64,000 bases of DNA from Chloroflexota bacterium (GTDB taxonomy: Bacteria > Chloroflexota > Dormibacteria > Dormibacterales > Dormibacteraceae). Made by a program: the position numbers and the translations under genes. The stretch covers positions 248,001 to 312,000 of the forward strand of contig VBIW01000034.1 in NCBI GenBank assembly GCA_005880915.1, in the 5' to 3' direction. The notes below the pieces were generated by a model. It had not been told where the DNA came from. It searched no databases and was given only the letters and a program-made list of their open reading frames with translations. This document shows positions 1-64,000 of the stretch, piece by piece (within the stretch, counting starts at the first letter, position 1; the number at the start of each line of letters is the position of its first letter).

Positions 1-413
1 AGGCGACCGCGCGCTGGACGGGCCAGAAGGTCCGCTTCGAGATCGAATCCGAATCCGGGCACAAGGCCGAGATCGACGAGCCGCCTGTGTTCGGTGACGA
101 CTCCGCGATGCGGCCGACCGAGATGCTGCTCGGCGCGCTGGGCAGCTGCACCGGGCTCAACATGGTTTTGCTGCTCAAGAAGTTCAAGCAGCCGCTCCGC
201 TCGCTCGAGGTCGAGGTCGAAGGCGAACGGGACGACGAGTGGCCGAAGGCCTTCAACAAGATCAAGCTGACCTTTCACTGCGGGTGGGAGGGCAAGACCG
301 ACAAGGAGCTCGTCGAGCGGGCTATCGACTGGGCGTGCAACCGCTACTGCCCGATCCACGCGACACTTTCCCGCGGCGTGGAGATCGAGCACCACCGCAA
401 GGACTCGCACTAA
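1..413 (+). CDS. OsmC-family peroxiredoxin-like protein, 5'-truncated by window edge
   Basis: The frame starting at base 3 is open from the window edge to the TAA at 411-413, so the N-terminus is missing. The visible 136 residues carry the two cysteines typical of OsmC/Ohr proteins: one in LGSCTGLN and one in [10 protein letters not shown]. In this family the pair reduces organic hydroperoxides. Strand and helix spacing around them also fits OsmC. A GTG at 87 would give a 108-residue protein, but homologous sequence ([17 protein letters not shown]) continues upstream, so that is not the true start. It is separated from nuoA by a 150-bp gap and is probably not in that operon. Confidence 0.85.
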
Positions 414-422
414 GGGCATCGG

Positions 423-500
423 ATTGCGCCTCGTTGGCGCCACCGGGGCTGAATTCTTGGTGTCCACGCATACCGGTGGATACAACGAGGCGAAATTTTT
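423..500. repeat. intergenic inverted repeat (CGCCTCGTTG / CAACGAGGCG arms)
   Basis: A perfect 10-bp inverted repeat, CGCCTCGTTG at 427-436 and CAACGAGGCG at 483-492, spans most of the gap between the OsmC gene and nuoA. The right arm includes TGGATACAACG, which recurs at 17657-17668 next to the same GCGCCTCG word. It is therefore a copy of a small dispersed repeat, not a unique operator. No transposase is nearby. Confidence 0.6.
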
Positions 501-530
501 GTAGCGCGACGGAGTTTCTCAAGCTCCGCA

Positions 531-536
531 TAGAAT
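531..536 (+). promoter_or_regulatory. possible -10 element of the nuo operon
   Basis: TAGAAT matches the sigma70 -10 consensus at 5 of 6 positions and lies about 27 bp before the nuoA start. No good -35 is seen 16-18 bp upstream, so this is a weak call. The operon must have a promoter in this 150-bp gap unless it is read through from the OsmC gene. Confidence 0.3.
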
Positions 537-563
537 TAATCCCGTTCCTCGACAGCCTGCACG

Positions 564-941
564 TTGGAGGCCGCTCCGGAAAGCTTGCTCGACACCTACG
601 TCCCGATCCTGATCTTCGCCCTCATCGTGCTGGGGTTGATCGGGGCGTTGGTGACCCTGAGCTTCGTCCTCGGTCCCGCCAAGCCCTACAAACGCAAGCT
701 CGCTCCGTACGAGTCGGGCATCATCCCCGAGGAGCCCGCGGTGCGGCGGCTTTCGGTCCGCTTCTACCTCACCGCGATGCTGTTCATCATCTTCGACGTC
801 GAGGCCGTCTTCTTCTATCCGTGGGCGGTGCTTCTGCGCCAGCTCAAGTGGTTCGGCCTCATCGAGATGCTGGTCTTCATCGGCATCCTGCTGATCGCGC
901 TGGCCCACATCTGGAAGAAGGGAGGGCTGGATTGGGAGTAG
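564..941 (+). CDS. nuoA: NADH-quinone oxidoreductase subunit A
   Basis: Small membrane subunit of respiratory complex I, lining the quinone and proton path at the junction of the peripheral and membrane arms. The 125-residue protein has three hydrophobic segments (about residues 12-36, 65-88 and 93-114). It also has the family loop [11 protein letters not shown] and the [12 protein letters not shown] motif in the second helix. Translation begins at TTG 564; no ATG or GTG lies close by that would keep the first helix. Length is normal for NuoA. It opens the 14-gene nuo operon and its stop overlaps the nuoB start. Confidence 0.95.
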
Positions 942-1420
942 AGGCGCTCGCCGAGTCGCTCGGCCGGAACATCCTCACGACGACGCTCGGCAAGGTGGTC
1001 GGCTGGGGCCGCGGCAACTCGATCTGGCCGGCTCAGTTCGGCTTAGCGTGCTGCGCGATCGAGATGATCGCCACCGCCACCGCGGGCGTCGACATCGCGC
1101 GCTTCGGCTCCGAAGCGTTCCGCGCCTCGCCGCGGCAGTCGGACCTCATGATCGTCTCCGGGCGCGTCTCGCAGAAGATGGCGCCGATCCTGCGCACCGT
1201 TTACGACCAGATGCCCGAGCCGAAGTGGGTCATCTCGATGGGCGCCTGCGCCTCCACGGGTGGAATCTTCAACAACTACGCGCTGCTGCAGGGAGTCGAC
1301 AAGATCGTGCCGGTCGACGTCTACATCCCGGGCTGTCCCCCGCGTCCCGAGGACCTCTTGAACGCTCTGATGATTTTGCAGGAGAGGATCAAGGCGCAGG
1401 GAATCCTGCCGCGACAGTGA
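932..1420 (+). CDS. nuoB: NADH-quinone oxidoreductase subunit B
   Basis: Peripheral-arm subunit that binds iron-sulfur cluster N2, which hands electrons to quinone. The cluster ligands are visible: the adjacent cysteines in LACCAIE, the Cys in GACAS and the Cys in GCPPRPE. The protein is 162 residues, usual for NuoB. I start it at TTG 932, inside the end of nuoA (10-bp overlap), with the purine-rich AGAAGGGAGGG just upstream as ribosome-binding site. The same frame is open far upstream, but only this start gives the family's length and N-terminus. Confidence 0.95.
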
Positions 1421-1902
1421 TTTCCGAATCGCTGATCGTCGAGGAAGGCGTCAGCGCCGGCGACCGTTGGGTCACCGTCGATGCCAGCAGCATTCGCGAC
1501 GCTCTCGCCGAGCTCAAGAAGGATGGCTTCACGCTGCTTGTCTTCCTGACATGCGTCGATCACCTGGCCGACTCATCGCGCCAGTGGCCCGCGCGCTACG
1601 AGGTCGTCTACGAGCTCCGCAACCTCGAGAAGCCGGAGCAGATTCGCGTTCGCACGTTCATCGAGGGCGACCCGCCGCACATCGACTCCGTGCACGACCT
1701 GTTCCCGCCCGCGAACTGGGAGGAGCGCGAGACGTACGACATGTTCGGGATCGTCTTCAACGACCACCCGGACCTGAGCCGGATCCTGATGCCTGACGAC
1801 TGGGTCGGCCACCCGCTGCGCCGCGACTATCCCGTAGGCGGCGAGGTGGTTGAGTTTTCCGAAGAGCATGAGACCTGGCAGACCCCTCCGGAGAAGGCAT
1901 GA
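1417..1902 (+). CDS. nuoC: NADH-quinone oxidoreductase subunit C
   Basis: The 30-kDa-type peripheral subunit, which forms with NuoD the quinone-reducing core. The 161 residues end in the conserved block [14 protein letters not shown] followed by [13 protein letters not shown] and [10 protein letters not shown], the NuoC signature. GTG 1417 overlaps the nuoB stop as GTGA. It is a separate gene, not fused to nuoD as in some proteobacteria. Confidence 0.95.
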
Positions 1903-3125
1903 CGGACACGATCGCTCAGGGCGTGACGGTCACCAAGACCGGCGATAGCGGCGCCTTCGGCGGCGAGCTGCTCACGGTCAACTTCGGCCCTCATCACCCG
2001 TCGACTCACGGCGTGCTCCGCCTCATCGTCGAGCTCGACGGCGAGCAGGTGCGCAGCCTGAAGCCCGTGATCGGCTACCTGCACACCGGAATCGAAAAGC
2101 AGATGGAGGCGCTGCGCTGGCAGCAGGGCGTAACGGTGACCGACCGCCACGACTACCTGTCGCCTCCCATCAACAACCTCGCCTATGCGCTCGCAGTTGA
2201 AAGGCTGATGGGCGTCGTGGTGCCGCCGCGCGCCGACGCCCTCCGCGTGATCATGTCCGAGCTCACGCGCCTGTCCTCGCACCTGGTCTGGATGGGGACG
2301 AGCGGGCTCGAGCTCGGCGCCATGAGCATGCTGATGTACTGCTTCCGGGAGCGGGACACGATCCTCGACATGAACGAGGAGATCTCGGGCTTCAGGATGC
2401 ACACGTCTTACATCCGCCCGGGCGGGGTGATGGCGGACGCGACGCCTCGCTTCCTCGAGATGCTCGACCAGTTCATTTGCGACATGCCGGGCCATGTGGA
2501 TGAGTACGAGAACCTGCTGACGAACAACCCGATCTGGCGGGCGCGGACGATCGGCATCGGCCGCCTGTCGGCGGAGGACGCGAAGGTGCTCGGCGCCACG
2601 GGTCCGATGCTTCGCGGCTCCGGTGTCGCCTGGGACCTGCGCAAGTCGATGCCGTACTCGGGCTACGAGAACTACGACTTCGAGATCGCGACCTCGGATA
2701 TGTGCGACTGCTACGGCCGCTACCTCGTGCGGATCAAGGAGATGCGCGAGGCGGTGAAGATCCTGCGTCAGGCGCTGGACCGATTGCCCGATGGGCCGGT
2801 CAACGTCGACGACCGGAAGATGCTGCCTCCGCCCCGCGAGGAGCTCGAGACGTCGATGGAGGCGGTAATCCACCACTTCAAGCTCTTCACGGAGGGATAT
2901 TCGGTGCCGCCCGGCGACGTGTACGTCGCAGTGGAGTCGGGCCGGGGCGAGAATGGGTGCTACGTCGTCAGCGATGGCACGCACAAGCCGCGGCGGGTGA
3001 AGTTTCGCTCCGCGTCCTTCGTCAACCTGCAGGCGCTGGAGCAGATGGCGCTCAACCACATGATCGCCGACATGGTCGCGATCATCGGCACCGCCGATAC
3101 CGTACTCGGTGACTGCGACCGGTGA
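1899..3125 (+). CDS. nuoD: NADH-quinone oxidoreductase subunit D
   Basis: The 49-kDa-type subunit that builds most of the quinone pocket facing cluster N2. It has 408 residues, the normal length. It shows the NFGPHHPSTHGVLR motif near residue 30 and IGYLHTGIEK, which bear the His and Tyr region contacting quinone. At the C-terminus FVNLQALEQM and GTADTVLGDCDR match the family. ATG 1899 overlaps the nuoC stop as ATGA. Confidence 0.97.
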   Translation: MTDTIAQGVTVTKTGDSGAFGGELLTVNFGPHHPSTHGVLRLIVELDGEQVRSLKPVIGYLHTGIEKQMEALRWQQGVTVTDRHDYLSPPINNLAYALAVERLMGVVVPPRADALRVIMSELTRLSSHLVWMGTSGLELGAMSMLMYCFRERDTILDMNEEISGFRMHTSYIRPGGVMADATPRFLEMLDQFICDMPGHVDEYENLLTNNPIWRARTIGIGRLSAEDAKVLGATGPMLRGSGVAWDLRKSMPYSGYENYDFEIATSDMCDCYGRYLVRIKEMREAVKILRQALDRLPDGPVNVDDRKMLPPPREELETSMEAVIHHFKLFTEGYSVPPGDVYVAVESGRGENGCYVVSDGTHKPRRVKFRSASFVNLQALEQMALNHMIADMVAIIGTADTVLGDCDR

Positions 3126-3778
3126 GCGCATTGTCCGCGCACGTGATCGAGGAGATCCGAGCCTTGCCGGCGAAATATCCGCAGTCCCGGTCGGCGGTGA
3201 TGCCGGCGCTGGATCTCGCCCAGGAGGAGATCGGGCACCTGACGCCGGAGGCGATGACCGAGGTCGCGCATGCATTGCAGCTCGACCCCGGCTACGTCGA
3301 GGGCGTCGCGACCTTCTATTCCTTGTTTCACCTCGAGCCCGTCGGCAAGCATCGGTTCTACGTGTGCACGAACCTCAGCTGCATGCTGCGCGGCGCGAAC
3401 GAGATCGTGGATCACGTCAGGCAAGGGATCGGGGTCGACGGGGCGGGGCAGGTTTCCTCGGACGGGCTGTTCAGCTACGAGGAGGTCGAGTGCCTCGGCG
3501 CTTGCGAGTACGCGCCGATGATGCGGCTCGACCACGAGTACCACTACGACCTAACTGCGGCGAAGATCGACTCACTGATTTCCGAACGACGATCTCCCGC
3601 GACTAAGCCAACTCCACGTCCCCACCCGCCGGCTGCGCCGGCGACCTCCCCGGCGAGCGGGGAGGTGAAGCCTCCAACTCCACGTCCCCACCCGCCGGCT
3701 GCGCCGGCGACCTCCCCGGCGAGCGGGGAGGTGAAGCTCAAGCGCGCTCCCGGGAAGAAGAGGAAGGTTGATGACTGA
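3122..3778 (+). CDS. nuoE: NADH-quinone oxidoreductase subunit E with repeat-derived C-terminal extension
   Basis: The 24-kDa-type subunit of the NADH-dehydrogenase module, carrying [2Fe-2S] cluster N1a. Ligands are seen as CTNLSC (Cys-x4-Cys) and CLGAC (Cys-x3-Cys). The usual domain ends near residue 158. The remaining ~60 residues are two copies of a 22-residue Pro/Ala-rich unit (HPPAAPATSPASGEVK core) and a basic tail (KRAPGKKRKVDD). The two units come from a perfect 63-bp DNA repeat, with period 66, that keeps the frame. The start is GTG 3122 (GTGA overlap with nuoD), and the end overlaps nuoF by 8 bp. The extension is predicted to be disordered, since Pro, Ala and Ser dominate it. Confidence 0.93.
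   Translation: MSALSAHVIEEIRALPAKYPQSRSAVMPALDLAQEEIGHLTPEAMTEVAHALQLDPGYVEGVATFYSLFHLEPVGKHRFYVCTNLSCMLRGANEIVDHVRQGIGVDGAGQVSSDGLFSYEEVECLGACEYAPMMRLDHEYHYDLTAAKIDSLISERRSPATKPTPRPHPPAAPATSPASGEVKPPTPRPHPPAAPATSPASGEVKLKRAPGKKRKVDD
3608..3736. repeat. two tandem copies of the palindromic repeat, in frame inside nuoE
   Basis: Copies at 3608-3670 and 3674-3736 are identical over 63 bp. Each contains two inverted repeats: one around GCCGGCTGCGCCGGC and one around CTCCCCGGCGAGCGGGGAG. The same second palindrome occurs in gaps between genes elsewhere in this window and in nuoI. The 66-bp period is a multiple of three and the repeat has no stop in this frame, so nuoE stays open. Confidence 0.95.
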
Positions 3779-5090
3779 GCTTCGCGGGTCGTCTGGTGAT
3801 GCTTCTCACCACGTTCTCACGCGGTGGTTTGGGACTCCTGATCTGCACCGACTCGAGACCTACGCGTCGAAAGCAGGCGGCTACACGGCTCTGCGCAAGG
3901 CAATGCTCGACATGGCGCCTGCCGATATCACCAACGAGGTGAAGACGTCTGGCCTGCGCGGGCGTGGTGGCGCCGGCTTCGCCACCGGGATCAAGTGGAG
4001 CTTCATCAACCGCGATGCACCGGGTCCGAAGTACGTGGTCGTCAACGCGGACGAATCGGAGCCGGGCACAGCGAAGGACCGCTACATCCTCGAGAACTCA
4101 CCGCACATGGTCGTCGAAGGGATCCTGATCGCGGCCTATGCGGTCGGTGCAAACCAGGCCTGGGTCTATATCCGGGGCGAATATGACCGGCCCTACCAGA
4201 TGCTCACCGAGGCGATCGAAGAGGCGCGGGCCAAGGGCTACATCGGCCCCAAGCCTTTCGGCAAGGACTATCCGCTCGACATCCGTCTCTACCGCGGCCA
4301 CGGCGCGTACATATGCGGCGAGGAGACTGCTCTCCTCGAGTCCCTCGAAGGCAAACGGGCTCAGCCTCGATCACGTCCCCCATTCCCTGCCGTCAAGGGT
4401 GCGTGGGGCCGGCCGACGCTGCTCAACAACGTGGAGACCCTGGCCACGGTGCCCGCGATCCTCAACATGGGCGGCGCGGAATACGCCAAGCTCGGCACGG
4501 CCAAGTCACCAGGGACTCGACTGCTGACCGTCAGCGGCAACGTGCGCAAGCCAGGCGTCTATGAGGTCGAGCTCGGCAAGACTTTCCGCCACGTGATCAT
4601 GGAGCTCGCCGGCGGTCCACCCGAAGGTCGGAAGGTGAAGGTCTTCTGGCCTGGCGGGTCATCCGCGCCGGTGCTCCCTGAATCGATGCTCGACACCACG
4701 ACGGACATGGAAGCGTTGGCCGCCGCCCGCTCGATGGGCGGATCAGGCGGTGTGATCGTGATGGACGACACGCACTGCGTCGTCAAGGCTGCGCACCGAC
4801 TCTTGAAGTTCTACGCCTACGAGTCGTGCGGCAAATGCACGCCGTGTCGGGTCGGCGGCGACTGGGCGGTGCGGACCTATGAGCGGATCCTGGCCGGTCA
4901 GGGTTCGCAAGTCGAGCTCGACATCCTGCAGCGCGTGTCGGACGGCTTGCAGAACGGCCGGTGCCTCTGCGGTCTCGGCGATTCCGCCGGCTGGGTGATC
5001 GACGGCACCCTGCGCCACTTCCGCGAGGAGTACGAAGACCACGCCCTCAGGCACGAATGCAACGTGGGAAAGGTCGCGGCCCATGCCTGA
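3771..5090 (+). CDS. nuoF: NADH-quinone oxidoreductase subunit F
   Basis: The 51-kDa-type subunit, which oxidises NADH at FMN and holds cluster N3. The 439 residues include the glycine-rich GRGGAGFATGIKW (FMN/NADH site) and VVNADESEPGT. The [4Fe-4S] ligands are in SCGKCTPCR plus the later Cys in GRCLCGLG. I chose ATG 3771 rather than TTG 3768; the purine run AGGAAGG lies directly upstream. It overlaps nuoE by 8 bp and nuoG by 8 bp. Confidence 0.96.
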   Translation: MTELRGSSGDASHHVLTRWFGTPDLHRLETYASKAGGYTALRKAMLDMAPADITNEVKTSGLRGRGGAGFATGIKWSFINRDAPGPKYVVVNADESEPGTAKDRYILENSPHMVVEGILIAAYAVGANQAWVYIRGEYDRPYQMLTEAIEEARAKGYIGPKPFGKDYPLDIRLYRGHGAYICGEETALLESLEGKRAQPRSRPPFPAVKGAWGRPTLLNNVETLATVPAILNMGGAEYAKLGTAKSPGTRLLTVSGNVRKPGVYEVELGKTFRHVIMELAGGPPEGRKVKVFWPGGSSAPVLPESMLDTTTDMEALAAARSMGGSGGVIVMDDTHCVVKAAHRLLKFYAYESCGKCTPCRVGGDWAVRTYERILAGQGSQVELDILQRVSDGLQNGRCLCGLGDSAGWVIDGTLRHFREEYEDHALRHECNVGKVAAHA

Positions 5091-6933
5091 CATCAATCTC
5101 ACCATCGACGGACACAAGATTTCTGTGCCTGCCGGCACTCTCATCGTTGAGGCGGCCAAGACCGTTGGGATCGAGATCCCCGTGTTCTGCTACCACCACA
5201 AGCTCGATCCCGTCGGCGCGTGCCGCCTGTGCCTGGTCGACTTCTCACCCGGCCCGCCCCGGCCCCAGACCGCGTGCACCACGCCGGTGTCAGAGGGGAT
5301 GGTCGTCCGCACGCAGAGCGCGATGGCGGTGCAGGCGCGCGCGGACATCCTCGAGTTTGAGCTGGCCAACCACCCGCTGGACTGCCCCGTATGCGACAAG
5401 GGCGGCGAGTGCCCGCTGCAGGACTTCACGTTCCGCCACGGGTACCCGACAAGCCGGATCGACGGCCCGCGTCTACATTTCAAGAAGCCCATCCCACTCT
5501 CGGAGAAGATCGCGCTCGACCGCGAGCGCTGCGTGCTCTGCTACCGCTGCACGCGCTACTACGACGAGGTCGCCTGGGAGCAGGAGCTGACGACCGACCA
5601 GCGCGGCGTTCAGTCCTACATCACGAGCCAGTTCGATCAGCCGCTGCAGTCGATCTTCAGCGGCAACATCATCGACCTGTGCCCTGTCGGCGCGCTCACG
5701 TCGCGGGTGTGGCGCTTCGAGTCGCGGCCGTGGGACATGACCAGCACCGCGACGATCTGCTCCAGGTGCGCGGTCGGCTGCAGCGTTACGCAGTGGCAGC
5801 GGCGCGGCCAGCTCGTCCGCGTCACGTCGCACGAGAACGACGACATCGACGAAGGATGGATCTGCGACCGCGGCCGATTCGACTACACCGACGTCAACGA
5901 CCCCTTGCGGCTGCGCACGCCGTCGATCGGCGGCACAAGGTCCACCTGGGCGGCGGCCGTCAACGCAGTCGCGTCGGGCATCAAGGGCAAGGGTGCCAAG
6001 CTCGGCGTCTCGCTGCCCCAGGACATCACGAACGAAGAGGCCTTCCTATTCCGCCGCCTGCTGGACGGTCCCCTGAAAGGCGCGAAGGTCAAGATGCACG
6101 GCCGCACCGCCATCCCTGCTCCGGCCGGCGACACGATGCGGATCAGAGAGATAGATGACGCGCGCGTGATCGTCGTGGTCGCGTCGGATCTCGAAAACGA
6201 CGTACCCATCATCGACCTCAGGGTCAAGAAGGCTGTCAGCAAGCGCGGAGCGAAGCTCATCGTGGTCTACCCCGACGGCGTGGACTTCGACCGCAACCCG
6301 AGCACCGTCCACATCCGCAACGCGAAAGGCCAGGCTGCGGCCGAAGTCCGCAAGCTCGCGTCGCACGACCTGCTGAAGAGCCCGGGAGGGTTCGTCGCGA
6401 TCCTGTTCGGCGACGGCCACGGCAGCGAGGACATGGACGAGCTGGCTTCCGCTTGCGGCGACCTGGCAGGGAAGGTCGGTGGCAAGGAGATGCCGCTCTA
6501 TCGCGCGACCAACGAGCGCGGCGCGCTCACGGCGGGAGTCGCCGGTTGGGACAGCCTGGACGGAGTGGAGGCGCTGCTCAGCTGGGGACCTCCGCCCACC
6601 GCCGGCGTCCCCGCCTCGGTGAAGTTCATCGCGGCGTGGGACCACCTGCCGCGCGCCGGCTATGAGAATGCGGTCGTGTTTCCGGCGGCGACTTTCGCCG
6701 AACGCCAGGGCAGCTACACCAACGTGGAGGGCACCGTGCAGTTCCTCCGCCCGCCGGTCGCGCTCCGCCAGCCGCTGATGGAAGGCTGGCAGGTGCTGTG
6801 CGAGCTCGGCACCGCGCTTGGCCTGCCGCTCGACTACGCCGGCATCTTCCCCATCCAGCGTGAGCTGGGGATCCAGGCGCCGGAGCCCGGTCCCGCCCCG
6901 ACGCCGGTGCTTGTTGGACCGGCCCACCCGTGA
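5083..6933 (+). CDS. nuoG: NADH-quinone oxidoreductase subunit G
   Basis: The 75-kDa-type subunit, a chain of iron-sulfur clusters between NuoEF and NuoI. The N-terminal ferredoxin-like domain has CYHHKLDPVGACRLC for N1b, followed by the HPLDCPVCDKGGECPLQD block and CVLCYRC. A second cluster motif, CSRCAVGC, introduces a molybdopterin-oxidoreductase-like domain. At 616 residues it is shorter than the E. coli protein (about 900), and the C-terminal molybdopterin-type region looks reduced. ATG 5083. Confidence 0.95.
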   Translation: MPDINLTIDGHKISVPAGTLIVEAAKTVGIEIPVFCYHHKLDPVGACRLCLVDFSPGPPRPQTACTTPVSEGMVVRTQSAMAVQARADILEFELANHPLDCPVCDKGGECPLQDFTFRHGYPTSRIDGPRLHFKKPIPLSEKIALDRERCVLCYRCTRYYDEVAWEQELTTDQRGVQSYITSQFDQPLQSIFSGNIIDLCPVGALTSRVWRFESRPWDMTSTATICSRCAVGCSVTQWQRRGQLVRVTSHENDDIDEGWICDRGRFDYTDVNDPLRLRTPSIGGTRSTWAAAVNAVASGIKGKGAKLGVSLPQDITNEEAFLFRRLLDGPLKGAKVKMHGRTAIPAPAGDTMRIREIDDARVIVVVASDLENDVPIIDLRVKKAVSKRGAKLIVVYPDGVDFDRNPSTVHIRNAKGQAAAEVRKLASHDLLKSPGGFVAILFGDGHGSEDMDELASACGDLAGKVGGKEMPLYRATNERGALTAGVAGWDSLDGVEALLSWGPPPTAGVPASVKFIAAWDHLPRAGYENAVVFPAATFAERQGSYTNVEGTVQFLRPPVALRQPLMEGWQVLCELGTALGLPLDYAGIFPIQRELGIQAPEPGPAPTPVLVGPAHP

Positions 6934-7943
6934 CGCAGCTCTACAACGACCCGATCGGGCACTGGGTCGTGGTCGTCGTGGCGATGGCCCTGCTGCTGTT
7001 CGTCGTGCTCACCGCGACCGCGTACACGGTGTGGTTCGAGCGCGTGGCTCTCGGCCGGATCCAGCGCCGGCCCGGCCCCAACCGTGTCGGCCCGTTCGGC
7101 TTGATGCAGCTCGCGGCCGACGGCATCAAGCTCGCGTTCAAGGAGAGCTTCGTCCCGGCGAAGACCGACAAGCTGATCTTCGTCATCGCCCCGGCGATCG
7201 GGGTCGCGGCCGCGTTTCTCGCGTGGACGGTGATACCGATCGGGCTCTGGTACAACGTCCAGTACTGGATCGCCGACGTCAATGTAGGGATCCTGGTCAT
7301 CTTCGCCGTGAGCTCGCTCAACGTCTACGCGATCGTGCTCGGCGGCTACGCGTCGAACAACAAGTACTCGCTGCTCGGCGGCCTGCGCGCGTCGGCGCAG
7401 CTGATCAGCTACGAGATGGCGCTCGGCCTGTCGCTCGTCCCGACGTTCATGATCGTGGGCTCGCTCCGGCTGCGCGACATCGCGGAGTACACGGTCAGCT
7501 GGGGGCCGTACCACGGGCCGATCCCGCTGATCCTGCTCACCCCGATCGGCTTCCTGATCTACATCATCTCGGCCACGGCCGAGACCAACCGGACCCCGTT
7601 CGACCTTCCCGAGGCGGAACAGGAGCTGATCGGTGGCTTTCTCACCGAGTATTCGGGGCTCAAATTCACGATGTACTACCTCGCGGAGTACCTGAACGTG
7701 ATCACCGTTTCGGCGCTCGCGACGCTGCTCTTCTTCGGCGGGTGGTACCTGTGGTTCGTGCCGCCGGTGTTCGCCTTCCTGATCAAGGTCGTGCTGATGC
7801 TGTTCCTATACATTTGGCTCCGCGCCACCTTCCCTCGCCTCCGCTACGACATGCTCATGCGGCTTGGCTGGAAGGTGCTGCTGCCACTGGCGATGGCAAA
7901 CGTGATCGTGACCGCGATCATCCTGGTCGCGGTGCAAGGGTAG
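6930..7943 (+). CDS. nuoH: NADH-quinone oxidoreductase subunit H
   Basis: Membrane subunit at the base of the peripheral arm, forming part of the quinone tunnel. The 337 residues have about eight hydrophobic helices and the NuoH hallmarks RRPGPNRVGPFG near residue 47 and ETNRTPFDLPEAEQELIGGF near residue 215. GTG 6930 overlaps the nuoG stop as GTGA. Confidence 0.97.
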   Translation: MTQLYNDPIGHWVVVVVAMALLLFVVLTATAYTVWFERVALGRIQRRPGPNRVGPFGLMQLAADGIKLAFKESFVPAKTDKLIFVIAPAIGVAAAFLAWTVIPIGLWYNVQYWIADVNVGILVIFAVSSLNVYAIVLGGYASNNKYSLLGGLRASAQLISYEMALGLSLVPTFMIVGSLRLRDIAEYTVSWGPYHGPIPLILLTPIGFLIYIISATAETNRTPFDLPEAEQELIGGFLTEYSGLKFTMYYLAEYLNVITVSALATLLFFGGWYLWFVPPVFAFLIKVVLMLFLYIWLRATFPRLRYDMLMRLGWKVLLPLAMANVIVTAIILVAVQG

Positions 7944-7945
7944 AG

Positions 7946-8566
7946 ATGAGCGACGAAAAGCAAGATCGAACGTCCCCACCCGGCGGCCTTCAGCCGCCGA
8001 CCTCCCCGGCGAGCGGGGAGGTGAAAGATCGAACGTCCCCACCCGGCGGCCTTCGGCCGCCGACCTCCCCGGCGAGCGGGAAGGTGAAGCCGAATGTCGC
8101 CGGTGACGTCGGCGCGCTGCTGAAAGGGCTCAGGACCACGCTCGGTGAGGCGATGAAGCCTCCGGTCACGCTCATGTATCCGGAGGACAAGACCCCGCGG
8201 TCGGAGCGGTATCGCGGCCGCCACTACCTGCGCCGGTATGACAACGGGCTCGAGCGGTGCATCGGGTGTGAGCTGTGCGCGGCCGCCTGTCCGGTGGGCT
8301 GCATCCTCGTCATCGCGGCGGAGAACACCGAGGAGAAACGCGTCTCGCCGGGTGAGCGCTACGCGAAGACCTACGAGATCAACATGCTGCGCTGCATCTT
8401 TTGCGGCTATTGCGAGGATGCATGCCCGGTGCAGGCCATCGTGCTGGGTCCGGAGTACGAGCTGTCAGACACCAGCCGCGAGAAGTTCATTTACACCAAG
8501 GAGAAGCTGCTCGAGCCACTGCCGCCCGACGTCGAAGCGCGACTGAACTCGAAGGAAAAGAAGTAG
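7946..8566 (+). CDS. nuoI: NADH-quinone oxidoreductase subunit I with repeat-derived N-terminal extension
   Basis: The 23-kDa-type ferredoxin subunit with clusters N6a and N6b. Both eight-iron motifs are intact: CIGCELCAAACPVGC and CIFCGYCEDACPVQA. It is 206 residues against about 150-180 usually. The excess is at the N-terminus, where residues 6-47 are two 21-residue units (DRTSPPGGLxPPTSPASG core). These are encoded by two copies of the same palindromic repeat that enlarged nuoE, here with a different frame and left half. ATG 7946 lies two bases after the nuoH stop. No later start would keep the conserved region (around KPPVTLMYPED) at the usual distance. Confidence 0.93.
   Translation: MSDEKQDRTSPPGGLQPPTSPASGEVKDRTSPPGGLRPPTSPASGKVKPNVAGDVGALLKGLRTTLGEAMKPPVTLMYPEDKTPRSERYRGRHYLRRYDNGLERCIGCELCAAACPVGCILVIAAENTEEKRVSPGERYAKTYEINMLRCIFCGYCEDACPVQAIVLGPEYELSDTSREKFIYTKEKLLEPLPPDVEARLNSKEKK
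7963..8088. repeat. two tandem copies of the palindromic repeat, in frame inside nuoI
   Basis: Copies at 7963-8025 and 8026-8088 have a period of exactly 63 bp and differ at only a few positions (CTTCAGCC versus CTTCGGCC; GGGGAGGTG versus GGGAAGGTG). Each carries a GGCGGC...GCCGCC inverted repeat and the CTCCCCGGCGAGCGGGGAG palindrome. The unit is a multiple of three and free of stops in the nuoI frame. Confidence 0.95.
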
Positions 8567-9070
8567 TTGGCGCTCGCCGTCTTCGTCGTCGCGGCGGCGA
8601 TGGCCGTCCTGGGCGGCATTGGCGTCGTCGCTTTCCACCAGCCGATCCGCTCGGTCCTCAGCCTGGTTGTGGTGATGCTGGCGCTCTCGATCCTCTACCT
8701 GCTGCTGAGCGCGCAGTTCGTCTTCGCGGTGCAGATCATCGTGTACGCCGGCGCGGTGATGGTGCTGTTCCTCTTCGTCATCGCGCTCCTCGGGCCGGCG
8801 CGGGAGCTCGGCCGCGGACGGCTCCGCTTCCAGGGTTGGCTTTCCGCGCTGTTCGTGCTCGTCCTTCTCGGCCTGATGTGGGCGATGCTGCAGGGAGTCC
8901 AGTACCGGCAGCCGGACAAAGCGGACATGTCCTTCTTCGGCACCGTCCAGTCGATCGCCGTCGGCCTGTTCACCACCTATCTCTATCCATTTGAGCTCAC
9001 CTCGATCCTGCTGCTCGTCGCCGCGATTGGCGCCATCTACCTCAGCCGGAAGCAGATCGACGACTTGTGA
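8567..9070 (+). CDS. nuoJ: NADH-quinone oxidoreductase subunit J
   Basis: Membrane subunit beside NuoA, K and H. The 167 residues have five hydrophobic segments. The third contains [20 protein letters not shown], the region that in complex I structures undergoes the alpha-to-pi helix change. The start is TTG 8567, placed immediately after the nuoI stop with no intervening base. Confidence 0.95.
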
Positions 9071-9396
9071 GCGCCATGAACATCGGCGGATCGCAGCTCG
9101 ACGCGTCGTGGTTCCTGCTGCTCAGCGCAGTCCTCTTCGTGCTCGGCGCGGTGGGGGTCCTGGTGCGCCGCAACCCCCTTGTCATCCTGATCTCGATCGA
9201 GCTGATGCTCAACGCCGCCAACCTGACCCTGGTCACCTTTGCGCGCCAGCTGCAGAACCTCGACGGGCAGCTGTTCGCGCTGATGTCCATGACAGTGGCC
9301 GCGGCTGAGGCGGTGGTCGGGCTGGCGATCCTGGTCGACATCTTTCACACCCGCGACGTCGAAGACGTCGACGACCTGAGCGAGCTTAAAGGATGA
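9067..9396 (+). CDS. nuoK: NADH-quinone oxidoreductase subunit K
   Basis: Small three-helix membrane subunit (109 residues) carrying conserved membrane glutamates of the proton path, seen in [12 protein letters not shown] and in [11 protein letters not shown]. The start is GTG 9067 (GTGA overlap with nuoJ); ATG 9076 is an alternative and would remove three residues. Confidence 0.95.
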
Positions 9397-11294
9397 GCAA
9401 CCAGACGCTCGCGCTGCTGATCCTCCTCTTCCCAGTCGCGGGCGCGCTGCTGCTCGCGGGCCGCGGCTGGCGCTTGGCGCGCGCGTTCACCGTGATCGTC
9501 GGACCGGGCGTCGTCTGGGCCTCTTTCATCTGCACGCTGGCGCTGTTCTTCGGCAAGGCCTCGGGCGACTTCACGTACTGGACCTGGATCAAGAGCGGGA
9601 CCTTCGAAGTCCCGTTCAACCTGCTGGTCGACAACCTGTCGATCTTCATGTGCCTGGTGATCACAGGGGTCGGCGGGCTGATCGTCACCTACTCCGTCGG
9701 CTACATGGAGCACGAGGACGGGCCGAGCTACGCCCGCTTTTTCACCTACATGGACATCTTCATCTTCTCGATGCTGATGCTCGTGCTGGCCGGGAACTTC
9801 GTGTTCCTGATCGTGGGCTGGGCGCTCGTCGGCCTCAGCTCCTACCTGCTGATCGGCTTCTGGTACCAGCGCCACTCCGCCGTGGTCGCCGCACGCAAGG
9901 CCTTCGTGATGAACGTGATCGGCGACGTCGGGATGATCCTCGGCACGTTCGTCCTGTTCTTGATCACTTACCGCACCACCTACAGCCAGGTGTTTGCGAA
10001 TCTGCCGACCCAGGCGTGTTATCCGGGGCGCCCCTGCTTCGGTCCGTTCTACATCGAGCTGGCCGCGTTCCTGCTCCTTGTCGGCGCGGTCGCGAAGTCG
10101 GCCCAGCTGCCGCTCCATACATGGTTGCCCGACGCCATGGAAGGCCCGACGCCGGTCAGCGCGCTCATCCACGCCGCGACCATGGTCACCGCCGGCGTCT
10201 ACCTCGTTGCTCGGATGCATCCGATCTATGACGTTGCCGTTTACGCGCATGGTGCCGTGGCGATCGTCGGCGCGGTCACCGCGCTGTTCGCCGCGACGAT
10301 CGCCATCGTCCAGGTCGACATCAAGCGCGTGCTCGCCTACTCGACGATGAGTCAGATCGGCTACATGTTCCTGGCGGTCGGTATAGGCGCCTACTCGGCG
10401 GGGATGTTTCACCTCCTCTCACATGCCTTCTTCAAAGCCCTCCTGTTCATGGCCGCCGGCAACGTCATCCACGCAATGCACGACGAGCAGGACATGCGCA
10501 AGTACGGCGGTCTTTGGGGCCAGATGCGCCCCACGTCGGTGACGTTTCTCATCGGCTCGCTGTCGCTTGTGGGCGTGATTCCGCTGGTCGGCTTCTTCTC
10601 GAAGGAGCAGATCCTCGGCCTTGCCCTGTCCAAGCCCGGTGACTCGCTTTCACTGGCGGTGTGGGTCATTGGCGCCGCCACCGCGCTGCTGACCGGTTTC
10701 TATACCGGCCGCATGTGGTGGCTCGCCTTCTGGGGCAAGCCCTCGCCGCAGCGGCCTGTCGAGCATCCGCACGAAGCGCCGCCGGTGATGCTCATCCCGG
10801 TCGCGATTCTCGCGGTGCTTGCTGTCGTCGGCGGCTTCATCCAGACCCGGGCGCTCGGCATCGGCCCCTCGGCCGTGTCCGACTTTCTCTCCTCGGCCGT
10901 CGGTCCGCAGAAATGGGAGGAGAGCGCCGCCGTGGTCGGGATCGGGCTGCTCACGATGGTCCTGGCGGCCGGGCTGTTTGCCGCCGCCATGCGCATTCGT
11001 CCCTGGAGCGCGCGAGTTCCGTGGGCGCAGCGCCTGCTGGAGCGCAAGTACTACTTCGACGAGATCTACGACGCCGCCTTCGTCCGACCGATGGACAGGG
11101 TCGCCGGCTTTGCGCAGCGCGACATCGAAAAGCCGATCATCGACGGCGCCGTGATCGACACCGGCGCGGTGGCGCGAGCCGGCGCGGGCAGCCTGAGCCT
11201 CACGCAGAGCGGCTACTTCCGCAACTATGTCCTGGTCTTCGTGGGAGGCGCCCTGGTCGCGGCGGTGATCCTCCTCGTGAGGGCGAGCGCATGA
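9393..11294 (+). CDS. nuoL: NADH-quinone oxidoreductase subunit L
   Basis: Distal antiporter-like proton pump, 633 residues, with about sixteen hydrophobic helices. Conserved blocks include [22 protein letters not shown] and the helix [12 protein letters not shown]. The long amphipathic helix plus final transmembrane segment (residues ~555-630) are specific to NuoL. ATG 9393 overlaps nuoK as ATGA. Confidence 0.97.
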
Positions 11295-12730
11295 CGCTCA
11301 CCGCGCTCTGGCTCTTACCGCTGATCGGCGGAGCCCTGGTCGCCTTCCTCCCGCCGGGGCTCGCCAAGTGGATGGGCGCCCTGGTCGCCGCGGTCACGCT
11401 GTTGATCGCCGGGTTCGTGGCGTTCAACTTCGCGCCGGGCTACCACGGCTTTCAGTTCACCGAGAAGCTCGAATGGATCCCACAGCTCAGCATCTTCTAC
11501 CGCCTCGGGGTCGACGGCATCAGCCTGTGGCTCCTGGTCCTGAACGCCTTCCTGACCCTGATCGCCATCTTCGCCACGCCCGTGACCAAACGGACCGGCG
11601 GATTCGTCGGCCTGATGCTCGCCATGTCCGCCGGGCTGGCAGGCGTGTTCATGGCCACGGACCTCGTCCTCTTCTATGTGTTCTGGGAGGCGATGCTCAT
11701 CCCAGCGTATTTCCTTCTCTGGCTGTACGGCGAGGGCTCAAGGCCTGGGTACGCCGCGTTGAAGTTCGTCCTCTACACGCTGGCGGGTTCGCTGCTGATG
11801 CTCGTCGGCGTGATCGGCGAGTACATCGTCACCGGCCGGCAGACATTCGACCTGGCGAAGCTGGTCACGCTGGCGCCGTCACCGTCGGTCCAGTTCGCGC
11901 TGTTCTTCGTCTTCGCCCTCGCGTTCGCGATCAAGACGCCGCTGTTCCCCTTCCACAGCTGGCTGCCCGACGCGTACAACGCGGCGCCGGTGCCGATGCT
12001 GATCACCTTCGCCGGCGTGATGGGCAAGGCCGGCGCCTACGGCTTCCTGCGCATCGCCGTGCCGCTGTTTCCGCAGCCGGTCGACTGGTGGGACTGGCGG
12101 TGGGTGATCCCGGTGCTGGCGGTCGCCGCGATCATCTGGGGCGCGCTGATGGCGCTGGTCCAGAACGACATGAAGATGCTCGTCTCCTATTCGAGCATCA
12201 GCCACATGGGCTTCATCGTGCTCGGCATCTTCGCGTTCAACATCCAGGGCCAGCAGGGCGCGGTCATCCAGATGGTCAACCACGGAATCATCATCGCCGC
12301 GCTGTTCCTGATCGTCGGCTGGATCGCCGACCGCGCCGGGACTCGTGACCGCTCCGCGATGGCGGGCCTGGCGCTGCGCATGCCTGTGATGGCAGGGGTA
12401 TTTGGCGTGGTCACTTTCGCGGCGCTGGGGCTGCCGGGCCTGAACAGCTTCGTCGGCGAGTTCATGACCCTGCTCGGCGCGTGGGAGCGCGCTCCCCTCC
12501 TCGCCGTCTTCGGCGCCATCGGCCTCGTCCTGACGCCGGTGTACATGCTGCGGCTGTTCCAGGGCGCCATGCAGGGTGCACCGGCCGGACCAGTGCCGCG
12601 ATCGGACATCTACGCGGGCCAGCTCACAGTGCTGGCTCCGCTGATCGCGCTCATGTTCGCCATCGGCCTGGACCCTGGCGTGCTGACCAACCTGATGACG
12701 TCGCTCGGCCAGACGGGACTCTACAAATGA
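11291..12730 (+). CDS. nuoM: NADH-quinone oxidoreductase subunit M
   Basis: Antiporter-like proton pump of the membrane arm, 479 residues and about fourteen helices. It shows FYVFWEAMLIPAYFLLWLYG with the essential membrane glutamate, FPFHSWLPDAYNAAPVPM, and SYSSISHMGF. ATG 11291 overlaps the nuoL stop as ATGA. Confidence 0.97.
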   Translation: MTLTALWLLPLIGGALVAFLPPGLAKWMGALVAAVTLLIAGFVAFNFAPGYHGFQFTEKLEWIPQLSIFYRLGVDGISLWLLVLNAFLTLIAIFATPVTKRTGGFVGLMLAMSAGLAGVFMATDLVLFYVFWEAMLIPAYFLLWLYGEGSRPGYAALKFVLYTLAGSLLMLVGVIGEYIVTGRQTFDLAKLVTLAPSPSVQFALFFVFALAFAIKTPLFPFHSWLPDAYNAAPVPMLITFAGVMGKAGAYGFLRIAVPLFPQPVDWWDWRWVIPVLAVAAIIWGALMALVQNDMKMLVSYSSISHMGFIVLGIFAFNIQGQQGAVIQMVNHGIIIAALFLIVGWIADRAGTRDRSAMAGLALRMPVMAGVFGVVTFAALGLPGLNSFVGEFMTLLGAWERAPLLAVFGAIGLVLTPVYMLRLFQGAMQGAPAGPVPRSDIYAGQLTVLAPLIALMFAIGLDPGVLTNLMTSLGQTGLYK

Positions 12731-14214
12731 TTCCGCCAGGAACAGACCTCAGCTACTCGTGGACGCAGGCGCTGAATGACCTGGGCCAGATCTCGCCGAT
12801 CGTCGCGGTCACGGGCTTCTTCCTGCTCGCGATCGTGACCGACCTGGTCCTGCCTCGGAGCCGGCGCGGCGGCGCCGTCGCGATGGTCGCGGTGGTCGGT
12901 TTCGCGTATTCGCTCGGCACGGTCCTTTACCGATGGGTCTACGCGACCGGCGGCTACGCCTATCACCGGTTTGCGACAGGCGACAACTTCGCGCTCTTCT
13001 TCGAGCTGCTGTTCGCGAGCCTCGGTATTCTCACCGTGGCGCTCTCGCACTCGTACCTCAAGCGGCGGGGATTGCTCGAGTCGGAGTTCCACATCCTGGT
13101 CATGGCCGCGGTGATCGGCATGATGGTCCTCGGGTCAGCGACATCGCTCGTCACAGTGTTCCTCGGACTCGAGCTGCTCTCGATCTCGCTTTACATAATG
13201 TGCGGCTTCGCGCGCGCCGATTTCCGGTCCCAGGAGGCGGCCGCGAAGTACTTGCTGGTCGGCGGATTCGCGAGCGCCTTCGTCCTGTACGGCATGGCCC
13301 TCATCTATGGAGGCGCGGGGACGACGGTGATCCCCGACATCGCGCAGCGCCTCGGATCTTCGAGTTCCGCCAACCCGCTGATCCTGCTCGGCATCCTGCT
13401 GATGGGAGTCGGCTTTGCGTTCAAGGTTTCCGCGGCGCCATTCCACATGTGGACGCCCGACGTGTACCAGGGCGCGCCGATCCCGGTCACCGCGTTCATG
13501 TCGGTCGGCACCAAGGCGGCCGCATTCGCGATGATCGTGCGGGTTTTCGCGGGCGGCCTTCCCCACCTCGCGCCGGAGTGGCAGACGCTGCTCGCATTCG
13601 TCGCGGCCACCAGCATGGTGGTGGGCAACCTGATGGCGATCACGCAGTCGAGCCTCAAGCGGCTGCTCGCCTACTCAGGCGTCGCGCAGGCCGGCTACGT
13701 GCTGATCGGCGTCATCGCGGGCGGCTCGGACGGCCTGCGGGCGGTCCTCTACTACCTGTTCGTCTACATGTTCATGAACTTCGGCGCGTTCGCGGTGCTG
13801 ACCCTGCTGTCGGGGCGCGACGGCGACGCCGATTCGTTCGCCGACCTGGAGGGGCTGGGACGTCGCAACCCGGTGCTGGCGGTCGCGATGACGATCTTCA
13901 TGCTCTCGCTCGCCGGTTTTCCGCCCTCGGTCGGATTCTTCGGGAAGCTGTTTCTCTTCACCGCGGGGGTGGGCGCCGGATACACGTGGCTTGTCGTGGT
14001 CGCGGTGTTGATGAGCGTCGTTTCGGTCTTCTACTACGTCAAGGTGCTGATCCCGGTGTGGTCGCCGTCGCCACGCGTCGAGCGGGTGCCGGCATCGCTC
14101 AGCAGCGCCGCCACGATCGTGTTGAGCGGCGCGGCGTCGATCCTGCTGGGGCTGTATCCGACGACGCTGCTCATCGCGGGCCAGCTGGGCGCGGGGCCGA
14201 TCAACCCGCCCTAG
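12727..14214 (+). CDS. nuoN: NADH-quinone oxidoreductase subunit N
   Basis: Third antiporter-like subunit and last gene of the operon, 495 residues. Conserved features are LGLELLSISLYIMCG, FKVSAAPFHMWTPDVYQGAP and LLAYSGVAQAGY. ATG 12727 overlaps nuoM as ATGA. Following genes are on the other strand, and a copy of the palindromic repeat lies just downstream. Confidence 0.97.
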   Translation: MIPPGTDLSYSWTQALNDLGQISPIVAVTGFFLLAIVTDLVLPRSRRGGAVAMVAVVGFAYSLGTVLYRWVYATGGYAYHRFATGDNFALFFELLFASLGILTVALSHSYLKRRGLLESEFHILVMAAVIGMMVLGSATSLVTVFLGLELLSISLYIMCGFARADFRSQEAAAKYLLVGGFASAFVLYGMALIYGGAGTTVIPDIAQRLGSSSSANPLILLGILLMGVGFAFKVSAAPFHMWTPDVYQGAPIPVTAFMSVGTKAAAFAMIVRVFAGGLPHLAPEWQTLLAFVAATSMVVGNLMAITQSSLKRLLAYSGVAQAGYVLIGVIAGGSDGLRAVLYYLFVYMFMNFGAFAVLTLLSGRDGDADSFADLEGLGRRNPVLAVAMTIFMLSLAGFPPSVGFFGKLFLFTAGVGAGYTWLVVVAVLMSVVSVFYYVKVLIPVWSPSPRVERVPASLSSAATIVLSGAASILLGLYPTTLLIAGQLGAGPINPP

Positions 14215-14243
14215 CCTGATTCCCGCCCGCACCAGTTCGGACG

Positions 14244-14301
14244 AGCCCCTCCGGCGGCCTCTGGCCGCCACCTCCCCATAAATGGGGAGGAGCCACCTCC
14301 C
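14244..14301. repeat. palindromic repeat copy after nuoN
   Basis: Contains GGCGGCCTCTGGCCGCC (inverted repeat) followed by CCTCCCCATAAATGGGGAGG, a strong hairpin between convergent nuoN and the YdeI-like gene. It belongs to the same family as the copies in nuoE and nuoI, but in the CATAAATG loop version also seen at 40450-40468. The hairpin could help end transcription from either side, though no T-tract follows it. Confidence 0.75.
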
Positions 14302-14748
14302 TCAGCTTCGGAGTTTCGTCAGCGCGGCCGCCAGGCGGCGTTCTCGCGTCTCGGGTTTTTTCGCTTCCTCCAGGCTGCGTGCGATCTCCTTCTTGTCGGT
14401 GAATGAGAGCTTCGCCCACGCCGCTCCTGCCCGTTTGTCGCGCGCGAGCGCTTTGGCCAGGTCGGCCGGCGGCTCGACCGTGCGAGGCGCGGTGTCGATC
14501 TCGAGCTCGACGTTGATCGCATCACCGTGCTTCAGGCCCTCGGCCTGCTGGATCGCCTTCAGCACGCCAAGCACGTAGCTTCTGTCGCCGGCCGGCATCA
14601 GCGATCCCCGGTAGGCGTGGCCCGCGAGCACCGCCTGGATCTTGGGCCGGCCCTTCAAGCCCAGTGAATGAATGACCTCGCTCGGAACCTCGATGTAGGT
14701 ACCCGGGCCGGTCGGGTCAGCCTTCAGGACCGCCTTGAACTTGACCAT
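14302..14748 (-). CDS. YdeI/OmdA-like protein with DUF1905 domain
   Basis: A 148-residue protein. The N-terminal ~90 residues fit DUF1905 (start VKFKAVLKADPTGPGTYIEVP, then LKGRPKIQAVLAGHAYRGSL). The C-terminal ~55 residues fit the YdeI/OmpD-associated domain, with KALARDKRAGAAWAKLSFTD and the EIARSLEEAKKPETRERR helix. Members are widespread small soluble proteins, sometimes tied to bacteriocin protection; the biochemical role is unknown. Start ATG 14748. Confidence 0.85.
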   Translation of the reverse strand: MVKFKAVLKADPTGPGTYIEVPSEVIHSLGLKGRPKIQAVLAGHAYRGSLMPAGDRSYVLGVLKAIQQAEGLKHGDAINVELEIDTAPRTVEPPADLAKALARDKRAGAAWAKLSFTDKKEIARSLEEAKKPETRERRLAAALTKLRS

Positions 14749-14757
14749 CGACCCGGA

Positions 14758-16149
14758 TTATGTGGGGATCGGCGAGCCCTTGGGAAACGGGCGCGGATAC
14801 GGAGCCGGTCGGAATGTGGTGAAGGAAGGGTCGAATGTCCTGCCGAAAATCTGGTTGGCGCTTGCGCCGAGGGAGCTCGCGGCGGCATTCAGCGCGTCAG
14901 GCCGGAGCGAGGCGCCGTCCCACGTGCCCGTGTCCAGCCGCTTCACCAGCACCTGGAACGCGGCTACCGTCTCGGCAGCAGTGAACGCGCAGTGGCCGGC
15001 GCGGTGGACGAAAACCTGGCGCAGCATGTCCTGCCTCTTCGCGCCATCGACGACCTGCGCGTAAGCGGACTCGTTGGGCGGGATGACCAGTCCGTCGCCG
15101 GTCCCATGCATGGAGAGCATCGGAACCGCAAGGTTTCCGTCGAAGCTGATGTAGCGATCGAGGTAAGCAGCCGCCGCCGGATCGGCCTTGATCGTCGCGC
15201 CGGCGTCCAGGGCGCGGATGTCGGCGTTGACGTCGAGACTGGCCTGAGTGTAGAGCGCAGCCACCTCGTCCCGGCCTGGTGAGGCGAGCAGCTGGCGGCC
15301 ATAGTCGACGCCCGAGTTCCACGACGGGTTGCCGCCCGCGCGCTGCTCAATGTCGGTGCGGTACTGAAAGGCGAAAGGAAAGTCGACCCGCGATTCCCAC
15401 ATGGCCTGAGCCTGCGCTTGACCGCCGAAGTCCGTGGCCGCGGGCTCGGGCTGGGTCGGATCGAACCAACCAGGCAGGTCGATCAACGCGCCGACCATGG
15501 CGAGCCTCGCTCGGCCCTGGGGCGTCGCAACCGCGGCGTTGAAGATCTGCTCTGCGAGCTGCAGGTTGGCGGCGCCATCGGTGATGTGTACCAGCTGCAG
15601 CGCTGAGCTCGGAGCGAGCAGCGTCTTGAACGCGTACGCGGCGTCGAGCTCGGTGTTCCACGTCGCGATGCCGCCGGCGAGCACGCCGCACAGGGGCATC
15701 GCCGCCGCGAAGCGGTCGGGGTAGAGCTGGACGAGGCCGGCCGTGATGATTCCTCCGAGCGACACGCCCCACGCGATCACGCGCTTCGGTTTCCCGACGC
15801 GCTTGGTGAAGTAGTCGAGTAGCGCGATCTGGTCCTTGAACGCATCCTCGAGGGCCCAGCCGCTGGAGCTGTACGCCGACCCGGCTGCCGCGTAGCTGTT
15901 GTTGTGCAGCCAGTCGCTCGCCTCAGCGCTCGGTGCCGCCTGCGCCTGGCCCACGCTGCCTGGCGCGACATAGCCGTGGCTGTACAGAAACAGGGTGCCG
16001 TTCCAGTGGGCGGGCACGTCGATTCGATAGGCCGCCGCGCCGATGGTGCCGGTGAACGTATGTGGGTCGGACTCCTGGTTGGTCACCGTGTTCTGCGAGC
16101 ACGCGATCGCCATGACGAGCGCCAGCAGAAAAGCTGTTCGCGCGCTCAG
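14758..16149 (-). CDS. alpha/beta-hydrolase, predicted lipoprotein; likely CTG start
   Basis: Alpha/beta-hydrolase fold enzyme of about 463 residues. The nucleophile elbow is GVSLGG, the acid is probably in HGTGDGLVIPP and the base is the His in HRAGHCAF. The substrate is unknown. The first ATG in frame (16113) would give the N-terminus MAIACSQN, too short for export. The frame continues 12 codons upstream as LSARTAFLLALV, which with MAIAC forms a classical lipoprotein signal with a cysteine at the lipobox. The only NTG there is CTG 16149, which overlaps the stop of the upstream SDR gene as CTGA. I therefore place the start at 16149; this choice is inference. Confidence 0.75.
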   Translation of the reverse strand: MSARTAFLLALVMAIACSQNTVTNQESDPHTFTGTIGAAAYRIDVPAHWNGTLFLYSHGYVAPGSVGQAQAAPSAEASDWLHNNSYAAAGSAYSSSGWALEDAFKDQIALLDYFTKRVGKPKRVIAWGVSLGGIITAGLVQLYPDRFAAAMPLCGVLAGGIATWNTELDAAYAFKTLLAPSSALQLVHITDGAANLQLAEQIFNAAVATPQGRARLAMVGALIDLPGWFDPTQPEPAATDFGGQAQAQAMWESRVDFPFAFQYRTDIEQRAGGNPSWNSGVDYGRQLLASPGRDEVAALYTQASLDVNADIRALDAGATIKADPAAAAYLDRYISFDGNLAVPMLSMHGTGDGLVIPPNESAYAQVVDGAKRQDMLRQVFVHRAGHCAFTAAETVAAFQVLVKRLDTGTWDGASLRPDALNAAASSLGASANQIFGRTFDPSFTTFRPAPYPRPFPKGSPIPT

Positions 16150-16901
16150 ATGTTGGACCGGCCCTGGGCTCCGTCGACCGCTATGGAGGCGCCGTTGAGA
16201 AGGCTCGCCTGCTTCGAGCAGACAAACGCGACCACGGCTGCGACCTCATCGACGGTGCCGAAGCGTCCCAGGGGCATCTCGTGGCGGACGAATTCCGCGA
16301 TGCCCTCTGGGTCTGCCTGCTGGCGCCGGTGCCAGCCGCCGCCTTCCCACAAGATCGATCCGGGCGCGACGCCGTTGACGGTGACACCGCTGGCCGCGAC
16401 CTCGCGCGCGAGAGACTTGACCAGGCTTTGCTCCGCCGCTTTGGCTGCGTTGTACGCGGGGGCGCCGCCAGACTCCCGGCCGTAGACCGAGGTGATGATC
16501 ACCACGCGGCCCCAGCGTCGCTCGAGCATCCCGGGCAGGACGAGCTGCGTCATGCGCGTGCTGACCACGACGTTGCCTTCGAACGCGGCCTGGAGCTCCT
16601 TCGGTCCCGTGTCCTTCCATGAAGCGCCCGCGCGCGCTCCGAAGTTGTTGACCAGGATGTCGATCGGCCCGAGCGCCTCCTCTGTCGCGGCCACGGCGCG
16701 CTTGCACCCTCCCTCGGTCAGCACGTCCGCGGCGATTCCGATGCCGCCGATGGACTCGGCCACACGCTTGACGTCGGCCTCGGTCCGGGCCACGACCGAG
16801 ACGCGAGCGCCTTCGCGCGCCAGGCCCTGCGCGATGCCGAGGCCGATGCCTCTGGTCGCCGCCGTGACCAGCGCTACCTTGCCCTCGATGCCGAAGTCCA
16901 T
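16146..16901 (-). CDS. short-chain dehydrogenase/reductase (SDR)
   Basis: Classical SDR of 251 residues with the NAD(P) site TAATRGIGLGIA near residue 14, NNFGA in the position of the NNAG motif, a serine in ITSVYG and the catalytic YNAAK. The substrate cannot be told from sequence. Start ATG 16901. It lies upstream of the lipoprotein hydrolase in a likely two-gene operon. Only 20 bp separate it from the divergent Nudix gene. Confidence 0.88.
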   Translation of the reverse strand: MDFGIEGKVALVTAATRGIGLGIAQGLAREGARVSVVARTEADVKRVAESIGGIGIAADVLTEGGCKRAVAATEEALGPIDILVNNFGARAGASWKDTGPKELQAAFEGNVVVSTRMTQLVLPGMLERRWGRVVIITSVYGRESGGAPAYNAAKAAEQSLVKSLAREVAASGVTVNGVAPGSILWEGGGWHRRQQADPEGIAEFVRHEMPLGRFGTVDEVAAVVAFVCSKQASLLNGASIAVDGAQGRSNI

Positions 16902-16921
16902 GCTTCGCGCATCCTAATGAG

Positions 16922-17602
16922 GTGATGCCGCCCGCCGCGATCAACGAAGGCCCGCCCGTCGCCCCGCGTCCGTCGGCCACGGTGCTGCTGGTTCGGGGTG
17001 ATGATCCGTGGGAACTGCTGATGGTGCACCGGCCTGGCGGGGCGGATTTTGCGCCCGGGGCATATGTGTTTCCCGGTGGGACAGTGCATTCGGACGATCT
17101 GATGTTTGAGGACGAGCTGCGTGCTGCCGCGGTGCGTGAGCTGTTCGAGGAGGCGGGCATCCTGCTCGCCCAGGGTGCTCGCGACCCGGAGTGCGCGAAA
17201 GTCCGAGAGCTGGTCGAGGGCGGTGCGCCGTTTGGGCGGGCGCTGGGGGAGCTGGGTCTGAAGCCGGACTTCGAGGGGCTGGCGATGTTCGCGCGCTGGG
17301 TCACGCCCGCGCAGCTACGCCGGCGGTTCGATGCTCGGTTCTATCTCGCCCGCATGCCGAAGGGTCAAACGGTCCGGCCTCAGCCAGGGGAGGTCACGGA
17401 CTGGCTGTGGATCGCGCCTTCGAGAGCGCTGTCGAGCCCGAAGATCACCCTTGTTTACGCGACGCGTGTCGTGCTCGAGTCAGTGGCGGACGCGCCCGAC
17501 GCTGCGACGCTTTTCGCTCGCGCGGCTGAGTTGAAAGACATCCCGATCGTCGAGCCCCGCATCGTCCAGACCGCGAGCGGCTGGGAGATAGTGCGCGACT
17601 AG
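16922..17602 (+). CDS. Nudix hydrolase
   Basis: Nudix-fold pyrophosphohydrolase, 226 residues. The Nudix box begins at GAYVFPGG, is interrupted by an insert (TVHSDDLMFEDELR), and ends with AAVRELFEEAGIL, with the REx2EE residues that bind the metal present. The long insert and C-terminal domain resemble the NUDT7/NUDT19-like group that cleaves CoA derivatives; this is a suggestion only. Start GTG 16922 or ATG 16925. The start lies 20 bp from the divergent SDR start, leaving almost no leader. Confidence 0.85.
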   Translation: MMPPAAINEGPPVAPRPSATVLLVRGDDPWELLMVHRPGGADFAPGAYVFPGGTVHSDDLMFEDELRAAAVRELFEEAGILLAQGARDPECAKVRELVEGGAPFGRALGELGLKPDFEGLAMFARWVTPAQLRRRFDARFYLARMPKGQTVRPQPGEVTDWLWIAPSRALSSPKITLVYATRVVLESVADAPDAATLFARAAELKDIPIVEPRIVQTASGWEIVRD

Positions 17603-17604
17603 AG

Positions 17605-17680
17605 ATTCCGCCTCGGTGGATCCAACGGTGTGTTTGCCGGCCACAAATTGCGCCTCGCTGGATACAACGGCGCGTCTGGC
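17605..17680. repeat. tandem pair of a 42-bp intergenic repeat
   Basis: Two imperfect copies begin at 17605 (ATTCCGCCTCGGTGGATCC) and 17647 (ATTGCGCCTCGCTGGATAC). They fill the 100-bp gap between the convergent Nudix and dCMP deaminase genes. The same words (GCGCCTCG, TGGATACAACG) form the inverted repeat in front of nuoA at 423-500. Confidence 0.65.
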
Positions 17681-17702
17681 GCGCTCGTGGCGCCGGGGTT
17701 GG

Positions 17703-18176
17703 CTAGCGCCACTGGTCGCGCCACTGGTTGTAGTGGATCACTTCCACTCCTCCCTGGCGCAGGGTGTCGAGGCCTGCCGGGTCGCGGTACGCCTCCCTGT
17801 AATAGACGCGCGCGACGTTGGCGTTGATCGCCATCTTGGCGCACATCACGCAGGGTGATGCGCTGACGAACATCACCTTGCCCGGCAGCTGCGCGCCGGC
17901 CTTGATCAACGCGTTCTGCTCCGAATGGAGGCAGCCGCAGGCCCCGGGCGTGACGGCGTCGCAGCGGTTCGGCAGCCCGCGGGCGTTGCCGTTGTAGCCG
18001 ATCCCGAGCACCTGGGTCAGGTCCGCGGTCGTGATCACGGTGCCAACTTGCAGGCGGGCGCAGGTAGAGCGCTTGGCGAGCTCTTCCGCCATGCGCATGT
18101 AGACCTCTTCGAGAGGGATCCGGTCGGGCGCCTGCCCGGGTTCCGGAAGGGGATGAATCTCGGCCATCGGGCTCAT
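17703..18176 (-). CDS. deoxycytidylate (dCMP) deaminase family protein
   Basis: Zinc-dependent deaminase, 157 residues, that would convert dCMP to dUMP for thymidylate synthesis. The zinc site is HSEQNAL (His and catalytic Glu) with SPCVMCAK (two Cys). RSTCARLQVGTVI and GYNGNARGLPN match the ComEB/dCMP deaminase family. Start ATG 18176. A TATAAA -10-like hexamer lies at 18195-18190 on this strand, giving at most a very short leader and overlapping the rmuC promoter region. Its role fits the nearby nrdJ gene in DNA precursor supply. Confidence 0.9.
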   Translation of the reverse strand: MSPMAEIHPLPEPGQAPDRIPLEEVYMRMAEELAKRSTCARLQVGTVITTADLTQVLGIGYNGNARGLPNRCDAVTPGACGCLHSEQNALIKAGAQLPGKVMFVSASPCVMCAKMAINANVARVYYREAYRDPAGLDTLRQGGVEVIHYNQWRDQWR

Positions 18177-18186
18177 GTTAACGGGC

Positions 18187-18216
18187 TTGTTTATACCCTT
18201 TGTTCGGGGCTACAAT
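18187..18216 (+). promoter_or_regulatory. sigma70-type promoter of rmuC, predicted leaderless
   Basis: TTGTTT (18187-18192), an 18-bp spacer and TACAAT (18211-18216; 5 of 6 to TATAAT). The -10 element overlaps the ATG at 18215, so transcription from it would begin near 18223, right at the next in-frame ATG (18224). That favours a leaderless message starting at 18224. Confidence 0.55.
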
Positions 18217-18223
18217 GCGCAAG

Positions 18224-19288
18224 ATGTCGGTGCTCGAACTGTTGTTCGCGCTGCTCCTGGTATGCCTCGTGGCCGGGGTGGGGTTCGTCGGGGCGCTGGC
18301 CTGGGGCCTGCTCCGCCGCGCCGAGGGCAACGCCCGCGACGTCGCGGAGCTCAAAAGCCGGCTCGAGTCGGGCGGCCAGACGGAGGAATCGCGGGCCGCG
18401 GAGCTCCGGGAGCGGCTGTCCCACACCCAGGCTGTGGTCGAAGGCCTGCGCTCCGCCCTGACGGCGCGCCAGCCGATCGAGGAGGAGGCGCGGGCGAGCC
18501 TGCGCCGGCTGGAGAGCGTCATCGCCGGCAGCTCGAGCCGCGGCGCGGCTGGCGAGAACATCCTGGAGGAGGCCCTGCGCCACCTGCCGCCCGAGATGCT
18601 GCAGCGCAACGTCTGGGTCGGCGGCAAGGTGGTCGAGCTGGCGCTTCGCCTCCCCGGTGGCAAGCTCCTGCCGATGGACTCCAAGTGGGTGTCCAGCGTC
18701 GCCCTGGAGCAGCTGGCCGACACGGGGCTCGACGCGACTCGGCGCGCCCAGCTGACCGGCCAGGTGGAACGGGAGGTCGAGCGGCGGGTCCGCGAGGTCA
18801 GCCAGTATATCGACCCTGCCACCACGTCGCCGTTCGCCCTTGCGGTCATCCCCGACGCCGCCTATGACGTGTGCCGGAGCGCGATCGTCGGCGCCCACAA
18901 GCGCCACGTGATGGTGGTCGGGTACGCGATGGCCCTCCCCTACCTCCTGACCCTCTACCAGCTCCACCTGCAGTTCGCTCGCACGGTGGACACCGAGAAG
19001 CTGCAGTCCGCCCTGATCGACATCGAGCGCCAGGTCGACGTCCTGGAGGGGATCCTGGAGAACAGGGTCCAGCGCTCCCTCACGATGCTGCAGAACGCCT
19101 ACACGGAGGGCAAGCAGGCCTCGGCCAAGGTGCGGGCCTCGGTCCAGTCGGTTCAAATCACTGAGGGACAACCTGTGGACAGCCTTTCCACAGCTTCCAC
19201 AGGGGCCGGGGAAATCGGCCGGGGCGCCGGTAGCCCGGAGCTTTCCACAGAGACCCTCCACCTGGCGCTTCTCGACTCGGCCCAGTAG
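18224..19288 (+). CDS. rmuC: DNA recombination protein RmuC homologue
   Basis: RmuC-family protein thought to limit rearrangements at inverted repeats; it is a predicted nuclease-fold protein with an N-terminal anchor. The N-terminal hydrophobic segment (LLFALLLVCLVAGVGFVGAL) is followed by a coiled-coil-like region to about residue 100. The RmuC core follows, with GAAGENILEEALRHLPPEML, GGKLLPMDSKW and YAMALPYLLTLYQLHLQF. It has 354 residues from ATG 18224; ATG 18215 and TTG 18200 are earlier in frame but lie at or before the predicted transcription start. The last ~45 codons overlap the cluster of DnaA-box-like motifs that precedes nrdJ. Confidence 0.88.
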   Translation: MSVLELLFALLLVCLVAGVGFVGALAWGLLRRAEGNARDVAELKSRLESGGQTEESRAAELRERLSHTQAVVEGLRSALTARQPIEEEARASLRRLESVIAGSSSRGAAGENILEEALRHLPPEMLQRNVWVGGKVVELALRLPGGKLLPMDSKWVSSVALEQLADTGLDATRRAQLTGQVEREVERRVREVSQYIDPATTSPFALAVIPDAAYDVCRSAIVGAHKRHVMVVGYAMALPYLLTLYQLHLQFARTVDTEKLQSALIDIERQVDVLEGILENRVQRSLTMLQNAYTEGKQASAKVRASVQSVQITEGQPVDSLSTASTGAGEIGRGAGSPELSTETLHLALLDSAQ

Positions 19289-19358
19289 GTCTGGTTTTGT
19301 CACCTTTCCCCCAGCGTATACCCACCCTGTGCCCAACTCATCCTCAGGGATATCCACA
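19174..19358. promoter_or_regulatory. cluster of DnaA-box-like motifs upstream of nrdJ
   Basis: Against the DnaA box TTATCCACA: ATATCCACA at 19350-19358 (8/9), CTTTCCACA at 19184-19192 and 19241-19249 (7/9 each), TGTGGACAG at 19174-19182 (reverse strand, 7/9), and the weaker GCTTCCACA at 19193-19201 (6/9). Four of the five lie in the end of rmuC. DnaA controls ribonucleotide reductase genes in some bacteria, so a regulatory role at nrdJ is plausible but unproven. Confidence 0.5.
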
Positions 19359-19365
19359 GGTAATC

Positions 19366-19413
19366 CACCTACATGTAGGGGGTAACGGGCTTTCGAAGCC
19401 AAATATGTTGTGT
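19366..19413. promoter_or_regulatory. candidate NrdR box pair
   Basis: GCCAAATATGTTGTGT at 19398-19413 matches the NrdR box (ACACAATATATTGTGT) at 12 of 16 positions. Its centre is 32 bp from the centre of a perfect palindrome CCTACATGTAGG (19368-19379). NrdR boxes come in pairs about three helical turns apart upstream of nrd genes. The left half-site matches the consensus poorly (7/16). Both sites lie just before the -35 of the nrdJ promoter. Confidence 0.5.
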
Positions 19414-19420
19414 TCAGGCC

Positions 19421-19449
19421 TTGACAAGCCCAAAAGCCGGTCGTATAGT
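19421..19449 (+). promoter_or_regulatory. consensus sigma70 promoter of nrdJ
   Basis: TTGACA at 19421-19426, a 17-bp spacer, and TATAGT at 19444-19449: a perfect -35 and a -10 with one mismatch. Transcription should start near 19456, leaving a leader of about 154 nt before nrdJ. This is the strongest promoter I see in the window. Confidence 0.85.
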
Positions 19450-19455
19450 CGGCTT

Positions 19456-19609
19456 CGTTACATCGAGGCCCTGGGGCATAAGTGGCGGGCATGCTCTGGG
19501 GCCTCTTGCATCCCCAAACTAAACAAGTTCAACGTCACAGAAAACGTCCAAGCAAAGCGGTTCGAATACACCCTCTCCGGGGATGATTTAAGGAGGCGCT
19601 CCTAACCAG
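19456..19609 (+). other. structured 5' leader of nrdJ
   Basis: A 154-nt untranslated leader. GAGGCCC (19465-19471) can pair with GGGCCTC (19499-19505), and AGGAG-GCG-CTCCT (19591-19603) forms a small hairpin that includes the likely ribosome-binding site AAGGAGG (19590-19596), 13 nt before the ATG. I do not see a cobalamin riboswitch B12 box. A translational switch is possible but only inferred. Confidence 0.45.
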
Positions 19610-22420
19610 ATGGCCAAGAACCTCGCCGACCTCACAGGAACCCGACCCGCCAAGAACGGGAACGGACATGGAAGCAAAGCCAAGGGACTCCACTTCGGCC
19701 GTTTCTTCACGCCTCCGGGCAGCCACGCCTTCGACCTGGTGGAGTGGGAGCACAGGACCGCTTCGATCACCGGCGAGAAGGGCCAGGTCATCTTCGAGCA
19801 GAAGGACGTAGAGGTCCCCCGCTCGTGGTCGCAGCTGGCGATCAACGTCGTCGCCCAGAAATACTTCCGAGGCAGCCCGGGCAGCCCCGAGCGCGAGACG
19901 AGCGTCCGCCAGATCATCGACCGGGTCGTCGACACGATCGCGAAGTGGGGCCGCGAGGGCGGCTACTTCGCGACCGAAGAGGACGCCGAGAACTGGGCTC
20001 AAGAGCTGCGCTACCTGCTGGTCACCCAGCAGGCGTCATTCAACAGCCCGGTCTGGTTCAACATCGGCATCCCGAGTCGCTCGCAGCAGGCTTCCGCGTG
20101 CTTCATCAACTCGGTCCAGGACTCGATGGAGTCGATTCTCGAGCTCGTCAAGACCGAGGGCATGCTGTTCAAGTTCGGCAGCGGCACCGGGACCAACCTG
20201 TCCGTCCTGCGCTCGTCCAAGGAGCAGCTCTCGGGCGGCGGCACGGCGTCAGGCCCGGTCTCGTTCATGAAGGGCTACGACTCCTTCGCCGGCTCGATCA
20301 AGTCCGGCGGCACAACCAGGCGCGCGGCCAAGATGGTCATCCTCAACGCCGACCACCCCGACGTCCTCGACTTCATCCGCTCGAAGGCGGAGGAAGAGAA
20401 GAAGGCTTGGGCGCTGATCGAGGCCGGCTACAACGTGGGCTTCAACGTGCCCGGCGGCGCGTACGACTCGGTCCAGTTCCAGAACGCCAACCACTCGGTC
20501 CGCGTGACCGATGACTTCATGCGCGCCGTGCTCGACGACAAAGAGTGGAAGACGAAGGCGGTCGTGGACGGCCGAACGATCGAGACCTACAAGGCGCGAG
20601 ACATGTGGCGAGAGATCGCCGACGCTGCGTGGATCTGCGGCGACCCCGGCCTCCAGTTCGACACCACGATCCAGGACTGGAACGTCGTGCCGAACACTGG
20701 CCGGATCAATGCCACCAACCCCTGCTCCGAGTTCGTGTTCCTCGATGACACGGCCTGCAACCTGCTGTCCCTGAACCTGATGAAGTTCCAGAACGAGGTC
20801 GGAAAGTTCGACGTCGGACGTTTCCAGCACGCGGTCGACGTTTGCTTCACCGGGCAGGAGATCCTGGTCTCCAACGCCTCCTACCCCACTCCCGCGATCG
20901 GCAAGAACTCAGAGGCGCTGCGCCCGCTCGGCCTCGGCTACGCCAACATCGGCGCGCTGCTGATGTCGATGGGCCTGGCCTACGACTCGGATGAGGGCCG
21001 GCGCTTCGCGGGCGCGATCACGTCGATCATGACCGGGCGCGCGTTCGCCCAGTCCGCGCGAATGGCCCAGGTCAAGGGCCCGTTCAGCGAGTACTCCAAG
21101 AACCGCGAGCCGATGCTCCGGGTCATGGAGAAGCACCGCACTGCGGCCTACCAGCTCTCCACCTCGCAGGAGGCCGCTGAGGTCGTGACCGCCGCACAGG
21201 CGACCTGGGACGATGCCGTCAAGCTCGGCCGCGCCCACGGCTACCGCAACGCGCAGGCGACCGTGCTCGCTCCCACGGGAACGATCGGCCTGATGATGGA
21301 CTGCGACACCACGGGCATCGAGCCCGACCTGGCGCTGGTTAAGTACAAGAAGCTGGTCGGCGGCGGCCTGCTGAAGATCGTCAACACGACCGTGCCGGCC
21401 GCGCTGCGCAAGCTCGGCTACGACGAGATCAAGGTCAAAGAGATCGTCGAGTACATCGATGAGAACGACACCATCGAGGGCGCGCCGCACCTGCAGGACG
21501 AGCACCTCAAGGTCTTCGACTGCGCGTTCAAGCCGGTCAAGGGGACGCGCTCCATCGCGCCGATGGGTCACGTCCGGATGATGGCCGCGGTGCAGCCGTT
21601 CATCTCGGGCTCGATGTCCAAGACGGTCAACCTTCCAACCGACGCGACGGTCGATGACATCCAGCAGACGTACGTCGAGTCGTGGAAGCTCGGCCTCAAG
21701 TGCATCGCGATCTACCGCGACGGATGCAAGCGCTCACAGCCGCTGTCGACGTCGATGGACAAGGAGAAGGCCGCTCCGCAGGATGTCGAGTACCGGGCGG
21801 TCCGGCGCAAGCTCTCTGACGAGCGCAAGGCTGTCACCCACAAGTTCGACATCGCCGGCCACGAGGGCTACCTCACGGTCGGGCTGTACGAGGACGGCAT
21901 GCCGGGCGAGCTGTTCGTGACCATGGCCAAGGAAGGCTCGACGATCTCGGGCCTGATGGACGCCTTCGCGACGCAGACGTCGTACGCGCTGCAGTTCGGC
22001 GTCCCGCTCAAGTTCATGGTCGACAAGTTCAGCCATATGCGCTTCGAGCCGTCGGGCTTCACCAAGAACCGGGAGATCCCGATCGCCAAGTCGATCGTGG
22101 ACTACATCTTCCGGTGGATGGCGAGCCACTTCCTCCCGGTCGAGGACCAGGATGAGGCGGGCGTGATTCGCCGCGACGACGCGCCTGCGGTGGTCGGCGA
22201 GCCCAAGGCGCCGGCGCGAAGCGCCGACCAATCAACAGTCACTGAGTTCAAGGTCATCGCCTCCTCCGCGCCGAAGACGATCGGCGGCACAGCGGCGCAG
22301 AAGATCACGTTCGTCAACACGGGCGACGCGCCCGCGTGTGCGGACTGCGGCGCGATCACGGTGCGCTCAGGGTCTTGCTACAAGTGCCTGAACTGCGGAG
22401 CAACGACGGGCTGCAGCTGA
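19610..22420 (+). CDS. nrdJ: vitamin B12-dependent (class II) ribonucleoside-diphosphate reductase
   Basis: Adenosylcobalamin-dependent enzyme that makes deoxyribonucleotides without oxygen or a second subunit. It has 936 residues, a normal length for the large class II form. It shows the substrate-site serine/cysteine region (FNSPVWFN, ACFINSVQDSM), the NPCSEFVFLDDTACNL block, LAPTGTIGLMMDCDTTGIEP, and YRDGCKRSQPL. A C-terminal zinc-ribbon-like tail CADCGAI...CYKCLNCGATTGC carries the dithiol used for re-reduction. Start ATG 19610. It appears to be monocistronic, with its own strong promoter and a terminator 19 bp downstream. Confidence 0.97.
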   Translation: MAKNLADLTGTRPAKNGNGHGSKAKGLHFGRFFTPPGSHAFDLVEWEHRTASITGEKGQVIFEQKDVEVPRSWSQLAINVVAQKYFRGSPGSPERETSVRQIIDRVVDTIAKWGREGGYFATEEDAENWAQELRYLLVTQQASFNSPVWFNIGIPSRSQQASACFINSVQDSMESILELVKTEGMLFKFGSGTGTNLSVLRSSKEQLSGGGTASGPVSFMKGYDSFAGSIKSGGTTRRAAKMVILNADHPDVLDFIRSKAEEEKKAWALIEAGYNVGFNVPGGAYDSVQFQNANHSVRVTDDFMRAVLDDKEWKTKAVVDGRTIETYKARDMWREIADAAWICGDPGLQFDTTIQDWNVVPNTGRINATNPCSEFVFLDDTACNLLSLNLMKFQNEVGKFDVGRFQHAVDVCFTGQEILVSNASYPTPAIGKNSEALRPLGLGYANIGALLMSMGLAYDSDEGRRFAGAITSIMTGRAFAQSARMAQVKGPFSEYSKNREPMLRVMEKHRTAAYQLSTSQEAAEVVTAAQATWDDAVKLGRAHGYRNAQATVLAPTGTIGLMMDCDTTGIEPDLALVKYKKLVGGGLLKIVNTTVPAALRKLGYDEIKVKEIVEYIDENDTIEGAPHLQDEHLKVFDCAFKPVKGTRSIAPMGHVRMMAAVQPFISGSMSKTVNLPTDATVDDIQQTYVESWKLGLKCIAIYRDGCKRSQPLSTSMDKEKAAPQDVEYRAVRRKLSDERKAVTHKFDIAGHEGYLTVGLYEDGMPGELFVTMAKEGSTISGLMDAFATQTSYALQFGVPLKFMVDKFSHMRFEPSGFTKNREIPIAKSIVDYIFRWMASHFLPVEDQDEAGVIRRDDAPAVVGEPKAPARSADQSTVTEFKVIASSAPKTIGGTAAQKITFVNTGDAPACADCGAITVRSGSCYKCLNCGATTGCS

Positions 22421-22438
22421 GCTAGCTTCGACCTCTCC

Positions 22439-22465
22439 AAGGCCGGCCTAACCCGCCGGCCTTTT
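22439..22465 (+). terminator. Rho-independent terminator of nrdJ
   Basis: A perfect 9-bp stem, AAGGCCGGC (22439-22447) with GCCGGCCTT (22455-22463), a 7-nt loop, and the run TTTT (22462-22465) followed by CATTT. Confidence 0.9.
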
Positions 22466-22540
22466 CATTTCTCGCGCCGTAGGCCGAGCGCCCGGAAATT
22501 CGGTGCTTTTTGCGCAAAACGGGCGGATCCAAATGCCGGC

Positions 22541-22593
22541 GGCCCCACCCGGCGGCTTCGCCGCCGGCCTCCCCGGCGAGTGGGGAGGTGAAG
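22541..22593. repeat. palindromic repeat copy
   Basis: Full two-part copy: GGCGGCTTCGCCGCC inverted repeat, then CTCCCCGGCGAGTGGGGAG, ending GGTGAAG. It has the same layout as the units inside nuoI. It abuts the end of the DUF385 gene. Confidence 0.85.
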
Positions 22594-22965
22594 CTACTCG
22601 AACTTGACTTCGATCAGGGGGCTGTACTGGACCATCCGATCCAGGTCGTCGCGCTTCCAGGCGCGGGCGATGTGCGGCAGGATGGCGCGGCGCTCGGTTT
22701 CGTCGTCGATGATGCGGGCGGTCGCCGGTAGGTCGGCTCGGGTTTTCCCTTTCAGGTGGAAGGTCAGGTGCGGATTCGCCTCGAGGTTGAGCAGCCAGCG
22801 GCGCTTCCTCGGGTAGGGCGTGCCGCTGATGTAGATCCGGCCGTCGATGTTGTGAAACACGATCTCGAGCCGGCGCGGCTCGCCGCTTCGGCGGCCGGTG
22901 GTCGTGATGTCGATCGTGTGCCCGCGCTCCAGCGCGGCGTTGATTGCGCCCTGGGTAGCAGCCAT
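22594..22965 (-). CDS. nitroreductase/quinone-reductase-like DUF385 protein
   Basis: Small flavin/F420-type split-barrel protein, 123 residues. TTTGRRSGEPRRLEI, GRIYISGTPYPRKRRWLLNLEANP and FHLKG match the deazaflavin-dependent nitroreductase (DUF385) family. Members reduce varied substrates with F420H2; the cofactor cannot be proved from sequence. The frame is open upstream, but ATG 22965 gives the family length. Confidence 0.85.
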   Translation of the reverse strand: MAATQGAINAALERGHTIDITTTGRRSGEPRRLEIVFHNIDGRIYISGTPYPRKRRWLLNLEANPHLTFHLKGKTRADLPATARIIDDETERRAILPHIARAWKRDDLDRMVQYSPLIEVKFE

Positions 22966-22979
22966 GTCAACGCCTGATA

Positions 22980-23663
22980 TCAGTCGGCCCCAGCCTCTAT
23001 TCCGTCTCGCAGGTCGGCCAGGGACCGGCGCTGCAGGCCGTCGTGGTCGAAATTGTCGGAGGATAGCCAGGCCTCGAAGGCTGCTCGGCGGGCCGGCCAC
23101 TCCCCGTCGATGATCGAGTACCACGCGGTGTCCCGGTTCCGGTCCTTGACCACCATGTGCTGACGGAACACGCCCTCGAACGTGAAGCCAAACCGCTCGG
23201 CGGCTCGGCGCGACGGGAGGTTCGCGGCGTTGCATTTCCACTCCAGGCGGCGATAGCCAAGAGCGTCGAAGGCGTGGCGGGACCAGAGGTAGATCGCCTC
23301 CGTGGCGTGTCGCGTCCGCTGGAGCAACGGCGAGAACAGGAGGTGACCGATCTCGATCACCCCGTGCTGCGGTGACATGCGTAGGTAGCTGCCCACGCCC
23401 TTCGCCACGTCAGTGGCGTGATCCACGATCGCGTAGAAGAGCGGGTCGGTGGACGCTGCACAATCTGCAAGCCACGCGCCAAATGCGGGCTCGCTGTCAA
23501 AGGGACCATAGGGCAGGTAGTGCCACAGCTCGTCAGCTCCCACGACCGCGGAGTAGATCTGATTCGCGTGGCGGCTCGGGTCGAGCGGCTCCAGCCTTAC
23601 CGCCTCACCTACGATCGGTTTCCGGTCAGGCAGCTGCGCCAGTGTCCAATTGAGCATGCCCAC
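22980..23663 (-). CDS. GNAT-family N-acetyltransferase (RimJ/RimL-like)
   Basis: Acetyl-CoA-dependent acetyltransferase of 227 residues. The N-terminal GEAVRLEPLDPSRHANQI, the central IEIGHLLFSPLLQRTRHATEA and LEWKCNAANLPSRRAAERFGFTFEG match RimJ/RimL-type proteins acting on protein N-termini or small molecules. Start GTG 23663; ATG 23657 is equally possible. It lies upstream of the DUF385 gene with a 14-bp gap, so probably the same transcript. Confidence 0.85.
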   Translation of the reverse strand: MGMLNWTLAQLPDRKPIVGEAVRLEPLDPSRHANQIYSAVVGADELWHYLPYGPFDSEPAFGAWLADCAASTDPLFYAIVDHATDVAKGVGSYLRMSPQHGVIEIGHLLFSPLLQRTRHATEAIYLWSRHAFDALGYRRLEWKCNAANLPSRRAAERFGFTFEGVFRQHMVVKDRNRDTAWYSIIDGEWPARRAAFEAWLSSDNFDHDGLQRRSLADLRDGIEAGAD

Positions 23664-23746
23664 GGGCCAGTATTCTGCCGCCCGCGGAGGACGCCGCGCC
23701 GGGTAGCCCGCTCCGTTCAGGCGTTCGCCGCTTGAAGGAGGTGTCC

Positions 23747-24739
23747 ATGCGATTTTTTGGCGCCCTCGCGGTCCTCATCGGCATCTTCATGTTCTCGAGC
23801 CCGGTGGCTGAAGCTTCGAGCCTTCCTGTGACGGTGAACGGCAAGCACGTCATGTGGGGCAAGGGGCAGGGCTATCCCTCGGCGGCGCAGATCGCGCCTA
23901 ACAACCTGATCTATCACGGCGGCCTGGTCGAGACGACGCCGTCGGTCTACCTCGTCTACTGGGGCACCGAGTGGCAGCAGGGCTTCTCCTTCACGGCCGG
24001 CTCCTTCACCTATACCAACTCGACCGTGCAGAAGTATGTGAACTCGTTCTTCACCAACGTCGGCGGCAGCCCCTGGGCGGGCGTGCAGACTCAGTACTGC
24101 CAGAACATCGCGCTCGCCAGCTTCTCGTGCGCGGGACAGGCTGGCGCTCAGTTCGTCACCAACCCATCCGGGCAGCTGAAGGGCACCTGGACCGACCCTT
24201 CACCGGTGCCGGCGGAGATCCTGAGCACCGGCCTCGCCGCGAACGCGACCAATGACCCGATCGAGACCGAAGCCGTCGCGGCGGCAGCGCACTTTGGATA
24301 CGACGTCAACGCGACCTATTTCATCCTGACGCCGCCAGGTCACGGAGCCATCGCCTACGGTTCGGTCTACTGCGCGTACCACTCCGAGACGGCGCATACG
24401 ACCGGCCACGGCGTGAGGTACGCATTCATGCCTTACGTCCCTGAGCAGGGCGGCGGCTGCGGGCAGAACTCCGTCAACCAGAACGACGCGTTCGGCCATG
24501 GCTACCTCGACGGCTACAGCATCGTCGCGGGCCATGAGTACGCCGAAGCCGTGACCGATCCGGGCAACCAGATGGGCAACCAGGACGGCTGGAACGACGC
24601 CACGGGCAGCGAGAACGGCGACAAGTGCGCCTGGACCGGGCTGCAGAACATCTCGCTGGGCGGCAACAGCTACGCGGTGCAGCCCTTGTGGAGCAACGAG
24701 GCGGCGGGCGGCGCCGGCGCGTGCGCAGTCACTCGCTGA
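23747..24739 (+). CDS. secreted protein with HEYAEAVTDP motif, possible metal-dependent hydrolase
   Basis: A 330-residue exported protein. ATG 23747 follows a good ribosome-binding site (AAGGAGG at 23735-23741) and opens a signal peptide (RFFGALAVLIGIFMFSSPVAEASS). The mature part includes VYLVYWGTEW near residue 65 and, at about residue 255, GHEYAEAVTDP, then NGDKCAW near the end. The HExxE motif with downstream Asp/Asn and Cys recalls bacterial and plant EXORDIUM-like secreted proteins. The second His of a classical HExxH zinc site is replaced by Glu. Activity is unknown. It is not obviously in an operon. Confidence 0.75.
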   Translation: MRFFGALAVLIGIFMFSSPVAEASSLPVTVNGKHVMWGKGQGYPSAAQIAPNNLIYHGGLVETTPSVYLVYWGTEWQQGFSFTAGSFTYTNSTVQKYVNSFFTNVGGSPWAGVQTQYCQNIALASFSCAGQAGAQFVTNPSGQLKGTWTDPSPVPAEILSTGLAANATNDPIETEAVAAAAHFGYDVNATYFILTPPGHGAIAYGSVYCAYHSETAHTTGHGVRYAFMPYVPEQGGGCGQNSVNQNDAFGHGYLDGYSIVAGHEYAEAVTDPGNQMGNQDGWNDATGSENGDKCAWTGLQNISLGGNSYAVQPLWSNEAAGGAGACAVTR

Positions 24740-24763
24740 CGGGCGCGCTGGTTCGCTGATCAC

Positions 24764-24804
24764 GCCACTCTCCCCGCCCCTCTCCCCTTTGGGGAGAGGG
24801 AGGA
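24764..24804. repeat. GC-rich hairpin, variant of the palindromic repeat
   Basis: CCTCTCCCC-TTT-GGGGAGAGG forms a 9-bp stem between the convergent secreted-protein and SDR genes. It resembles the right half of the dispersed repeat but lacks the GGCGAGC loop. No T-run follows, so a terminator role is uncertain. Confidence 0.55.
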
Positions 24805-24805
24805 C

Positions 24806-25567
24806 CTATTTGGCGCCTGTTACTCCTCCGTCGATGATCAGGCCTGAGGCCATTACGAATCGCGATTCGTCCGAGGCCAGGTAGAGCGCGGCGCCGGCCA
24901 CGTCCTCTGGCCGGCCGAGGTCGTTGCTCAGCTGGCGCTTTCGGATCGAGGCCATCCCCTCCTCCGGGTCCGCGTACGAGTCCTTCAGGTAGCGCTCGAC
25001 GAACGGGGTGAGGATCGTGCCGGGGAGCAGCGCGTTGACCCTGATCCCGTGCTGGGCCAGGTCCACCTGCATCGATTTTGTCATCGAAAGCACCGCACCT
25101 TTCGAGGCGGCGTAGGAGACGCGCCGCGCCAGCCCGATCTCGGCGATGCAGGACGACATGTTGATGATGGAGCCGGCCTTCCGCCCGATCATGTAGGGCA
25201 CTATCGCGCGGCTCATCAGGTAGACGCCGCGAACGTTGACGCGCATGACGCGGTCGAACAAGTCGGGCTCGGTCTCGACCACGTCTCCCACGCCGGCAAT
25301 GCCCGCGTTGTTGAAGAGGACGTCGATACGGCCTTCTCGGTCGAACACCTTTTTCGCGAACGCCACGGTCTGTGCTTCGTCCGTCACGTCGAGCTGCTCC
25401 GCAATCGCCGCGTGTCCGATCGCGGCGACGGTCTCCCCCGCTCCCTTGAGGTCCACGTCGGCCACCACGACTCTCGCGCCCTCAGACGCGAAGAGCAGCG
25501 CGCTGGCGCGTCCGATGCCCGAGCCCGCCCCGGTGATCACGCAGACCTTGCCCTCGAGGCGACCCAT
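24806..25567 (-). CDS. SDR oxidoreductase, probable 2-keto-3-deoxy-L-fuconate dehydrogenase
   Basis: Classical SDR, 253 residues: TGAGSGIGRA at residue 12, NNAGIAG, the serine in NMSSCIAE and YAASKGA. NADVD-type residues after the second strand (VVVADVD) favour NAD. It closes the minus-strand operon after the sugar ABC transporter and the fuconate dehydratase. There the expected step after dehydration is oxidation of 2-keto-3-deoxy-L-fuconate. The substrate is inferred from context only. Confidence 0.8.
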   Translation of the reverse strand: MGRLEGKVCVITGAGSGIGRASALLFASEGARVVVADVDLKGAGETVAAIGHAAIAEQLDVTDEAQTVAFAKKVFDREGRIDVLFNNAGIAGVGDVVETEPDLFDRVMRVNVRGVYLMSRAIVPYMIGRKAGSIINMSSCIAEIGLARRVSYAASKGAVLSMTKSMQVDLAQHGIRVNALLPGTILTPFVERYLKDSYADPEEGMASIRKRQLSNDLGRPEDVAGAALYLASDESRFVMASGLIIDGGVTGAK

Positions 25568-25571
25568 CGCT

Positions 25572-26600
25572 TTAGGCGCGCTCGGTGCCGATCAGCTTGG
25601 CCAGGCCCAGGGCGATCAGGATGATCGCGCCGTCCACCGCGTCGATCCACGTCGAGCTGATGTTGGACAGGGTCAGGATGTTGGTGACGAGCGCGAGCAG
25701 GATGACCCCGGTCAACGCGCCCACCACTCGACCGCGCCCTCCTTCCAGCGAGATGCCGCCGATCACCGCGGCCGCGAAGACCCCGAAGATCAGGTTCGAA
25801 CCCTGGCCCGCGGTTACCGCGGTCACGCGACCCGCCTGCATCAACCCACCCACCGCGGCCAGGACGCTGGCCACAATGAAGACTCCGATACGGATGCGGT
25901 CCACCTGGATCCCGGCAGCCCTTGCCGCCTCGAGGTTGCCTCCGATCGCATACATCGCGCGACCGATGCGGTGATACCGGAGGAAGAGCGCGGCGACGGC
26001 AAATGTCGCGACCGTGATCCAGACGGCGACCGGGACACCGAACCACGATTCAGCCCCGAGGTAGATGTACGCCTCTGGCAGGTTGTACACGGTCTGCCCG
26101 CCCAGCCAGCCGAGCTGCAGGCCGGTCAAGAGGATGCTCATGGCGAGCGTGAAGATGAAGGCGTTGAAGTTCGCCTTGATGACGAGGAATCCGTTGAAGG
26201 TCCCGACGGCGAGCCCAACCAGGAGGACCACCAGCAAGCCGAGCCAGGGATTCCATTCCGTGCCAAGGCCCTGGCTCGCCTTCGGGGCGATCAGCCACGC
26301 CCCCAGCAGCGGCGCCAGGCCGAAGGTGCCCTGCAGCGAGATGTCGAACTTGCCCGTGAGGAGGATCAGGGACTCGGCGACTACAACCATGCCCAGCGCT
26401 GCGCCTCCCTCCGCGACGTTGATGAGGTTGGAGGTGGTGAAGAACACCGGGTTGACGAGCGACCCGGCGATCATCATCACCACGATCACCGGGACTAGCG
26501 TCAGCTCGCGAAACCAGTTCAGCACCACGAGCCGGATGTCGCGCTTCGGCATCGCACGCGGCGGCGCCGGCGTTCGCTCGGCCGCTCGTTCGGCCGTCAA
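25572..26600 (-). CDS. ABC sugar transporter permease (RbsC-like)
   Basis: Inner-membrane permease of the ribose/monosaccharide class, 342 residues and 8-10 hydrophobic helices. Family motifs are present: GMVVVAESLILLTGKFDISLQG, GRAMYAIGGNLEAARAAGI and the GVFAAAVIGGISLEGGRG loop that contacts the ATPase. I start it at TTG 26600, which overlaps the ATPase stop as TTGA; ATG 26552 would drop a non-conserved N-terminal tail of 16 residues. It is translationally linked to the ATPase gene. Confidence 0.9.
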   Translation of the reverse strand: MTAERAAERTPAPPRAMPKRDIRLVVLNWFRELTLVPVIVVMMIAGSLVNPVFFTTSNLINVAEGGAALGMVVVAESLILLTGKFDISLQGTFGLAPLLGAWLIAPKASQGLGTEWNPWLGLLVVLLVGLAVGTFNGFLVIKANFNAFIFTLAMSILLTGLQLGWLGGQTVYNLPEAYIYLGAESWFGVPVAVWITVATFAVAALFLRYHRIGRAMYAIGGNLEAARAAGIQVDRIRIGVFIVASVLAAVGGLMQAGRVTAVTAGQGSNLIFGVFAAAVIGGISLEGGRGRVVGALTGVILLALVTNILTLSNISSTWIDAVDGAIILIALGLAKLIGTERA

Positions 26601-28150
26601 ACCGCGACCTCGAGGCCTTCGACGGCGGAGATCAGCTGCTGGCGGTCCCATGGCGCGCGATCGAACTGCGCCGTGACGTGGCCGCGCACCATCACGACCA
26701 GTCTCGTGCAGATTCGCAAGTCGTCGAAGTCGTCCGAAACGAGGAGAACTGCAACTCCCTCGTCGCGGGCGCGTGCGAGCGCATCCAGCAAAAGCTCCTT
26801 TGACGCCACGTCGACGCCGACGGTCGGGTTGACCGCGACCAGCACTGAAGGTTTTGACGCCAGGGCGCGCCCGACCACGACCTTCTGCTGGTTGCCACCG
26901 CTGAGGCTCGACACAGGCTGGTCAAGGCTGCGGGCCACGATCTGCAGGACCTGTGCTTCCTCCTGCGCGATCTGTGTGCGCCGTCGAGACGAGACGATGC
27001 CGAATCGCCGGGCCAGACGGTCCAGCACCGCATGCGTGAGATTTTCATCTACCCCGAGCTGCGGCGAGAAGCCGCGCGCATGCCGGTCCTGAGGCACGTA
27101 GCCGACACCGCGCCGCAGCGTCGCGTGGACGCTGCCCACAGGGACCGCTGATCCGTCGATGGCGATCGACCCCCGCCGCCGCTTGATCAGACCGACCACC
27201 GCGTCCGCCACCGTCGCGGTACCCGAGCCACGAAGACCCACCAGCCCGACGCACTCGCCGGCGCGGACCGAAAGGTCGACGTCGATCACCGAACCGCCTC
27301 GCGATCCGACGGTCAGCTGCTTGACCTCGAGCTTAGTGCCGCCCAACGAATCGACCCGAACCGCCTCGATCTCGGTGGCGCGTCGCGGAGGCGCACTGCC
27401 GACCATCGCCGCGATGAGATTCGCCTGGCTGATGTCGCCGACGCGTCCGCTGAGGACCAGCTCGCCATCGCGCAGCACGCTGACGCGCTGACAGATCTCA
27501 TAGATCTCCTCGAGGTGGTGCGAGATGTACAGCACGCCAACGCCGCCTTCCCGCAGCCGCCGCACGCGCTCAAAGAGGCGATCCACGGCCGCTTTCTCGA
27601 GCGCCGCCGTCGGCTCGTCGAGGATCAAAAAGCGAGCTCCGATCGAAAGGGCCCGGGCGATCTCGACGATCTGCCGCTGCTCGACAGTCAGCGTCGCGGC
27701 CTCCTGGTCGACGTCGATGTCGAATCCCCACTCGAGCATCAGGTCGCGGGCCTCCGCCCGCATGCGCTTCCAGTTGATGACCGCGCCCTCGCCCTCCACC
27801 GGCCGGTTGAGAAAGACGTTTTCGGCCACCGTGAGCGGAGGTACGACCATCGATCGCTGGTAGACGCACGCGACGCGGGCAAGCCACGCGCCGCGGTCGG
27901 CCAGGCCTGGCGCGGCCTCACCCGCAAGGCGGACGGCGCCGTGATCGGGCTTGTTCAGCCCCGTGAACAGCGTGACGAGAGTCGACTTGCCGGCGCCGTT
28001 GCGGCCGACCAGGGCGTGACATTCGCCGGGCTGCACGGTGAGCGAGACGCCGACCAGCGCGCGCGTCTCCCCGAATGACTTCGAGACGTTTTCGGCCTCG
28101 CCCACCGCGGCCGGAGAAGTCGCCGGCCCGGTGGACGAGAACCGCTGCAT
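26597..28150 (-). CDS. ABC sugar transporter ATPase, two nucleotide-binding domains
   Basis: RbsA-like ATPase with two ABC domains in 517 residues. Domain 1 has a full Walker A (GRNGAGKST), a signature of the sugar-importer type (LTVEQRQIVEIARAL) and Walker B LILDEPTAA. Domain 2 has a degenerate Walker A (GLRGSGTAT) and Walker B (VLVAVNPTVGVD) but a good LSGGNQQK signature, as is common in this family. ATG 28150 is preferred; GTG 28186 would overlap the end of the binding-protein gene. Confidence 0.92.
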   Translation of the reverse strand: MQRFSSTGPATSPAAVGEAENVSKSFGETRALVGVSLTVQPGECHALVGRNGAGKSTLVTLFTGLNKPDHGAVRLAGEAAPGLADRGAWLARVACVYQRSMVVPPLTVAENVFLNRPVEGEGAVINWKRMRAEARDLMLEWGFDIDVDQEAATLTVEQRQIVEIARALSIGARFLILDEPTAALEKAAVDRLFERVRRLREGGVGVLYISHHLEEIYEICQRVSVLRDGELVLSGRVGDISQANLIAAMVGSAPPRRATEIEAVRVDSLGGTKLEVKQLTVGSRGGSVIDVDLSVRAGECVGLVGLRGSGTATVADAVVGLIKRRRGSIAIDGSAVPVGSVHATLRRGVGYVPQDRHARGFSPQLGVDENLTHAVLDRLARRFGIVSSRRRTQIAQEEAQVLQIVARSLDQPVSSLSGGNQQKVVVGRALASKPSVLVAVNPTVGVDVASKELLLDALARARDEGVAVLLVSDDFDDLRICTRLVVMVRGHVTAQFDRAPWDRQQLISAVEGLEVAV

Positions 28151-28167
28151 TGGGAGGTGAGGTTTCC

Positions 28168-29241
28168 TTAGTGGTTGTTGCACCACAGGTCAGTGCTCGT
28201 GACCTGTGTCGATCCGTTGTCGCCGGCGAGCGTCACCAGCGGAGCCGCCAGAGCATCTTCCTGGTTGCCCTGCACGTTGACGATCGTACTGTTGTGGTCG
28301 GTCTTCTGGCCCTCGCTGTACTTGGTGCCCTTGATCGCCTCTTTCGCGTAGAAGATCGCGTAGTAGGCGTACTTGTCGGCGGGCTGGTCGATGGTCGCGT
28401 CGAGGGTCTTGGCGCGGATCAGGTCGCACTCGTGCGGCGATCCGTCATTGCCGACCAGGATGATGTGGTTGGACGCGCCGACGTCCGAGTACTTGCTCTT
28501 CTGCTTCTCCGCCGCGACGATGCCGTCTTCCGGCACGCTCCAGTGGACGTAGATTCCACGCAGGTCGGAGATCGCGGTCAGGGCCGTGGTGGCGTTCTGA
28601 ACCGCGGGGTCGGTGCCCCAGTCCTTGGTCTCATAAGACTTGACCTTGAAGTTGGGGTACTTGGACGAGATGACGCTCGTGCATCCGCTAGCGCGGTCGC
28701 GTGCGTTCAACGATGTCAGGTCGCCTTCCACCATCGCGATGGTGCCCGGGCCGCTCGCGTGCGACGCGATGTAGTCACACGACTTGCTTCCTTAGGCGGT
28801 GTTGTCCGCCCTGACGATCATGTAGACGCTGCCCTGGCTCGGGGCGACGTCGACCGTGACGACCGGGATGTTCTTGCTCTTCGCGTAGTCGAGGGCCGGC
28901 CCGATCGCCGCGCTGTCAGCCGGGTTGATGATGAGCGCCTGCACGCCCTGCGCGATCAGCGCTTTGACGTCGATGATCTGCTGTGCCGCCTCGTTTCCGT
29001 TCGCCTCGACGTTGGCGACCTTTGGACCGATGAGCTTGACGCCCAGCTGCGCCTCGTACTGGCTCTCGTACTTCAGGTAGTTGCCCCAGAAGCCTGGAAG
29101 GTTGTACGTCAGGACCACGCCAATAGTCGGCGTCGTCGAATTGTTGCCAGTGCTTGGGCTGCCTCCGCAGGCCACCGCCGCGATGGCCGCCACGGCCGTC
29201 AGCCCGGTGGCGAGACTCCGTCTGCCGAATCCCGATCTCAA
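28168..29241 (-). pseudogene. sugar-binding lipoprotein of the ABC transporter, interrupted by an in-frame TAA
   Basis: Reads as one periplasmic sugar-binding protein except for a TAA at 28794-28792. Upstream of the stop: lipoprotein signal (RRSLATGLTAVAAIAAVAC, Cys lipobox) and the LIIN-PADSAA-type motif. Downstream, in the same frame: GSKSCDYIASHASGPGTIAM and the C-terminal lobe to ILVGNDGS and beyond. A Tyr codon (TAC or TAT) at the stop would restore the protein. The start is TTG 29241, preceded at 6 bp by AGGAGGAGG. Either the gene is broken, the base is a sequencing error, or TAA is read through. The rest of the operon is intact, which argues against long-standing decay. Confidence 0.85.
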
Positions 29242-29274
29242 CTTGCCTCCTCCTGCTCTAACACCTGCCAGTAA

Positions 29275-29285
29275 TCCGATGTTTG
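29275..29285. promoter_or_regulatory. candidate operator shared by two promoters of the sugar locus
   Basis: TCCGATGTTTG occurs here, just downstream of the predicted transcription start of the ABC operon, and again at 30680-30690 inside the promoter of the fuconate dehydratase gene. The FadR-type regulator encoded nearby is the obvious candidate to bind it, but this is inference. Confidence 0.4.
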
Positions 29286-29296
29286 GTACGTAGCGC

Positions 29297-29325
29297 ACGA
29301 TAATTCGATGCTGATTGACTGTCAA
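29297..29325 (-). promoter_or_regulatory. sigma70 promoter of the sugar ABC operon
   Basis: On the minus strand TTGACA (29325-29320), a 17-bp spacer and TATCGT (29302-29297; 4 of 6). The perfect -35 overlaps the TGA stop codon of the upstream dehydratase gene. Predicted start near 29290, about 50 nt before the TTG of the binding-protein gene. Confidence 0.65.
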
Positions 29326-30656
29326 GTGCCCACTTCTGTACCCTCAGGCATCCGATGTTCGGCCCACGCTGCTCCTGCTGGATAGGCGAAGCGGACCCGC
29401 GAAGCAGGCTTGATCTCGGCGCTGTATCCGGCCGCTAGTGGCGCCAGGTAGCGACCGTTCCGGAGGTGGACCGGCTCCACGAAGTGCTCGTGCAGGTGAT
29501 CGACGTACTCGCAGGTCCGGTTCTCGAGCGACCCGCTCACCCCGATGTAGTCGAAGATCGCGAGGTGCTGGACGTACTCGCACAGGCCCACCCCGCCGGC
29601 GTGCGGGCAGACCGGCACTTCGAACTTCGACGCCATCAGCAGGACCGCGAGGATCTCGTTGACTCCACCAAGGCGGCAGCTGTCGATCTGGCAGAAGTCG
29701 ATCGCCTCCGCCTGAAAGAGCTGTTTGAAGATGACGCGGTTCTGCACGTGCTCGCCGGTCGCCACGCCGATCGGACGGATCGACTCGCGGATCCGGTGGT
29801 GGCCGAGCACGTCGTCAGGGCTGGTCGGTTCTTCGATCCACCACGGGTTGACCTCAGCCAGGGCGCGCACCGAGCTGATCGCCTCATCGACGCCCCAGAC
29901 CTGGTTCGCGTCCAGCATCAGATGGCGCTTGGGTCCGATCGCCTGGCGCAGGATTCGCGCACGCCGAAGGTCCGACGCGGGATCGGCTCCAACCTTGAGC
30001 TTCAAGTGTGTGAATCCTTGAGCCATCGCCTCGCCGGCGAGCTTGCGAATCTTTTCGTCCGAGTAGCCGAGCCACCCCGCCGACGTGGTGTAGGCGGGGA
30101 ACCCGTCGCGGAGCATCTCCTCTTCCCTCTGCCGCCGGCCCGTCAGCTTGCGCTCCAGGATCTCTGTCGCCTCGGCGGGACCGAGGACGTCGTCGATGTA
30201 GCGGAAGTCGATACAGGCAACCAGCTTCTCCGGGCTCATGTCCGCAAGAAGCTTCCAGAGCGGCTTGCCCTCGACCTTCGCGTACAGGTCCCACACCGCA
30301 TTGACCAGCGCGGCGGTCGCGAGATGGACGACGCCCTTTTCGGGGCCGAGCCAGCGGAGCTGGCTATCCGCCACCAGGCTGCGCCAGAAGCCGGCCATGT
30401 CGGCGGCGATGTCTTCGAGGGTCCGACCCACGACGTGGTCCGCCAGAAGCTTGATCGCCTCCACGCAGAGCTCGGTGCCTCGCCCGATCGTGAAGGTCAG
30501 GCCGTGTCCGGCGAGTTGGTCGGGGTGGTCGGTTTCGAGGATCACGTAGGCGGCGGAGTAGTCGGGAGCCCGGTTCATGGCGTCGGAGCCGTCCAGGGTC
30601 AGGGAGGTCGGAAAGCGGATGTCGTGCGCCGAAGCCCGGAGGATCCTGATGCCCAC
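29322..30656 (-). CDS. L-fuconate dehydratase (enolase superfamily)
   Basis: Mandelate-racemase-subgroup enolase superfamily enzyme, 444 residues, that would dehydrate L-fuconate to 2-keto-3-deoxy-L-fuconate. Length and motifs fit characterised L-fuconate dehydratases: the KLKVGAD base, metal ligands in LDANQVWGVDEA and WIEEPTSPDD, GVATGEHVQNR, and PHAGGVGLCEYVQHL. The N-terminal DIRFPTSLTLDGSDAMN also matches. GTG 30656 lies 2-4 bases from the predicted transcription start, suggesting a leaderless message. It is first in the minus-strand catabolic operon. Confidence 0.93.
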   Translation of the reverse strand: MGIRILRASAHDIRFPTSLTLDGSDAMNRAPDYSAAYVILETDHPDQLAGHGLTFTIGRGTELCVEAIKLLADHVVGRTLEDIAADMAGFWRSLVADSQLRWLGPEKGVVHLATAALVNAVWDLYAKVEGKPLWKLLADMSPEKLVACIDFRYIDDVLGPAEATEILERKLTGRRQREEEMLRDGFPAYTTSAGWLGYSDEKIRKLAGEAMAQGFTHLKLKVGADPASDLRRARILRQAIGPKRHLMLDANQVWGVDEAISSVRALAEVNPWWIEEPTSPDDVLGHHRIRESIRPIGVATGEHVQNRVIFKQLFQAEAIDFCQIDSCRLGGVNEILAVLLMASKFEVPVCPHAGGVGLCEYVQHLAIFDYIGVSGSLENRTCEYVDHLHEHFVEPVHLRNGRYLAPLAAGYSAEIKPASRVRFAYPAGAAWAEHRMPEGTEVGT

Positions 30657-30666
30657 CTTGCGGGCT

Positions 30667-30694
30667 ATTATGCTAAAGCTCCGATGTTTGTCAA
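30667..30694 (-). promoter_or_regulatory. sigma70 promoter of the fuconate dehydratase gene, predicted leaderless
   Basis: On the minus strand TTGACA (30694-30689), a 16-bp spacer and CATAAT (30672-30667; 5 of 6). Transcription should begin near 30660-30659, only 3-4 nt before the GTG start codon at 30656. The candidate operator TCCGATGTTTG overlaps the -35 and spacer, where a repressor would block RNA polymerase. Confidence 0.75.
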
Positions 30695-30742
30695 CCCGAC
30701 GACCCGAGTGACGGCCGCTGACGCTAGATCCAACTGTCTAAC

Positions 30743-30776
30743 GTCCGACCTCTTGGTGGTCCAACAAGGTTCGGAC
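30743..30776. promoter_or_regulatory. dyad-symmetric candidate operator upstream of the FadR-type regulator gene
   Basis: GTCCGA (30743-30748) and TCGGAC (30771-30776) flank a central TTGGTGGTCCAA (30753-30764). FadR-family proteins bind short sites of the TGGN(4-5)CCA type. The position, between the divergent dehydratase and regulator genes, suits autoregulation. Not proven. Confidence 0.4.
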
Positions 30777-30782
30777 CGGCGC

Positions 30783-30872
30783 TCCCCATCCCCGCCGCAA
30801 GCGGTGGTACTTCCCCACTACGTGGGGAAGAGCCACCTCCCCATGAATGGGGAGGACCAGCTTTACGCGACA
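30783..30872. repeat. palindromic repeat cluster before the regulator gene
   Basis: Three hairpins in a row: CCGCCGCAAGCGG, CTTCCCCACTACGTGGGGAAG and CCTCCCCATGAATGGGGAGG. The last is nearly identical to the copies at 14270 and 40450. It fills the space between the candidate operator and the regulator start. Confidence 0.7.
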
Positions 30873-30883
30873 ATCCGGGCTAC

Positions 30884-31621
30884 TTGAGCACCGCCAGCGC
30901 TCCCCGCCGCGGCCGGCGTCCGGGCAGGCCCCCCAAGGTCACCGAGGAGGCCATCGACAAGATCCGGGAGCGCATCGTCACCGGCGCCTGGGGTGCCGGG
31001 GACCGGCTGCCGAAGGAGAGCGAGCTGGCCGCCGAGCTAGGCCTCTCCCGCAACTCTCTGCGCGAGGCGGTGCGGGCCCTCTCCCAGCTGCGTGTGCTGG
31101 AGGTCCGCCAGGGCGACGGGACTTACGTCAGCAGCCTCGAGCCCCGGTTGCTTCTGGAGAGCACGGGCTTCATCAGCCACCTGCTCCTCGGCGAGACCGA
31201 GATCGAGCTTTACGAGGTGCGCCGCATCCTCGAGGCGGCCGCGGCCTCGCTCGCCGCGGGCCGGATCGATGCGACCGAAAAGGAGGAGCTCGGACGGAGC
31301 CTCGAGCGCATGCGCGCGGCGAACACGGTCGAGGAGCTCGTCGAGGCGGACGTCGCCTTTCACGCCGTAATCGCGACGGCGGCCGGGAACGGATTCCTCG
31401 CGTCGCTGCTGGCGAGCCTTTCCACGCGGACGATGCGCGTCCGGTTATGGCACGGCCGCGCGGCTGACGACGCGCTCGACGAGACTCGCGAAGAGCACAG
31501 GCGGATCTACGAGGCGATCGTGGCGGGCGACCCTGAGCTTGCGCGCGCCGCGGCCACGGCGCATATCGCAAGCGGCGAACGATGGCTGAAGGCGCAGCTC
31601 GCGGCGGGCAATTCCGTCTGA
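30884..31621 (+). CDS. FadR/GntR-family transcriptional regulator
   Basis: GntR regulator with FCD ligand domain, 245 residues. The winged helix-turn-helix (about residues 18-85) contains GAGDRLPKESELAAELGLSRNSLREAVRAL and VRQGDGTYV. The all-helical FCD domain (about 95-235) has FHAVIATAAGN and the EEHRRIYEAIVAGD helix with metal-binding-type histidines. In sugar-acid loci such proteins usually repress and respond to a pathway intermediate. The start is TTG 30884, with no clear ribosome-binding site. It is divergent from the dehydratase operon. Confidence 0.9.
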   Translation: MSTASAPRRGRRPGRPPKVTEEAIDKIRERIVTGAWGAGDRLPKESELAAELGLSRNSLREAVRALSQLRVLEVRQGDGTYVSSLEPRLLLESTGFISHLLLGETEIELYEVRRILEAAAASLAAGRIDATEKEELGRSLERMRAANTVEELVEADVAFHAVIATAAGNGFLASLLASLSTRTMRVRLWHGRAADDALDETREEHRRIYEAIVAGDPELARAAATAHIASGERWLKAQLAAGNSV

Positions 31622-31686
31622 TGGCGAGCAAGCTCCTCCAGGTTGTGACTGACTGAATGGCGAGCAAGCTCGACCAGGTTGGGACT
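31621..31686. repeat. 30-bp direct repeat, two copies 36 bp apart
   Basis: 31621-31650 and 31657-31686 agree at 27 of 30 positions (ATGGCGAGCAAGCTC... ...CCAGGTTG). The pair fills the short gap between the regulator and mutarotase genes and ends at the mutarotase ribosome-binding region. The first copy starts on the last base of the regulator's TGA stop. Confidence 0.85.
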
Positions 31687-31691
31687 TATTG

Positions 31692-32000
31692 ATGCAGGTC
31701 GGACTGCACACGCGGCTCAAGCCAGGCGTCGAAGCGCGATACGAGGAGTACCACCGCGCGGTCTGGCCTGACGTTTTGGCGGCGATTCGCCGCGCCGGCA
31801 TCACGAAATATGTGATCTTTCGTGACGGGCTCGACCTGTTCCACTTCATCGAGTGCGAGGACTATGACCGCGCGATCGCAGACCTGGCGCACGACGCGGT
31901 CAACGTCCGGTGGCAGGCGGAGATGGCGCCGATGATGGCCAAGGCGCACGACTTCAGCGGCCAGAGCAGCGACCGCCTACCTCTTATATTCGAGCTCTGA
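31692..32000 (+). CDS. L-rhamnose/L-fucose mutarotase family protein
   Basis: Dimeric alpha-beta barrel mutarotase of 102 residues that interconverts sugar anomers. GLHTRLKPGVEARYEEYHRAVWPDV, with the conserved His-x3-Trp-Pro, and RAGITKYVIFRDG match the RhaM family. ATG 31692 (TTG 31689 possible). It leads the plus-strand trio of mutarotase, dehydrogenase and lactonase, and its stop overlaps the next gene. Confidence 0.88.
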   Translation: MQVGLHTRLKPGVEARYEEYHRAVWPDVLAAIRRAGITKYVIFRDGLDLFHFIECEDYDRAIADLAHDAVNVRWQAEMAPMMAKAHDFSGQSSDRLPLIFEL

Positions 32001-32944
32001 TCGCCACCGACCGCGTTCAGCTTGGCCGGACTCCACTGCAGGTGACCCGGCTCGGCCTGGGTACCGCTCCGCTCGGCGGGCTGTTCGAAGCCGTCACCGA
32101 CGAAGAGGCACATCGCGTCATCGAAGCGGCATGGCAGCGCGGTATTCGCTACTTCGACACCGCCCCCCTGTATGGCTTCGGGCTTTCCGAGCAGCGTCTT
32201 GGCGCGGTTCTGCGGACCAAGCCTCGCGATGAGTTCGTCCTATCGACGAAGGTCGGCCGGTTGCTGCGCGAAGGCGCGCCACCCGAACCCGGGCAGGCGT
32301 GGAAGGGCACGCCTCCGCTGAACCCGATGTTCGATTTCTCCTACGACGCCGTGATGCGGTCGGTCGAGGAGAGCCTGTCCCGCCTCTGCATGGATCACGT
32401 CGACATGCTCCTCATCCACGATCCGGACCAGCACTACGACCAGGCTCTGTCCGGCGCTTATCGCGCGCTGGATCGCCTGCGGTCAGAAGGCTCAGTGAAA
32501 GCGGTCGGCGCGGGGATGAATCAATGGGAGATGCTTGCGCGTTTTGCGCGAGAAGCCGACTTCGATTGCTTCCTTCTGGCGGGCCGGTACACGCTGCTCG
32601 ATCGCAGCGGGGCGGCGGAGCTGCTGCCGCTGTGCCTCGAACGCGGCATCGCCGTTGTGGCGGGAGGTGTTTTCAACAGCGGGATCCTCGCCGATCCGAG
32701 CCCCAACGCAACTTACAACTACGAGCCGGCTCCCACTGCGCTCGTTCAGCGAGCTCAGCAAATCAGGGCGACGTGCGAGAGACATGGCGTGGACATCAAG
32801 GCGGCTGCGCTCCAGTTCCCGCTGCGCCATCCCGGCATCGCGTCCGTTCTTACCGGCCCTCGCTCACTGGACGAGCTCGAGGAGAATTTCGGCCTGTTTC
32901 AGACTTCGATCCCCGACGAGCTATGGGACGAGCTCGGACGATGA
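31997..32944 (+). CDS. aldo/keto reductase, probable L-fucose dehydrogenase; CTG start
   Basis: NAD(P)-dependent aldo/keto reductase, 315 residues. It would oxidise the sugar to its lactone, as D-threo-aldose 1-dehydrogenases do. The tetrad is visible: Asp and Tyr in FDTAPLYGFG, Lys in VLSTKVGR and His in LLIHDPDQ. The family's N-terminus (RVQLGRTPLQVTRLGLGTAPLGG) begins at about base 32015, and no ATG, GTG or TTG precedes it in frame. The only candidate is CTG 31997, which overlaps the mutarotase stop as CTGA. GTG 32041 would delete the first strand. Confidence 0.88.
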   Translation: MIATDRVQLGRTPLQVTRLGLGTAPLGGLFEAVTDEEAHRVIEAAWQRGIRYFDTAPLYGFGLSEQRLGAVLRTKPRDEFVLSTKVGRLLREGAPPEPGQAWKGTPPLNPMFDFSYDAVMRSVEESLSRLCMDHVDMLLIHDPDQHYDQALSGAYRALDRLRSEGSVKAVGAGMNQWEMLARFAREADFDCFLLAGRYTLLDRSGAAELLPLCLERGIAVVAGGVFNSGILADPSPNATYNYEPAPTALVQRAQQIRATCERHGVDIKAAALQFPLRHPGIASVLTGPRSLDELEENFGLFQTSIPDELWDELGR

Positions 32945-33756
32945 TCGTCGACGCGCATCACCACTTCTGGGACCCGACGCGTCGGGCGTATCCATGGATG
33001 GGCGACGAGCTGGCGGCAATCCGGCGGCCATTTGGGCCCGACGACTTGCGCCCGGAGCTCGTGGACAACGGCGTCGACAAGTCGATCCTCGTCCAGACCA
33101 TCTCGAGCGTCGACGAGACGCGCGAGTTCCTGGAGATCGCCGCGGCGACCGACTTCATCGGTGGAGTTGTCGGCTGGGTCGACCTGGCGTCCCCCGATGT
33201 AGATCAGGAGATCGCGTCCCTGGTCAGCGACCTTCTGGTCGGCATCCGCCACCAGGTGCAGGACGAACCCGATCCCAGCTGGCTCTTGCGCGAAGACGTG
33301 CAGCACGGCATCGCCGCCGTCGGCGAAGCGGGCCTCGTCTACGACCTGCTCGTGCGTACCCGCGAGCTCCCCGCCGCGCTGGAGACGGTGCGCCGGCATC
33401 GCGATGTTTCGTTTGTGATCGACCACGTCGCCAAGCCTCGAATCGCGTCTTCGTCGTTTGACCGGAACTGGGAGCGTGGCCTCGCGCCGTTCAGCGACGA
33501 GCCCAACGTGACATGCAAGCTGTCGGGCCTGGTCACCGAGGCCGACTGGAAGTCATGGACGCCTGAGCAGCTCGAGCCGTACGTGAAGCGCGTGGTCGGA
33601 TGGTTTGGCCCGACACGATGCATGTTCGGCTCGGACTGGCCGGTCTGCCTGCTCGCGGCGACCTACTCGCAGGTCATGGACGCGCTGCAGCAGATCGTGG
33701 GCTTGGACGACGCGATCTTCGGCGAGACCGCGAGTCGGGTTTACGGCCTGGCCTAA
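32941..33756 (+). CDS. amidohydrolase, probable L-fuconolactonase
   Basis: COG3618-type metal-dependent hydrolase, 271 residues. It has VDAHHHFWDPTRRAYPWM at the N-terminus, FVIDHVAKP in the middle and CMFGSDWPVC near the end, the metal and substrate residues of sugar lactonases. With the neighbouring dehydrogenase and dehydratase it would open L-fucono-lactone to L-fuconate. ATG 32941 (ATGA overlap). Its TAA stop shares bases with the stop of the convergent NiCoT gene. Confidence 0.9.
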   Translation: MIVDAHHHFWDPTRRAYPWMGDELAAIRRPFGPDDLRPELVDNGVDKSILVQTISSVDETREFLEIAAATDFIGGVVGWVDLASPDVDQEIASLVSDLLVGIRHQVQDEPDPSWLLREDVQHGIAAVGEAGLVYDLLVRTRELPAALETVRRHRDVSFVIDHVAKPRIASSSFDRNWERGLAPFSDEPNVTCKLSGLVTEADWKSWTPEQLEPYVKRVVGWFGPTRCMFGSDWPVCLLAATYSQVMDALQQIVGLDDAIFGETASRVYGLA

Positions 33757-34826
33757 GCGACCTTGTCGATCGTCGCGCTCCAGCGCTCATCGATGCGACG
33801 CACTTTGTAGATTAGGAACGCGGCGGCCCACGTGACGACGAACGCCGCCACGATCACATAGCCCGCCTTGCCTATGAAATCGAAACCGGCGATCGCTGCG
33901 AACACCGGGCCGCGCAGATCGAGGATCTGAATCAGGATCTGAGACAGCTCGACCACACCGACGAAGAGCGCGATGAAGACCGACAGCGATGTGACCGTGA
34001 GGTTGTAGAACACCTTGCGGATCGGGCTGGCGAAAGCCCACGAGTAGGCCTTCGACATGAAGGCTCCGTCGGTGGTGTCCATCAGGGACATGCCTGCGGC
34101 GAAGATCAGTGGAAGCGAGATGACCGCGCCGAAAGGCAGGCCCTGGGCGGCAGCCCCGGCGGATATCGCGAGCAGCGCAACCTCGGATGCGGTATCGAAT
34201 CCAAGTCCGAACAGGAATCCGATCGGGTACATGTGCCAGCTCTGGTCGACGAGACGAAAAATTCGTCCGAACAACCTCGTCATCAAGCCGCCCGACATGA
34301 GCTCGTGCTCGAGGCCGTCGCGGTCGTACTCGCCTCGGCGCATCTTGCGGTAGACGCGAATGATGTCGAGCAGGATCACGAGGTTCAGGATCCCGATCAC
34401 CACGAGGAAGCCGCCGGAGACGAGTGTTCCGACGGCGCCCCCGATGCTCCGTAGCTGTCCGTTGTCCGACACGACTCCCTGCACGATCCACTTGACCGCA
34501 AGGCCGAGGGCGACGGCGATGAGCAGTACGACTGTGGAATGCCCGAGCGAGAAGAAGAAACCCACGCCGACGGGCTTGCGCCCGGTCTGCAGCAGCTTGC
34601 GCGTCGTGTTGTCGATCGCCGAGATGTGGTCGGCGTCGAACGCGTGGCGAAGGCCGAAGGTGTAGGCGAGTCCTCCGAGGGCGAGGAAGCCGGGATGGCC
34701 CGCCCCGTAGACGAGGAGAAGCGACCAGCCGGCCACATGGAGCACGCCGATCGAGCCGAAGAAACCAGCGAGCCGTCTCCGTTCGCCGCGATCGAAGGAC
34801 TCGGTCAGGACGCGCATCGAGGCCAT
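33753..34826 (-). CDS. nickel/cobalt transporter of the NiCoT family
   Basis: Eight-helix high-affinity Ni/Co permease, 357 residues. The signature RHAFDADHISAIDNTTR lies in the second helix, and LGFDTASEVALL and GMSLMDTTDG follow. Cobalt uptake would suit the B12-dependent reductase in this genome, but nickel is equally possible. Start ATG 34826 or 34817. No B12 box was seen in the upstream 110 bp. Confidence 0.92.
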   Translation of the reverse strand: MASMRVLTESFDRGERRRLAGFFGSIGVLHVAGWSLLLVYGAGHPGFLALGGLAYTFGLRHAFDADHISAIDNTTRKLLQTGRKPVGVGFFFSLGHSTVVLLIAVALGLAVKWIVQGVVSDNGQLRSIGGAVGTLVSGGFLVVIGILNLVILLDIIRVYRKMRRGEYDRDGLEHELMSGGLMTRLFGRIFRLVDQSWHMYPIGFLFGLGFDTASEVALLAISAGAAAQGLPFGAVISLPLIFAAGMSLMDTTDGAFMSKAYSWAFASPIRKVFYNLTVTSLSVFIALFVGVVELSQILIQILDLRGPVFAAIAGFDFIGKAGYVIVAAFVVTWAAAFLIYKVRRIDERWSATIDKVA

Positions 34827-34936
34827 CGGCTCAGAGCCTAATGCTTATCGCGACAAGGTCGCAACTGGGTATTTGAATCTGGGCCCTGTTGTTGGGATCC
34901 GTTCCCGCTAAGAATGGTGCGGTAGGCTAGCCCGCC

Positions 34937-35653
34937 ATGGACCTGGATCTGCTCCCGCCGCAGCTCCGCGTCGTCATCCGCGGCCTCGACAGCGCGGTGA
35001 AGAGTCGCGAGCCTGCGATTCGGGCGAAGGTCAACGGCCTTCGGTCGAAGCATCCCGACCACAACAACCAGCAACTGGCGCGGGAGCTCATCCGTTCCAC
35101 GCGGCGCAGGGTCGCTGCGACGGGTGCGCTCAGTGGTGCGGCGTCGATCGCGCCCGGGATTGGAACAGCGCTCGCCCTCGGAACGATCACGAGCCAGACG
35201 CTCTACGCGCTCGAGCAGGAGATCGAGCTGGTGCTCGGGATCGCGATGATCTTCGGCCACGAGCTCGGCGGCTCTGACGACCGCGTGCTCGAAGCCCTCG
35301 TCGTCGTCGGCATTGCCAGCGGCGCCGTCAAGCTGCGCGAAGACGTGCTCGTAGTCGGTGGCGAGCGCCTTGCCCTCGCTGCTTTTCGCCGGCTGCCCGA
35401 GCTGCTGTTAAAGCACGCCGGGGGTCGGCTTCTTACCCGCATCCTGGCGCGCTTCGCCACCACCGGAGGGGCGAAGCTCGCGGCGCGGGTCATACCGCTC
35501 GGAGTCGGCGTCGGAATCGGCGCGGGATTTGACTGGGTGGCCGTCACCGGACTCGGTCGCGCCGCGATGAGGTACTACGGGCCTGGCGGGCCTGGAGCCA
35601 GGCCTCTCCTACTTGCTCCGGAAGATCCCGCGCACGTCGAACTCGGCCGCTGA
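34937..35653 (+). CDS. uncharacterised protein, possibly EcsC-like
   Basis: A 238-residue protein with a basic N-terminal helix (residues 1-60), then alternating hydrophobic stretches, including SGAASIAPGIGTALALGTITSQTLYALEQEIELVLG and a glycine-rich VIPLGVGVGIGAGFDWVAV. This pattern recalls EcsC-family proteins, but I would not assign function. Start ATG 34937. Its last 45 bp overlap the end of the convergent ligase gene; the tail GPGGPGARPLLLAPEDPA is probably not structural. Confidence 0.65.
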   Translation: MDLDLLPPQLRVVIRGLDSAVKSREPAIRAKVNGLRSKHPDHNNQQLARELIRSTRRRVAATGALSGAASIAPGIGTALALGTITSQTLYALEQEIELVLGIAMIFGHELGGSDDRVLEALVVVGIASGAVKLREDVLVVGGERLALAAFRRLPELLLKHAGGRLLTRILARFATTGGAKLAARVIPLGVGVGIGAGFDWVAVTGLGRAAMRYYGPGGPGARPLLLAPEDPAHVELGR

Positions 35654-36667
35654 CTGGATCTGGTCGAAGCCGCACTTCTTCGGCGGTTTGTCAGTCCGCC
35701 AGCGCACAAAGCCGGTCGCATGGCGAAAGCGCTCCCCGGCCTCGAGCTTGTCGTAGGTCACCTCGCAGACCAGCTCGGGGCGCACCGCCACCCACTCGGC
35801 GTCCTTGCCCTTGCCCCGTGACCACCGGCTCACCCCGCCCGGCATCCGGCCCGGGTTGGCGCGCCATTCTTCTTCTGGAATCTCCGTCTGCAGCGGCTTG
35901 AGCTTCGCGATGAGCTCCTTGCGTTCTGCCGCATTGAACGAGGACGTGTGGCCGACGTAGTGCATCGTGCCTTTCTTGTCGTACAGGCCGAGCAGCAGCG
36001 CGCCGAGCGTCGATCCATCGCTTGACTTGCGCCAGCCAATGACGACGCAGTCCGCTGTGCGTTGGTGCTTGACCTTGACCCAGAACCGCTTGCCCGGCAC
36101 ATACGCGCCATCCCACGATTTGGCGATGACCCCATCGAGTCCCGCGCCCTCGAATTTCTCGAACCAATCCTGCGCAGTCTTGGGGTCGCGGGTGTACGGG
36201 GTGAGGAAGATCGGCGACTTGACGCCCTTGAGCAGCTTCTCGAGTCGCTTGCGCCGCTCTCCAAGCGGCTGCTTGCGCAGGTCGGTCGCGCCCTCGGCGA
36301 GAAGGTCGAAGGCGATGAACCACGCGGGAGTCGCCTCGCTGAGCATGCGAACGCGCGACTCGGCCGGGTGGACGCGCTGCTGCAGCGCGCCGAAGTCGAG
36401 GCCGTTCGCGCCGACCACGACCAGCTCGCCGTCGAGCACCAGCCTGGTTTCGCGAAGCGCGCGGAAGGCCGGTAGGACCTCGGGAAAGTAGCGGGTCATG
36501 GGCCGGCCGCCGCGGCTCGCCAGGGCCACCTCGTCGCCGTCCCGGAAGACCAGCGTGCGGAATCCGTCCCACTTGGGCTCGTACTCCCAGCCGTCTCCTT
36601 TGGGGATGCCGGTCTCGGAGATGGCCGAGAGCATGGGCTCCATATCGAGCGGGAGCGGCAGTTTCAA
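35609..36667 (-). CDS. ATP-dependent DNA ligase
   Basis: Nucleotidyltransferase plus OB-fold ligase, 352 residues. The adenylated lysine is K32 in EPKWDGFR, followed by SRGGRPMTRYFPE, LDGELVV, WFIAFDLL, LDGVIAKSWDGAYVPGKR and WVKVKHQRTADCV. Size and sequence fit the stand-alone LigC-like repair ligases that work with Ku-type or base-excision pathways; no ku gene is in the window. The start is TTG 36667; ATG 36643 is an alternative that keeps EPMLS. Confidence 0.93.
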   Translation of the reverse strand: MKLPLPLDMEPMLSAISETGIPKGDGWEYEPKWDGFRTLVFRDGDEVALASRGGRPMTRYFPEVLPAFRALRETRLVLDGELVVVGANGLDFGALQQRVHPAESRVRMLSEATPAWFIAFDLLAEGATDLRKQPLGERRKRLEKLLKGVKSPIFLTPYTRDPKTAQDWFEKFEGAGLDGVIAKSWDGAYVPGKRFWVKVKHQRTADCVVIGWRKSSDGSTLGALLLGLYDKKGTMHYVGHTSSFNAAERKELIAKLKPLQTEIPEEEWRANPGRMPGGVSRWSRGKGKDAEWVAVRPELVCEVTYDKLEAGERFRHATGFVRWRTDKPPKKCGFDQIQSAAEFDVRGIFRSK

Positions 36668-36693
36668 GGTACTTGTCCCCAGGTGTCTATATC

Positions 36694-36776
36694 TTGTGGA
36701 TGACTTGGCACCGTGCTACTATATCGGTGGCCGTAGAGGCCCACTGAATTCGACTCCACGCCCCCACCCCAGCCTT
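36694..36776 (+). ncRNA. possible short transcript (promoter TTGTGG-N17-TACTAT, then terminator)
   Basis: TTGTGG (36694-36699), a 17-bp spacer and TACTAT (36717-36722) could form a promoter with a start near 36729. A strong terminator follows at 36777-36808 with no + strand gene between. The product would be about 80 nt. I could not match it to a known RNA (no tmRNA, SRP or 6S features). The promoter is only a 4-of-6 match in each hexamer, so this is tentative. Confidence 0.3.
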
Positions 36777-36808
36777 GGGAAGCTCGCGCAAGCGGGCTTC
36801 CCCGTTTT
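36777..36808 (+). terminator. Rho-independent terminator facing the + strand
   Basis: GGGAAGCTCGC (36777-36787), a GCAA tetraloop and GCGGGCTTCCC (36792-36802) make an 11-bp stem with one T-G pair, followed by CGTTTT. It is oriented for + transcripts, although both flanking genes are on the - strand. Confidence 0.75.
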
Positions 36809-38633
36809 AGGCCCCGAATTGCTTCAGCAGGTCGCCGACGGTGACCTTGCCGTAGTCCTTGGCCAGCACTTCCTTCGCGGTCGCCCAGATGGCCCGCGCC
36901 GGGGCGGGGCCGCGAGTCTCGAGGTCGGCCAGCCGCAGCGCGTCGTAGACCTGGATGTCCTGCACGTGGCGGAGCTGGTCGGCTAGCCATTTGGCCCACT
37001 GCTGGAGGTTGCCGTCGCTGGGGGCAATCTTGGCGGCGGTCGCCGCTACCTTCGAGTCGACCCTGGCGGCGGTCGCCGCGGCCTTTGTCTCGACCACCGC
37101 GCCGGCCTTTTCAGCCGCTTCCTTCACTCTCTCTGCTTCCGCCTGAGCCTTCGCGGCGGCCTCGTCAGCCGCGGCCTTCGCCTCGGCGGCACGCCCCTTC
37201 ATCGTGGCGAGGCCCTCACCAGCGATCTCGCTGATCCTGTCCACCGTCGACTTGGTGTCGGCTTCGCTGTTGCCGTCGCCTGTGCGGAGCCTGTCGCCAA
37301 ATCCGCGACCGAGCGCTCCGCCGACCAGGTTCGGCACATCGAGCCCTGTCAGACCCTTGATCGCGGTCGTCGATTCGATCATCGCCCGCGTCGCGTTGCG
37401 CACGATATCGGACGCTCCGTCCGCGCTCATCACCGTCAGCGAGTCGATGTGTCCCATCGGCTCGGCCGCCGCGCGCACGATTTCGGGCAGCGCCGCCAGC
37501 ACGGTCTGGATGATGGCGGCCTCGTTGAACTGCTTGTAAGCGTCGGCGCGCATGGCGAGCGCCTTGGCCTCCGCCTCGCCCTTGGTCAGGACGATCTGCG
37601 CCTCCGCCCCACCTTCGAGCCGGGTCGTCTCGGCGTCCGCTTCGGCCGACGCGATGCGCGCCCGCTTGGCACCCTCCGCGCGCGCGATCACCGCCTGCGC
37701 GTCGGCGGCGGCCGGCTTCACCGTCGTAGAAAGCAGCTCCTTCTCTTTGCGATCAGCCTCGAGCTGCGCGAGCTCGGTCTGCTTGCGCACAACCTCCTGC
37801 TGCGCCTCGGCGGCGGCGAGGGGCCCGGCCTGGTCAGCGCGAGCCTGGGCGGCGGCGACAAGCGTCTTGGTTTCGGCCTCGCGGAGCGAGACGTCGCGGG
37901 CCGCGTTGATCTTGATCTGCTGCGCCTGCGCCTCCCTTACCGCGGCCTCCTGGTCCGTCGAAGCCTGGGCCATACGGGCGTCCCGCGTGACCGTGGCCAC
38001 GCTCTGCTTGCCGAGGAGCTCGATGTAGTTGGACTCGTCAGAAAAGCTCTGGATGGTGAAGGCGTCGATCTGCAGCCCGCTCGTGGCGAGGTCTCCCTTG
38101 GCCGCGTCCTGCACCTGCTGCAGGAGCTTCTGGCGGTCGCGGATGAGCTCCTCGATCGTCAGCGTGCCGACGATCGACCGCAGCGATCCCTCCAGCACGT
38201 TCTTGACGATCGAGTCGACCTGCTCCGGCTTGGCGTCGAGGAATCGTTCAGCTGCGTTGCGCAGCGACTCGACATCGCGCCCGATCTTGAAGGTGGCCAC
38301 GCCCTGGACCTGGACCTTGATGCCCTGGCTGGTCACCGCGTCGCTGAGCTGCACGTTGATCTGTCGCGCGGTCAACTTGAGCTTGCCGACCCGGTCGAGC
38401 AGCGGCCGGATGAAGGTGCCGCCACCGACGACGACCTTGACGCCTTTGTCTCCGGGATGAGAGGCGGTCTGGCCCTTTTCGTCGCGCACCTTGGCCCCGC
38501 GCGACCCGGCGACGATCAGCGCCTCGTTGGCGCCGGCGACGTGATAGCGGCTGGCGACGAACGCGATGAGGAGGACCAGGATGATCACCCCGGCCACGAC
38601 GAGAAATGGCGTTGAGGTCACAAAACTAGGCAT
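36807..38633 (-). CDS. SPFH-domain (flotillin-like) membrane protein
   Basis: Flotillin/band-7 protein of 608 residues. The order is N-terminal membrane helix (FLVVAGVIILVLLIAFVASRY), SPFH domain (about residues 30-220, with VQGVATFKIG and IRDRQKLLQQVQDAA), and a long Ala/Glu/Gln-rich coiled coil (about 220-360). Then come an oligomerisation region (AIIQTVLAALPEIVRAAAEPM) and a second, unusual Ala-rich coil with a C-terminal domain. Flotillins organise membrane microdomains. Start ATG 38633, preceded by GAAGGAG. It overlaps the upstream NfeD-like gene by 8 bp, the classical partner arrangement. Confidence 0.92.
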   Translation of the reverse strand: MPSFVTSTPFLVVAGVIILVLLIAFVASRYHVAGANEALIVAGSRGAKVRDEKGQTASHPGDKGVKVVVGGGTFIRPLLDRVGKLKLTARQINVQLSDAVTSQGIKVQVQGVATFKIGRDVESLRNAAERFLDAKPEQVDSIVKNVLEGSLRSIVGTLTIEELIRDRQKLLQQVQDAAKGDLATSGLQIDAFTIQSFSDESNYIELLGKQSVATVTRDARMAQASTDQEAAVREAQAQQIKINAARDVSLREAETKTLVAAAQARADQAGPLAAAEAQQEVVRKQTELAQLEADRKEKELLSTTVKPAAADAQAVIARAEGAKRARIASAEADAETTRLEGGAEAQIVLTKGEAEAKALAMRADAYKQFNEAAIIQTVLAALPEIVRAAAEPMGHIDSLTVMSADGASDIVRNATRAMIESTTAIKGLTGLDVPNLVGGALGRGFGDRLRTGDGNSEADTKSTVDRISEIAGEGLATMKGRAAEAKAAADEAAAKAQAEAERVKEAAEKAGAVVETKAAATAARVDSKVAATAAKIAPSDGNLQQWAKWLADQLRHVQDIQVYDALRLADLETRGPAPARAIWATAKEVLAKDYGKVTVGDLLKQFGA

Positions 38634-39177
38634 CGGACCGTGCTCCTTCAGTGCTAACAGTCGAGGTGGGAGTGACAACGAGGTTGTCGCCGGCGACAGC
38701 CACGACCTTGACCACGCTGCCGGCGGGGATTTCCGCGTCGGAGGTGGCGGTCATGTTCTGGGAGGCGCCGGCGAAGCTGATGAGGACGGTGCCGAAGCGG
38801 TGGGCCGGGATCCCGACGGAAACGCGTCCGGTCGAGCCGATCATGTCCTGGAGGCTGAACGTCTCCGTCGATTCGGCCTGGCGCAGGACCTTGAAGGCTC
38901 CGAACACCACGCTCGACCCGAGCAGGCCAGCGACGACCGCGATCAGGGTCGAACCGCCGGACCCGGCGCCGAAGCTGTGGACGCCGAGCAGGCCGCCGAT
39001 CCCGAACATTGCGACGAAGCCCAACAGGATCGGGGTCGGCGAGACTCCGCCCAGGTCGAAGCCCAGGTGGATGACGTTCAGCAGGCCGCCGAACAGGTCG
39101 TCGAAGATCAGGGTCAAAAGGAGAAGGCCGCCGCCCACCAGGAGGCAGGCCCCGAAAACCAGGTCAGGTGTACTCAA
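38626..39177 (-). CDS. NfeD-like membrane protein
   Basis: NfeD-family partner of flotillin, 183 residues. Three or four hydrophobic segments occupy residues 8-105. A C-terminal OB-fold of about 65 residues follows (MIGSTGRVSVGIPAHRFGTVLISF ... AGDNLVVTP). NfeD proteins work with the SPFH protein encoded next to them. The serine-protease domain of long NfeD forms is absent. Confidence 0.85.
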   Translation of the reverse strand: MSTPDLVFGACLLVGGGLLLLTLIFDDLFGGLLNVIHLGFDLGGVSPTPILLGFVAMFGIGGLLGVHSFGAGSGGSTLIAVVAGLLGSSVVFGAFKVLRQAESTETFSLQDMIGSTGRVSVGIPAHRFGTVLISFAGASQNMTATSDAEIPAGSVVKVVAVAGDNLVVTPTSTVSTEGARSDA

Positions 39178-39217
39178 TCCGCACGCACCAGCGACTGCAT
39201 CTTAGGACCGGGGCAAC

Positions 39218-40369
39218 CTAGATCGCGGAGACGACCGCCTCGACCAGGCTCCGGCTGCGCGGATCCACCCCGCCGGAAGGCAGCATCTGGTTCATGACGT
39301 ACGCGAAGGCGAGGCCCCGCTCCGGGTGGGCGAACCCGACCGAGCCCCCCATCCCGTAGTGACCGAACGACCCCTCGCCGGCCATCGGCCGGAACGGGAA
39401 CGACAGCTGGAAGCCTGTCGCATATCGCGTTTCGTAGCCGAGGACGAGGTCCTCGCCCGCCGACTGGGGCTTGGTCGCCTTTGTGACCGTGTCCGGTGTC
39501 AGCAGGCGAACCCCGTCCACCTCGCCGATGCAGGCCGCGTAGAGGCGGGCCAGGGACCGGGCGTTGGTGATGCCGTTGGCCGCCGGGATCTCGGCCGCGC
39601 GGAAGGCTCGCTCGTTGAATACCTTGGCCGGCAGCGGCGGGTTGACGAAAGCCCGGTGCAGCAGCGTGCTGGGGTCGAGCAGGCGCGCCGTGAAGATGTC
39701 GACCGGGGCGCCGGGCGCCGGCGGCGGGGACGGAAGCAGCGGCGCCACGCGTTCCTCCATCGCGTCGGGCAAGCCGATCCAGAGGTCGAGGCTCAGGGGG
39801 CGCGAGATGCGATCGGCGATGAACTGGCCGACCGACACGCCGGTGATGCGGCGGATCACCTCGCCGGCGAGCCATCCATAGGTGCCGACGTGATAGCCGT
39901 GAGCACTGTTCGGCTCCCAAAGTGGACGCTGCGCCGCGAGGGCGTCGATCACCGGGTCCCACGCCAGGACGTGCTCGATGCTCAGGGGACGGTCGACCGC
40001 CGCAAGGCCGGCGCGGTGGCTGAAGAGCCAGCGCACGGGCATGTTCTCTTTGCCTTCCGCGCCGAATTCCGGCCAGTACTCGGTCACTGGGGCGTTGAAG
40101 TCGAGCTTGCCCTCCTGGGCCAGGATGTGCGCCGCGATCGCGACCATGCCCTTGGAGGTCGACATGACCATCTGGAGCGTGTCGGGCGTGTAGGCGTCGA
40201 GTCCGTTCGGAACGGTCGCCCCGCCCCAGAGGTCGACGACCATACGTCCCCTGACGTAGACGCAGCACGCGGCTCCGACATCGCCGAGGTGCTCGAAGTT
40301 GGCGGCGAAGGCATCGCGGACCGGCTCGAATCCTTTCCCGACGGAGCCCTGGACTCGGGTCTCGATCAC
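39218..40369 (-). CDS. serine hydrolase of the class C beta-lactamase/esterase fold
   Basis: Penicillin-binding-protein-like hydrolase, 383 residues, with no signal peptide. The SxxK nucleophile is in STSKG (about residue 70), the Tyr motif is probably YHVGTYGW and HYGMGG stands for the KTG region. These features fit the EstB/lipase-like cytoplasmic esterases more than true beta-lactamases. Start ATG 40369. A repeat region separates it from the next upstream gene. Confidence 0.87.
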   Translation of the reverse strand: MIETRVQGSVGKGFEPVRDAFAANFEHLGDVGAACCVYVRGRMVVDLWGGATVPNGLDAYTPDTLQMVMSTSKGMVAIAAHILAQEGKLDFNAPVTEYWPEFGAEGKENMPVRWLFSHRAGLAAVDRPLSIEHVLAWDPVIDALAAQRPLWEPNSAHGYHVGTYGWLAGEVIRRITGVSVGQFIADRISRPLSLDLWIGLPDAMEERVAPLLPSPPPAPGAPVDIFTARLLDPSTLLHRAFVNPPLPAKVFNERAFRAAEIPAANGITNARSLARLYAACIGEVDGVRLLTPDTVTKATKPQSAGEDLVLGYETRYATGFQLSFPFRPMAGEGSFGHYGMGGSVGFAHPERGLAFAYVMNQMLPSGGVDPRSRSLVEAVVSAI

Positions 40370-40382
40370 CCGCCTACCGTAC

Positions 40383-40519
40383 TACTCGCCTGCTGCCTTG
40401 CGCCGCCGCTCGGTTGGGCGCCGCCAGCCCCTCCGGCCCTTCGGGCCACCTCCCCATAAATGGGGAGGACAGACGTCTTACTCGCCTGCTGCCTTGCGCC
40501 GCCGCTCGGTTGGGCGCCG
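40383..40519. repeat. palindromic repeat flanked by a 41-bp direct duplication of a gene end
   Basis: 40383-40423 and 40479-40519 are identical (TACTCGCCTGCTGCC...GGGCGCCG, 41 bp). The second copy is the 3' end of the neighbouring small membrane protein gene, including its stop. Between them lie CCGGCCCTTCGGGCC and CCTCCCCATAAATGGGGAGG, a copy of the dispersed repeat. The arrangement looks like repeat insertion or expansion with duplication of flanking DNA. Confidence 0.85.
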
Positions 40520-40915
40520 TCGCACCCGCTGCGCCGCGAAGTCCTCGTTGCGCCGGAACACCGTGACCTGGATCGGCAGCACGCCGAGGTTGACGAGCGC
40601 CGCCCAGAGACCGCCCGCCAGCAGCCCGATCAACGCGCCGAACACCCCGACCACCAGCCCCACCGCCGGAATTACAAGGAACCAGCGGTCGGACACCGAC
40701 TCGAGCGACTTGACCTGGTCGCCAAGGGGCAGGAGCTGCTGGGTGATGCCGAGGCTGAAACCGAGCTGAGACTGCCAATCGACGATCGCGCCCGCGAACC
40801 AGCTGATCAGCGCGCCCAGCGTGGCACCGGCGAACAGGCCGAAGACGAACCCGGTGATCGCGCCGGCGAACATGGCGCTTCGAATCGAGAGGCGGACGAG
40901 AAAGTCGCTCACCAT
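40478..40915 (-). CDS. small membrane protein, unknown function
   Basis: A 145-residue protein with three or four hydrophobic segments (AMFAGAITGFVFGLFAGATLGALISWFAGAI and FLVIPAVGLVVGVFGALIGLLAGGLWAALVNL) and an Arg-rich tail (RRRPTERRRK). No family is recognised. Start ATG 40915, or GTG 40912, which would overlap the GH2 stop as GTGA. Its overlap with the GH2 gene suggests co-translation with that membrane-linked enzyme. Confidence 0.75.
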   Translation of the reverse strand: MVSDFLVRLSIRSAMFAGAITGFVFGLFAGATLGALISWFAGAIVDWQSQLGFSLGITQQLLPLGDQVKSLESVSDRWFLVIPAVGLVVGVFGALIGLLAGGLWAALVNLGVLPIQVTVFRRNEDFAAQRVRRRPTERRRKAAGE

Positions 40916-43077
40916 GCCGGACGCCTCGGCCTGAACCGGGAAAGGACAAGGATGAGGAAGATGAGAAAGATCGCCGGGACGGCGAAGCCGTACGCGATGT
41001 ACGGCAAGAGGAGCGAGTGTCGTTGGCTGGGTTGGATCGCAGTCGCGACGCCCCTTGACGTGACGTTCGGCGGTGGGGTTTGCGGCGCGGTCAGGGCAAA
41101 GTCGCGGCTCGCCGCCTGGGCCGCGGGACGCATCGAGCCATCCGGGCGGAAGAGACCGAAATTCTCCACGGTGAGGCCGGGTCGCTGCGTCCAGTAGTCG
41201 TCGAGGGTCCACCACACCGCGGCGCCCACGAAGCCGTTCTGCTGGATGTCGAAGTCCGCCGCCAGCTGCGCGTAATACGCGTTGAAGACGCGCAACTGTT
41301 GCGCCTCGTCGCCTGGGTCGTCGGCCCAGTGTCCGTATTCGAGGACGACGATGGGCTTGTGCGGATACTTCCTGTGCGCTTCCTGCAGCGCCGACTGCAC
41401 CGCGACACCCGACAGGCGGCCTCCGTACAGCACTCCGTAGTACATCGTGTAGCCGGCAACGTCGAGGTTTGCGCTCGTGGGGTCGGAAGGGCTGGTGCCG
41501 TACGCGGCCTGGCCCGTCAGGCGCGTGCCGTCGATCCGCCGGTCGAGGGCGCGCAGCGTGTTCAGCGCGCTTGCGCGCTCCGATTCGCCCGTCGATTCGT
41601 TGGCGAAACCGTGAAAGAGGACGCTCGGACGGTTCATGTCGCGCAGGGCCATCTCGGCCAGCATCTGCTGCGGAATGCCGCGATCCATCGCGATCGTGAA
41701 GGTCTGCGGGGTGAAGTGGTAGAGCGGGATCTCCTCCCACACGGCGATGCCGAGGCGGTCGGCGAGCAGCGGCAGCATCTGGTTCGGTGGATGGTGATCG
41801 ACGCGCACCAGGTCGGCGTGGACCTTGCTCGCGCGGCCTAGTACCGAAGCAATGTCTGAGATGGAGGTGAGCGGCCCGCCGGCGGGCGCGCCCTTTTGTG
41901 GCGGCTGCTGGCGCTCCTCATGCAGGGCCACGCCGTTGAACACGATTGGCTCGCCGTTGAGCAGGATTCGCGGCGCGGTCGAATCGACCCTGACCTGCCT
42001 CAAGCCGAAGCTCGTGAAGAGGTCGTCGATCGCCGCGCCTTCCGCGGTCACGGTGACCTGCAAGACGTACAGCGCGGGCAGGCTTGGACTCCACAGGTCG
42101 GCGTCGCGCATCGAAAAGGGCGCGGCAACACGAAACACAGAATCGCCGCTGACCAGGCCGAGGTCGATGATGCGGTCGAGCAGCGGCTGCGCACCTTGGG
42201 GTACGAGGCTCGACGCATCGGCGTTGAGGCGGTTGGCCTGCGTGACCTCGGCAGGCCACAGACGGACCTCGACGCCGGATTTGAGGATGTCGGCGCCCCG
42301 GTGCTGCAGCACCATCGATACGTCGGCGCCGTCGAGGTGTGGGCTCACGTCGGCGCGCACCACACTCATGGAGGGGACCGCCTCCAGCCAGACGTCGCCG
42401 ACCACGCCTCCGTAGTTCCACCAGTCAGCGAGGCCCCAGGGGACGATGTCGTCGCGTGTCCCCCACTCCGGGTTGTCGACGCGGACGACGATGGTGTTAG
42501 TTGCGCCGGGGATCAGCGCCTTCGTTGCGTCGAGCGCGAACGGGGTGTCGCCGCCTTCGTGGTAGCCGAGGTAGTGGCCGTTCAGCCAGACGTCGGCGAT
42601 ATAGCGGACGGCGCCGAACTTGAGGGCCGCGTACTGACCGGACCACTCGGGCGCGACAGCGAAGTCCTTGCGGTAAAAGCCGGCAGTGGTCGTCCGGCTC
42701 GGCGGCAGGTTGAAGGTGCCGGGGACGTCTAGCGTCGACCAGTTGGAATCGTCATAGGTTGGGTCGGCGCGCTGGCCGAGCTCATTCGTGACCGCCTTCA
42801 AGTCCGCTTTGCGGTCGGTGAGGCTCAGCGTTGTATTCAGCGGCTCGGGGTCGAAGCGCCAGGGGCCGTTGAGGTCTTGGGTCAGCCTCGGTTGGCGGTC
42901 GAAGGTCGGCACGGGCTGGCCAGACTGGAAAGCCACGGGGCCGCCGGGCTCGTCCTGGAAGCTCAGGGTCGCCTGCAAGTCGGCCCGGCCGCCGGCCGGC
43001 ACGAGGCTGCACGCCGCCGCGAGGAGCGGTAGGACGAGGCATCCGGCGAGGATGACGGCTTGCCGGCAGTTGGGCAT
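40909..43077 (-). CDS. glycoside hydrolase family 2 enzyme, lipoprotein with C-terminal membrane helix
   Basis: GH2-type beta-glycosidase (galactosidase, glucuronidase or mannosidase class), 722 residues. The order is: lipoprotein signal (AVILAGCLVLPLLAAACS); jelly-roll sugar-binding domain (NGPWRFDPEP, FYRKDFAV, DVWLNGHYLGYHEGGDTPF); immunoglobulin-like domain; and TIM barrel with NGVALHEERQ, the acid/base in HGFANESTGE and the nucleophile in VVLEYGHW. After the barrel, a hydrophobic helix (LLLPYIAYGFAVPAIFLIFLILVL) and a basic tail predict a second anchor. ATG 43077, with GGAGG 8 nt upstream. It is unusual to see both anchors on a GH2 enzyme. Confidence 0.87.
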   Translation of the reverse strand: MPNCRQAVILAGCLVLPLLAAACSLVPAGGRADLQATLSFQDEPGGPVAFQSGQPVPTFDRQPRLTQDLNGPWRFDPEPLNTTLSLTDRKADLKAVTNELGQRADPTYDDSNWSTLDVPGTFNLPPSRTTTAGFYRKDFAVAPEWSGQYAALKFGAVRYIADVWLNGHYLGYHEGGDTPFALDATKALIPGATNTIVVRVDNPEWGTRDDIVPWGLADWWNYGGVVGDVWLEAVPSMSVVRADVSPHLDGADVSMVLQHRGADILKSGVEVRLWPAEVTQANRLNADASSLVPQGAQPLLDRIIDLGLVSGDSVFRVAAPFSMRDADLWSPSLPALYVLQVTVTAEGAAIDDLFTSFGLRQVRVDSTAPRILLNGEPIVFNGVALHEERQQPPQKGAPAGGPLTSISDIASVLGRASKVHADLVRVDHHPPNQMLPLLADRLGIAVWEEIPLYHFTPQTFTIAMDRGIPQQMLAEMALRDMNRPSVLFHGFANESTGESERASALNTLRALDRRIDGTRLTGQAAYGTSPSDPTSANLDVAGYTMYYGVLYGGRLSGVAVQSALQEAHRKYPHKPIVVLEYGHWADDPGDEAQQLRVFNAYYAQLAADFDIQQNGFVGAAVWWTLDDYWTQRPGLTVENFGLFRPDGSMRPAAQAASRDFALTAPQTPPPNVTSRGVATAIQPSQRHSLLLPYIAYGFAVPAIFLIFLILVLSRFRPRRPAW

Positions 43078-43183
43078 CGATCTGCCTCCAAGGTTAGAGG
43101 GCACATTTGTACGGGCGCCTCGACACCTTCAATAGGAAGCGTTCGGACGGGTCGATGTACCGAGTTCGGCGCGTTTCATCTGT

Positions 43184-43471
43184 ATGGCAACCAAGCGCTG
43201 GTCACGCGACGTGACCGAAAAGAGCAACGCTCTCGACCTCGAGTCGAATGTCTTCACCAAGGACAGCCCGCGAAGCATCGCGGAGTCGCTGAAGCGTTCG
43301 GCGGAGCACAGCAAGCGGCGCAAGAGCGATCCTTATCGCTCGGCGATGTCGATGCTGGTGTTCTACATCAACCGGGCGGGGAAGAATCTGCCGAAGCAGC
43401 GTAAGGAGAAGCTGGAGGCGGCGAAGGACGAGCTACGCGCGCTGTTCGGCAAGAAGACGGAGAAGGCGTAG
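43184..43471 (+). CDS. DUF3175 family protein
   Basis: A 95-residue, highly basic soluble protein. The sequence KRWSRDVTEKSNALDLESNVF, then SIAESLKRSAEHSKRRKSDPYRSAMSMLVFYINRAGKNL, is the DUF3175 signature. The function is unknown; the charge suggests nucleic-acid contact. Start ATG 43184. Divergent from the GH2 gene. Confidence 0.9.
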   Translation: MATKRWSRDVTEKSNALDLESNVFTKDSPRSIAESLKRSAEHSKRRKSDPYRSAMSMLVFYINRAGKNLPKQRKEKLEAAKDELRALFGKKTEKA

Positions 43472-43581
43472 CCGCTAGCCCCATCGACTGTCAGGAAAAG
43501 TCGGTATCAGCGCCGGGCGAAAGGCGACGAAACGGACAATCGTGGTGCGACTCCCTTTGACGGTATATCTTTCGTCCTTCC

Positions 43582-44904
43582 ATGACCTTCCCATCTATTC
43601 CGCTCGGGTATGGCATCGATTTCGGGACCAGCAACAGCGCTGTGTCCGTCGCGTACCCCGATCGGGTCGAGGTGGTCTCCCTTGGGGCGTCTCGCGCGTC
43701 GCGGACCCTGCCTTCCTTTATCTATCTGCATCGGGCAGGACGGCAGGCCGCGGGAGACGAGGCGGTCAGGACCTTCCTCAAGTCCGGTCACGAGAAGACC
43801 GACTGCTGGCGCTGTCCGTTGGCCCCATACGGTTGGGACACCGACTGCCGCCAGTATCGAAAGGGCGGCGGCTGCAACGACGCCCGGCTCCTGTCCGGCG
43901 TGAAGCACGAGCTGGCCAAGCTCGGCTTCGCGGGTACAAACTCGTGGGCGACGGACTTCAGCGTCGGGTCGCTGGTCGGTGTCGTCATCAAACGACTGAA
44001 AGACGAGGCGGACCAGGCTACCGGCGCGGCCCCGCGTCGGGTGGTCATGGGCCATCCCGTCAACTTCGCCGGAACCGATCCCCACAATCGCGCCGCGTCG
44101 GAGGCTGAGGCGTTCCGGCGGCTCGAGGAGGCCGCCCTCGCGTCGGGGTTCTCAGAGGTGGCGTTCCTCGCCGAACCCACGGCGGCCGTGATCGGCGAGG
44201 CTGAGCACCACGGGGTCGAGATCGCGGTCGACTTCGGCGGCGGAACTTTCGACGTCGCCGTGATGGACGCCCGCGATGGCGAGCCGCGCGTGACCGGGAC
44301 GGCCGGTGTCGCGGTCGGAGGCGAGCTGCTCGACGGTGTGCTGTTCGAGACGACGATCGGGCCGGCGCTCGGCCTGGATGTGCTGCCCAACTGGCTGTTC
44401 AACGAGCTGCGCACGGCCAGCTCCGTCCGGCTGCTGATGGCCGACCCAGGCATCCCGGCCATCCTGGCTCGCATCGGCGGCCAGCCCGAGGAGCTGACCA
44501 CCGCCCTGCTGTACGAGGGTCACGCTTACGACTTCTACAAAGCCATCGAGAGCGCGAAGATCGCGCTTTCGGATTCAGCGACGACGCATCTCGAGTACGC
44601 GCCTCTCGACCTTCGGCTCGAGCTGCGCCGGTCAGCGTTCGAGTCGATGATCCGACCTGAGCTGGACCTGGTCAGGCAGACCATCGGCGAAGCATTGGAT
44701 GAAGCGAGTGTCGCTCCGGATGAGGTGGGCAGGGTCCTCGTGACCGGCGGTTCGGGCTACATCCCGGCGTTTCGTCGTGACCTCGCCGAGACTTTCGGCA
44801 AGGACCGGTTGGTCCAGCGCGACGCATTCACCGCTGTGGTACACGGCCTTGGCGTTCGAGCACAACAGTTGTGGCTCGAGTCAGCCACTCCCGCCGCGCG
44901 CTAG
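43582..44904 (+). CDS. Hsp70-like ATPase (YegD type) with a Cys-rich insert
   Basis: Actin/Hsp70-fold ATPase of 440 residues without a substrate-binding domain, resembling E. coli YegD. Phosphate and adenosine motifs are GIDFGTSNSAVSVA, the AVDFGGGTFDVAVMD strand pair and VLVTGGSGYIPAFR. LAEPTAAVIGEAE is the connect region. Between residues 75 and 98 four cysteines (75, 78, 89, 98; CWRC...C...C spacing) could bind a metal. Start ATG 43582. Its stop shares bases with that of the convergent HYR gene. Confidence 0.87.
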   Translation: MTFPSIPLGYGIDFGTSNSAVSVAYPDRVEVVSLGASRASRTLPSFIYLHRAGRQAAGDEAVRTFLKSGHEKTDCWRCPLAPYGWDTDCRQYRKGGGCNDARLLSGVKHELAKLGFAGTNSWATDFSVGSLVGVVIKRLKDEADQATGAAPRRVVMGHPVNFAGTDPHNRAASEAEAFRRLEEAALASGFSEVAFLAEPTAAVIGEAEHHGVEIAVDFGGGTFDVAVMDARDGEPRVTGTAGVAVGGELLDGVLFETTIGPALGLDVLPNWLFNELRTASSVRLLMADPGIPAILARIGGQPEELTTALLYEGHAYDFYKAIESAKIALSDSATTHLEYAPLDLRLELRRSAFESMIRPELDLVRQTIGEALDEASVAPDEVGRVLVTGGSGYIPAFRRDLAETFGKDRLVQRDAFTAVVHGLGVRAQQLWLESATPAAR

Positions 44905-46376
44905 GGCATCAAGAGCTGCGCGAGGCCTGCCAGGTCCTGGGCTTGCTGTGAGGTCAGCGACTTGTCGCTCTGGGCCTCGACTTCGTTGATGTAAGCACCG
45001 AGCTTGCCATCAGCGGCGGCGGGGTCTCCGGCGGCGACGGCGTCAGCGGCGCCCTGGAGCTTCACGCACAGTGAGTGAGCCACGCCCTCGTTGGATGCTT
45101 CCGCCTGCGTCACGCGACAGAGGCTGTCGAAGGTGTTCTGGGCGGTGACATTGAAGCTCGCGGTGGCGGAGTTGCCGGACACGTCTGTGGCGGTGCACAC
45201 CACCGCGGTGGTGCCCACCGCGAACATGCTTCCGGATGCGGGCGTGCAGCTGATCGAAACCGCGCCTGGGGCGTTGTCGGTCGCGGTTGGATCCGGGTAC
45301 TGCACGATCGTGTCGGCCGGCCCGGTCGCGTCGACGGTCATGTCCGGCGGCATGCTGGTGAATGTCGGCGGGATCTCGTCGATGACAGTCGCCCCTGCGC
45401 CGGTGATCGCGATGGGCAATGTGCTGCAGCTCGCGATCTGGCCCGCTGGCTGAGGCGCCGGACAGAAGGTCACGTCCTGGACGATCGCCGCGCCCGGCAC
45501 GACGGTGCTCGGGATCGAAAGGAGCTCGGTCCCGACGAAGACGCCTGGGGCGGAGATCGATGCTGGTGTGCTGAAACGGTAGGCGCAGGAGGTCATCCGA
45601 TCTCCGACGGGTACGGCACCTGTATCAGTGGACGGGGAGTCGCCGCATGCAGTGACGGTCGCGTCCGTTGGCGCGCGGCGCGCGACGGTCAAGGTGTCGC
45701 CATTGATGTAGGGCCCACCGAATCCTGCGGTGTAGATCAGGCAGGTGTCGACCTGGGTCTCGGAAACGGTTCCATCAGGGTTCGGACCGGTGCAGACCAT
45801 GTAGGCAAAGGGAGCGGCCGGCATGTAGCGCGGCCGGTACGGAGTGCCAACCACGCTCCCGGGTCCGTCGATTCTGAGCGGCACGTAGTTGCATACCGGA
45901 TTGCATGCCTGGGCCGTCTGGGTTAGCGATGCTCCACCTCCCTGGGTCGGCCCGTCAGGGGCGAATTGAATCGTCTCCCAGCCGATGAAACCGTGATAGG
46001 TCAGCGTGCTGTTGACAGAGAACGTACAGCCCTGCGCTCCCTGCATTGGGGGCGAGCAGGTGAACGAGGTGGCCGCCGGCGACGGGGAGGATAGGCGGAT
46101 GAACGAGCCTGCCAGCAGCGTCCCTCCGGTCAGGTCGACGCCGCAGCTATCTGTCTGGCCGGCCGCGACGCTTCCGTTTGGGCCTGGTCCAGTGCAAGAC
46201 ATCGAGAGGGTGATGGGGCCAGGTGGGCTGCCTGCCGCCGCGGGAGTCGCGGGCAACGCGAAGCTCGCCCCGAGGACGACACCGTAGAGGATCCCCCGCC
46301 ACCCCAACGAGCGATCGCGCACCTTCTCCAATCCGTGGAACGCGGAGCCATCAAGCCGTACCTTGCGCGAGTGCAT
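44901..46376 (-). CDS. secreted HYR-domain protein with FIMAH-like C-terminus
   Basis: Exported protein of up to 491 residues. A signal peptide (GILYGVVLGASFALPATPAAAG) is followed by ~270 residues with many paired cysteines. A HYR domain comes next (PPTFTSMPPDMTVDATG ... FAVGTTAVVCTATDVSGNSA), then an ~80-residue helical end (FDSLCRVTQAE to QAQDLAGLAQLL) like the FIMAH domain. Such proteins are thought to act in adhesion or on the cell surface. The first ATG (46376) lies inside a GTGCATGC repeat and precedes the signal by 27 residues, so TTG 46331 or GTG 46322 may be the real start. Confidence 0.8.
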   Translation of the reverse strand: MHSRKVRLDGSAFHGLEKVRDRSLGWRGILYGVVLGASFALPATPAAAGSPPGPITLSMSCTGPGPNGSVAAGQTDSCGVDLTGGTLLAGSFIRLSSPSPAATSFTCSPPMQGAQGCTFSVNSTLTYHGFIGWETIQFAPDGPTQGGGASLTQTAQACNPVCNYVPLRIDGPGSVVGTPYRPRYMPAAPFAYMVCTGPNPDGTVSETQVDTCLIYTAGFGGPYINGDTLTVARRAPTDATVTACGDSPSTDTGAVPVGDRMTSCAYRFSTPASISAPGVFVGTELLSIPSTVVPGAAIVQDVTFCPAPQPAGQIASCSTLPIAITGAGATVIDEIPPTFTSMPPDMTVDATGPADTIVQYPDPTATDNAPGAVSISCTPASGSMFAVGTTAVVCTATDVSGNSATASFNVTAQNTFDSLCRVTQAEASNEGVAHSLCVKLQGAADAVAAGDPAAADGKLGAYINEVEAQSDKSLTSQQAQDLAGLAQLLMP

Positions 46377-46440
46377 GCTCTCGCGCGATCAGATGAGCGC
46401 CTAGGCACGCGAGTGCATGCACTGGCGCTAAATGGGCGCG
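46361..46440. repeat. GAGTGCATGCACT repeat cluster, copy 1
   Basis: Two units, GCGAGTGCATGCTCTCGCG (46368-46386) and ACGCGAGTGCATGCACTGGC (46407-46426), each centred on a TGCATGC palindrome and separated by GATCAGATGAGCG. The same words recur at 47091-47184 on the other side of the SnoaL-like gene. Confidence 0.75.
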
Positions 46441-46472
46441 TCCCTTGCGAGACGCGCCCTGGCGGGTTTGGT

Positions 46473-46916
46473 TCAGGCCGACGCGCCGGCGGGCGTCAGT
46501 GTCGGGACGACGCCTAGCTGCTGGAGCATGCCGAGCATGTCGTAGCTCACCCACTCCTCGACGAGCTTGCCTTCGGCGTAGCGACCGATGTCGGTGCCGG
46601 TCACAGTCGATTGCTTGTTTGTCGCGGGGATACCCATCAACGAGCCCTTGTGGGTGCCGGTGGCTGTCCACCGGGTCACGACCTTGTCGCCTTCCGCGAT
46701 CTGGTCGTTGACGGTGAGGTGGACGTCTGGAAATGCGCCCCGATAAATCTCAACGAACTGCCTGTACCCCTGTGGGCCTGTGAATTTGCCACCGGGTACG
46801 TTTGGGTCATGGAAGTTCGCGCCTTCTGCAACCAGCTCGTCGATTACCTCGAGTTTTCCTTGGTTCCAGACTTCCTCGACTGATCGACGGGCGAGCGCCT
46901 TGTTCTGCTCGGACAT
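46473..46916 (-). CDS. SnoaL-like polyketide cyclase-fold (ester cyclase) protein
   Basis: NTF2-fold protein, 147 residues: NKALARRSVEEVWNQGKLEVIDEL, NFHDPNVPGG, GYRQFVEIYRGAFPDVHLTV and DKVVTRWTATGTHKGSLMGIPATNK. This is the common SnoaL-related family, in which only some members are real cyclases; the role is unknown. ATG 46916 has a strong GGAAGGAGC ribosome-binding site; the frame is open further upstream but without homology. A TGGCG-TTAAG-CGCCA dyad lies about 35 bp upstream. Confidence 0.87.
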   Translation of the reverse strand: MSEQNKALARRSVEEVWNQGKLEVIDELVAEGANFHDPNVPGGKFTGPQGYRQFVEIYRGAFPDVHLTVNDQIAEGDKVVTRWTATGTHKGSLMGIPATNKQSTVTGTDIGRYAEGKLVEEWVSYDMLGMLQQLGVVPTLTPAGASA

Positions 46917-47090
46917 TTCGGGCTCCTTCCCTTCGGGTACGGATGCTGGCGTTAAGCGCCAAGACTCCTGCTTGCTCATTGCCGAAGGGATCGTGAAGGA
47001 GCGGGAGAGTCGGTGGTGACAGTGTGCGCGCTTTCTGGCGGCCGTGCGACTCATCTTGGCTCGCTCCCGCAAGTCCGTCGGGCAGTGGCG

Positions 47091-47184
47091 CGAATCGGAT
47101 GGTGAGCGCACTTGGCACGCGAGTGCATGCACTGGCGCGATCGGATGAGCGATTGAGCGCGCGAGTGCACGCACCCGCGCCTAG
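47091..47184. repeat. GAGTGCATGCACT repeat cluster, copy 2
   Basis: Contains GCACGCGAGTGCATGCACTG (47115-47134), then GCGCGATCGGATGAGCG, then a diverged unit GCGCGAGTGCACGCACC (47158-47174). A partial unit precedes it at 47091. With the cluster at 46361-46440 it brackets the SnoaL-like gene in direct orientation. Apart from this, the 275-bp gap 46917-47191 holds only the SnoaL leader. Confidence 0.7.
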
Positions 47185-47191
47185 CAATCGC

Positions 47192-47344
47192 TTAGTCGGT
47201 CGTCAGCTCTGGAGGGCCTTGATCAGCACTCACCGTCGTCATCCGGCTCGAACTTCCAGCCGACCTCGAATCCGAACACGCAGACAGGAAAAGTGCGGTT
47301 AGCAGTGCGACGATGGCTATGCGTGTCACGCAGTTTTCAGACAT
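47192..47344 (-). CDS. very small predicted lipoprotein
   Basis: Fifty residues from ATG 47344: a signal peptide (RIAIVALLTALFLSAC) with a Leu-Ser-Ala-Cys lipobox, then a short polar tail (SDSRSAGSSSRMTTVSADQG). It starts 4 bp after the stop of the membrane-protein gene upstream, so the two are probably co-expressed. No family recognised. Confidence 0.55.
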   Translation of the reverse strand: MSENCVTRIAIVALLTALFLSACSDSRSAGSSSRMTTVSADQGPPELTTD

Positions 47345-47348
47345 CTGC

Positions 47349-47993
47349 CTAGCGAGCGATAAATGGCAACTGTAGGAATATTGTCGCTGCAAACACAGCG
47401 GACGCTAGCAAGATCACCACGCTCGACCGCTTCGCCGACCATCCGAACAGAGTCAGCTCGCCTGGTGCGATTCGATCTAACAGCGTGATTTGCATCGCCG
47501 AGGCCGTACCCGCGCAGAGCGCGAATATCGCGACGCCCAGCAGTGCCCTACGCGTGCTCCAGTTTGACGTTATCAACCACAACATCACCCCAGTTCCTGC
47601 CAGCGTGTCGACCATTGCGAGCAACAACCAGATCCACACGGAGCGAGGGACCGGGGGTGCCATTGGAGCCGCCGATCCCCGACCGCCCGGCAGCCAATGG
47701 CGCACGCGGTAGGAGGTCCACATCACGCTGCTCAGCACGGCGGTAAGGATGCTGATCACGCCAAGTACGATCGCCAGTGCCCACTGCCGGCCGGCGAAGA
47801 CGACCATCGTGATGATCAGACCGAGCGATCCGGCAATCAGCAGGGCCAGGCCAAGCCTGGGCAACCAGTAGAGTCCAAAAATCCGGAGCAGAGCTGGTGC
47901 GAATCGAGGTACCGGCCGTCGCCGCTTCAGGGCCCATTCCGGCACGTAGTCGGGGTTGAGTTCGTCCGCGATGCGGCGGAACGCGCTAGGCAT
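47349..47993 (-). CDS. membrane protein of unknown function
   Basis: A 214-residue protein with a basic cytoplasmic start (ALKRRRPVPRFAP) and six predicted helices in three pairs (about residues 43-85, 117-160 and 190-212). No recognised motif. Start ATG 47993. The tiny lipoprotein gene follows at once. Confidence 0.7.
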   Translation of the reverse strand: MPSAFRRIADELNPDYVPEWALKRRRPVPRFAPALLRIFGLYWLPRLGLALLIAGSLGLIITMVVFAGRQWALAIVLGVISILTAVLSSVMWTSYRVRHWLPGGRGSAAPMAPPVPRSVWIWLLLAMVDTLAGTGVMLWLITSNWSTRRALLGVAIFALCAGTASAMQITLLDRIAPGELTLFGWSAKRSSVVILLASAVFAATIFLQLPFIAR

Positions 47994-48016
47994 CGGTGCG
48001 GTCTCTCATGGCTAGG

Positions 48017-48811
48017 TTACATCCGGGTGCGCAGCGCTTCGAAGAGCTCGTACCGGACGGCGCGGCGGATGACGAACTTGTCGTTCGAATGGCGCTTGCG
48101 CGTCGCGCTGTCGACAACCCACTCCGCGCGATGCACGAAGCGCAGATGCTCCGACAGATACTTGCGGAGGTCGGCCAGGTCGTCGAATGGCACGCGGTGC
48201 CAGAAACGGCCCGCGCGTTTGCGCTTGAACAATCCCTCGCGCACCACGCGTGTGATCGCCAGATCCGAGGCTCGGTCGTTCGCCAGCTCTTGCCTGGAGG
48301 TCTTTACCACTCCAAAGCGCTGGAATCCACGCGGCTTGCGCCGCTCCGCGTACGCGGGAACGCGCGAATCAGGCCGGGCGTCGACCAGGGTTCCGCCGGG
48401 TGCGAGGACCCTGTGAATCTCGGCCAGGGCATCGACCATGCCCTTTCGCGCGATTCATCAAAGTGTCCACGAGAGGATCACCAGGTCGAAAGCCGCACCT
48501 GGAAATGGAAGATGCTGCGCCGCGCCGGCGGCGAAGCGCACGTTTCGAACACCGGCCTTGCGCGCGTTCCGCTTCGCGGCAGCAATGGCCTCTGGGTCGG
48601 GATCAATTCCCTCCACGCTTGTGGCGAACCGCGCGACCCCGAGCGCCAGGCGGCCGTCGCCGCAACCCAGATCCAGGATGCGCTTCCCGCGCACGAGCGG
48701 CGTGCCGCCCCACTCTCTTAGCTCGTCGTTAGGACGCGGGCGGAGAGCCGAAGACATCGCGGGAACGTACCTGCCGAGGTCGCCGACGGAGCCCTTTGCG
48801 ACACCGCTCAT
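48017..48811 (-). pseudogene. class I SAM-dependent methyltransferase interrupted by TGATGA
   Basis: The N-terminal part has the SAM-binding motif RILDLGCGDGRLALGVA and acidic EGIDPDP, running to FDLVILSWTL. Two consecutive TGA codons follow (48460-48455). The same frame then continues, beginning IARKGMVDALAEIHRVLAPGGTLVDARP, the normal next block of a type 11 methyltransferase, to the C-terminus. So two nonsense codons, or a small rearrangement, interrupt one gene. No frame change is involved. The start is 48811 or ATG 48757. If the upstream part is still made it lacks half of the fold. Confidence 0.8.
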
Positions 48812-48858
48812 AGGTATGTGCAGCTTAGAACCTGGTCGGGCAGGCGACGTTAGCGTTG

Positions 48859-48880
48859 CCGCCGGTTGCGGCGGATTTTT
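48859..48880 (+). terminator. hairpin and T-run facing the + strand
   Basis: CCGCC(G)...(C)GGCGG stem (48859-48864 with 48869-48874), a GTTG loop, then ATTTTT (48875-48880). It reads as a terminator for + transcripts, but both neighbours are on the - strand; the T-run overlaps the stop codon of the gene to the right. It is the same arrangement as at 36777. Confidence 0.6.
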
Positions 48881-49640
48881 AGAAAGCGATTGCGGAGGAC
48901 GCGGCCGGCGGAGTCTTGTGGACTCCGATCTCTGTCGTCATCCACAGCTCGCCGCGCAGAGCGGGAGACATACCTTCGCAATGCTGCTCGAACACAATGT
49001 CGATCTCAGCCACCGTAGCCGCAGACGTCCAATCGATGGTCTTGATCTCGAATCGCCCGCTTACCGTGTTGCAGCCGCGTCCGTCCCCCGTGACCTGGAG
49101 GCCAGGGGCCTTCCCGGTCGTAAACGGCGCTCGCTCGGCGGCCTGAAACTGCCCCGGCACCAGGTGCCCATTGCTCGGCGCGCGAAAGTCGAGATACCAC
49201 CAGTCGCCCTCTCCCGACACGCTCATCCGAAGGTAGGAATTGGTGCCGCCGATGGCAAAAGTCGACTCCTTGATGGTCCAGACCTTCAGAACTCCTCCAG
49301 CGACATAGTCGCCGGTGTCGCTCGAGAAGTGCATCCATGCATCGGTCGCGGGCCGGAAGAAGTCACCTGTCCCCGCCGGGGTCTGCGAACCGGCTGTGCT
49401 CGTTGGTCCGGGGGTCGGACCGCTGGAAACCGTGACGACGGCGACCGTGAACAGCCTCGTGTATGCGACCGACCCCAGAATTGCGCCGCCCGCCCCGGCC
49501 ACGAGGACCGAGCCCGCGATGACGCCGAGAATGGGTCCGCGGCTGCCAGGCGCGTGAGCGATCGCGTACCCCGCGCCTCCTGCGGCCACGAGAAGTCCGA
49601 CCGTGCACAATCCTGCCGCCAACGCAAACAGGTAAACCAC
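48879..49640 (-). CDS. membrane-anchored protein with C-terminal GRGCN...QHCEG domain
   Basis: A 253-residue protein. Two N-terminal hydrophobic helices (residues 1-25 and 33-60) are followed by a Pro/Thr linker (SGPTPGPTSTAGSQTPAG). A beta-rich C-terminal domain of about 150 residues follows, with GDWWYLDFRAP, PGLQVTGDGRGCNTVSGRF and IDIVFEQHCEGMSPALRGEL. The GRGCN and QHCEG pair (two Cys) marks a conserved extracellular domain found in many bacterial proteins of unknown function. Start 49640. Confidence 0.75.
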   Translation of the reverse strand: MVYLFALAAGLCTVGLLVAAGGAGYAIAHAPGSRGPILGVIAGSVLVAGAGGAILGSVAYTRLFTVAVVTVSSGPTPGPTSTAGSQTPAGTGDFFRPATDAWMHFSSDTGDYVAGGVLKVWTIKESTFAIGGTNSYLRMSVSGEGDWWYLDFRAPSNGHLVPGQFQAAERAPFTTGKAPGLQVTGDGRGCNTVSGRFEIKTIDWTSAATVAEIDIVFEQHCEGMSPALRGELWMTTEIGVHKTPPAASSAIAF

Positions 49641-49695
49641 GGCCGATGTCAGGAACGGTCGCGAACCTGGTTTCTTGCCCGGAGTCGGGCCTAGC

Positions 49696-51096
49696 TCATC
49701 CGGCCTCGTACCCGGAGGATGCGAGCCGGTACCACGCCCCGACTCCAGCGGCGATCGCGATGGCCGAGGCCAAAGGCGCGAGCCACCACACCTGTTCCGG
49801 CCATGGAACCGACCACATGATTGCGACAGCCATCAGCCATGCCAGAAGACCGCCACCTGTCAGAGCAATTGATCTCGACCGCAAGCCTTCCAGAACAACA
49901 GCGATGGCCATTGCTAAAAACGCAGCAGTGCCGAAGGGCCTCCATGCGATCGCGTTGCCGGTAACCACGACCGCGCCCGCCCCCAGAACGAGGAATGATC
50001 CGCCAGCCGCCAACGGGGCGAGGTATCTCGACCAGCGGTGGCCGTCTGCTCGAACAGCGATCACTGCTAAGCCAAGTCCGGCAAGGCCAAGGCCGAACAC
50101 CCCGACGCCTCCGGGCAGAGAAACCGCAATGTCGTAGCTTGCATGGGCCATGATCGCTGTGGTGGTGTTCATGCGCTGCCTCAACAATCCGTAGGCGAGA
50201 CCCGCAATGAACACAGAGGCCAGGATTGGAGTCGCTCCGTACTGCACGTGGATGGCCGCAAACAGCAACGCAGTCAGCACGATTCCTGCACGAGGCTGGA
50301 GAGCTCCTCTGAAGAGCGTTTCCTCTGAAACACCGGCGAGAACTGCAAAAACGAGACTTACCGCAAGCCCTGGCTCAGTCTTGGCCAGGATTACGTTGAT
50401 GGCGTCATAGGCGTGAGGCGTCAATTGGTACGTCAGCACGCTGGCCGGCCAACCGAGCAGACCGACGAGCATCGCGGTGGCCACTGCGTAGAACGACTGC
50501 CACCATGTGGGGCGAATCACCCCCAGCCGAGTCAGGGTGGGGCGCCAACCTCTAAAGACAACCGCGCCAACCCCTGCTAGGCCGAGTGCCAGCAATGGCA
50601 GCTCGGCGACAAACGGGGTGCGCCAGGTATCTGTTGAATACCGGCCCGGATCAAGCCCGACCCCGCTGATCAAATAGAACGACCACTCTGCCATGAGGCC
50701 GATACCGAGTTGAATGCTCAATGAGACCACGGGGTCAAGACGACGCTGTCGACGCAGGGCGCCGATGGTCTGTACGAGTGAGACCGTAATCACGAGCACG
50801 CCGCCGGCCACGTACGGCCAATGGGAAATGCCCGCGGGGCTCTGGATCTTCTGAACATTGTCGGCGGCCACGTACAGGCCGCCGAGACCGGCAAGCGTCG
50901 CCGCAGTAATCCCAGCCCATCGGGCTCGCCGGCCGACAAATGCGAGGAGCACCAGAGCCACAGCGCTCCAATGGAGCAGCTGGTACGAGCCCAGGAGAAG
51001 ACCCGGCGCGCCTAAAGCTACAGAGCCGGCTGCGAGTCCTACAGCCCAGGCATTACTGAAAGTCCCTTTCTCGCGTCCGCCCTGGCTGGCAGCCAA
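49696..51096 (-). CDS. CPBP-family intramembrane glutamic protease
   Basis: Polytopic protein of 466 residues with more than ten hydrophobic segments. The Abi/CPBP motif 1, SEETLFRG with the catalytic glutamates, lies near residue 260. It is followed by AAIHVQYG and IMAHASYD with the conserved histidines. The ~200-residue N-terminal membrane domain and ~100-residue C-terminal one are extras. Family roles range from prenyl-protein processing to bacteriocin self-immunity; the substrate is unknown. Confidence 0.85.
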   Translation of the reverse strand: MAASQGGREKGTFSNAWAVGLAAGSVALGAPGLLLGSYQLLHWSAVALVLLAFVGRRARWAGITAATLAGLGGLYVAADNVQKIQSPAGISHWPYVAGGVLVITVSLVQTIGALRRQRRLDPVVSLSIQLGIGLMAEWSFYLISGVGLDPGRYSTDTWRTPFVAELPLLALGLAGVGAVVFRGWRPTLTRLGVIRPTWWQSFYAVATAMLVGLLGWPASVLTYQLTPHAYDAINVILAKTEPGLAVSLVFAVLAGVSEETLFRGALQPRAGIVLTALLFAAIHVQYGATPILASVFIAGLAYGLLRQRMNTTTAIMAHASYDIAVSLPGGVGVFGLGLAGLGLAVIAVRADGHRWSRYLAPLAAGGSFLVLGAGAVVVTGNAIAWRPFGTAAFLAMAIAVVLEGLRSRSIALTGGGLLAWLMAVAIMWSVPWPEQVWWLAPLASAIAIAAGVGAWYRLASSGYEAG

Positions 51097-51201
51097 ACCG
51101 TTTCCCCCGTGTGCGCCGGTTGCTCTACTCCAACGCGCCGAAGCTGACGACTTCCCGAAGCTGCAGGTCCAGCGCTTCGCACGGTCTTTGACTCGGCGTT
51201 G

Positions 51202-51921
51202 CTATGGCGAGTCTGCCCGGGCTCGTCGAAGATTGCCCCAGGTCTTGCCTGCGTGACGGAGCGCATCAGGTTTGAGTCCCGTCTCGCCCGCCATCTGTTC
51301 CATGGTGAAACCCTGGCTGCGCCTTGCCTCCACGTAGACGTACAAGTCTTCGAACCCAAGACGTCTGGCGATTTCAAGCTCAGAGTTGAATCGAGCCTGA
51401 ATGACGAGCGCTCCGACGGCAATGGCGGTACAGACGATGCACATCCCCCAGACGAGTACCGCGAACGGCGCGCTGCCGGCTGCCATCACCGCTATCCCAA
51501 GCAGAAGAAAGAGGCCCGCGACGATTGCAGTGCCCAGGGCGATGCGAGTCAGGCGCGGGGCTTGGGCCGGGACCGAAGGCATTGGCGACCAGCGCACCGC
51601 AGCCCAGAGCGCAATCCCTGCAAATACGACGGCCAGGTAAGCGTCGACAGCGGCGTCTGCAAACGACCTCTCCCGGTACCGCAAGATTGCGCCCCAGGCA
51701 AAGACTGCAGCCAACGCCAAAAGGAGCAGCGCGGTTGCCCATTTGCGCGCGCCAAATGCAATCTGATGCCTGGCCGAGGGCAACCAGAGAAGCGCACCGA
51801 AGAGCGCCCACACGGCAGCGGCGCCGCCCTGTCCCTGGAGTGCCCAGTAGAGAGCGACTCCAAATGCGGCAACGATCCCGAGCCCCGAGAAATACCGCTG
51901 CCAGCGACCGCGCCTTGCCAC
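51202..51921 (-). CDS. membrane protein with cytoplasmic C-terminal helical region, unknown function
   Basis: A 239-residue protein with six hydrophobic helices (residues ~12-185). A soluble tail follows (RRLGFEDLYVYVEARRSQGFTMEQMAGETGLKPDALRHAGKTWG) that looks like a small helix-turn-helix. No family recognised. It lies 105 bp upstream of the CPBP protease gene on the same strand and may be co-transcribed. Confidence 0.65.
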   Translation of the reverse strand: MARRGRWQRYFSGLGIVAAFGVALYWALQGQGGAAAVWALFGALLWLPSARHQIAFGARKWATALLLLALAAVFAWGAILRYRERSFADAAVDAYLAVVFAGIALWAAVRWSPMPSVPAQAPRLTRIALGTAIVAGLFLLLGIAVMAAGSAPFAVLVWGMCIVCTAIAVGALVIQARFNSELEIARRLGFEDLYVYVEARRSQGFTMEQMAGETGLKPDALRHAGKTWGNLRRARADSP

Positions 51922-52065
51922 CTGATCTCCGCCTGACGTTACGCCGCGCCGGTGACCGTGTTCAGGTCCCTCGACGCTCTTTAAGACTCATTCACCAGGT
52001 CAAAGTGCGGTCTGGCGAGTGTCGTAACTCGCAAGGCGATCGAGTCTCAGACGTAATCTTCCGCA

Positions 52066-52842
52066 ATGGAGGTCGTCTACCCGGAGCCGCCTCCCGGCCA
52101 GCAATTCATCCTTCGCCGCCACCTGAGGGAGGTATTTCTCCGGTCGGCGTTCGAGGGAGAATCGTGCGAGGCTTGCGTCGGAGCGTTTCTCGCGCCACCG
52201 GGCGTGCCACTCCTCATGCAGAACGGCGTGAGCCAGGCTCCGGCAGCGTCTTTCCTCAACCTTTTCACCACTCGGGAACCAACCTATCCGCCTGAAGGAG
52301 AGGGACGCTGGTACGAAGATGACCTTCGACGACGCCTTGCCGAGCTTGGCGATCATCGGCTCACTCAGCTCATAGCGACTCACGCAACTCGAAGCTGGGC
52401 GATTTACTTGAACGAATCGCTCGACGAGGTCCTCGCCTTCCATGGCCGCACGCTCCCCGGCCCAAGGCACACCGTGGAGGATGATGAGGCGGACCTTCTC
52501 GAACCAACGCTGATCCGCCATCTTCCCGTTGACGTAGCTGGGATGCGACCGGTGAGGCTCGACCACTCGAAGGTGGGAAGCCCACGAGTAGCTCTGATTG
52601 ACGCGACTGGTCACGGTTACGAGCTGCGCTTCACGGGATTCCACAGGTTGCGGACGTCGTCGCCTAGTGATGCAGCCATCCGTTTGATTGACGAGATCCG
52701 CGGGCCCAGCGGACGAACCTGGTTCATCTTCGACCCTGTGGATCAGACGACCCAAAGGAAGCTCGCCGTTCTAGCCGACAGCGCGGAGTGGGTCGAAACC
52801 TTGAACGCCGCAGACAGACCTCGACAAGCGACTGGAGAATGA
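52066..52842 (+). CDS. hypothetical protein
   Basis: A 258-residue soluble protein without recognised motifs. It contains a possible Cys pair (ESCEACVG, residues 32-39) and a C-terminal half with RLIDEIRGPSGRTWFIFDPVD. The codon pattern (G/C at third positions) favours this frame over the open antisense frame. ATG 52066. Its stop overlaps the next gene's start as ATGA. The 144 bp upstream show no feature I can name. Confidence 0.55.
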   Translation: MEVVYPEPPPGQQFILRRHLREVFLRSAFEGESCEACVGAFLAPPGVPLLMQNGVSQAPAASFLNLFTTREPTYPPEGEGRWYEDDLRRRLAELGDHRLTQLIATHATRSWAIYLNESLDEVLAFHGRTLPGPRHTVEDDEADLLEPTLIRHLPVDVAGMRPVRLDHSKVGSPRVALIDATGHGYELRFTGFHRLRTSSPSDAAIRLIDEIRGPSGRTWFIFDPVDQTTQRKLAVLADSAEWVETLNAADRPRQATGE

Positions 52843-53255
52843 AGCGTTCAGCCGGCTGGTACACCGATCTAAGCGATCCGTTCCGAGTGCGCTGGTGGAT
52901 TCACACGCTCCGCTGGTGGGACGGAGAAACTTGGACGAATTTCACTGTGTCTCGCAGGTTCGGTTGGGTTCCCGTCGTCTTGATCGGGGCTGCAGCGGCG
53001 TGGATCTGGACGATCGATCTTGCCCTTTCGGCAATCCTCGCCCAGGGCGTCGCATCGACACCGCAGCCGAACCAGCAAATGTGGGTCGTCGTCTCCTGGT
53101 GTTTACCACTGGTCCCCGTAGGTGGAGCCGTGATCGTTGCAGTCGTCACCATGATCGCGAAACGACGTGCGCGGCCGAACGCCCTTGCCAGCGTCAATGC
53201 CTTCTTTTGGCTCAGCATGGCCGTGGCATTCTTAGCCGTCCCAAAGGCCCCATAG
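52839..53255 (+). CDS. DUF2510-like membrane protein
   Basis: A 138-residue protein from ATG 52839. The N-terminal SAGWYTDLSDPFRVRWW and LRWWDGETWTNF fit the DUF2510 pattern (GWY-D-P...RWWDG-WT), common at the front of actinobacterial-type membrane proteins. Three hydrophobic segments follow. The WWDG pattern seems stretched by a short duplication (RWWIHTLRWWDG). Unknown function. Confidence 0.65.
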   Translation: MKRSAGWYTDLSDPFRVRWWIHTLRWWDGETWTNFTVSRRFGWVPVVLIGAAAAWIWTIDLALSAILAQGVASTPQPNQQMWVVVSWCLPLVPVGGAVIVAVVTMIAKRRARPNALASVNAFFWLSMAVAFLAVPKAP

Positions 53256-53315
53256 AAGCGCCCCGAATCACTTCGGCTCGGGGACATCTTCACGCTATCT
53301 GAGGTTCCACGGCGG

Positions 53316-53392
53316 TGGTCGGGCGGGCGAGATTCGAACTCGCGGTCTCCTGGTCCCAAACCAGGCGCTTTACCGGGCTAAGCTACCGCCCG
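53316..53392 (-). tRNA. tRNA-Pro (anticodon TGG)
   Basis: Cloverleaf on the minus strand, 74 nt plus encoded CCA (53318-53316). Acceptor CGGGCGG/CCGCCCG, anticodon stem CCTGG/CCAGG with loop TTTGGGA (anticodon TGG), T-arm GCGAG-TTCGAAT-CTCGC, discriminator A. Confidence 0.96.
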
Positions 53393-53431
53393 CGGTTTTT
53401 GAGCCGGCTAATTCTAGATAGACTCGGCCCG

Positions 53432-54337
53432 GTGTCGAAGAAGGTGTCCGAATCGGACGTCCACATTCGGCCGATGCTGGAAGCGGATCTGGACGCGGTG
53501 CTCGAGATCACCAACTCGGCATTTCGTGAGCTCGTGGAAAGAACAACAGGGCGCCGGCACGACGGTCCGATGTTCGCCTCAGGCTTGGGTCGCTACCGGC
53601 TCAGCCTCGACCCGCTCGGGTGCCACGTCGCGGTGCGCGGCAACGAGGTGGTCGGCGCCAACTTCTCGGTCTTGCGCGGGAGGCTCGGTTGGTTTGGACC
53701 CCTCGCTGTGCGGCCGGGCGCACAGGGACTTGGGATCGCTCAGCTCCTCGTGCAGGAATTCGTTCGCTCCGCTGAAGCACGCGGCGCCACGCTGATGGGC
53801 CTGGAGACGATTGCCAACAGTCCGCAGCACGTGCATCTCTACATGAAGCTGGGATTTCGGCCCTCGTGGACGGGGATCAGCTTTCGGCGAGAAGCGCGCC
53901 CTGGGAAGTTGTCGCCCGGCGTCGAGGTGGATGGCGCTGTTCCTGAACTGAGCTACGCCTATCCCGGGTACGACGCGGCCAATGATGCGCGCGCCACACG
54001 GGACACCAACAGCGGGGTCTCGCTCGGCTACAGAGATGGCTTCGCCATATGTCATACCGTCAGCACGCTGTGGGCCGACCCTGCGATCGCCTACGTGCCT
54101 CTGATCGTTGCTCCCGACCGCGAGACCTTCGACGTGCTGGTGCGAGCAGTGGAGTCGGTCGCCCGGGAGCACGGAAAGATGCGGGTGGTCACGCAGGTGC
54201 CCGGGTCATCACTGGCCACCCAGGATGCTTTGCTCGAACATGGCTACGAAACGGGTGGCGCGGCGCTGAGGATGAAGCGAGGCGAAAGTCTCGACTATGA
54301 CGCCGGACCGTTCTTCTATTGCGACGACTGGCACTAG
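53432..54337 (+). CDS. GNAT-family acetyltransferase
   Basis: A 301-residue protein with an N-terminal GNAT domain: DVHIRPMLEADLDAVLEITNSAF, then GPLAVRPGAQGLGIAQLLVQEFVR, the acetyl-CoA loop, and LYMKLGFRPSW. The C-terminal half may be a second, degenerate GNAT-like unit (DRETFDVLVRAVESVA ... ALLEHGYETGGAALRM). Substrate unknown. The start is GTG 53432 (or GTG 53444), about 12 bp downstream of a TAGATA hexamer. Confidence 0.8.
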   Translation: MSKKVSESDVHIRPMLEADLDAVLEITNSAFRELVERTTGRRHDGPMFASGLGRYRLSLDPLGCHVAVRGNEVVGANFSVLRGRLGWFGPLAVRPGAQGLGIAQLLVQEFVRSAEARGATLMGLETIANSPQHVHLYMKLGFRPSWTGISFRREARPGKLSPGVEVDGAVPELSYAYPGYDAANDARATRDTNSGVSLGYRDGFAICHTVSTLWADPAIAYVPLIVAPDRETFDVLVRAVESVAREHGKMRVVTQVPGSSLATQDALLEHGYETGGAALRMKRGESLDYDAGPFFYCDDWH

Positions 54338-54345
54338 TGGCGCCA

Positions 54346-54438
54346 GCGGCCCCACCCTGACCCTCCCCGGCAAGCGGGGAGGGGAATTCACTCAACTGCG
54401 GCCCCACCCTAACCCTCCCCGGCAAGCGGGGAGGGGAA
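54346..54438. repeat. two tandem copies of a palindromic repeat variant
   Basis: GCGGCCCCACCCT(G/A)ACCCTCC... copies start at 54346 and 54398 (period 52). Each ends in CTCCCCGGCAAGCGGGGAG and GGGAA. They lack the left inverted repeat of the nuoI type. They lie between the convergent GNAT gene and the serine-triplet protein gene. Confidence 0.85.
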
Positions 54439-54443
54439 ACTCG

Positions 54444-54671
54444 CTACTTGCGACGGCGGCCGATCGAGAGGATTGAGCCGGCGCTGCCGATGCTGAGAAT
54501 CGATCCCGCGCTGCCAATGCTCAGGATCGAGCCGGCGCTCCCGATGCTCAAGATCGAGCCCACGCTGCCGATGCTGAACACCGAGAAAGCGCTGAAAAGG
54601 CTGGCGACACTGAGCAGGCTGAATACGCTGTAGCGGCTACCGACGCTCGGCTGACTCTTAAATATAGTCAC
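54444..54671 (-). CDS. small serine-every-third-residue repeat protein
   Basis: Seventy-five residues: an eight-residue start, then 21 consecutive triplets that each begin with Ser (SVG SRY SVF SLL ... SIG SAG SIL), then RRRK. The last part is a nine-residue unit (SIGSAGSIL) repeated about four times, from 27-bp DNA repeats. The Ser periodicity extends into the non-repetitive first 24 residues, so this frame, not the open + frame, is under selection. GTG 54671 overlaps the rdgB stop as GTGA, so it is translationally coupled to rdgB. The fold is unknown; a regular threefold solenoid or polyproline-type helix is conceivable. Confidence 0.7.
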   Translation of the reverse strand: MTIFKSQPSVGSRYSVFSLLSVASLFSAFSVFSIGSVGSILSIGSAGSILSIGSAGSILSIGSAGSILSIGRRRK

Positions 54672-55246
54672 AGATGGCTCAGCGCGCCCGACTTTAGGAG
54701 CGCTCCGGCTGCTGCGGCTCGGTGGCTATATTTCCGCTTTTCCTCGGGCGGCATCTCACCGAACGTTTTACCGGTTCCGGGGACCAGGAAGATGGGGTCG
54801 TAGCCAAAGCCCGCCTCACCCCGCCATTCAGGCACCACCTCGCCTCGGCACTCTCCCTCGAAGAGCTCGGTGTCGCGGCCCGGCACTGCCAGTGCGATGA
54901 GGCAGACGAAGCGCGCGTTCCACGGGCGCGGCACGCCTTCGAGGCGACGCAACAGCTCGGCGGTCCTTTCCTTTTGCGTCGGGCCGAGTCGCGCGGACCG
55001 GATGCCCGGAAATCCATCGAGGGCTTGGACCTCGAGCCCCGAGTCGTCGCCCAGCGACGGCAGCCCCGACCTCTCTCGCGCTGCCTCCGCCTTGAGCCTT
55101 GCGTTCTCGGCGTAAGTCTCCCCCACCTCGTCGATCTCGGTGTCGAATGCCACCAGGTCGAGTCCGGCCTCAGCCAGGAGGTCGCGGTACTCGCGCAGCT
55201 TGCCGGCGTTGCCAGTCGCGATAACCAGTCGCGGGCGATCAGGCAA
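54668..55246 (-). CDS. rdgB: XTP/dITP pyrophosphatase (HAM1/RdgB)
   Basis: House-cleaning pyrophosphatase that removes non-canonical purine nucleotides, 192 residues. It has [14 protein letters not shown] at the start, [26 protein letters not shown], and [30 protein letters not shown] is the C-terminal signature. TTG 55246 overlaps the end of rph by 8 bp. Pairing with rph is a widespread gene order. Confidence 0.96.
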
Positions 55247-55976
55247 GCGTCGAGAGCGCGCGCTTCTGAGCGACGATGAGCTCCTTGATGCCCTTCGATG
55301 CCAGCGCCAGCATCGAATCGAGGTCGGCGCGCGTGTACGGTGCGCCCTCCGCCGTGGCCTGCAGCTCCACGAGGCGTCCGTCCTCGGTCATCACGCAGTT
55401 GAGGTCCGTCGACGCCTGGAAGTCTTCGGTGTAATCCAGGTCGAGCACCGGGGTGCCATCGACAATGCCGCAGCTGACCGCGGCAAGGTACTGGCGGACA
55501 GGAATCTCCGGGATCATCCGGACGTCCTTCATCCGCTTCACCGCCATGTAGAGCGCGGCAAACGCGCCGGTGATCGACGCGGTGCGAGTGCCGCCGTCGG
55601 CCTGCAGGACGTCGCAGTCGAGGGTGATGGTCCGCTCGCCGATCTTGCCCATGTCGACGGCCGCGCGCAGTGAGCGACCGATCAAACGCTGGATCTCGTG
55701 CGTCCTGCCGCCGAGGCGGCCCTGGATCGCCTCGCGAGTCCCGCGGTCATGCGTGGCTCGCGGGAGCATCGAGTACTCGGCCGTGATCCAACCCTGTCCA
55801 CTGCCGCGCCGATGCGAGGGGACGCGGTCCTCCACGCTGGCCGTGACCCAGACGCGGGTGCGCCCCATCTCGACCAGGCAAGAACCCTCAGCGTGCACGT
55901 TGACGCCGAGCTCGATCTTCACCGGTCGGAGCTGGTCGGGCGCGCGCCCATCGCGGCGTGCGGCCGCATCGGTCAT
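55239..55976 (-). CDS. rph: ribonuclease PH
   Basis: Phosphorolytic 3'-5' exoribonuclease that trims tRNA 3' ends, 245 residues: [55 protein letters not shown], and [23 protein letters not shown] 55976 overlaps the tatC stop as ATGA. The tRNA genes here mostly encode CCA. Confidence 0.97.
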
Positions 55977-56722
55977 CGTCCGAGAAGTTTCAGTAATAGC
56001 GCGGTCGCCTCAAAGAACACGTAAAGGGGGACGAACATGATCATAGGGGTCAGGGGGTCGACGCCCGGCGTCAGGAAGTTCGCCAGGATGCCGAGCGCGA
56101 GGAACCAGTAAGGCCGCCGCTTATACAGCCATCGCGAGTTGATGATGCGCAGCATGCCCAGCACGAACAGCACAACCGGCAGCTCGAAGACAAGCCCAAA
56201 CCCGATGACCATGATCAGGACGAAGCTGACGAGCTCGGTGATGTCCGGCAGGTACGTCACATCGGCGGGCGCTAGCGAGCCCAGAACTTTGATGTACAGG
56301 GGCAGCGCGAACATCGCGACGCTGACGCCGATGGCGAAGAACACGATCGTCGCAAGCACGAGAGGCAGGACGAATTTCCGCTCGTGCGCATGCAGACCTG
56401 GGCTGACAAACCACCAGACCTGCTGGATGATCACAGGCGCGGCCAGCACGATGCCGATATAGATCGCGACCTTCAGCTGGAGCAGCACGCCACCGCCCGG
56501 CTGGAGGTAAATCGCGTGGCCGATGCCCGCTCGCACGATCAGAAAAGTGATGATGTCGCGGGCCACGAACACGGCCGCGATCGTGGCCGCGCCCCAGGCG
56601 ATGAGCGAGATGATCAGCATGCGTCGGAGCGCCTCGAGGTGCTCGATCACCGACATGCGCTGCTCCTCGACCGGGGCGGTGGCTCGAGGGCCGCGCTGAA
56701 GGACCCTGTTCAGGAGGGCCAT
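55973..56722 (-). CDS. tatC: Sec-independent protein translocase TatC
   Basis: Six-helix receptor subunit of the twin-arginine translocase, 249 residues. [15 protein letters not shown] is the N-terminal signature, [13 protein letters not shown] the loop with the conserved glutamate, and [17 protein letters not shown] and [23 protein letters not shown] the later helices. It lies 9 bp downstream of tatA. Confidence 0.96.
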
Positions 56723-56731
56723 CAGGGAAAC

Positions 56732-56971
56732 CTAGTTCTTGGAGGAATTAGCCTCGGAGGTCGGCGCCTTGGCGGCGGTCTCCGCCGGCGCGGGCTGCTC
56801 GGGCGTGGCCTGGGTCGCCTTGGTCACCTCGCTGGTGATCTCGCTCGTCGCCTTCCGGAACTCTCTCATCGCCTTGCCTACCGCGCCGCCCAGCTCCGGC
56901 AGCCGGCCCGGCCCAAAGATGATGAGAACGACCGCCAGGATCACGACCAGCCACAGGGGGTGAAAAGGCAT
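56732..56971 (-). CDS. tatA: Sec-independent protein translocase TatA/TatB-type
   Basis: Single-helix pore-type subunit, 79 residues: a hydrophobic N-terminal helix ([26 protein letters not shown]), the [10 protein letters not shown] hinge, an amphipathic helix ([16 protein letters not shown]) and a disordered Pro/Ala tail. ATG 56971. With tatC alone it suggests a minimal two-component Tat system. Confidence 0.94.
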
Positions 56972-57019
56972 TTGAGGCGATTATAGGCCCGGACCCATCA
57001 GAGCGAGATCACGGGGAGG

Positions 57020-57709
57020 TCATGAAACCTTGATCGTGATCGAGGTGATCGCGTCGCTCGACGTGAGGACCTGCGCCTTGTCCAGGCCCGAGGTGACCGT
57101 GCCGAAGCGGTTATAGACCGCGCTCGGCCCTGAACCTGGCCAGACCCCCTTCTGGATGAAGAACTGGCTCCCGTTGACGGCTCCGCCCGGCACCCGCGCC
57201 ATGCCCACCGCCCCGAGGTCCCAACCCGTCGTCGTTGGTTCGTCGGGCAGGTTGTAGCCAGGTCCGCCGCGGCCATCGCCACGCGGATCGCCTCCCTGGA
57301 CGACCCAGTCCTCCGACTTCCAGAAGATGAGGCCGTTGTAGTAGCCGTGGATCGCCAGAACCACGAAATTGTTGACGGTCACCGGCGCGACCTCCGGGTG
57401 GAGCTTGACAACGATCGCGCCCTGGCTGGTGTTGATCGTCGCCTCGAGCTTCTGGGTGCCGGTGATGCACATCGGCTGCGGCCCGATGAACTCGTGCGGC
57501 GCGATCTGGGTTGAAGTCGCACAGCCGGCGAGCGCCGACGGGACGGCCGGCTCGAGCGCGTGCTTGATCAGCAGGCCAGAACCTGCGACTGCCGCGATCA
57601 GCGCACCGACCACGAGCAGGGCGAGCCACGATTGCCTTTCCCACCCCGACGTCTCGTGCTCATCCGGTTGGACGGGAGCGGCCCTTCGCGACGGCCTCGA
57701 CTGGCTCAC
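57020..57709 (-). CDS. membrane-anchored cyclophilin-type peptidyl-prolyl isomerase
   Basis: 229 residues from GTG 57709. There is a short cytoplasmic segment (to about residue 32), one membrane helix (SWLALLVVGALIAAVAGSGLLI) and then an extracytoplasmic cyclophilin domain. The domain shows TSQGAIVVKLHPEVAPVTVNNFVVLA, GLIFWKSEDWVVQGGDPRGDGRGGPGYNLPDE, and VNGSQFFI. It would help fold exported proteins. The start overlaps the cobA-hemD stop as GTGA. Confidence 0.9.
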   Translation of the reverse strand: MSQSRPSRRAAPVQPDEHETSGWERQSWLALLVVGALIAAVAGSGLLIKHALEPAVPSALAGCATSTQIAPHEFIGPQPMCITGTQKLEATINTSQGAIVVKLHPEVAPVTVNNFVVLAIHGYYNGLIFWKSEDWVVQGGDPRGDGRGGPGYNLPDEPTTTGWDLGAVGMARVPGGAVNGSQFFIQKGVWPGSGPSAVYNRFGTVTSGLDKAQVLTSSDAITSITIKVS

Positions 57710-59136
57710 TTCCTGGCCGCTGCCTCGGCGATAGCCTGGACGAGGCCGTGGGTCGTGTACTCGCGGGCCACGATCGCCACCTGCAGGCCGAGCTTGCGCG
57801 CCGTGTCCGCTGTGACCGGGCCCATGCACGCGATCTCCGCGTCGCCGAGGATCGCCGGCAGGCGGTCTTCCGGAAACGCGCCAACGAAATTCGAGACGGT
57901 GGACGAGCTGGTGAAAGTGATCACGTCTACCCCATCGCCATCGAAAAGGCGGATGAGCGACGGAGCCGCGTCGGCCGGGCTGACCGCTCGGTAGACAGGC
58001 AGGATCTCGACTTCAGCACCTCGATTCGCAAGCAGCGATGGTAGAGCGTCGCGCGCGATCTCCGCTCGCGGCACAAGCACGCGGAGGCCCTGCAGCTCCC
58101 ACCCTTCGAGTGCGTTGGCCAGGCCTTCGGCTGTGTATTCGGATGTCACCAGCTCGGGCCGCAGGCCGCGGGCGGCCAGGGCGTCGGCGGTCTCCTGGCC
58201 GATCGCGCAGAGCTTTGAGTTGTGCAGCGCCCGCGCGTCCGAACCTGTGGTCAGCAGCATCTGGAAGAAGATGTCGACCGCGTTCTCCGAGGCGAAGATC
58301 ACGAGCGCCGTCGTGGTCAGGCTCTTGATCGCGTTCCGCACGCGGTCGTCGGTGGCGAGGCGGCGAATTTCGATGGTCGGTATCTCGATGACCGACGCGC
58401 CGAGGTCGACCAGCTCGCGGCGAAAACCGTCTATCTGATGGCGAGCGCGGGTGATGAGGATGCGGCGGCCGTGAAGCGGGCGCTTCGACATGGTGTCGAG
58501 GCGGTCTGACATCGCCACGCCCGGCCCAAGCACCAGGAGGGCGTCGCCCCGGAGGCCGTAGGTGGCGGCCTTGCGGGCGAGCTCGCCGAGGGGGGCGCTG
58601 ACGCGATGCTGGCCGGGCTGCCCTGGGTTGATGATCAGCGCCGCCGGCGTCTCGGGTTTACGGCCGTTCTGGAGCAGCGCGCTGATGCCGGACTCCCACC
58701 AGCCCGAAGCGAGCCGGAGGACGACGGTCTCGCCACCCGTGACGAGGCCGAAGCCGAGTGACGCGGAGAGTCCCTCGATGGTCAGCGGAATGCCGCTGAT
58801 CACCGGCGCCGCAAGCTCGACGATGAGGCCGGGCACCGCCTCGAAATCGATGCCCGCGCGTTCCAATCTTTCCGCGACTGCGCTGCCGCTCGAGAACGCG
58901 TATGGGTTGCCCGGGAAGAGCACGGCGACTCTTTTTCCACTGCGGGCCAGCTTGATCACCTCTTCGGTTGACTCGAAGGGGGCGATATCGGCCGTTGCGG
59001 GTGCGAGGTGCAGCAAGCCGGCGCCGCAGCCGTCGCAGTTGCGGATCACATCTGATTGCTTGATCGCCTCAACGGCCTGCACCGTGGCCAGCCCAGGATG
59101 ACCTGGTCCAACCCCTACAAGCCTCACTCTGCTCAT
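57706..59136 (-). CDS. fused tetrapyrrole methylase (CobA-like) and uroporphyrinogen-III synthase (HemD)
   Basis: Two domains in 476 residues. Residues 1-~225: tetrapyrrole methylase fold (VRLVGVGPGHPGLATVQAVEAI, FPGNPYAFSSGSA, VPGLIVELAAPVISGIPLT). Residues ~230-476: HemD (RRILITRARHQIDGFRRELVDLGA, LVIFASENAVDIFF, ITFTSSSTVSNFV). The fused arrangement is common in Gram-positive-like bacteria. The methylase half is odd: the GGDPFVFGRGGEE block of uroporphyrinogen-III methyltransferase is replaced by PGNPYAFSSGSAVAE. It may methylate something else or be inactive. ATG 59136. Confidence 0.88.
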   Translation of the reverse strand: MSRVRLVGVGPGHPGLATVQAVEAIKQSDVIRNCDGCGAGLLHLAPATADIAPFESTEEVIKLARSGKRVAVLFPGNPYAFSSGSAVAERLERAGIDFEAVPGLIVELAAPVISGIPLTIEGLSASLGFGLVTGGETVVLRLASGWWESGISALLQNGRKPETPAALIINPGQPGQHRVSAPLGELARKAATYGLRGDALLVLGPGVAMSDRLDTMSKRPLHGRRILITRARHQIDGFRRELVDLGASVIEIPTIEIRRLATDDRVRNAIKSLTTTALVIFASENAVDIFFQMLLTTGSDARALHNSKLCAIGQETADALAARGLRPELVTSEYTAEGLANALEGWELQGLRVLVPRAEIARDALPSLLANRGAEVEILPVYRAVSPADAAPSLIRLFDGDGVDVITFTSSSTVSNFVGAFPEDRLPAILGDAEIACMGPVTADTARKLGLQVAIVAREYTTHGLVQAIAEAAARK

Positions 59137-59182
59137 ACCACCATGCCCATGTCCGTCCCCACCCGGGACACGGGTAGACAGG

Positions 59183-60127
59183 TTAGAGCTTTCGGCTGAC
59201 CACGTAGTCGGCGAGGGCCGCGAGCGCGTCGACCGCTTCGGTGCGGGGCAATTTGTTCAGGTGCTCGAGCGCTTTTTTCGCGTGCGCGCGCGCTTGTTCC
59301 AGTGCACGCTGCGGGCCGTCACTGTTGAGCACAGCTTCGACGACGTTGCGCGCTTCGTCCTCGGTGAGCCTGCGGTCGTCTTCGATGTCGATCGAGGCGA
59401 GCATCAGTGGAAGAGTTGCAAAGCCTTCTCTTATGTCGTGGCCTATCGGTTTGCCGACCTCCCCTTCGGTGCTGGTGTAATCGAGCACGTCGTCAGCGAT
59501 CTGAAAGGCGAGCCCCAGCTCGCGGCCATATTCGCGAAGCGCTGCTCGCGGTTCTTTATCCAGCTCGCCGAGCAGGGCGCCTATGTCGCAGCACGCCGCC
59601 AGCAGCGCTGCGGTCTTGGCCTCGATGCGGCGCATGTACTCGTCCACGCCCGTGCTGTAGCGGTAGCGGATCGACTGCTGCCTGACCTCACCGGCGCAGA
59701 TCTCCATCACGGCTTGCGCAAGGACGGCGACGACCTCCGGGGTGTTCGTCCATGCGGCCATCTCGTAGGCCTTGGCGAAGTAGTAGTCACCGACGACTAT
59801 CGCCGGCTCGTCGCCAAGGGTCGCCGCGACGGTCGGCCGGCCGCGCCGGGTCGGCGAGCGATCGATGACGTCGTCGTGGATGAGCGTCGCCGCGTGTGTG
59901 ACCTCGACCGCCATGGCGGCGGACAGCGTGTGGCCGGAGTCGTAATTGCCACACATCGCCGATAGGAGGACGAGCGCCGGCCGGATCCGCTTGCCGCCAG
60001 CCTCGAGGAGCGCTGTCATCGGCGCGGCGACCTCGGGAGGGTCTTTTGCAACGATCTTTCTGACGAGGTCCTCGACGACACGGAGCTCAGGGCCCGCCGG
60101 CCCAAAAAGTGCGACCTGTTCCGTCAA
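59183..60127 (-). CDS. polyprenyl diphosphate synthase
   Basis: All-trans prenyltransferase that extends isoprenoids, for the menaquinone side chain or similar. It has 314 residues from TTG 60127, which overlaps the response-regulator stop as TTGA. Key motifs: GGKRIRPALVLLS, the first aspartate-rich motif HDDVIDRSPTRRGRPT and the second QIADDVLDYT. The residues before the first motif fit long-chain (C30-C50) enzymes, but the chain length cannot be told with certainty. Confidence 0.92.
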   Translation of the reverse strand: MTEQVALFGPAGPELRVVEDLVRKIVAKDPPEVAAPMTALLEAGGKRIRPALVLLSAMCGNYDSGHTLSAAMAVEVTHAATLIHDDVIDRSPTRRGRPTVAATLGDEPAIVVGDYYFAKAYEMAAWTNTPEVVAVLAQAVMEICAGEVRQQSIRYRYSTGVDEYMRRIEAKTAALLAACCDIGALLGELDKEPRAALREYGRELGLAFQIADDVLDYTSTEGEVGKPIGHDIREGFATLPLMLASIDIEDDRRLTEDEARNVVEAVLNSDGPQRALEQARAHAKKALEHLNKLPRTEAVDALAALADYVVSRKL

Positions 60128-60846
60128 GCGCCCTTGACCGAGAGCCGGTAACCGAGCCCCGGCACAGCCTCCAGGCTGACCCCTGTGTTCGGGCGCTCGG
60201 ACAGCTTGCGGCGGAGCCGCTGCACGTGCGGGTCGACCGAGTGATCGTCGAGGTCGTGCGGGTAGCCCCACACTTTGTCCCGCAGCTGCGCGCGGGTCAG
60301 CACGCGTTCGGGGTTGGCGGCGAGCACCGCGAGCAGGTTGAACTCGGTCATCGTCAGCGTGATCTCTTCGTCGCCGATCTTGACGCGACGAGCAGCGTTG
60401 TCGATCTGGAGCGCACCAATGCTCAGGACCCCTTCGCGGCCGCCACCGGTTTCGGCCAGCGCGGAGCGTCTGAGATGTGCGTTGATGCGCGCGGCGAGGA
60501 TGCGCGAGTCAAAAGGCTTGGTGATGTAGTCGTCGGCGCCGACCTCGAGGCCGACGACCTCGTCCATCTTGGTCGAGCGGCCGGTGAGCATCACCATCGG
60601 GCTCACGACGCCAAGGCGACGCAGCTCGCGAATCACCTCGGTGCCGCTGATGTCCGGCAGGACCCAGTCGACGAGCACGAGGTCGGGCTGCGAGCTGCGA
60701 CCGAGCTCGATGGCCTGCGCGCCGGTGCCCGCCTCGACCACGTCGTGTCCCTGGAGGCGGCATACCTCGGCCACCAACATGCGCACCGGTACGTCGTCCT
60801 CGACGACGAGGATGCGGCGCCGTCTACGTGGCGGCTGCGTGGTCAG
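60124..60846 (-). CDS. OmpR-type response regulator; CTG start
   Basis: Receiver plus winged-helix DNA-binding protein, 240 residues. The receiver has the acidic pocket E16-D17-D18 (ILVVEDD), phosphoacceptor D60 (LVLVDWVLPD) and K110 (YITKPF). The effector has LTMTEFNLLAVLAANPERVLTRAQL and DDHSVDPHVQRLRRKL. GTG 60786 would remove the acidic pocket, and no ATG, GTG or TTG lies between it and the upstream gene. The only fitting start is CTG 60846, overlapping the stop of the DUF4177-like gene as CTGA. No histidine kinase gene is adjacent. Confidence 0.9.
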   Translation of the reverse strand: MTTQPPRRRRRILVVEDDVPVRMLVAEVCRLQGHDVVEAGTGAQAIELGRSSQPDLVLVDWVLPDISGTEVIRELRRLGVVSPMVMLTGRSTKMDEVVGLEVGADDYITKPFDSRILAARINAHLRRSALAETGGGREGVLSIGALQIDNAARRVKIGDEEITLTMTEFNLLAVLAANPERVLTRAQLRDKVWGYPHDLDDHSVDPHVQRLRRKLSERPNTGVSLEAVPGLGYRLSVKGA

Positions 60847-61178
60847 TTGCGGATAGGAGGCGCGAAACCCACCCGTCTAGACTCACGGGCTGAGCGCTTC
60901 GGTCTGCGCATCAGGATCACGCGCTTTTCCCCCCCGTCCATCACGCTCGCAAGCTCCCACCCGTCGGCCGCCGCCTCGTGGAGGATCTTGACCACCGTGA
61001 CGCCGTCGGCAACCTGGGCCACGCTCAGGACCTTGGTCGAGTACTCCCACTCCCGACTCGGCAGCCCGACCGCCGGCACGAGTCCCGCGGCGGTGCCGCG
61101 CGCGCCATCCGGTTGATTCGGTTGCGGCTCGGGCTCGTCGGGGTCTTCGTCGGGCTCCTCTTCGAATCGATGGTCCAT
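60843..61178 (-). CDS. DUF4177-like small protein
   Basis: 111 residues. After an acidic, Pro-rich tail (residues 1-40, EEEPDEDPDEPEPQPNQ) comes a short alpha/beta domain: REWEYSTKVLSVAQ, KILHEAAADGWELASVMDGG and KRVILMRRPK. It resembles DUF4177 proteins, where GWEL is diagnostic. Function unknown. ATG 61178; its stop overlaps the CTG start of the response regulator. Confidence 0.75.
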   Translation of the reverse strand: MDHRFEEEPDEDPDEPEPQPNQPDGARGTAAGLVPAVGLPSREWEYSTKVLSVAQVADGVTVVKILHEAAADGWELASVMDGGEKRVILMRRPKRSARESRRVGFAPPIRN

Positions 61179-61209
61179 CGTCGTCGATTGTAGGCCCACG
61201 ACGACGCAA

Positions 61210-61282
61210 TACCCCCGGCGGGGGTCGAACCCGCGCTGGACCGGGTTTAAGCCGGCTGCCTCTGCCATTGGGCTACGGGGGC
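61210..61282 (-). tRNA. class I-shaped tRNA with anticodon TAA (nominal Leu), no encoded CCA
   Basis: A full 73-nt cloverleaf on the minus strand. Acceptor GCCCCCG/CGGGGGT (closing pair G1-U72), D-arm GCC/GGC, anticodon stem GCCGG/CCGGT with loop CTTAAAC (anticodon TAA, reading UUA), a 5-nt variable loop CCAGC, T-arm GCGGG-TTCGACC-CCCGC, discriminator A followed by TT. Bacterial tRNA-Leu normally has a long variable arm; this one does not. The two other tRNAs in the window encode CCA. Confidence 0.8.
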
Positions 61283-61301
61283 GTTGTTCATTTTGCCCTT
61301 G

Positions 61302-62159
61302 TTATCCGTAGTCGAAAAAGCCCTTACCCGTCTTGCGGCCCAGCCTGCCTTCTTCGACGAGCTTGCGCAGCACTTCGGGTGGCGCGGGACCATCTCCAAT
61401 TCGGTGCCGGTCCTGCATGGCGCCATAGAAGATGTCGAGGCCGCTGAAGTCGAGCAGGTGGAACGGACCCATCGGCCAGTTGAGTCCCTTTTGAACCGCG
61501 ATGTCGATGTCCTCTGCGGTGGCGTAGCCGCCTTCGAGCAGGCGCATCGCCTCCTCCGACGCCGCAAAGAGGATGCGGTTGACGATGAAGCCCCAGATTT
61601 CCTTTTTGAGGAGCACCGGAGTGCGATCGATGCTCCGTATGAAGTTCATCGCCGCCTCGACGGTCTCATCGGCGGTCTTCGGCCCGCGCACCACCTCGCA
61701 GAGCTGCATGACCGTGACCGGGTGGAAGAAGTGCATGTTGCAGCAGAGGTGCGGGCGGCCGGTCGCGTCAGCCAGGCGGCTGATTGCGATGGTGCTCGAG
61801 TTGCTCGCGAGGATCGCGTCCTTATTGGCGTGCTTGCCCAGGTCTTCGAAAACGCTCTTCTTGGCGTCGAAGTTTTCGATCACCGCTTCGATCACGAGGT
61901 CTGCGGCGGCAGCGGGCTTGGTCAGCTCCTTCGAATCCACAATGCGCGCCAGAGCCGCGTCCGCGTCGCTTCCCGTCAGCCGGCCTTTCTCGACCGAGCG
62001 ATCGAGCAGCTTTCGGTTCTGAGCGCGGGCCCGTTCGAGCTGGCCCGCCACGGTGTCGACCAATGTCACGTCATGGCGGCCACTGAGCGCGGTCTGGAGC
62101 GCGATCTGCGAGCCCATCGTCCCCGCGCCGACGACGACCACGCGCTTCAATTCATGCAT
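61302..62159 (-). CDS. 3-hydroxyacyl-CoA (3-hydroxybutyryl-CoA) dehydrogenase
   Basis: NAD-dependent dehydrogenase of beta-oxidation or butanoate metabolism, 285 residues. RVVVVGAGTMGSQIALQTALSG is the Rossmann motif, ASNSSTIAIS and HFFHPVTVMQLCEVV carry the catalytic His, and GFIVNRILFAASEEAMRLLEGG is the family helix. The C-terminal substrate domain ends GRKTGKGFFDYG. ATG 62159. Its start lies 10 bp from the start of the divergent metallopeptidase gene. Confidence 0.94.
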   Translation of the reverse strand: MHELKRVVVVGAGTMGSQIALQTALSGRHDVTLVDTVAGQLERARAQNRKLLDRSVEKGRLTGSDADAALARIVDSKELTKPAAAADLVIEAVIENFDAKKSVFEDLGKHANKDAILASNSSTIAISRLADATGRPHLCCNMHFFHPVTVMQLCEVVRGPKTADETVEAAMNFIRSIDRTPVLLKKEIWGFIVNRILFAASEEAMRLLEGGYATAEDIDIAVQKGLNWPMGPFHLLDFSGLDIFYGAMQDRHRIGDGPAPPEVLRKLVEEGRLGRKTGKGFFDYG

Positions 62160-62169
62160 GCGGGTGAGC

Positions 62170-62472
62170 ATGAAGCAATTCGAGGCCGCGGCGCAGGAGG
62201 CGATCGACTCCATCCCGGAGCAATTCCTGCCCTATCTCGAGAACACGGTGTTCCTCTTGGAAGAGCGCTCCGTGGAAGGGTTGATGGGCCTGTACGAGGG
62301 CGCGGGCGCGCTCGGTGCGGGCGAGGGGATGCCTGAGCGAATCACGTTGTTCAAGCGATCGCACGAAGACGCGACTCGGTCGATGGCGGAGCTCGTGGAA
62401 GAGGTGCGGCGCACGATCCTCCACGAGGTCGGGCATCACTTTGGGATGGACGAGGACGATCTTCCTTATTAG
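62170..62472 (+). CDS. small zinc metallopeptidase (MinD-type/DUF1025-like)
   Basis: 100 residues from ATG 62170 (ATG 62158 also in frame). The HExxH site is in TILHEVGHHFGMDEDDL, preceded by PERITLFKRSHEDA, as in the compact 'metallopeptidase family' proteins of actinobacteria and Chloroflexi. The third zinc ligand is likely the Glu or Asp of GMDEDD. Role unknown. Its promoter must lie within the coding region of the divergent dehydrogenase. The TAG stop shares bases with the convergent gene's stop. Confidence 0.85.
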   Translation: MKQFEAAAQEAIDSIPEQFLPYLENTVFLLEERSVEGLMGLYEGAGALGAGEGMPERITLFKRSHEDATRSMAELVEEVRRTILHEVGHHFGMDEDDLPY

Positions 62473-62942
62473 TGCAGCGACCAGAACGAGCGGTCCCACA
62501 GGATGAGCGGGTCGCCCCGGCCCGCGGCCGCAGCCTGGACCTCGCCGACGAAGATGTCGTGATCCCCCGCCGGGTGAACCTGGACCAGGCGGCATTCGAG
62601 CCACGCCGCGCAGCCCTCCACGAGCGGAATTCCATTCACGCCGAGGTGGTGCGGCAGCGTGCTCCATTTCGGGTCGATCGAGGGAGCCCGGCCGGCGAAG
62701 CGGTCGGCGATGAACTCCTGGGAGCGCGTGAGGAGGCTCACGTTGAAGGCTTTTTGGGCGAGGATCGCGGCCCGCGTCGCCGAGTCGCGCTCGAGGCCGA
62801 CCAACACCATCGGCGGCTCGAGCGAAATCGAGACGAGGCTGCTCGCGGTCAGGCCGCGGAACTCGTCCCCCGCCCGAGTGCTGATGACCACCACACCCGC
62901 CGGAAGGTGCGCCATCACGTCGAGAAAGGCCTGGTCTGCCAC
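62469..62942 (-). CDS. flavin reductase-like (FMN-binding split barrel) protein
   Basis: 157 residues from GTG 62942. FLDVMAHLPAGVVVISTR, FRGLTASSLVSISLEPPMVLVGL, AFNVSLLTRSQEFIADRFAG and HDIFVGEVQAA match flavin reductases that supply FMNH2 to monooxygenases. No partner oxygenase is nearby. The reading frame is open upstream through the tRNA-Cys region but that part is not coding. Confidence 0.87.
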   Translation of the reverse strand: MADQAFLDVMAHLPAGVVVISTRAGDEFRGLTASSLVSISLEPPMVLVGLERDSATRAAILAQKAFNVSLLTRSQEFIADRFAGRAPSIDPKWSTLPHHLGVNGIPLVEGCAAWLECRLVQVHPAGDHDIFVGEVQAAAAGRGDPLILWDRSFWSLH

Positions 62943-63003
62943 GTTCCGCCAAGAGTAGGGCGGCCCCGACCTCGCGGGTAGAATTCGAGTTCGGACGCTC
63001 GAA

Positions 63004-63077
63004 GGCGACGTAGCCAAGTGGCAAGGCAGAGGTCTGCAAAACCTCCATCCCCAGTTCGATTCTGGGCGTCGCCTCCA
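63004..63077 (+). tRNA. tRNA-Cys (anticodon GCA)
   Basis: 71-nt cloverleaf plus encoded CCA (63075-63077). Acceptor GGCGACG/CGTCGCC, anticodon stem GAGGT/ACCTC with loop CTGCAAA (GCA), T-arm CCCAG-TTCGATT-CTGGG, and discriminator U, typical of tRNA-Cys. Confidence 0.97.
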
Positions 63078-63102
63078 AACCAAACCGAGGAGTGGGAACG
63101 GG

Positions 63103-63303
63103 CTAGTTTTTGATCCGCCTGCCCACGATCAGCATCCCGGCCATGATGGCGATGGCAAGGACGAACAACACGAAGTCACCCGGACCGTCATGCGATGTCC
63201 GGCACGACTTGGCGAAACATCCGTACGTATGAAACGAGTAGACAGCCCAACCCACGATCAGCACCCACAGGGCAGCCATCAAGCCATAAAAGACAACCTT
63301 CAT
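63103..63303 (-). CDS. small two-helix membrane protein
   Basis: 66 residues: helix one (FYGLMAALWVLIVGWAVYSF), a short loop with two cysteines (GCFAKSCRTSHDGPGD) and helix two (FVLFVLAIAIMAGMLIVG), ending RRIKN. No family recognised. ATG 63303 lies 50 bp from the divergent E2 gene. Confidence 0.6.
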   Translation of the reverse strand: MKVVFYGLMAALWVLIVGWAVYSFHTYGCFAKSCRTSHDGPGDFVLFVLAIAIMAGMLIVGRRIKN

Positions 63304-63352
63304 CGATGACGTAACGCGTGCCCGGGCAACGACCTACACTCGACTCCAGAGC

Positions 63353-64000
63353 ATGGCCGTTTCGCCAATCAAAATGCCGCAGCTCGGCGAGTCCGTGACC
63401 GAGGGCACCGTCGACAAGTGGCTCAAGCACGAAGGCGACTTCGTCAAGCGCGATGAGCCGATCGTCGAGGTCGTGACCGACAAGGTCAACGCCGAGATCC
63501 CCTCCCCTTTCGAGGGCAAGCTGGTGAAGATCGCCGTCACCGAGGGCGAGACGGTTCGGGTGGGAGCGGTGATCGCCCAGATCGAGACCGGCGCCGCGCC
63601 GGCGACGGGCGCCCCCACGCCTAAGGAGAAGGAGAAGGCGACGGCAGGCGTGGCCCACCCCGAAGTGCCTCCCGAGCCGGCCGGCGGCCGCGCCCCGACT
63701 CCAGTGGCAGCCCCGCCCGTCGGAGCCGGTGACGGGGGCGAGCACCAGCGGCTCTCCCCGGCGGTGCGCAAACTTGCGGCCGAGACGGGCATCGACCCTG
63801 CCTCGCTTCGAGGCTCCGGCCTTGGCGGCCGGGTGACCCGCGACGACGTCCTCGCTGCGATGGATCAGGGCAAGACCGCTACTGCGCCGCAGGCACCTCC
63901 GTCCGCAGCACCGGCGCCGCAGCGAGTCGACGGCAAACGCGAGGAGCTGGTGAAGCTCAGCGTCATGCGCAAGTCGATCGCCGAGCATATGGTGCGGAGC
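63353..64000 (+). CDS. 2-oxoacid dehydrogenase E2 component (dihydrolipoyl acyltransferase), cut by window end
   Basis: The first 216 residues of an E2 subunit. The lipoyl domain (1-~80) has PQLGESVTEGTVDKWLKHEGD and the lipoylated lysine K44 in EVVTDKVNAEI. There is a Pro/Ala linker, then the peripheral-subunit-binding domain (RLSPAVRKLAAETGIDPASLRGSG...GRVTRDDVLAAM). A second linker leads into the catalytic domain (LVKLSVMRKSIAEHMV), where the window ends. It cannot be assigned to pyruvate, oxoglutarate or branched-chain complexes from this part. ATG 63353. Confidence 0.93.
   Translation, partial: MAVSPIKMPQLGESVTEGTVDKWLKHEGDFVKRDEPIVEVVTDKVNAEIPSPFEGKLVKIAVTEGETVRVGAVIAQIETGAAPATGAPTPKEKEKATAGVAHPEVPPEPAGGRAPTPVAAPPVGAGDGGEHQRLSPAVRKLAAETGIDPASLRGSGLGGRVTRDDVLAAMDQGKTATAPQAPPSAAPAPQRVDGKREELVKLSVMRKSIAEHMVRS

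Follow-up and report, generated by a model that had tools for sequence, protein, structure and literature searches.

The 66-bp tandem repeat at the end of nuoE is very probably a non-autonomous mobile palindromic element, belonging to families that lie mostly between genes and that are tolerated, and translated, in flexible loops and tails of proteins. The sequences show dispersion, a hairpin structure, empty as well as filled sites, a preserved frame and different families at one site; mobility by transposition-like copying, translation and a near-neutral effect on the proteins are inferred. A mobile palindromic repeat had been proposed in the preliminary description of this DNA, and the proposal is supported by the copy number, by empty sites, by paired changes in the hairpins and by different families in the same loop of sister genomes. 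The stretch of DNA analysed (64,000 nucleotides, called the window below) comes from a 4.13-Mb bin of 228 contigs, which is 96.03% complete with an estimated contamination of 8.59%. The NuoE proteins of the named Dormibacterota/Chloroflexi relatives are 68–88% identical to that of this uncultured bacterium, which probably dwells in soil, judging from the habitat words in the names of its relatives.

In the window, Tandem Repeats Finder detects in nuoE a repeat of period 66 with 2.0 copies and 100% matches, and the reading frame (218 aa) remains open across both units, as had been claimed. The Pfam domain PF01257 covers residues 15–155 of the protein (E=3.2e-47, 160.5 bits for a cut-off of 24.8), and since it stops at residue 155 the two units form a C-terminal extension, which ends in a short basic tail. 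The preliminary description had the repeat inserted twice. The two units are there, but two insertions fit less well than one: as an identical short 5′ flank is part of the 66-bp unit, the locus is better read, from its sequence, as a single insertion followed by a tandem duplication. The features of the window are collected in the table.

Features of the nuoE and nuoI genes and of the palindromic elements in the window
Feature	Position	Strand	Basis
nuoE with repeat-derived C-terminal extension	3122..3778	+	ORF, Pfam PF01257, AlphaFold2
66-bp tandem unit, 2 copies, 100% identical	3608..3737	+	Tandem Repeats Finder
First 51-nt copy of the two-hairpin palindromic element F1 in nuoE	3620..3670	+	sequence, folding, covariation
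Second 51-nt copy of the two-hairpin palindromic element F1 in nuoE	3686..3736	+	sequence, folding, covariation
nuoI, 206 aa, repeat-derived N-terminal insertion	7946..8566	+	homology, Pfam, element score
F1 element in nuoI, copy 1, 53 nt	7974..8026	+	
F1 element in nuoI, copy 2, 53 nt	8037..8089	+	
F2 element core, intergenic	14269..14291	+	
F1 element, intergenic between convergent genes	22543..22593	+	
F2 element core, intergenic	30834..30856	+	
F2 element core, intergenic	40447..40469	+	
Short F1-type element, 38 nt, intergenic	54350..54387	+	
Short F1-type element, 38 nt, intergenic	54402..54439	+	

The palindrome core has seven matches in the window with at most three mismatches, compared to 0.17 expected, and none of 100 shuffles reaches seven. 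The copies outside nuoE had been placed in intergenic gaps; this holds for the matches at 22569, 54363 and 54415, but those at 8002 and 8065 lie in frame within nuoI, in the part that encodes the N-terminus, where Tandem Repeats Finder detects a second tandem (7962–8088, 63-bp period). NuoI starts at the ATG at 7946 with MSDEK, which resembles the starts of its relatives (MADEK and similar), and the tandem sits between this start and the conserved body of the protein. None of the 13 relatives where NuoI was found has an element at this place: the 120 nt upstream of the conserved body score 14–23 against the repeat families in these relatives, compared to 88 here. In L021 the score is 23, with 5 of 100 shuffles as high, and the NuoI of three of the 13 (L012, L016 and L017) has a longer, different N-terminus. 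The two short 38-nt elements of the window adjoin a 27-bp tandem repeat of about four copies (54468–54577). A known RNA family was rejected as an identification, Rfam giving just three tRNAs in the window at the gathering threshold.

The nuoE copies belong to the family F1, whose 21-base core pattern has 74 matches in the 4.13-Mb genome with at most three mismatches, compared to 5 for a reversed control. Around the 61 copies with at most two mismatches, the consensus reads CCCCACCCGGCGGC..cGCCGCCGACCTCCCCGGCgAGCGGGGAGGTGAAG. The unit length, measurable in 51 of these 61 copies, ranges from 38 to 63 nt with a mode of 51 nt, which is the exact length of 22 copies. Folding of the nuoE unit gives two hairpins side by side. 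In F1, the stem of hairpin 2 is 9 bp long and its loop 5 nt, and the hairpins are strong and GC-rich (mean RNA MFE −32.0). Pairing was assessed on 13 of the 15 distinct copies of 51 nt, leaving out two that differ solely in the last base: 98.1% of the cells pair, 5 of the 16 pairs are changed on both sides, and none of 500 shuffles is as high. The nuoE copy carries one such compensatory change relative to the consensus. Paired changes in hairpins are what marks an element of DNA or RNA, and not a peptide.

The two ends of F1 read CCCCACCC and GGTGAAG and do not form a terminal inverted repeat. The core of the F2 family, CACCTCCCCATGAATGGGGAGGA, has 76 forward and 96 reverse matches in the genome versus 0 for the controls, these being largely the same copies counted twice because the core is near-palindromic. 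The C family is recognised by its arms CTTCCCC..GGGGAAG and the T family reads CCCTCTCCCC..GGGGAGAGGG. The families share CTCCCC/GGGGAG arms, and their copy numbers differ strongly between congeners; G014, for instance, has no match to F1 and one to F2, but many to T. A further pattern, whose spacing was off, has matches in 2 of 151 genomes, which says little, as it recovers only 4 of the copies of the present genome. Some copies are found in arrays: four F1 copies form a 78–79-bp tandem that includes the flank tagcaaatctgaac (L145:2954-3240), and eight F2 copies are arrayed at L291:2512-3133 (G000:C106:120011-120632), the first five at a spacing of 116 bp. Flanks resembling agcaaat also precede several other F1 and C copies, which suggests that some subfamilies may have a longer mobile unit.

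The distribution of the copies was established in the stretches around the listed matches, 538 kb including the window, where genes were called by codon usage trained on long ORFs; for F2 copies with mismatches coverage is incomplete and extends just to those among the matches listed. The repeat is dispersed: the 149 F1 and F2 copies in these stretches form 99 clusters, 68 of which are intergenic, while 12 lie at the edge of a gene and the other 19 fall within called genes (towards the C-terminus in 8 cases, internally in 7 and towards the N-terminus in 4). Called genes cover 0.904 of the sequence examined and yet 68 of the 99 clusters are intergenic, so copies inside genes are strongly depleted. 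The intergenic clusters lie between unidirectional (42), convergent (18) or divergent genes (8). One or two of the 19 in-gene clusters are doubtful: L141, which is probably a chance match, and L128, which has no Pfam match. The gene caller counted NuoI as an edge case, but homology shows that the element there is coding. The spacing of the in-gene F1 tandems is a multiple of three in 3 of 3 cases (66, 63 and 51), but the same applies to 9 of the 19 spacings outside genes or in other places, and tandem spacing was therefore rejected as evidence on the frame.

The carriers confirmed by Pfam are NuoE, NuoI, a TrpG-type GATase, prephenate dehydrogenase, pyruvate kinase (PK), a DUF2520 protein, an E2 acyltransferase, DUF222, DUF1638 and DUF1385 proteins, MoeA, glutamate synthase (GltB), an M20 peptidase, UppS and a GH1 enzyme. 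The copies of the E2 acyltransferase lie between the lipoyl and E3-binding domains; those of GltB, UppS and GH1 are weaker (3 mismatches) and stand outside the 149-copy count. Within these genes the repeat occurs in two forward frames and also in the reverse direction, and the predicted peptides include PATSPASGEVK, AADVPGERGGEA and LPSPLAGEGG. A 561-residue ORF over the L150 array and ORFs at L147 (+), L131, L138, L148, L140 and L153 have no Pfam match and are not named here as insertions in verified genes.

Some copies are found at the starts of genes. The called starts of a thiolase (L121:13720), a glyoxalase-fold protein (L129:3027), a Cys/Met PLP enzyme (L119:9911) and an aminotransferase (L124:2999) coincide with, or are adjacent to, the GTG in the repeat end GGGGAGGTGAAG; the element may therefore supply their start codon. 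The called starts of a DNA-glycosylase-like gene (L277:2467, −, MNGEE...) and of a FabD-like gene (L304:2586, +, MGRWREAPEG...), both named by reading the sequence, lie inside F2 copies. An ABC-transporter-like ORF (L123:428-2884), named in the same way, contains three copies of F2 within the low-complexity region at its N-terminus.

Comparison with the relatives shows the same loops empty, filled or differently filled. In PK, GltB and MoeA the two flanks of the loop were located separately and the gap was measured without assuming a frame; a loop is called filled at a local score of at least 34, the highest unfilled score being 27. The PK loop is filled in 8 of 16 genomes, by C in G000, by F1 in G002, G004, G011 and G013, and by F2 in G003, G007 and G012, and it is short in the remaining 8. 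The GltB loop is filled in 3 of 14 genomes, G000 and G012 sharing one insert and G007 having F2; the insert of G015 matches no family (178 of 200 shuffles as high). The MoeA loop is filled in 6 of 13 genomes, by reversed C in G000 and G012, by C plus F2 in G011, and by T in G004, G007 and G008; the insert of G006 is doubtful (13 of 200 shuffles as high), and the MoeA of G009 (L250), whose flank gap is −2, does not enter the subsequent counts. Shuffles alone do not separate filled from empty loops, because the native 30-nt GltB loop of G008, which is unfilled with a score of 27, also beats all 200 of its shuffles (0/200 as high), and several other short GltB loops beat most of theirs; the score together with the length gap does separate them.

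The NuoE tail is filled in 14 of the 15 genus members, this bacterium included, and in none of the 7 family members of other genera (the truncated L177 and the distant L178–L184 were left out of the scoring). It contains F1 forward, F1 reversed, F2 reversed or T, and both T and F1 in G002; the orientation of F1 in G000 and G002 is opposite to that in G003 and G004. The preliminary description had considered that relatives might all share one old extension conserved as protein. No extension common to all was found: the tails hold differing DNA repeats, of four family and orientation types among these 14 genus members.

All 43 scored loops have a length divisible by three, a count whose effective size is smaller since the genomes are related, and the translated loops of PK, GltB and MoeA contain no stop codon. 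The alignments of full-length PK (16 rows, L193 and L194 left out) and MoeA (13 rows, L242 and L249 left out) open mainly at the loop; the remaining gaps are either short or due to N-terminal extensions, contig ends or masked sequence.

Closely related genomes differ in their inserts. The sisters G000 and G012 (100% support) have GltB and MoeA inserts in common, with small differences, but they differ in PK (C versus F2) and in NuoE (F1 versus T). In the pair G007/G008 (100%), the PK and GltB loops are filled in G007 and empty in G008; similarly, in the pair G002/G010 (99%), PK is filled in G002 and empty in G010. In the single MoeA insert of G011, F2- and C- both match, with scores of 56 and 49, which is consistent with nesting of C and F2. 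From these sequence comparisons, the turnover of the elements in the loops looks fast. On the genome tree, whose backbone is weak, the minimum numbers of label changes are 8 for PK, 5 for MoeA, 3 for GltB and 8 for NuoE, close to the means of shuffled labels (7.3, 6.6, 3.9 and 7.6), so the family labels hardly follow the tree; these labels were given by hand, those of G006 in MoeA and of G015 in GltB being unsupported by the loop scoring, and GltB of G000 and G012 was labelled C with loop scores of 43 for F1 versus 36 for C.

The structural models indicate where the inserts are accommodated. In the AlphaFold2 model of NuoE (shallow alignment, mean pLDDT 78.4), the mean pLDDT is above 85 in 12 of the first 16 ten-residue blocks, below 50 for residues 165–182 and below 60 on average for the other residues of the units, and secondary structure is absent after residue 161. 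In that of PK (shallow alignment, mean pLDDT 70.2), the insert has the lowest block means (27–32), and residues 100–131 are below 50 and have no secondary structure; five other internal segments are also below 50. The alignment of the query to solved PK covers both flanks of the insert and is interrupted at the insert itself, and the MoeA site aligns with Cnx1 with gaps. Based on the low pLDDT, the break in PK and the gaps with Cnx1, the insert sites in PK, MoeA and NuoE look like length-variable loops and tails. The suggestion that the length and base order of the repeat suit it to genes was not borne out: unit lengths vary and, inside genes, are often not multiples of three, and there are 4.88 open frames per copy compared to 5.08 in shuffled copies. 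An element that has evolved to be coding-friendly was rejected on the same grounds.

The following sequence of events would account for these data. F1 (about 51 nt, two hairpins) and the related families C, F2 and T would spread via transposition-like insertion, and purifying selection would remove most of the insertions inside genes. The in-gene copies would survive solely where the frame stays open and where they enter a flexible tail, a linker or a surface turn, and they would then be simply translated. Local tandem duplication would afterwards produce multi-unit extensions, such as the two units of NuoE. The Y1 transposase domain PF01797 is over the cut-off in none of 25 genomes (this one, 15 congeners and 9 from other families), G025 having one sub-threshold match, compared to 5 of 14 control genomes, and no target-site duplication was resolved at the empty sites, which are diverged. 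Spread on plasmids, phages or viruses was rejected: plasmids and phages gave no match, and viral contigs gave none to an exact 28-letter F1 pattern. A more ambitious proposal, which we put forward tentatively as possible rather than probable, is that a few loops and tails of housekeeping enzymes in this genus are reusable landing sites that palindromic families keep entering, replacing and nesting in, moved by an undescribed Y1-free route, and that the length variation of essential enzymes would be written mainly by this turnover of selfish DNA.

The most serious alternative to repeated insertion is that each loop received one ancestral insertion, which was then overwritten by gene conversion or recombination between families that share their arms. 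The common CTCCCC/GGGGAG arms would allow such an exchange of cassettes, the presence of an insert in 14 of 15 NuoE tails needs a minimum of one presence/absence change on the tree (14 genomes), and C is found in the MoeA of G011 as well as in that of G000 and G012. We consider this rather unlikely as a general explanation, in view of the close sisters that are empty and filled at the same site (PK and GltB in G007/G008, PK in G002/G010), of the F2 match beside the C match within one MoeA insert of G011 and of the opposite orientations of F1 in NuoE. Some of the same-site differences could nevertheless be due to recombination between copies rather than to new insertion. As for a benefit of the extension to NuoE or NuoI, for example as additional linkers in complex I kept by selection, the fact that both genes are extended in this genome, each by a tandem pair, speaks for it, but the tail of NuoE is predicted to have no structure, and the congeners have unrelated NuoE tail peptides and no element before NuoI, which makes it very unlikely.

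Inserts in coding sequence are not necessarily translated: the byp elements of yeast mitochondria are left out of translation. Strong, GC-rich hairpins in conserved enzymes might suggest that the inserts are likewise spliced from the mRNA or skipped by the ribosomes. This is highly improbable here, since inserts that are skipped would need neither a frame nor a stop-free sequence, and the loops have both, even if the kinship of the genomes lowers the effective number of the 43 lengths divisible by three; the ribosomes therefore most likely translate the inserts. It is even harder to sustain that the repeat is an old protein feature, a Pro/Ala-rich tail conserved by selection on the protein. 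Most of the Dormibacterota NuoE examined do have some low-complexity, basic tail, but these tails match different DNA repeats on both strands, the nuoE element departs from the consensus by a paired hairpin change, and the NuoI element is absent in the 13 relatives. Finally, short-read bins can collapse or falsely join repeats, and the contamination of this one was noted above, but an artefact of assembly or binning is scarcely credible: one copy, at about 50 nt, is shorter than sequencing reads usually are, the window lies within a 393-kb contig, and inserts are also found in other genomes, those of GltB and MoeA being common to G000 and G012 with small differences.

The elements described here can be compared to several known repeats. 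By description they are like RIME and BIME, the palindromic mosaic repeats of rhizobia and enterobacteria, which are likewise palindromic but belong to other host groups. The parallel with the Rickettsia palindromic elements (RPE), drawn in the preliminary description, is valid for the occurrence of palindromic repeats in frame inside genes and fails for size and shape. Like RPE and their Wolbachia counterparts (WPE), the present elements are short palindromic repeats that occur in intergenic DNA as well as in frame within genes for conserved proteins; a guanylate kinase that contains an RPE is reported to be translated and active (PMC2229807), and WPE-like inserts are described as being in frame and without stops (PMC4224334). 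According to the description in PMC2229807, RPE are 105–146 bp long with terminal inverted repeats, whereas the units described here have 38–63 nt and two adjacent hairpins; in addition, they are found in another phylum, with several families in the same loops. Some RPE of R. conorii are said to end in CGTC (PMC3733652), the motif that opens 18 of the 51 F1 units.

REPs are presented in PMC3733652 as small hairpins that are mostly intergenic, some of them lying inside many proteins, and the CGTC type as having stems of 8–9 bp, loops of 4–5 nt and no associated transposase. F1 resembles the latter by the stem and loop of its hairpin 2 and by the lack of a Y1 transposase over the cut-off. A kinship is possible, but CGTC, although F1 units begin with it more often than with any other tetranucleotide, is lacking in 33 of the 51 units and is separated from the foot of hairpin 1 by 7 unpaired bases; next to hairpin 2, F1 lacks it on the upstream side, and elsewhere it is rare. 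GTAG REPs mobilised with a RAYT were rejected, given that none of the 25 genomes has a Y1 transposase over the cut-off and that the tag is nearly absent beside the main hairpins: within 12 bp, GTAG is found in 0 of 61 F1 copies upstream and 0 downstream, and in 0 of 88 F2 copies upstream and 1 downstream (its complement CTAC occurs downstream in 4 of 61 F1 copies). ERIC, YPAL and Correia MITEs are described as non-autonomous repeats that can be fused in frame to genes (PMC2229807). Such MITEs have about 100–200 bp, and many have terminal inverted repeats and target duplications; the ends of F1 are not inverted repeats, and no target duplication could be read at the diverged empty sites.

The kind of element is therefore not new, because palindromic repeats lying in frame within genes have already been described in Rickettsia, in Wolbachia and in several bacteria that carry REPs (PMC2229807, PMC4224334 and PMC3733652). 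Among the papers listed by a literature search, none concerned such repeats in Dormibacterota or the occupation of one loop by several families in turn; these families, their presence in this lineage and the reuse of the same loops appear to be new. Coding palindromes are best known from the obligately intracellular Rickettsia and Wolbachia, whereas here they are found in a 4-Mb genome of another phylum, in enzymes of core metabolism. Since its loops are empty, filled, differently filled and apparently nested, the genus offers a natural series for the conversion of selfish DNA into protein, which could show which loops tolerate such DNA and what moves elements that have no recognised transposase. 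A warning also follows: in these proteomes, SPASGEVK, PGERGGE, LSPGGER and similar peptides come from the repeats and do not represent conserved motifs.
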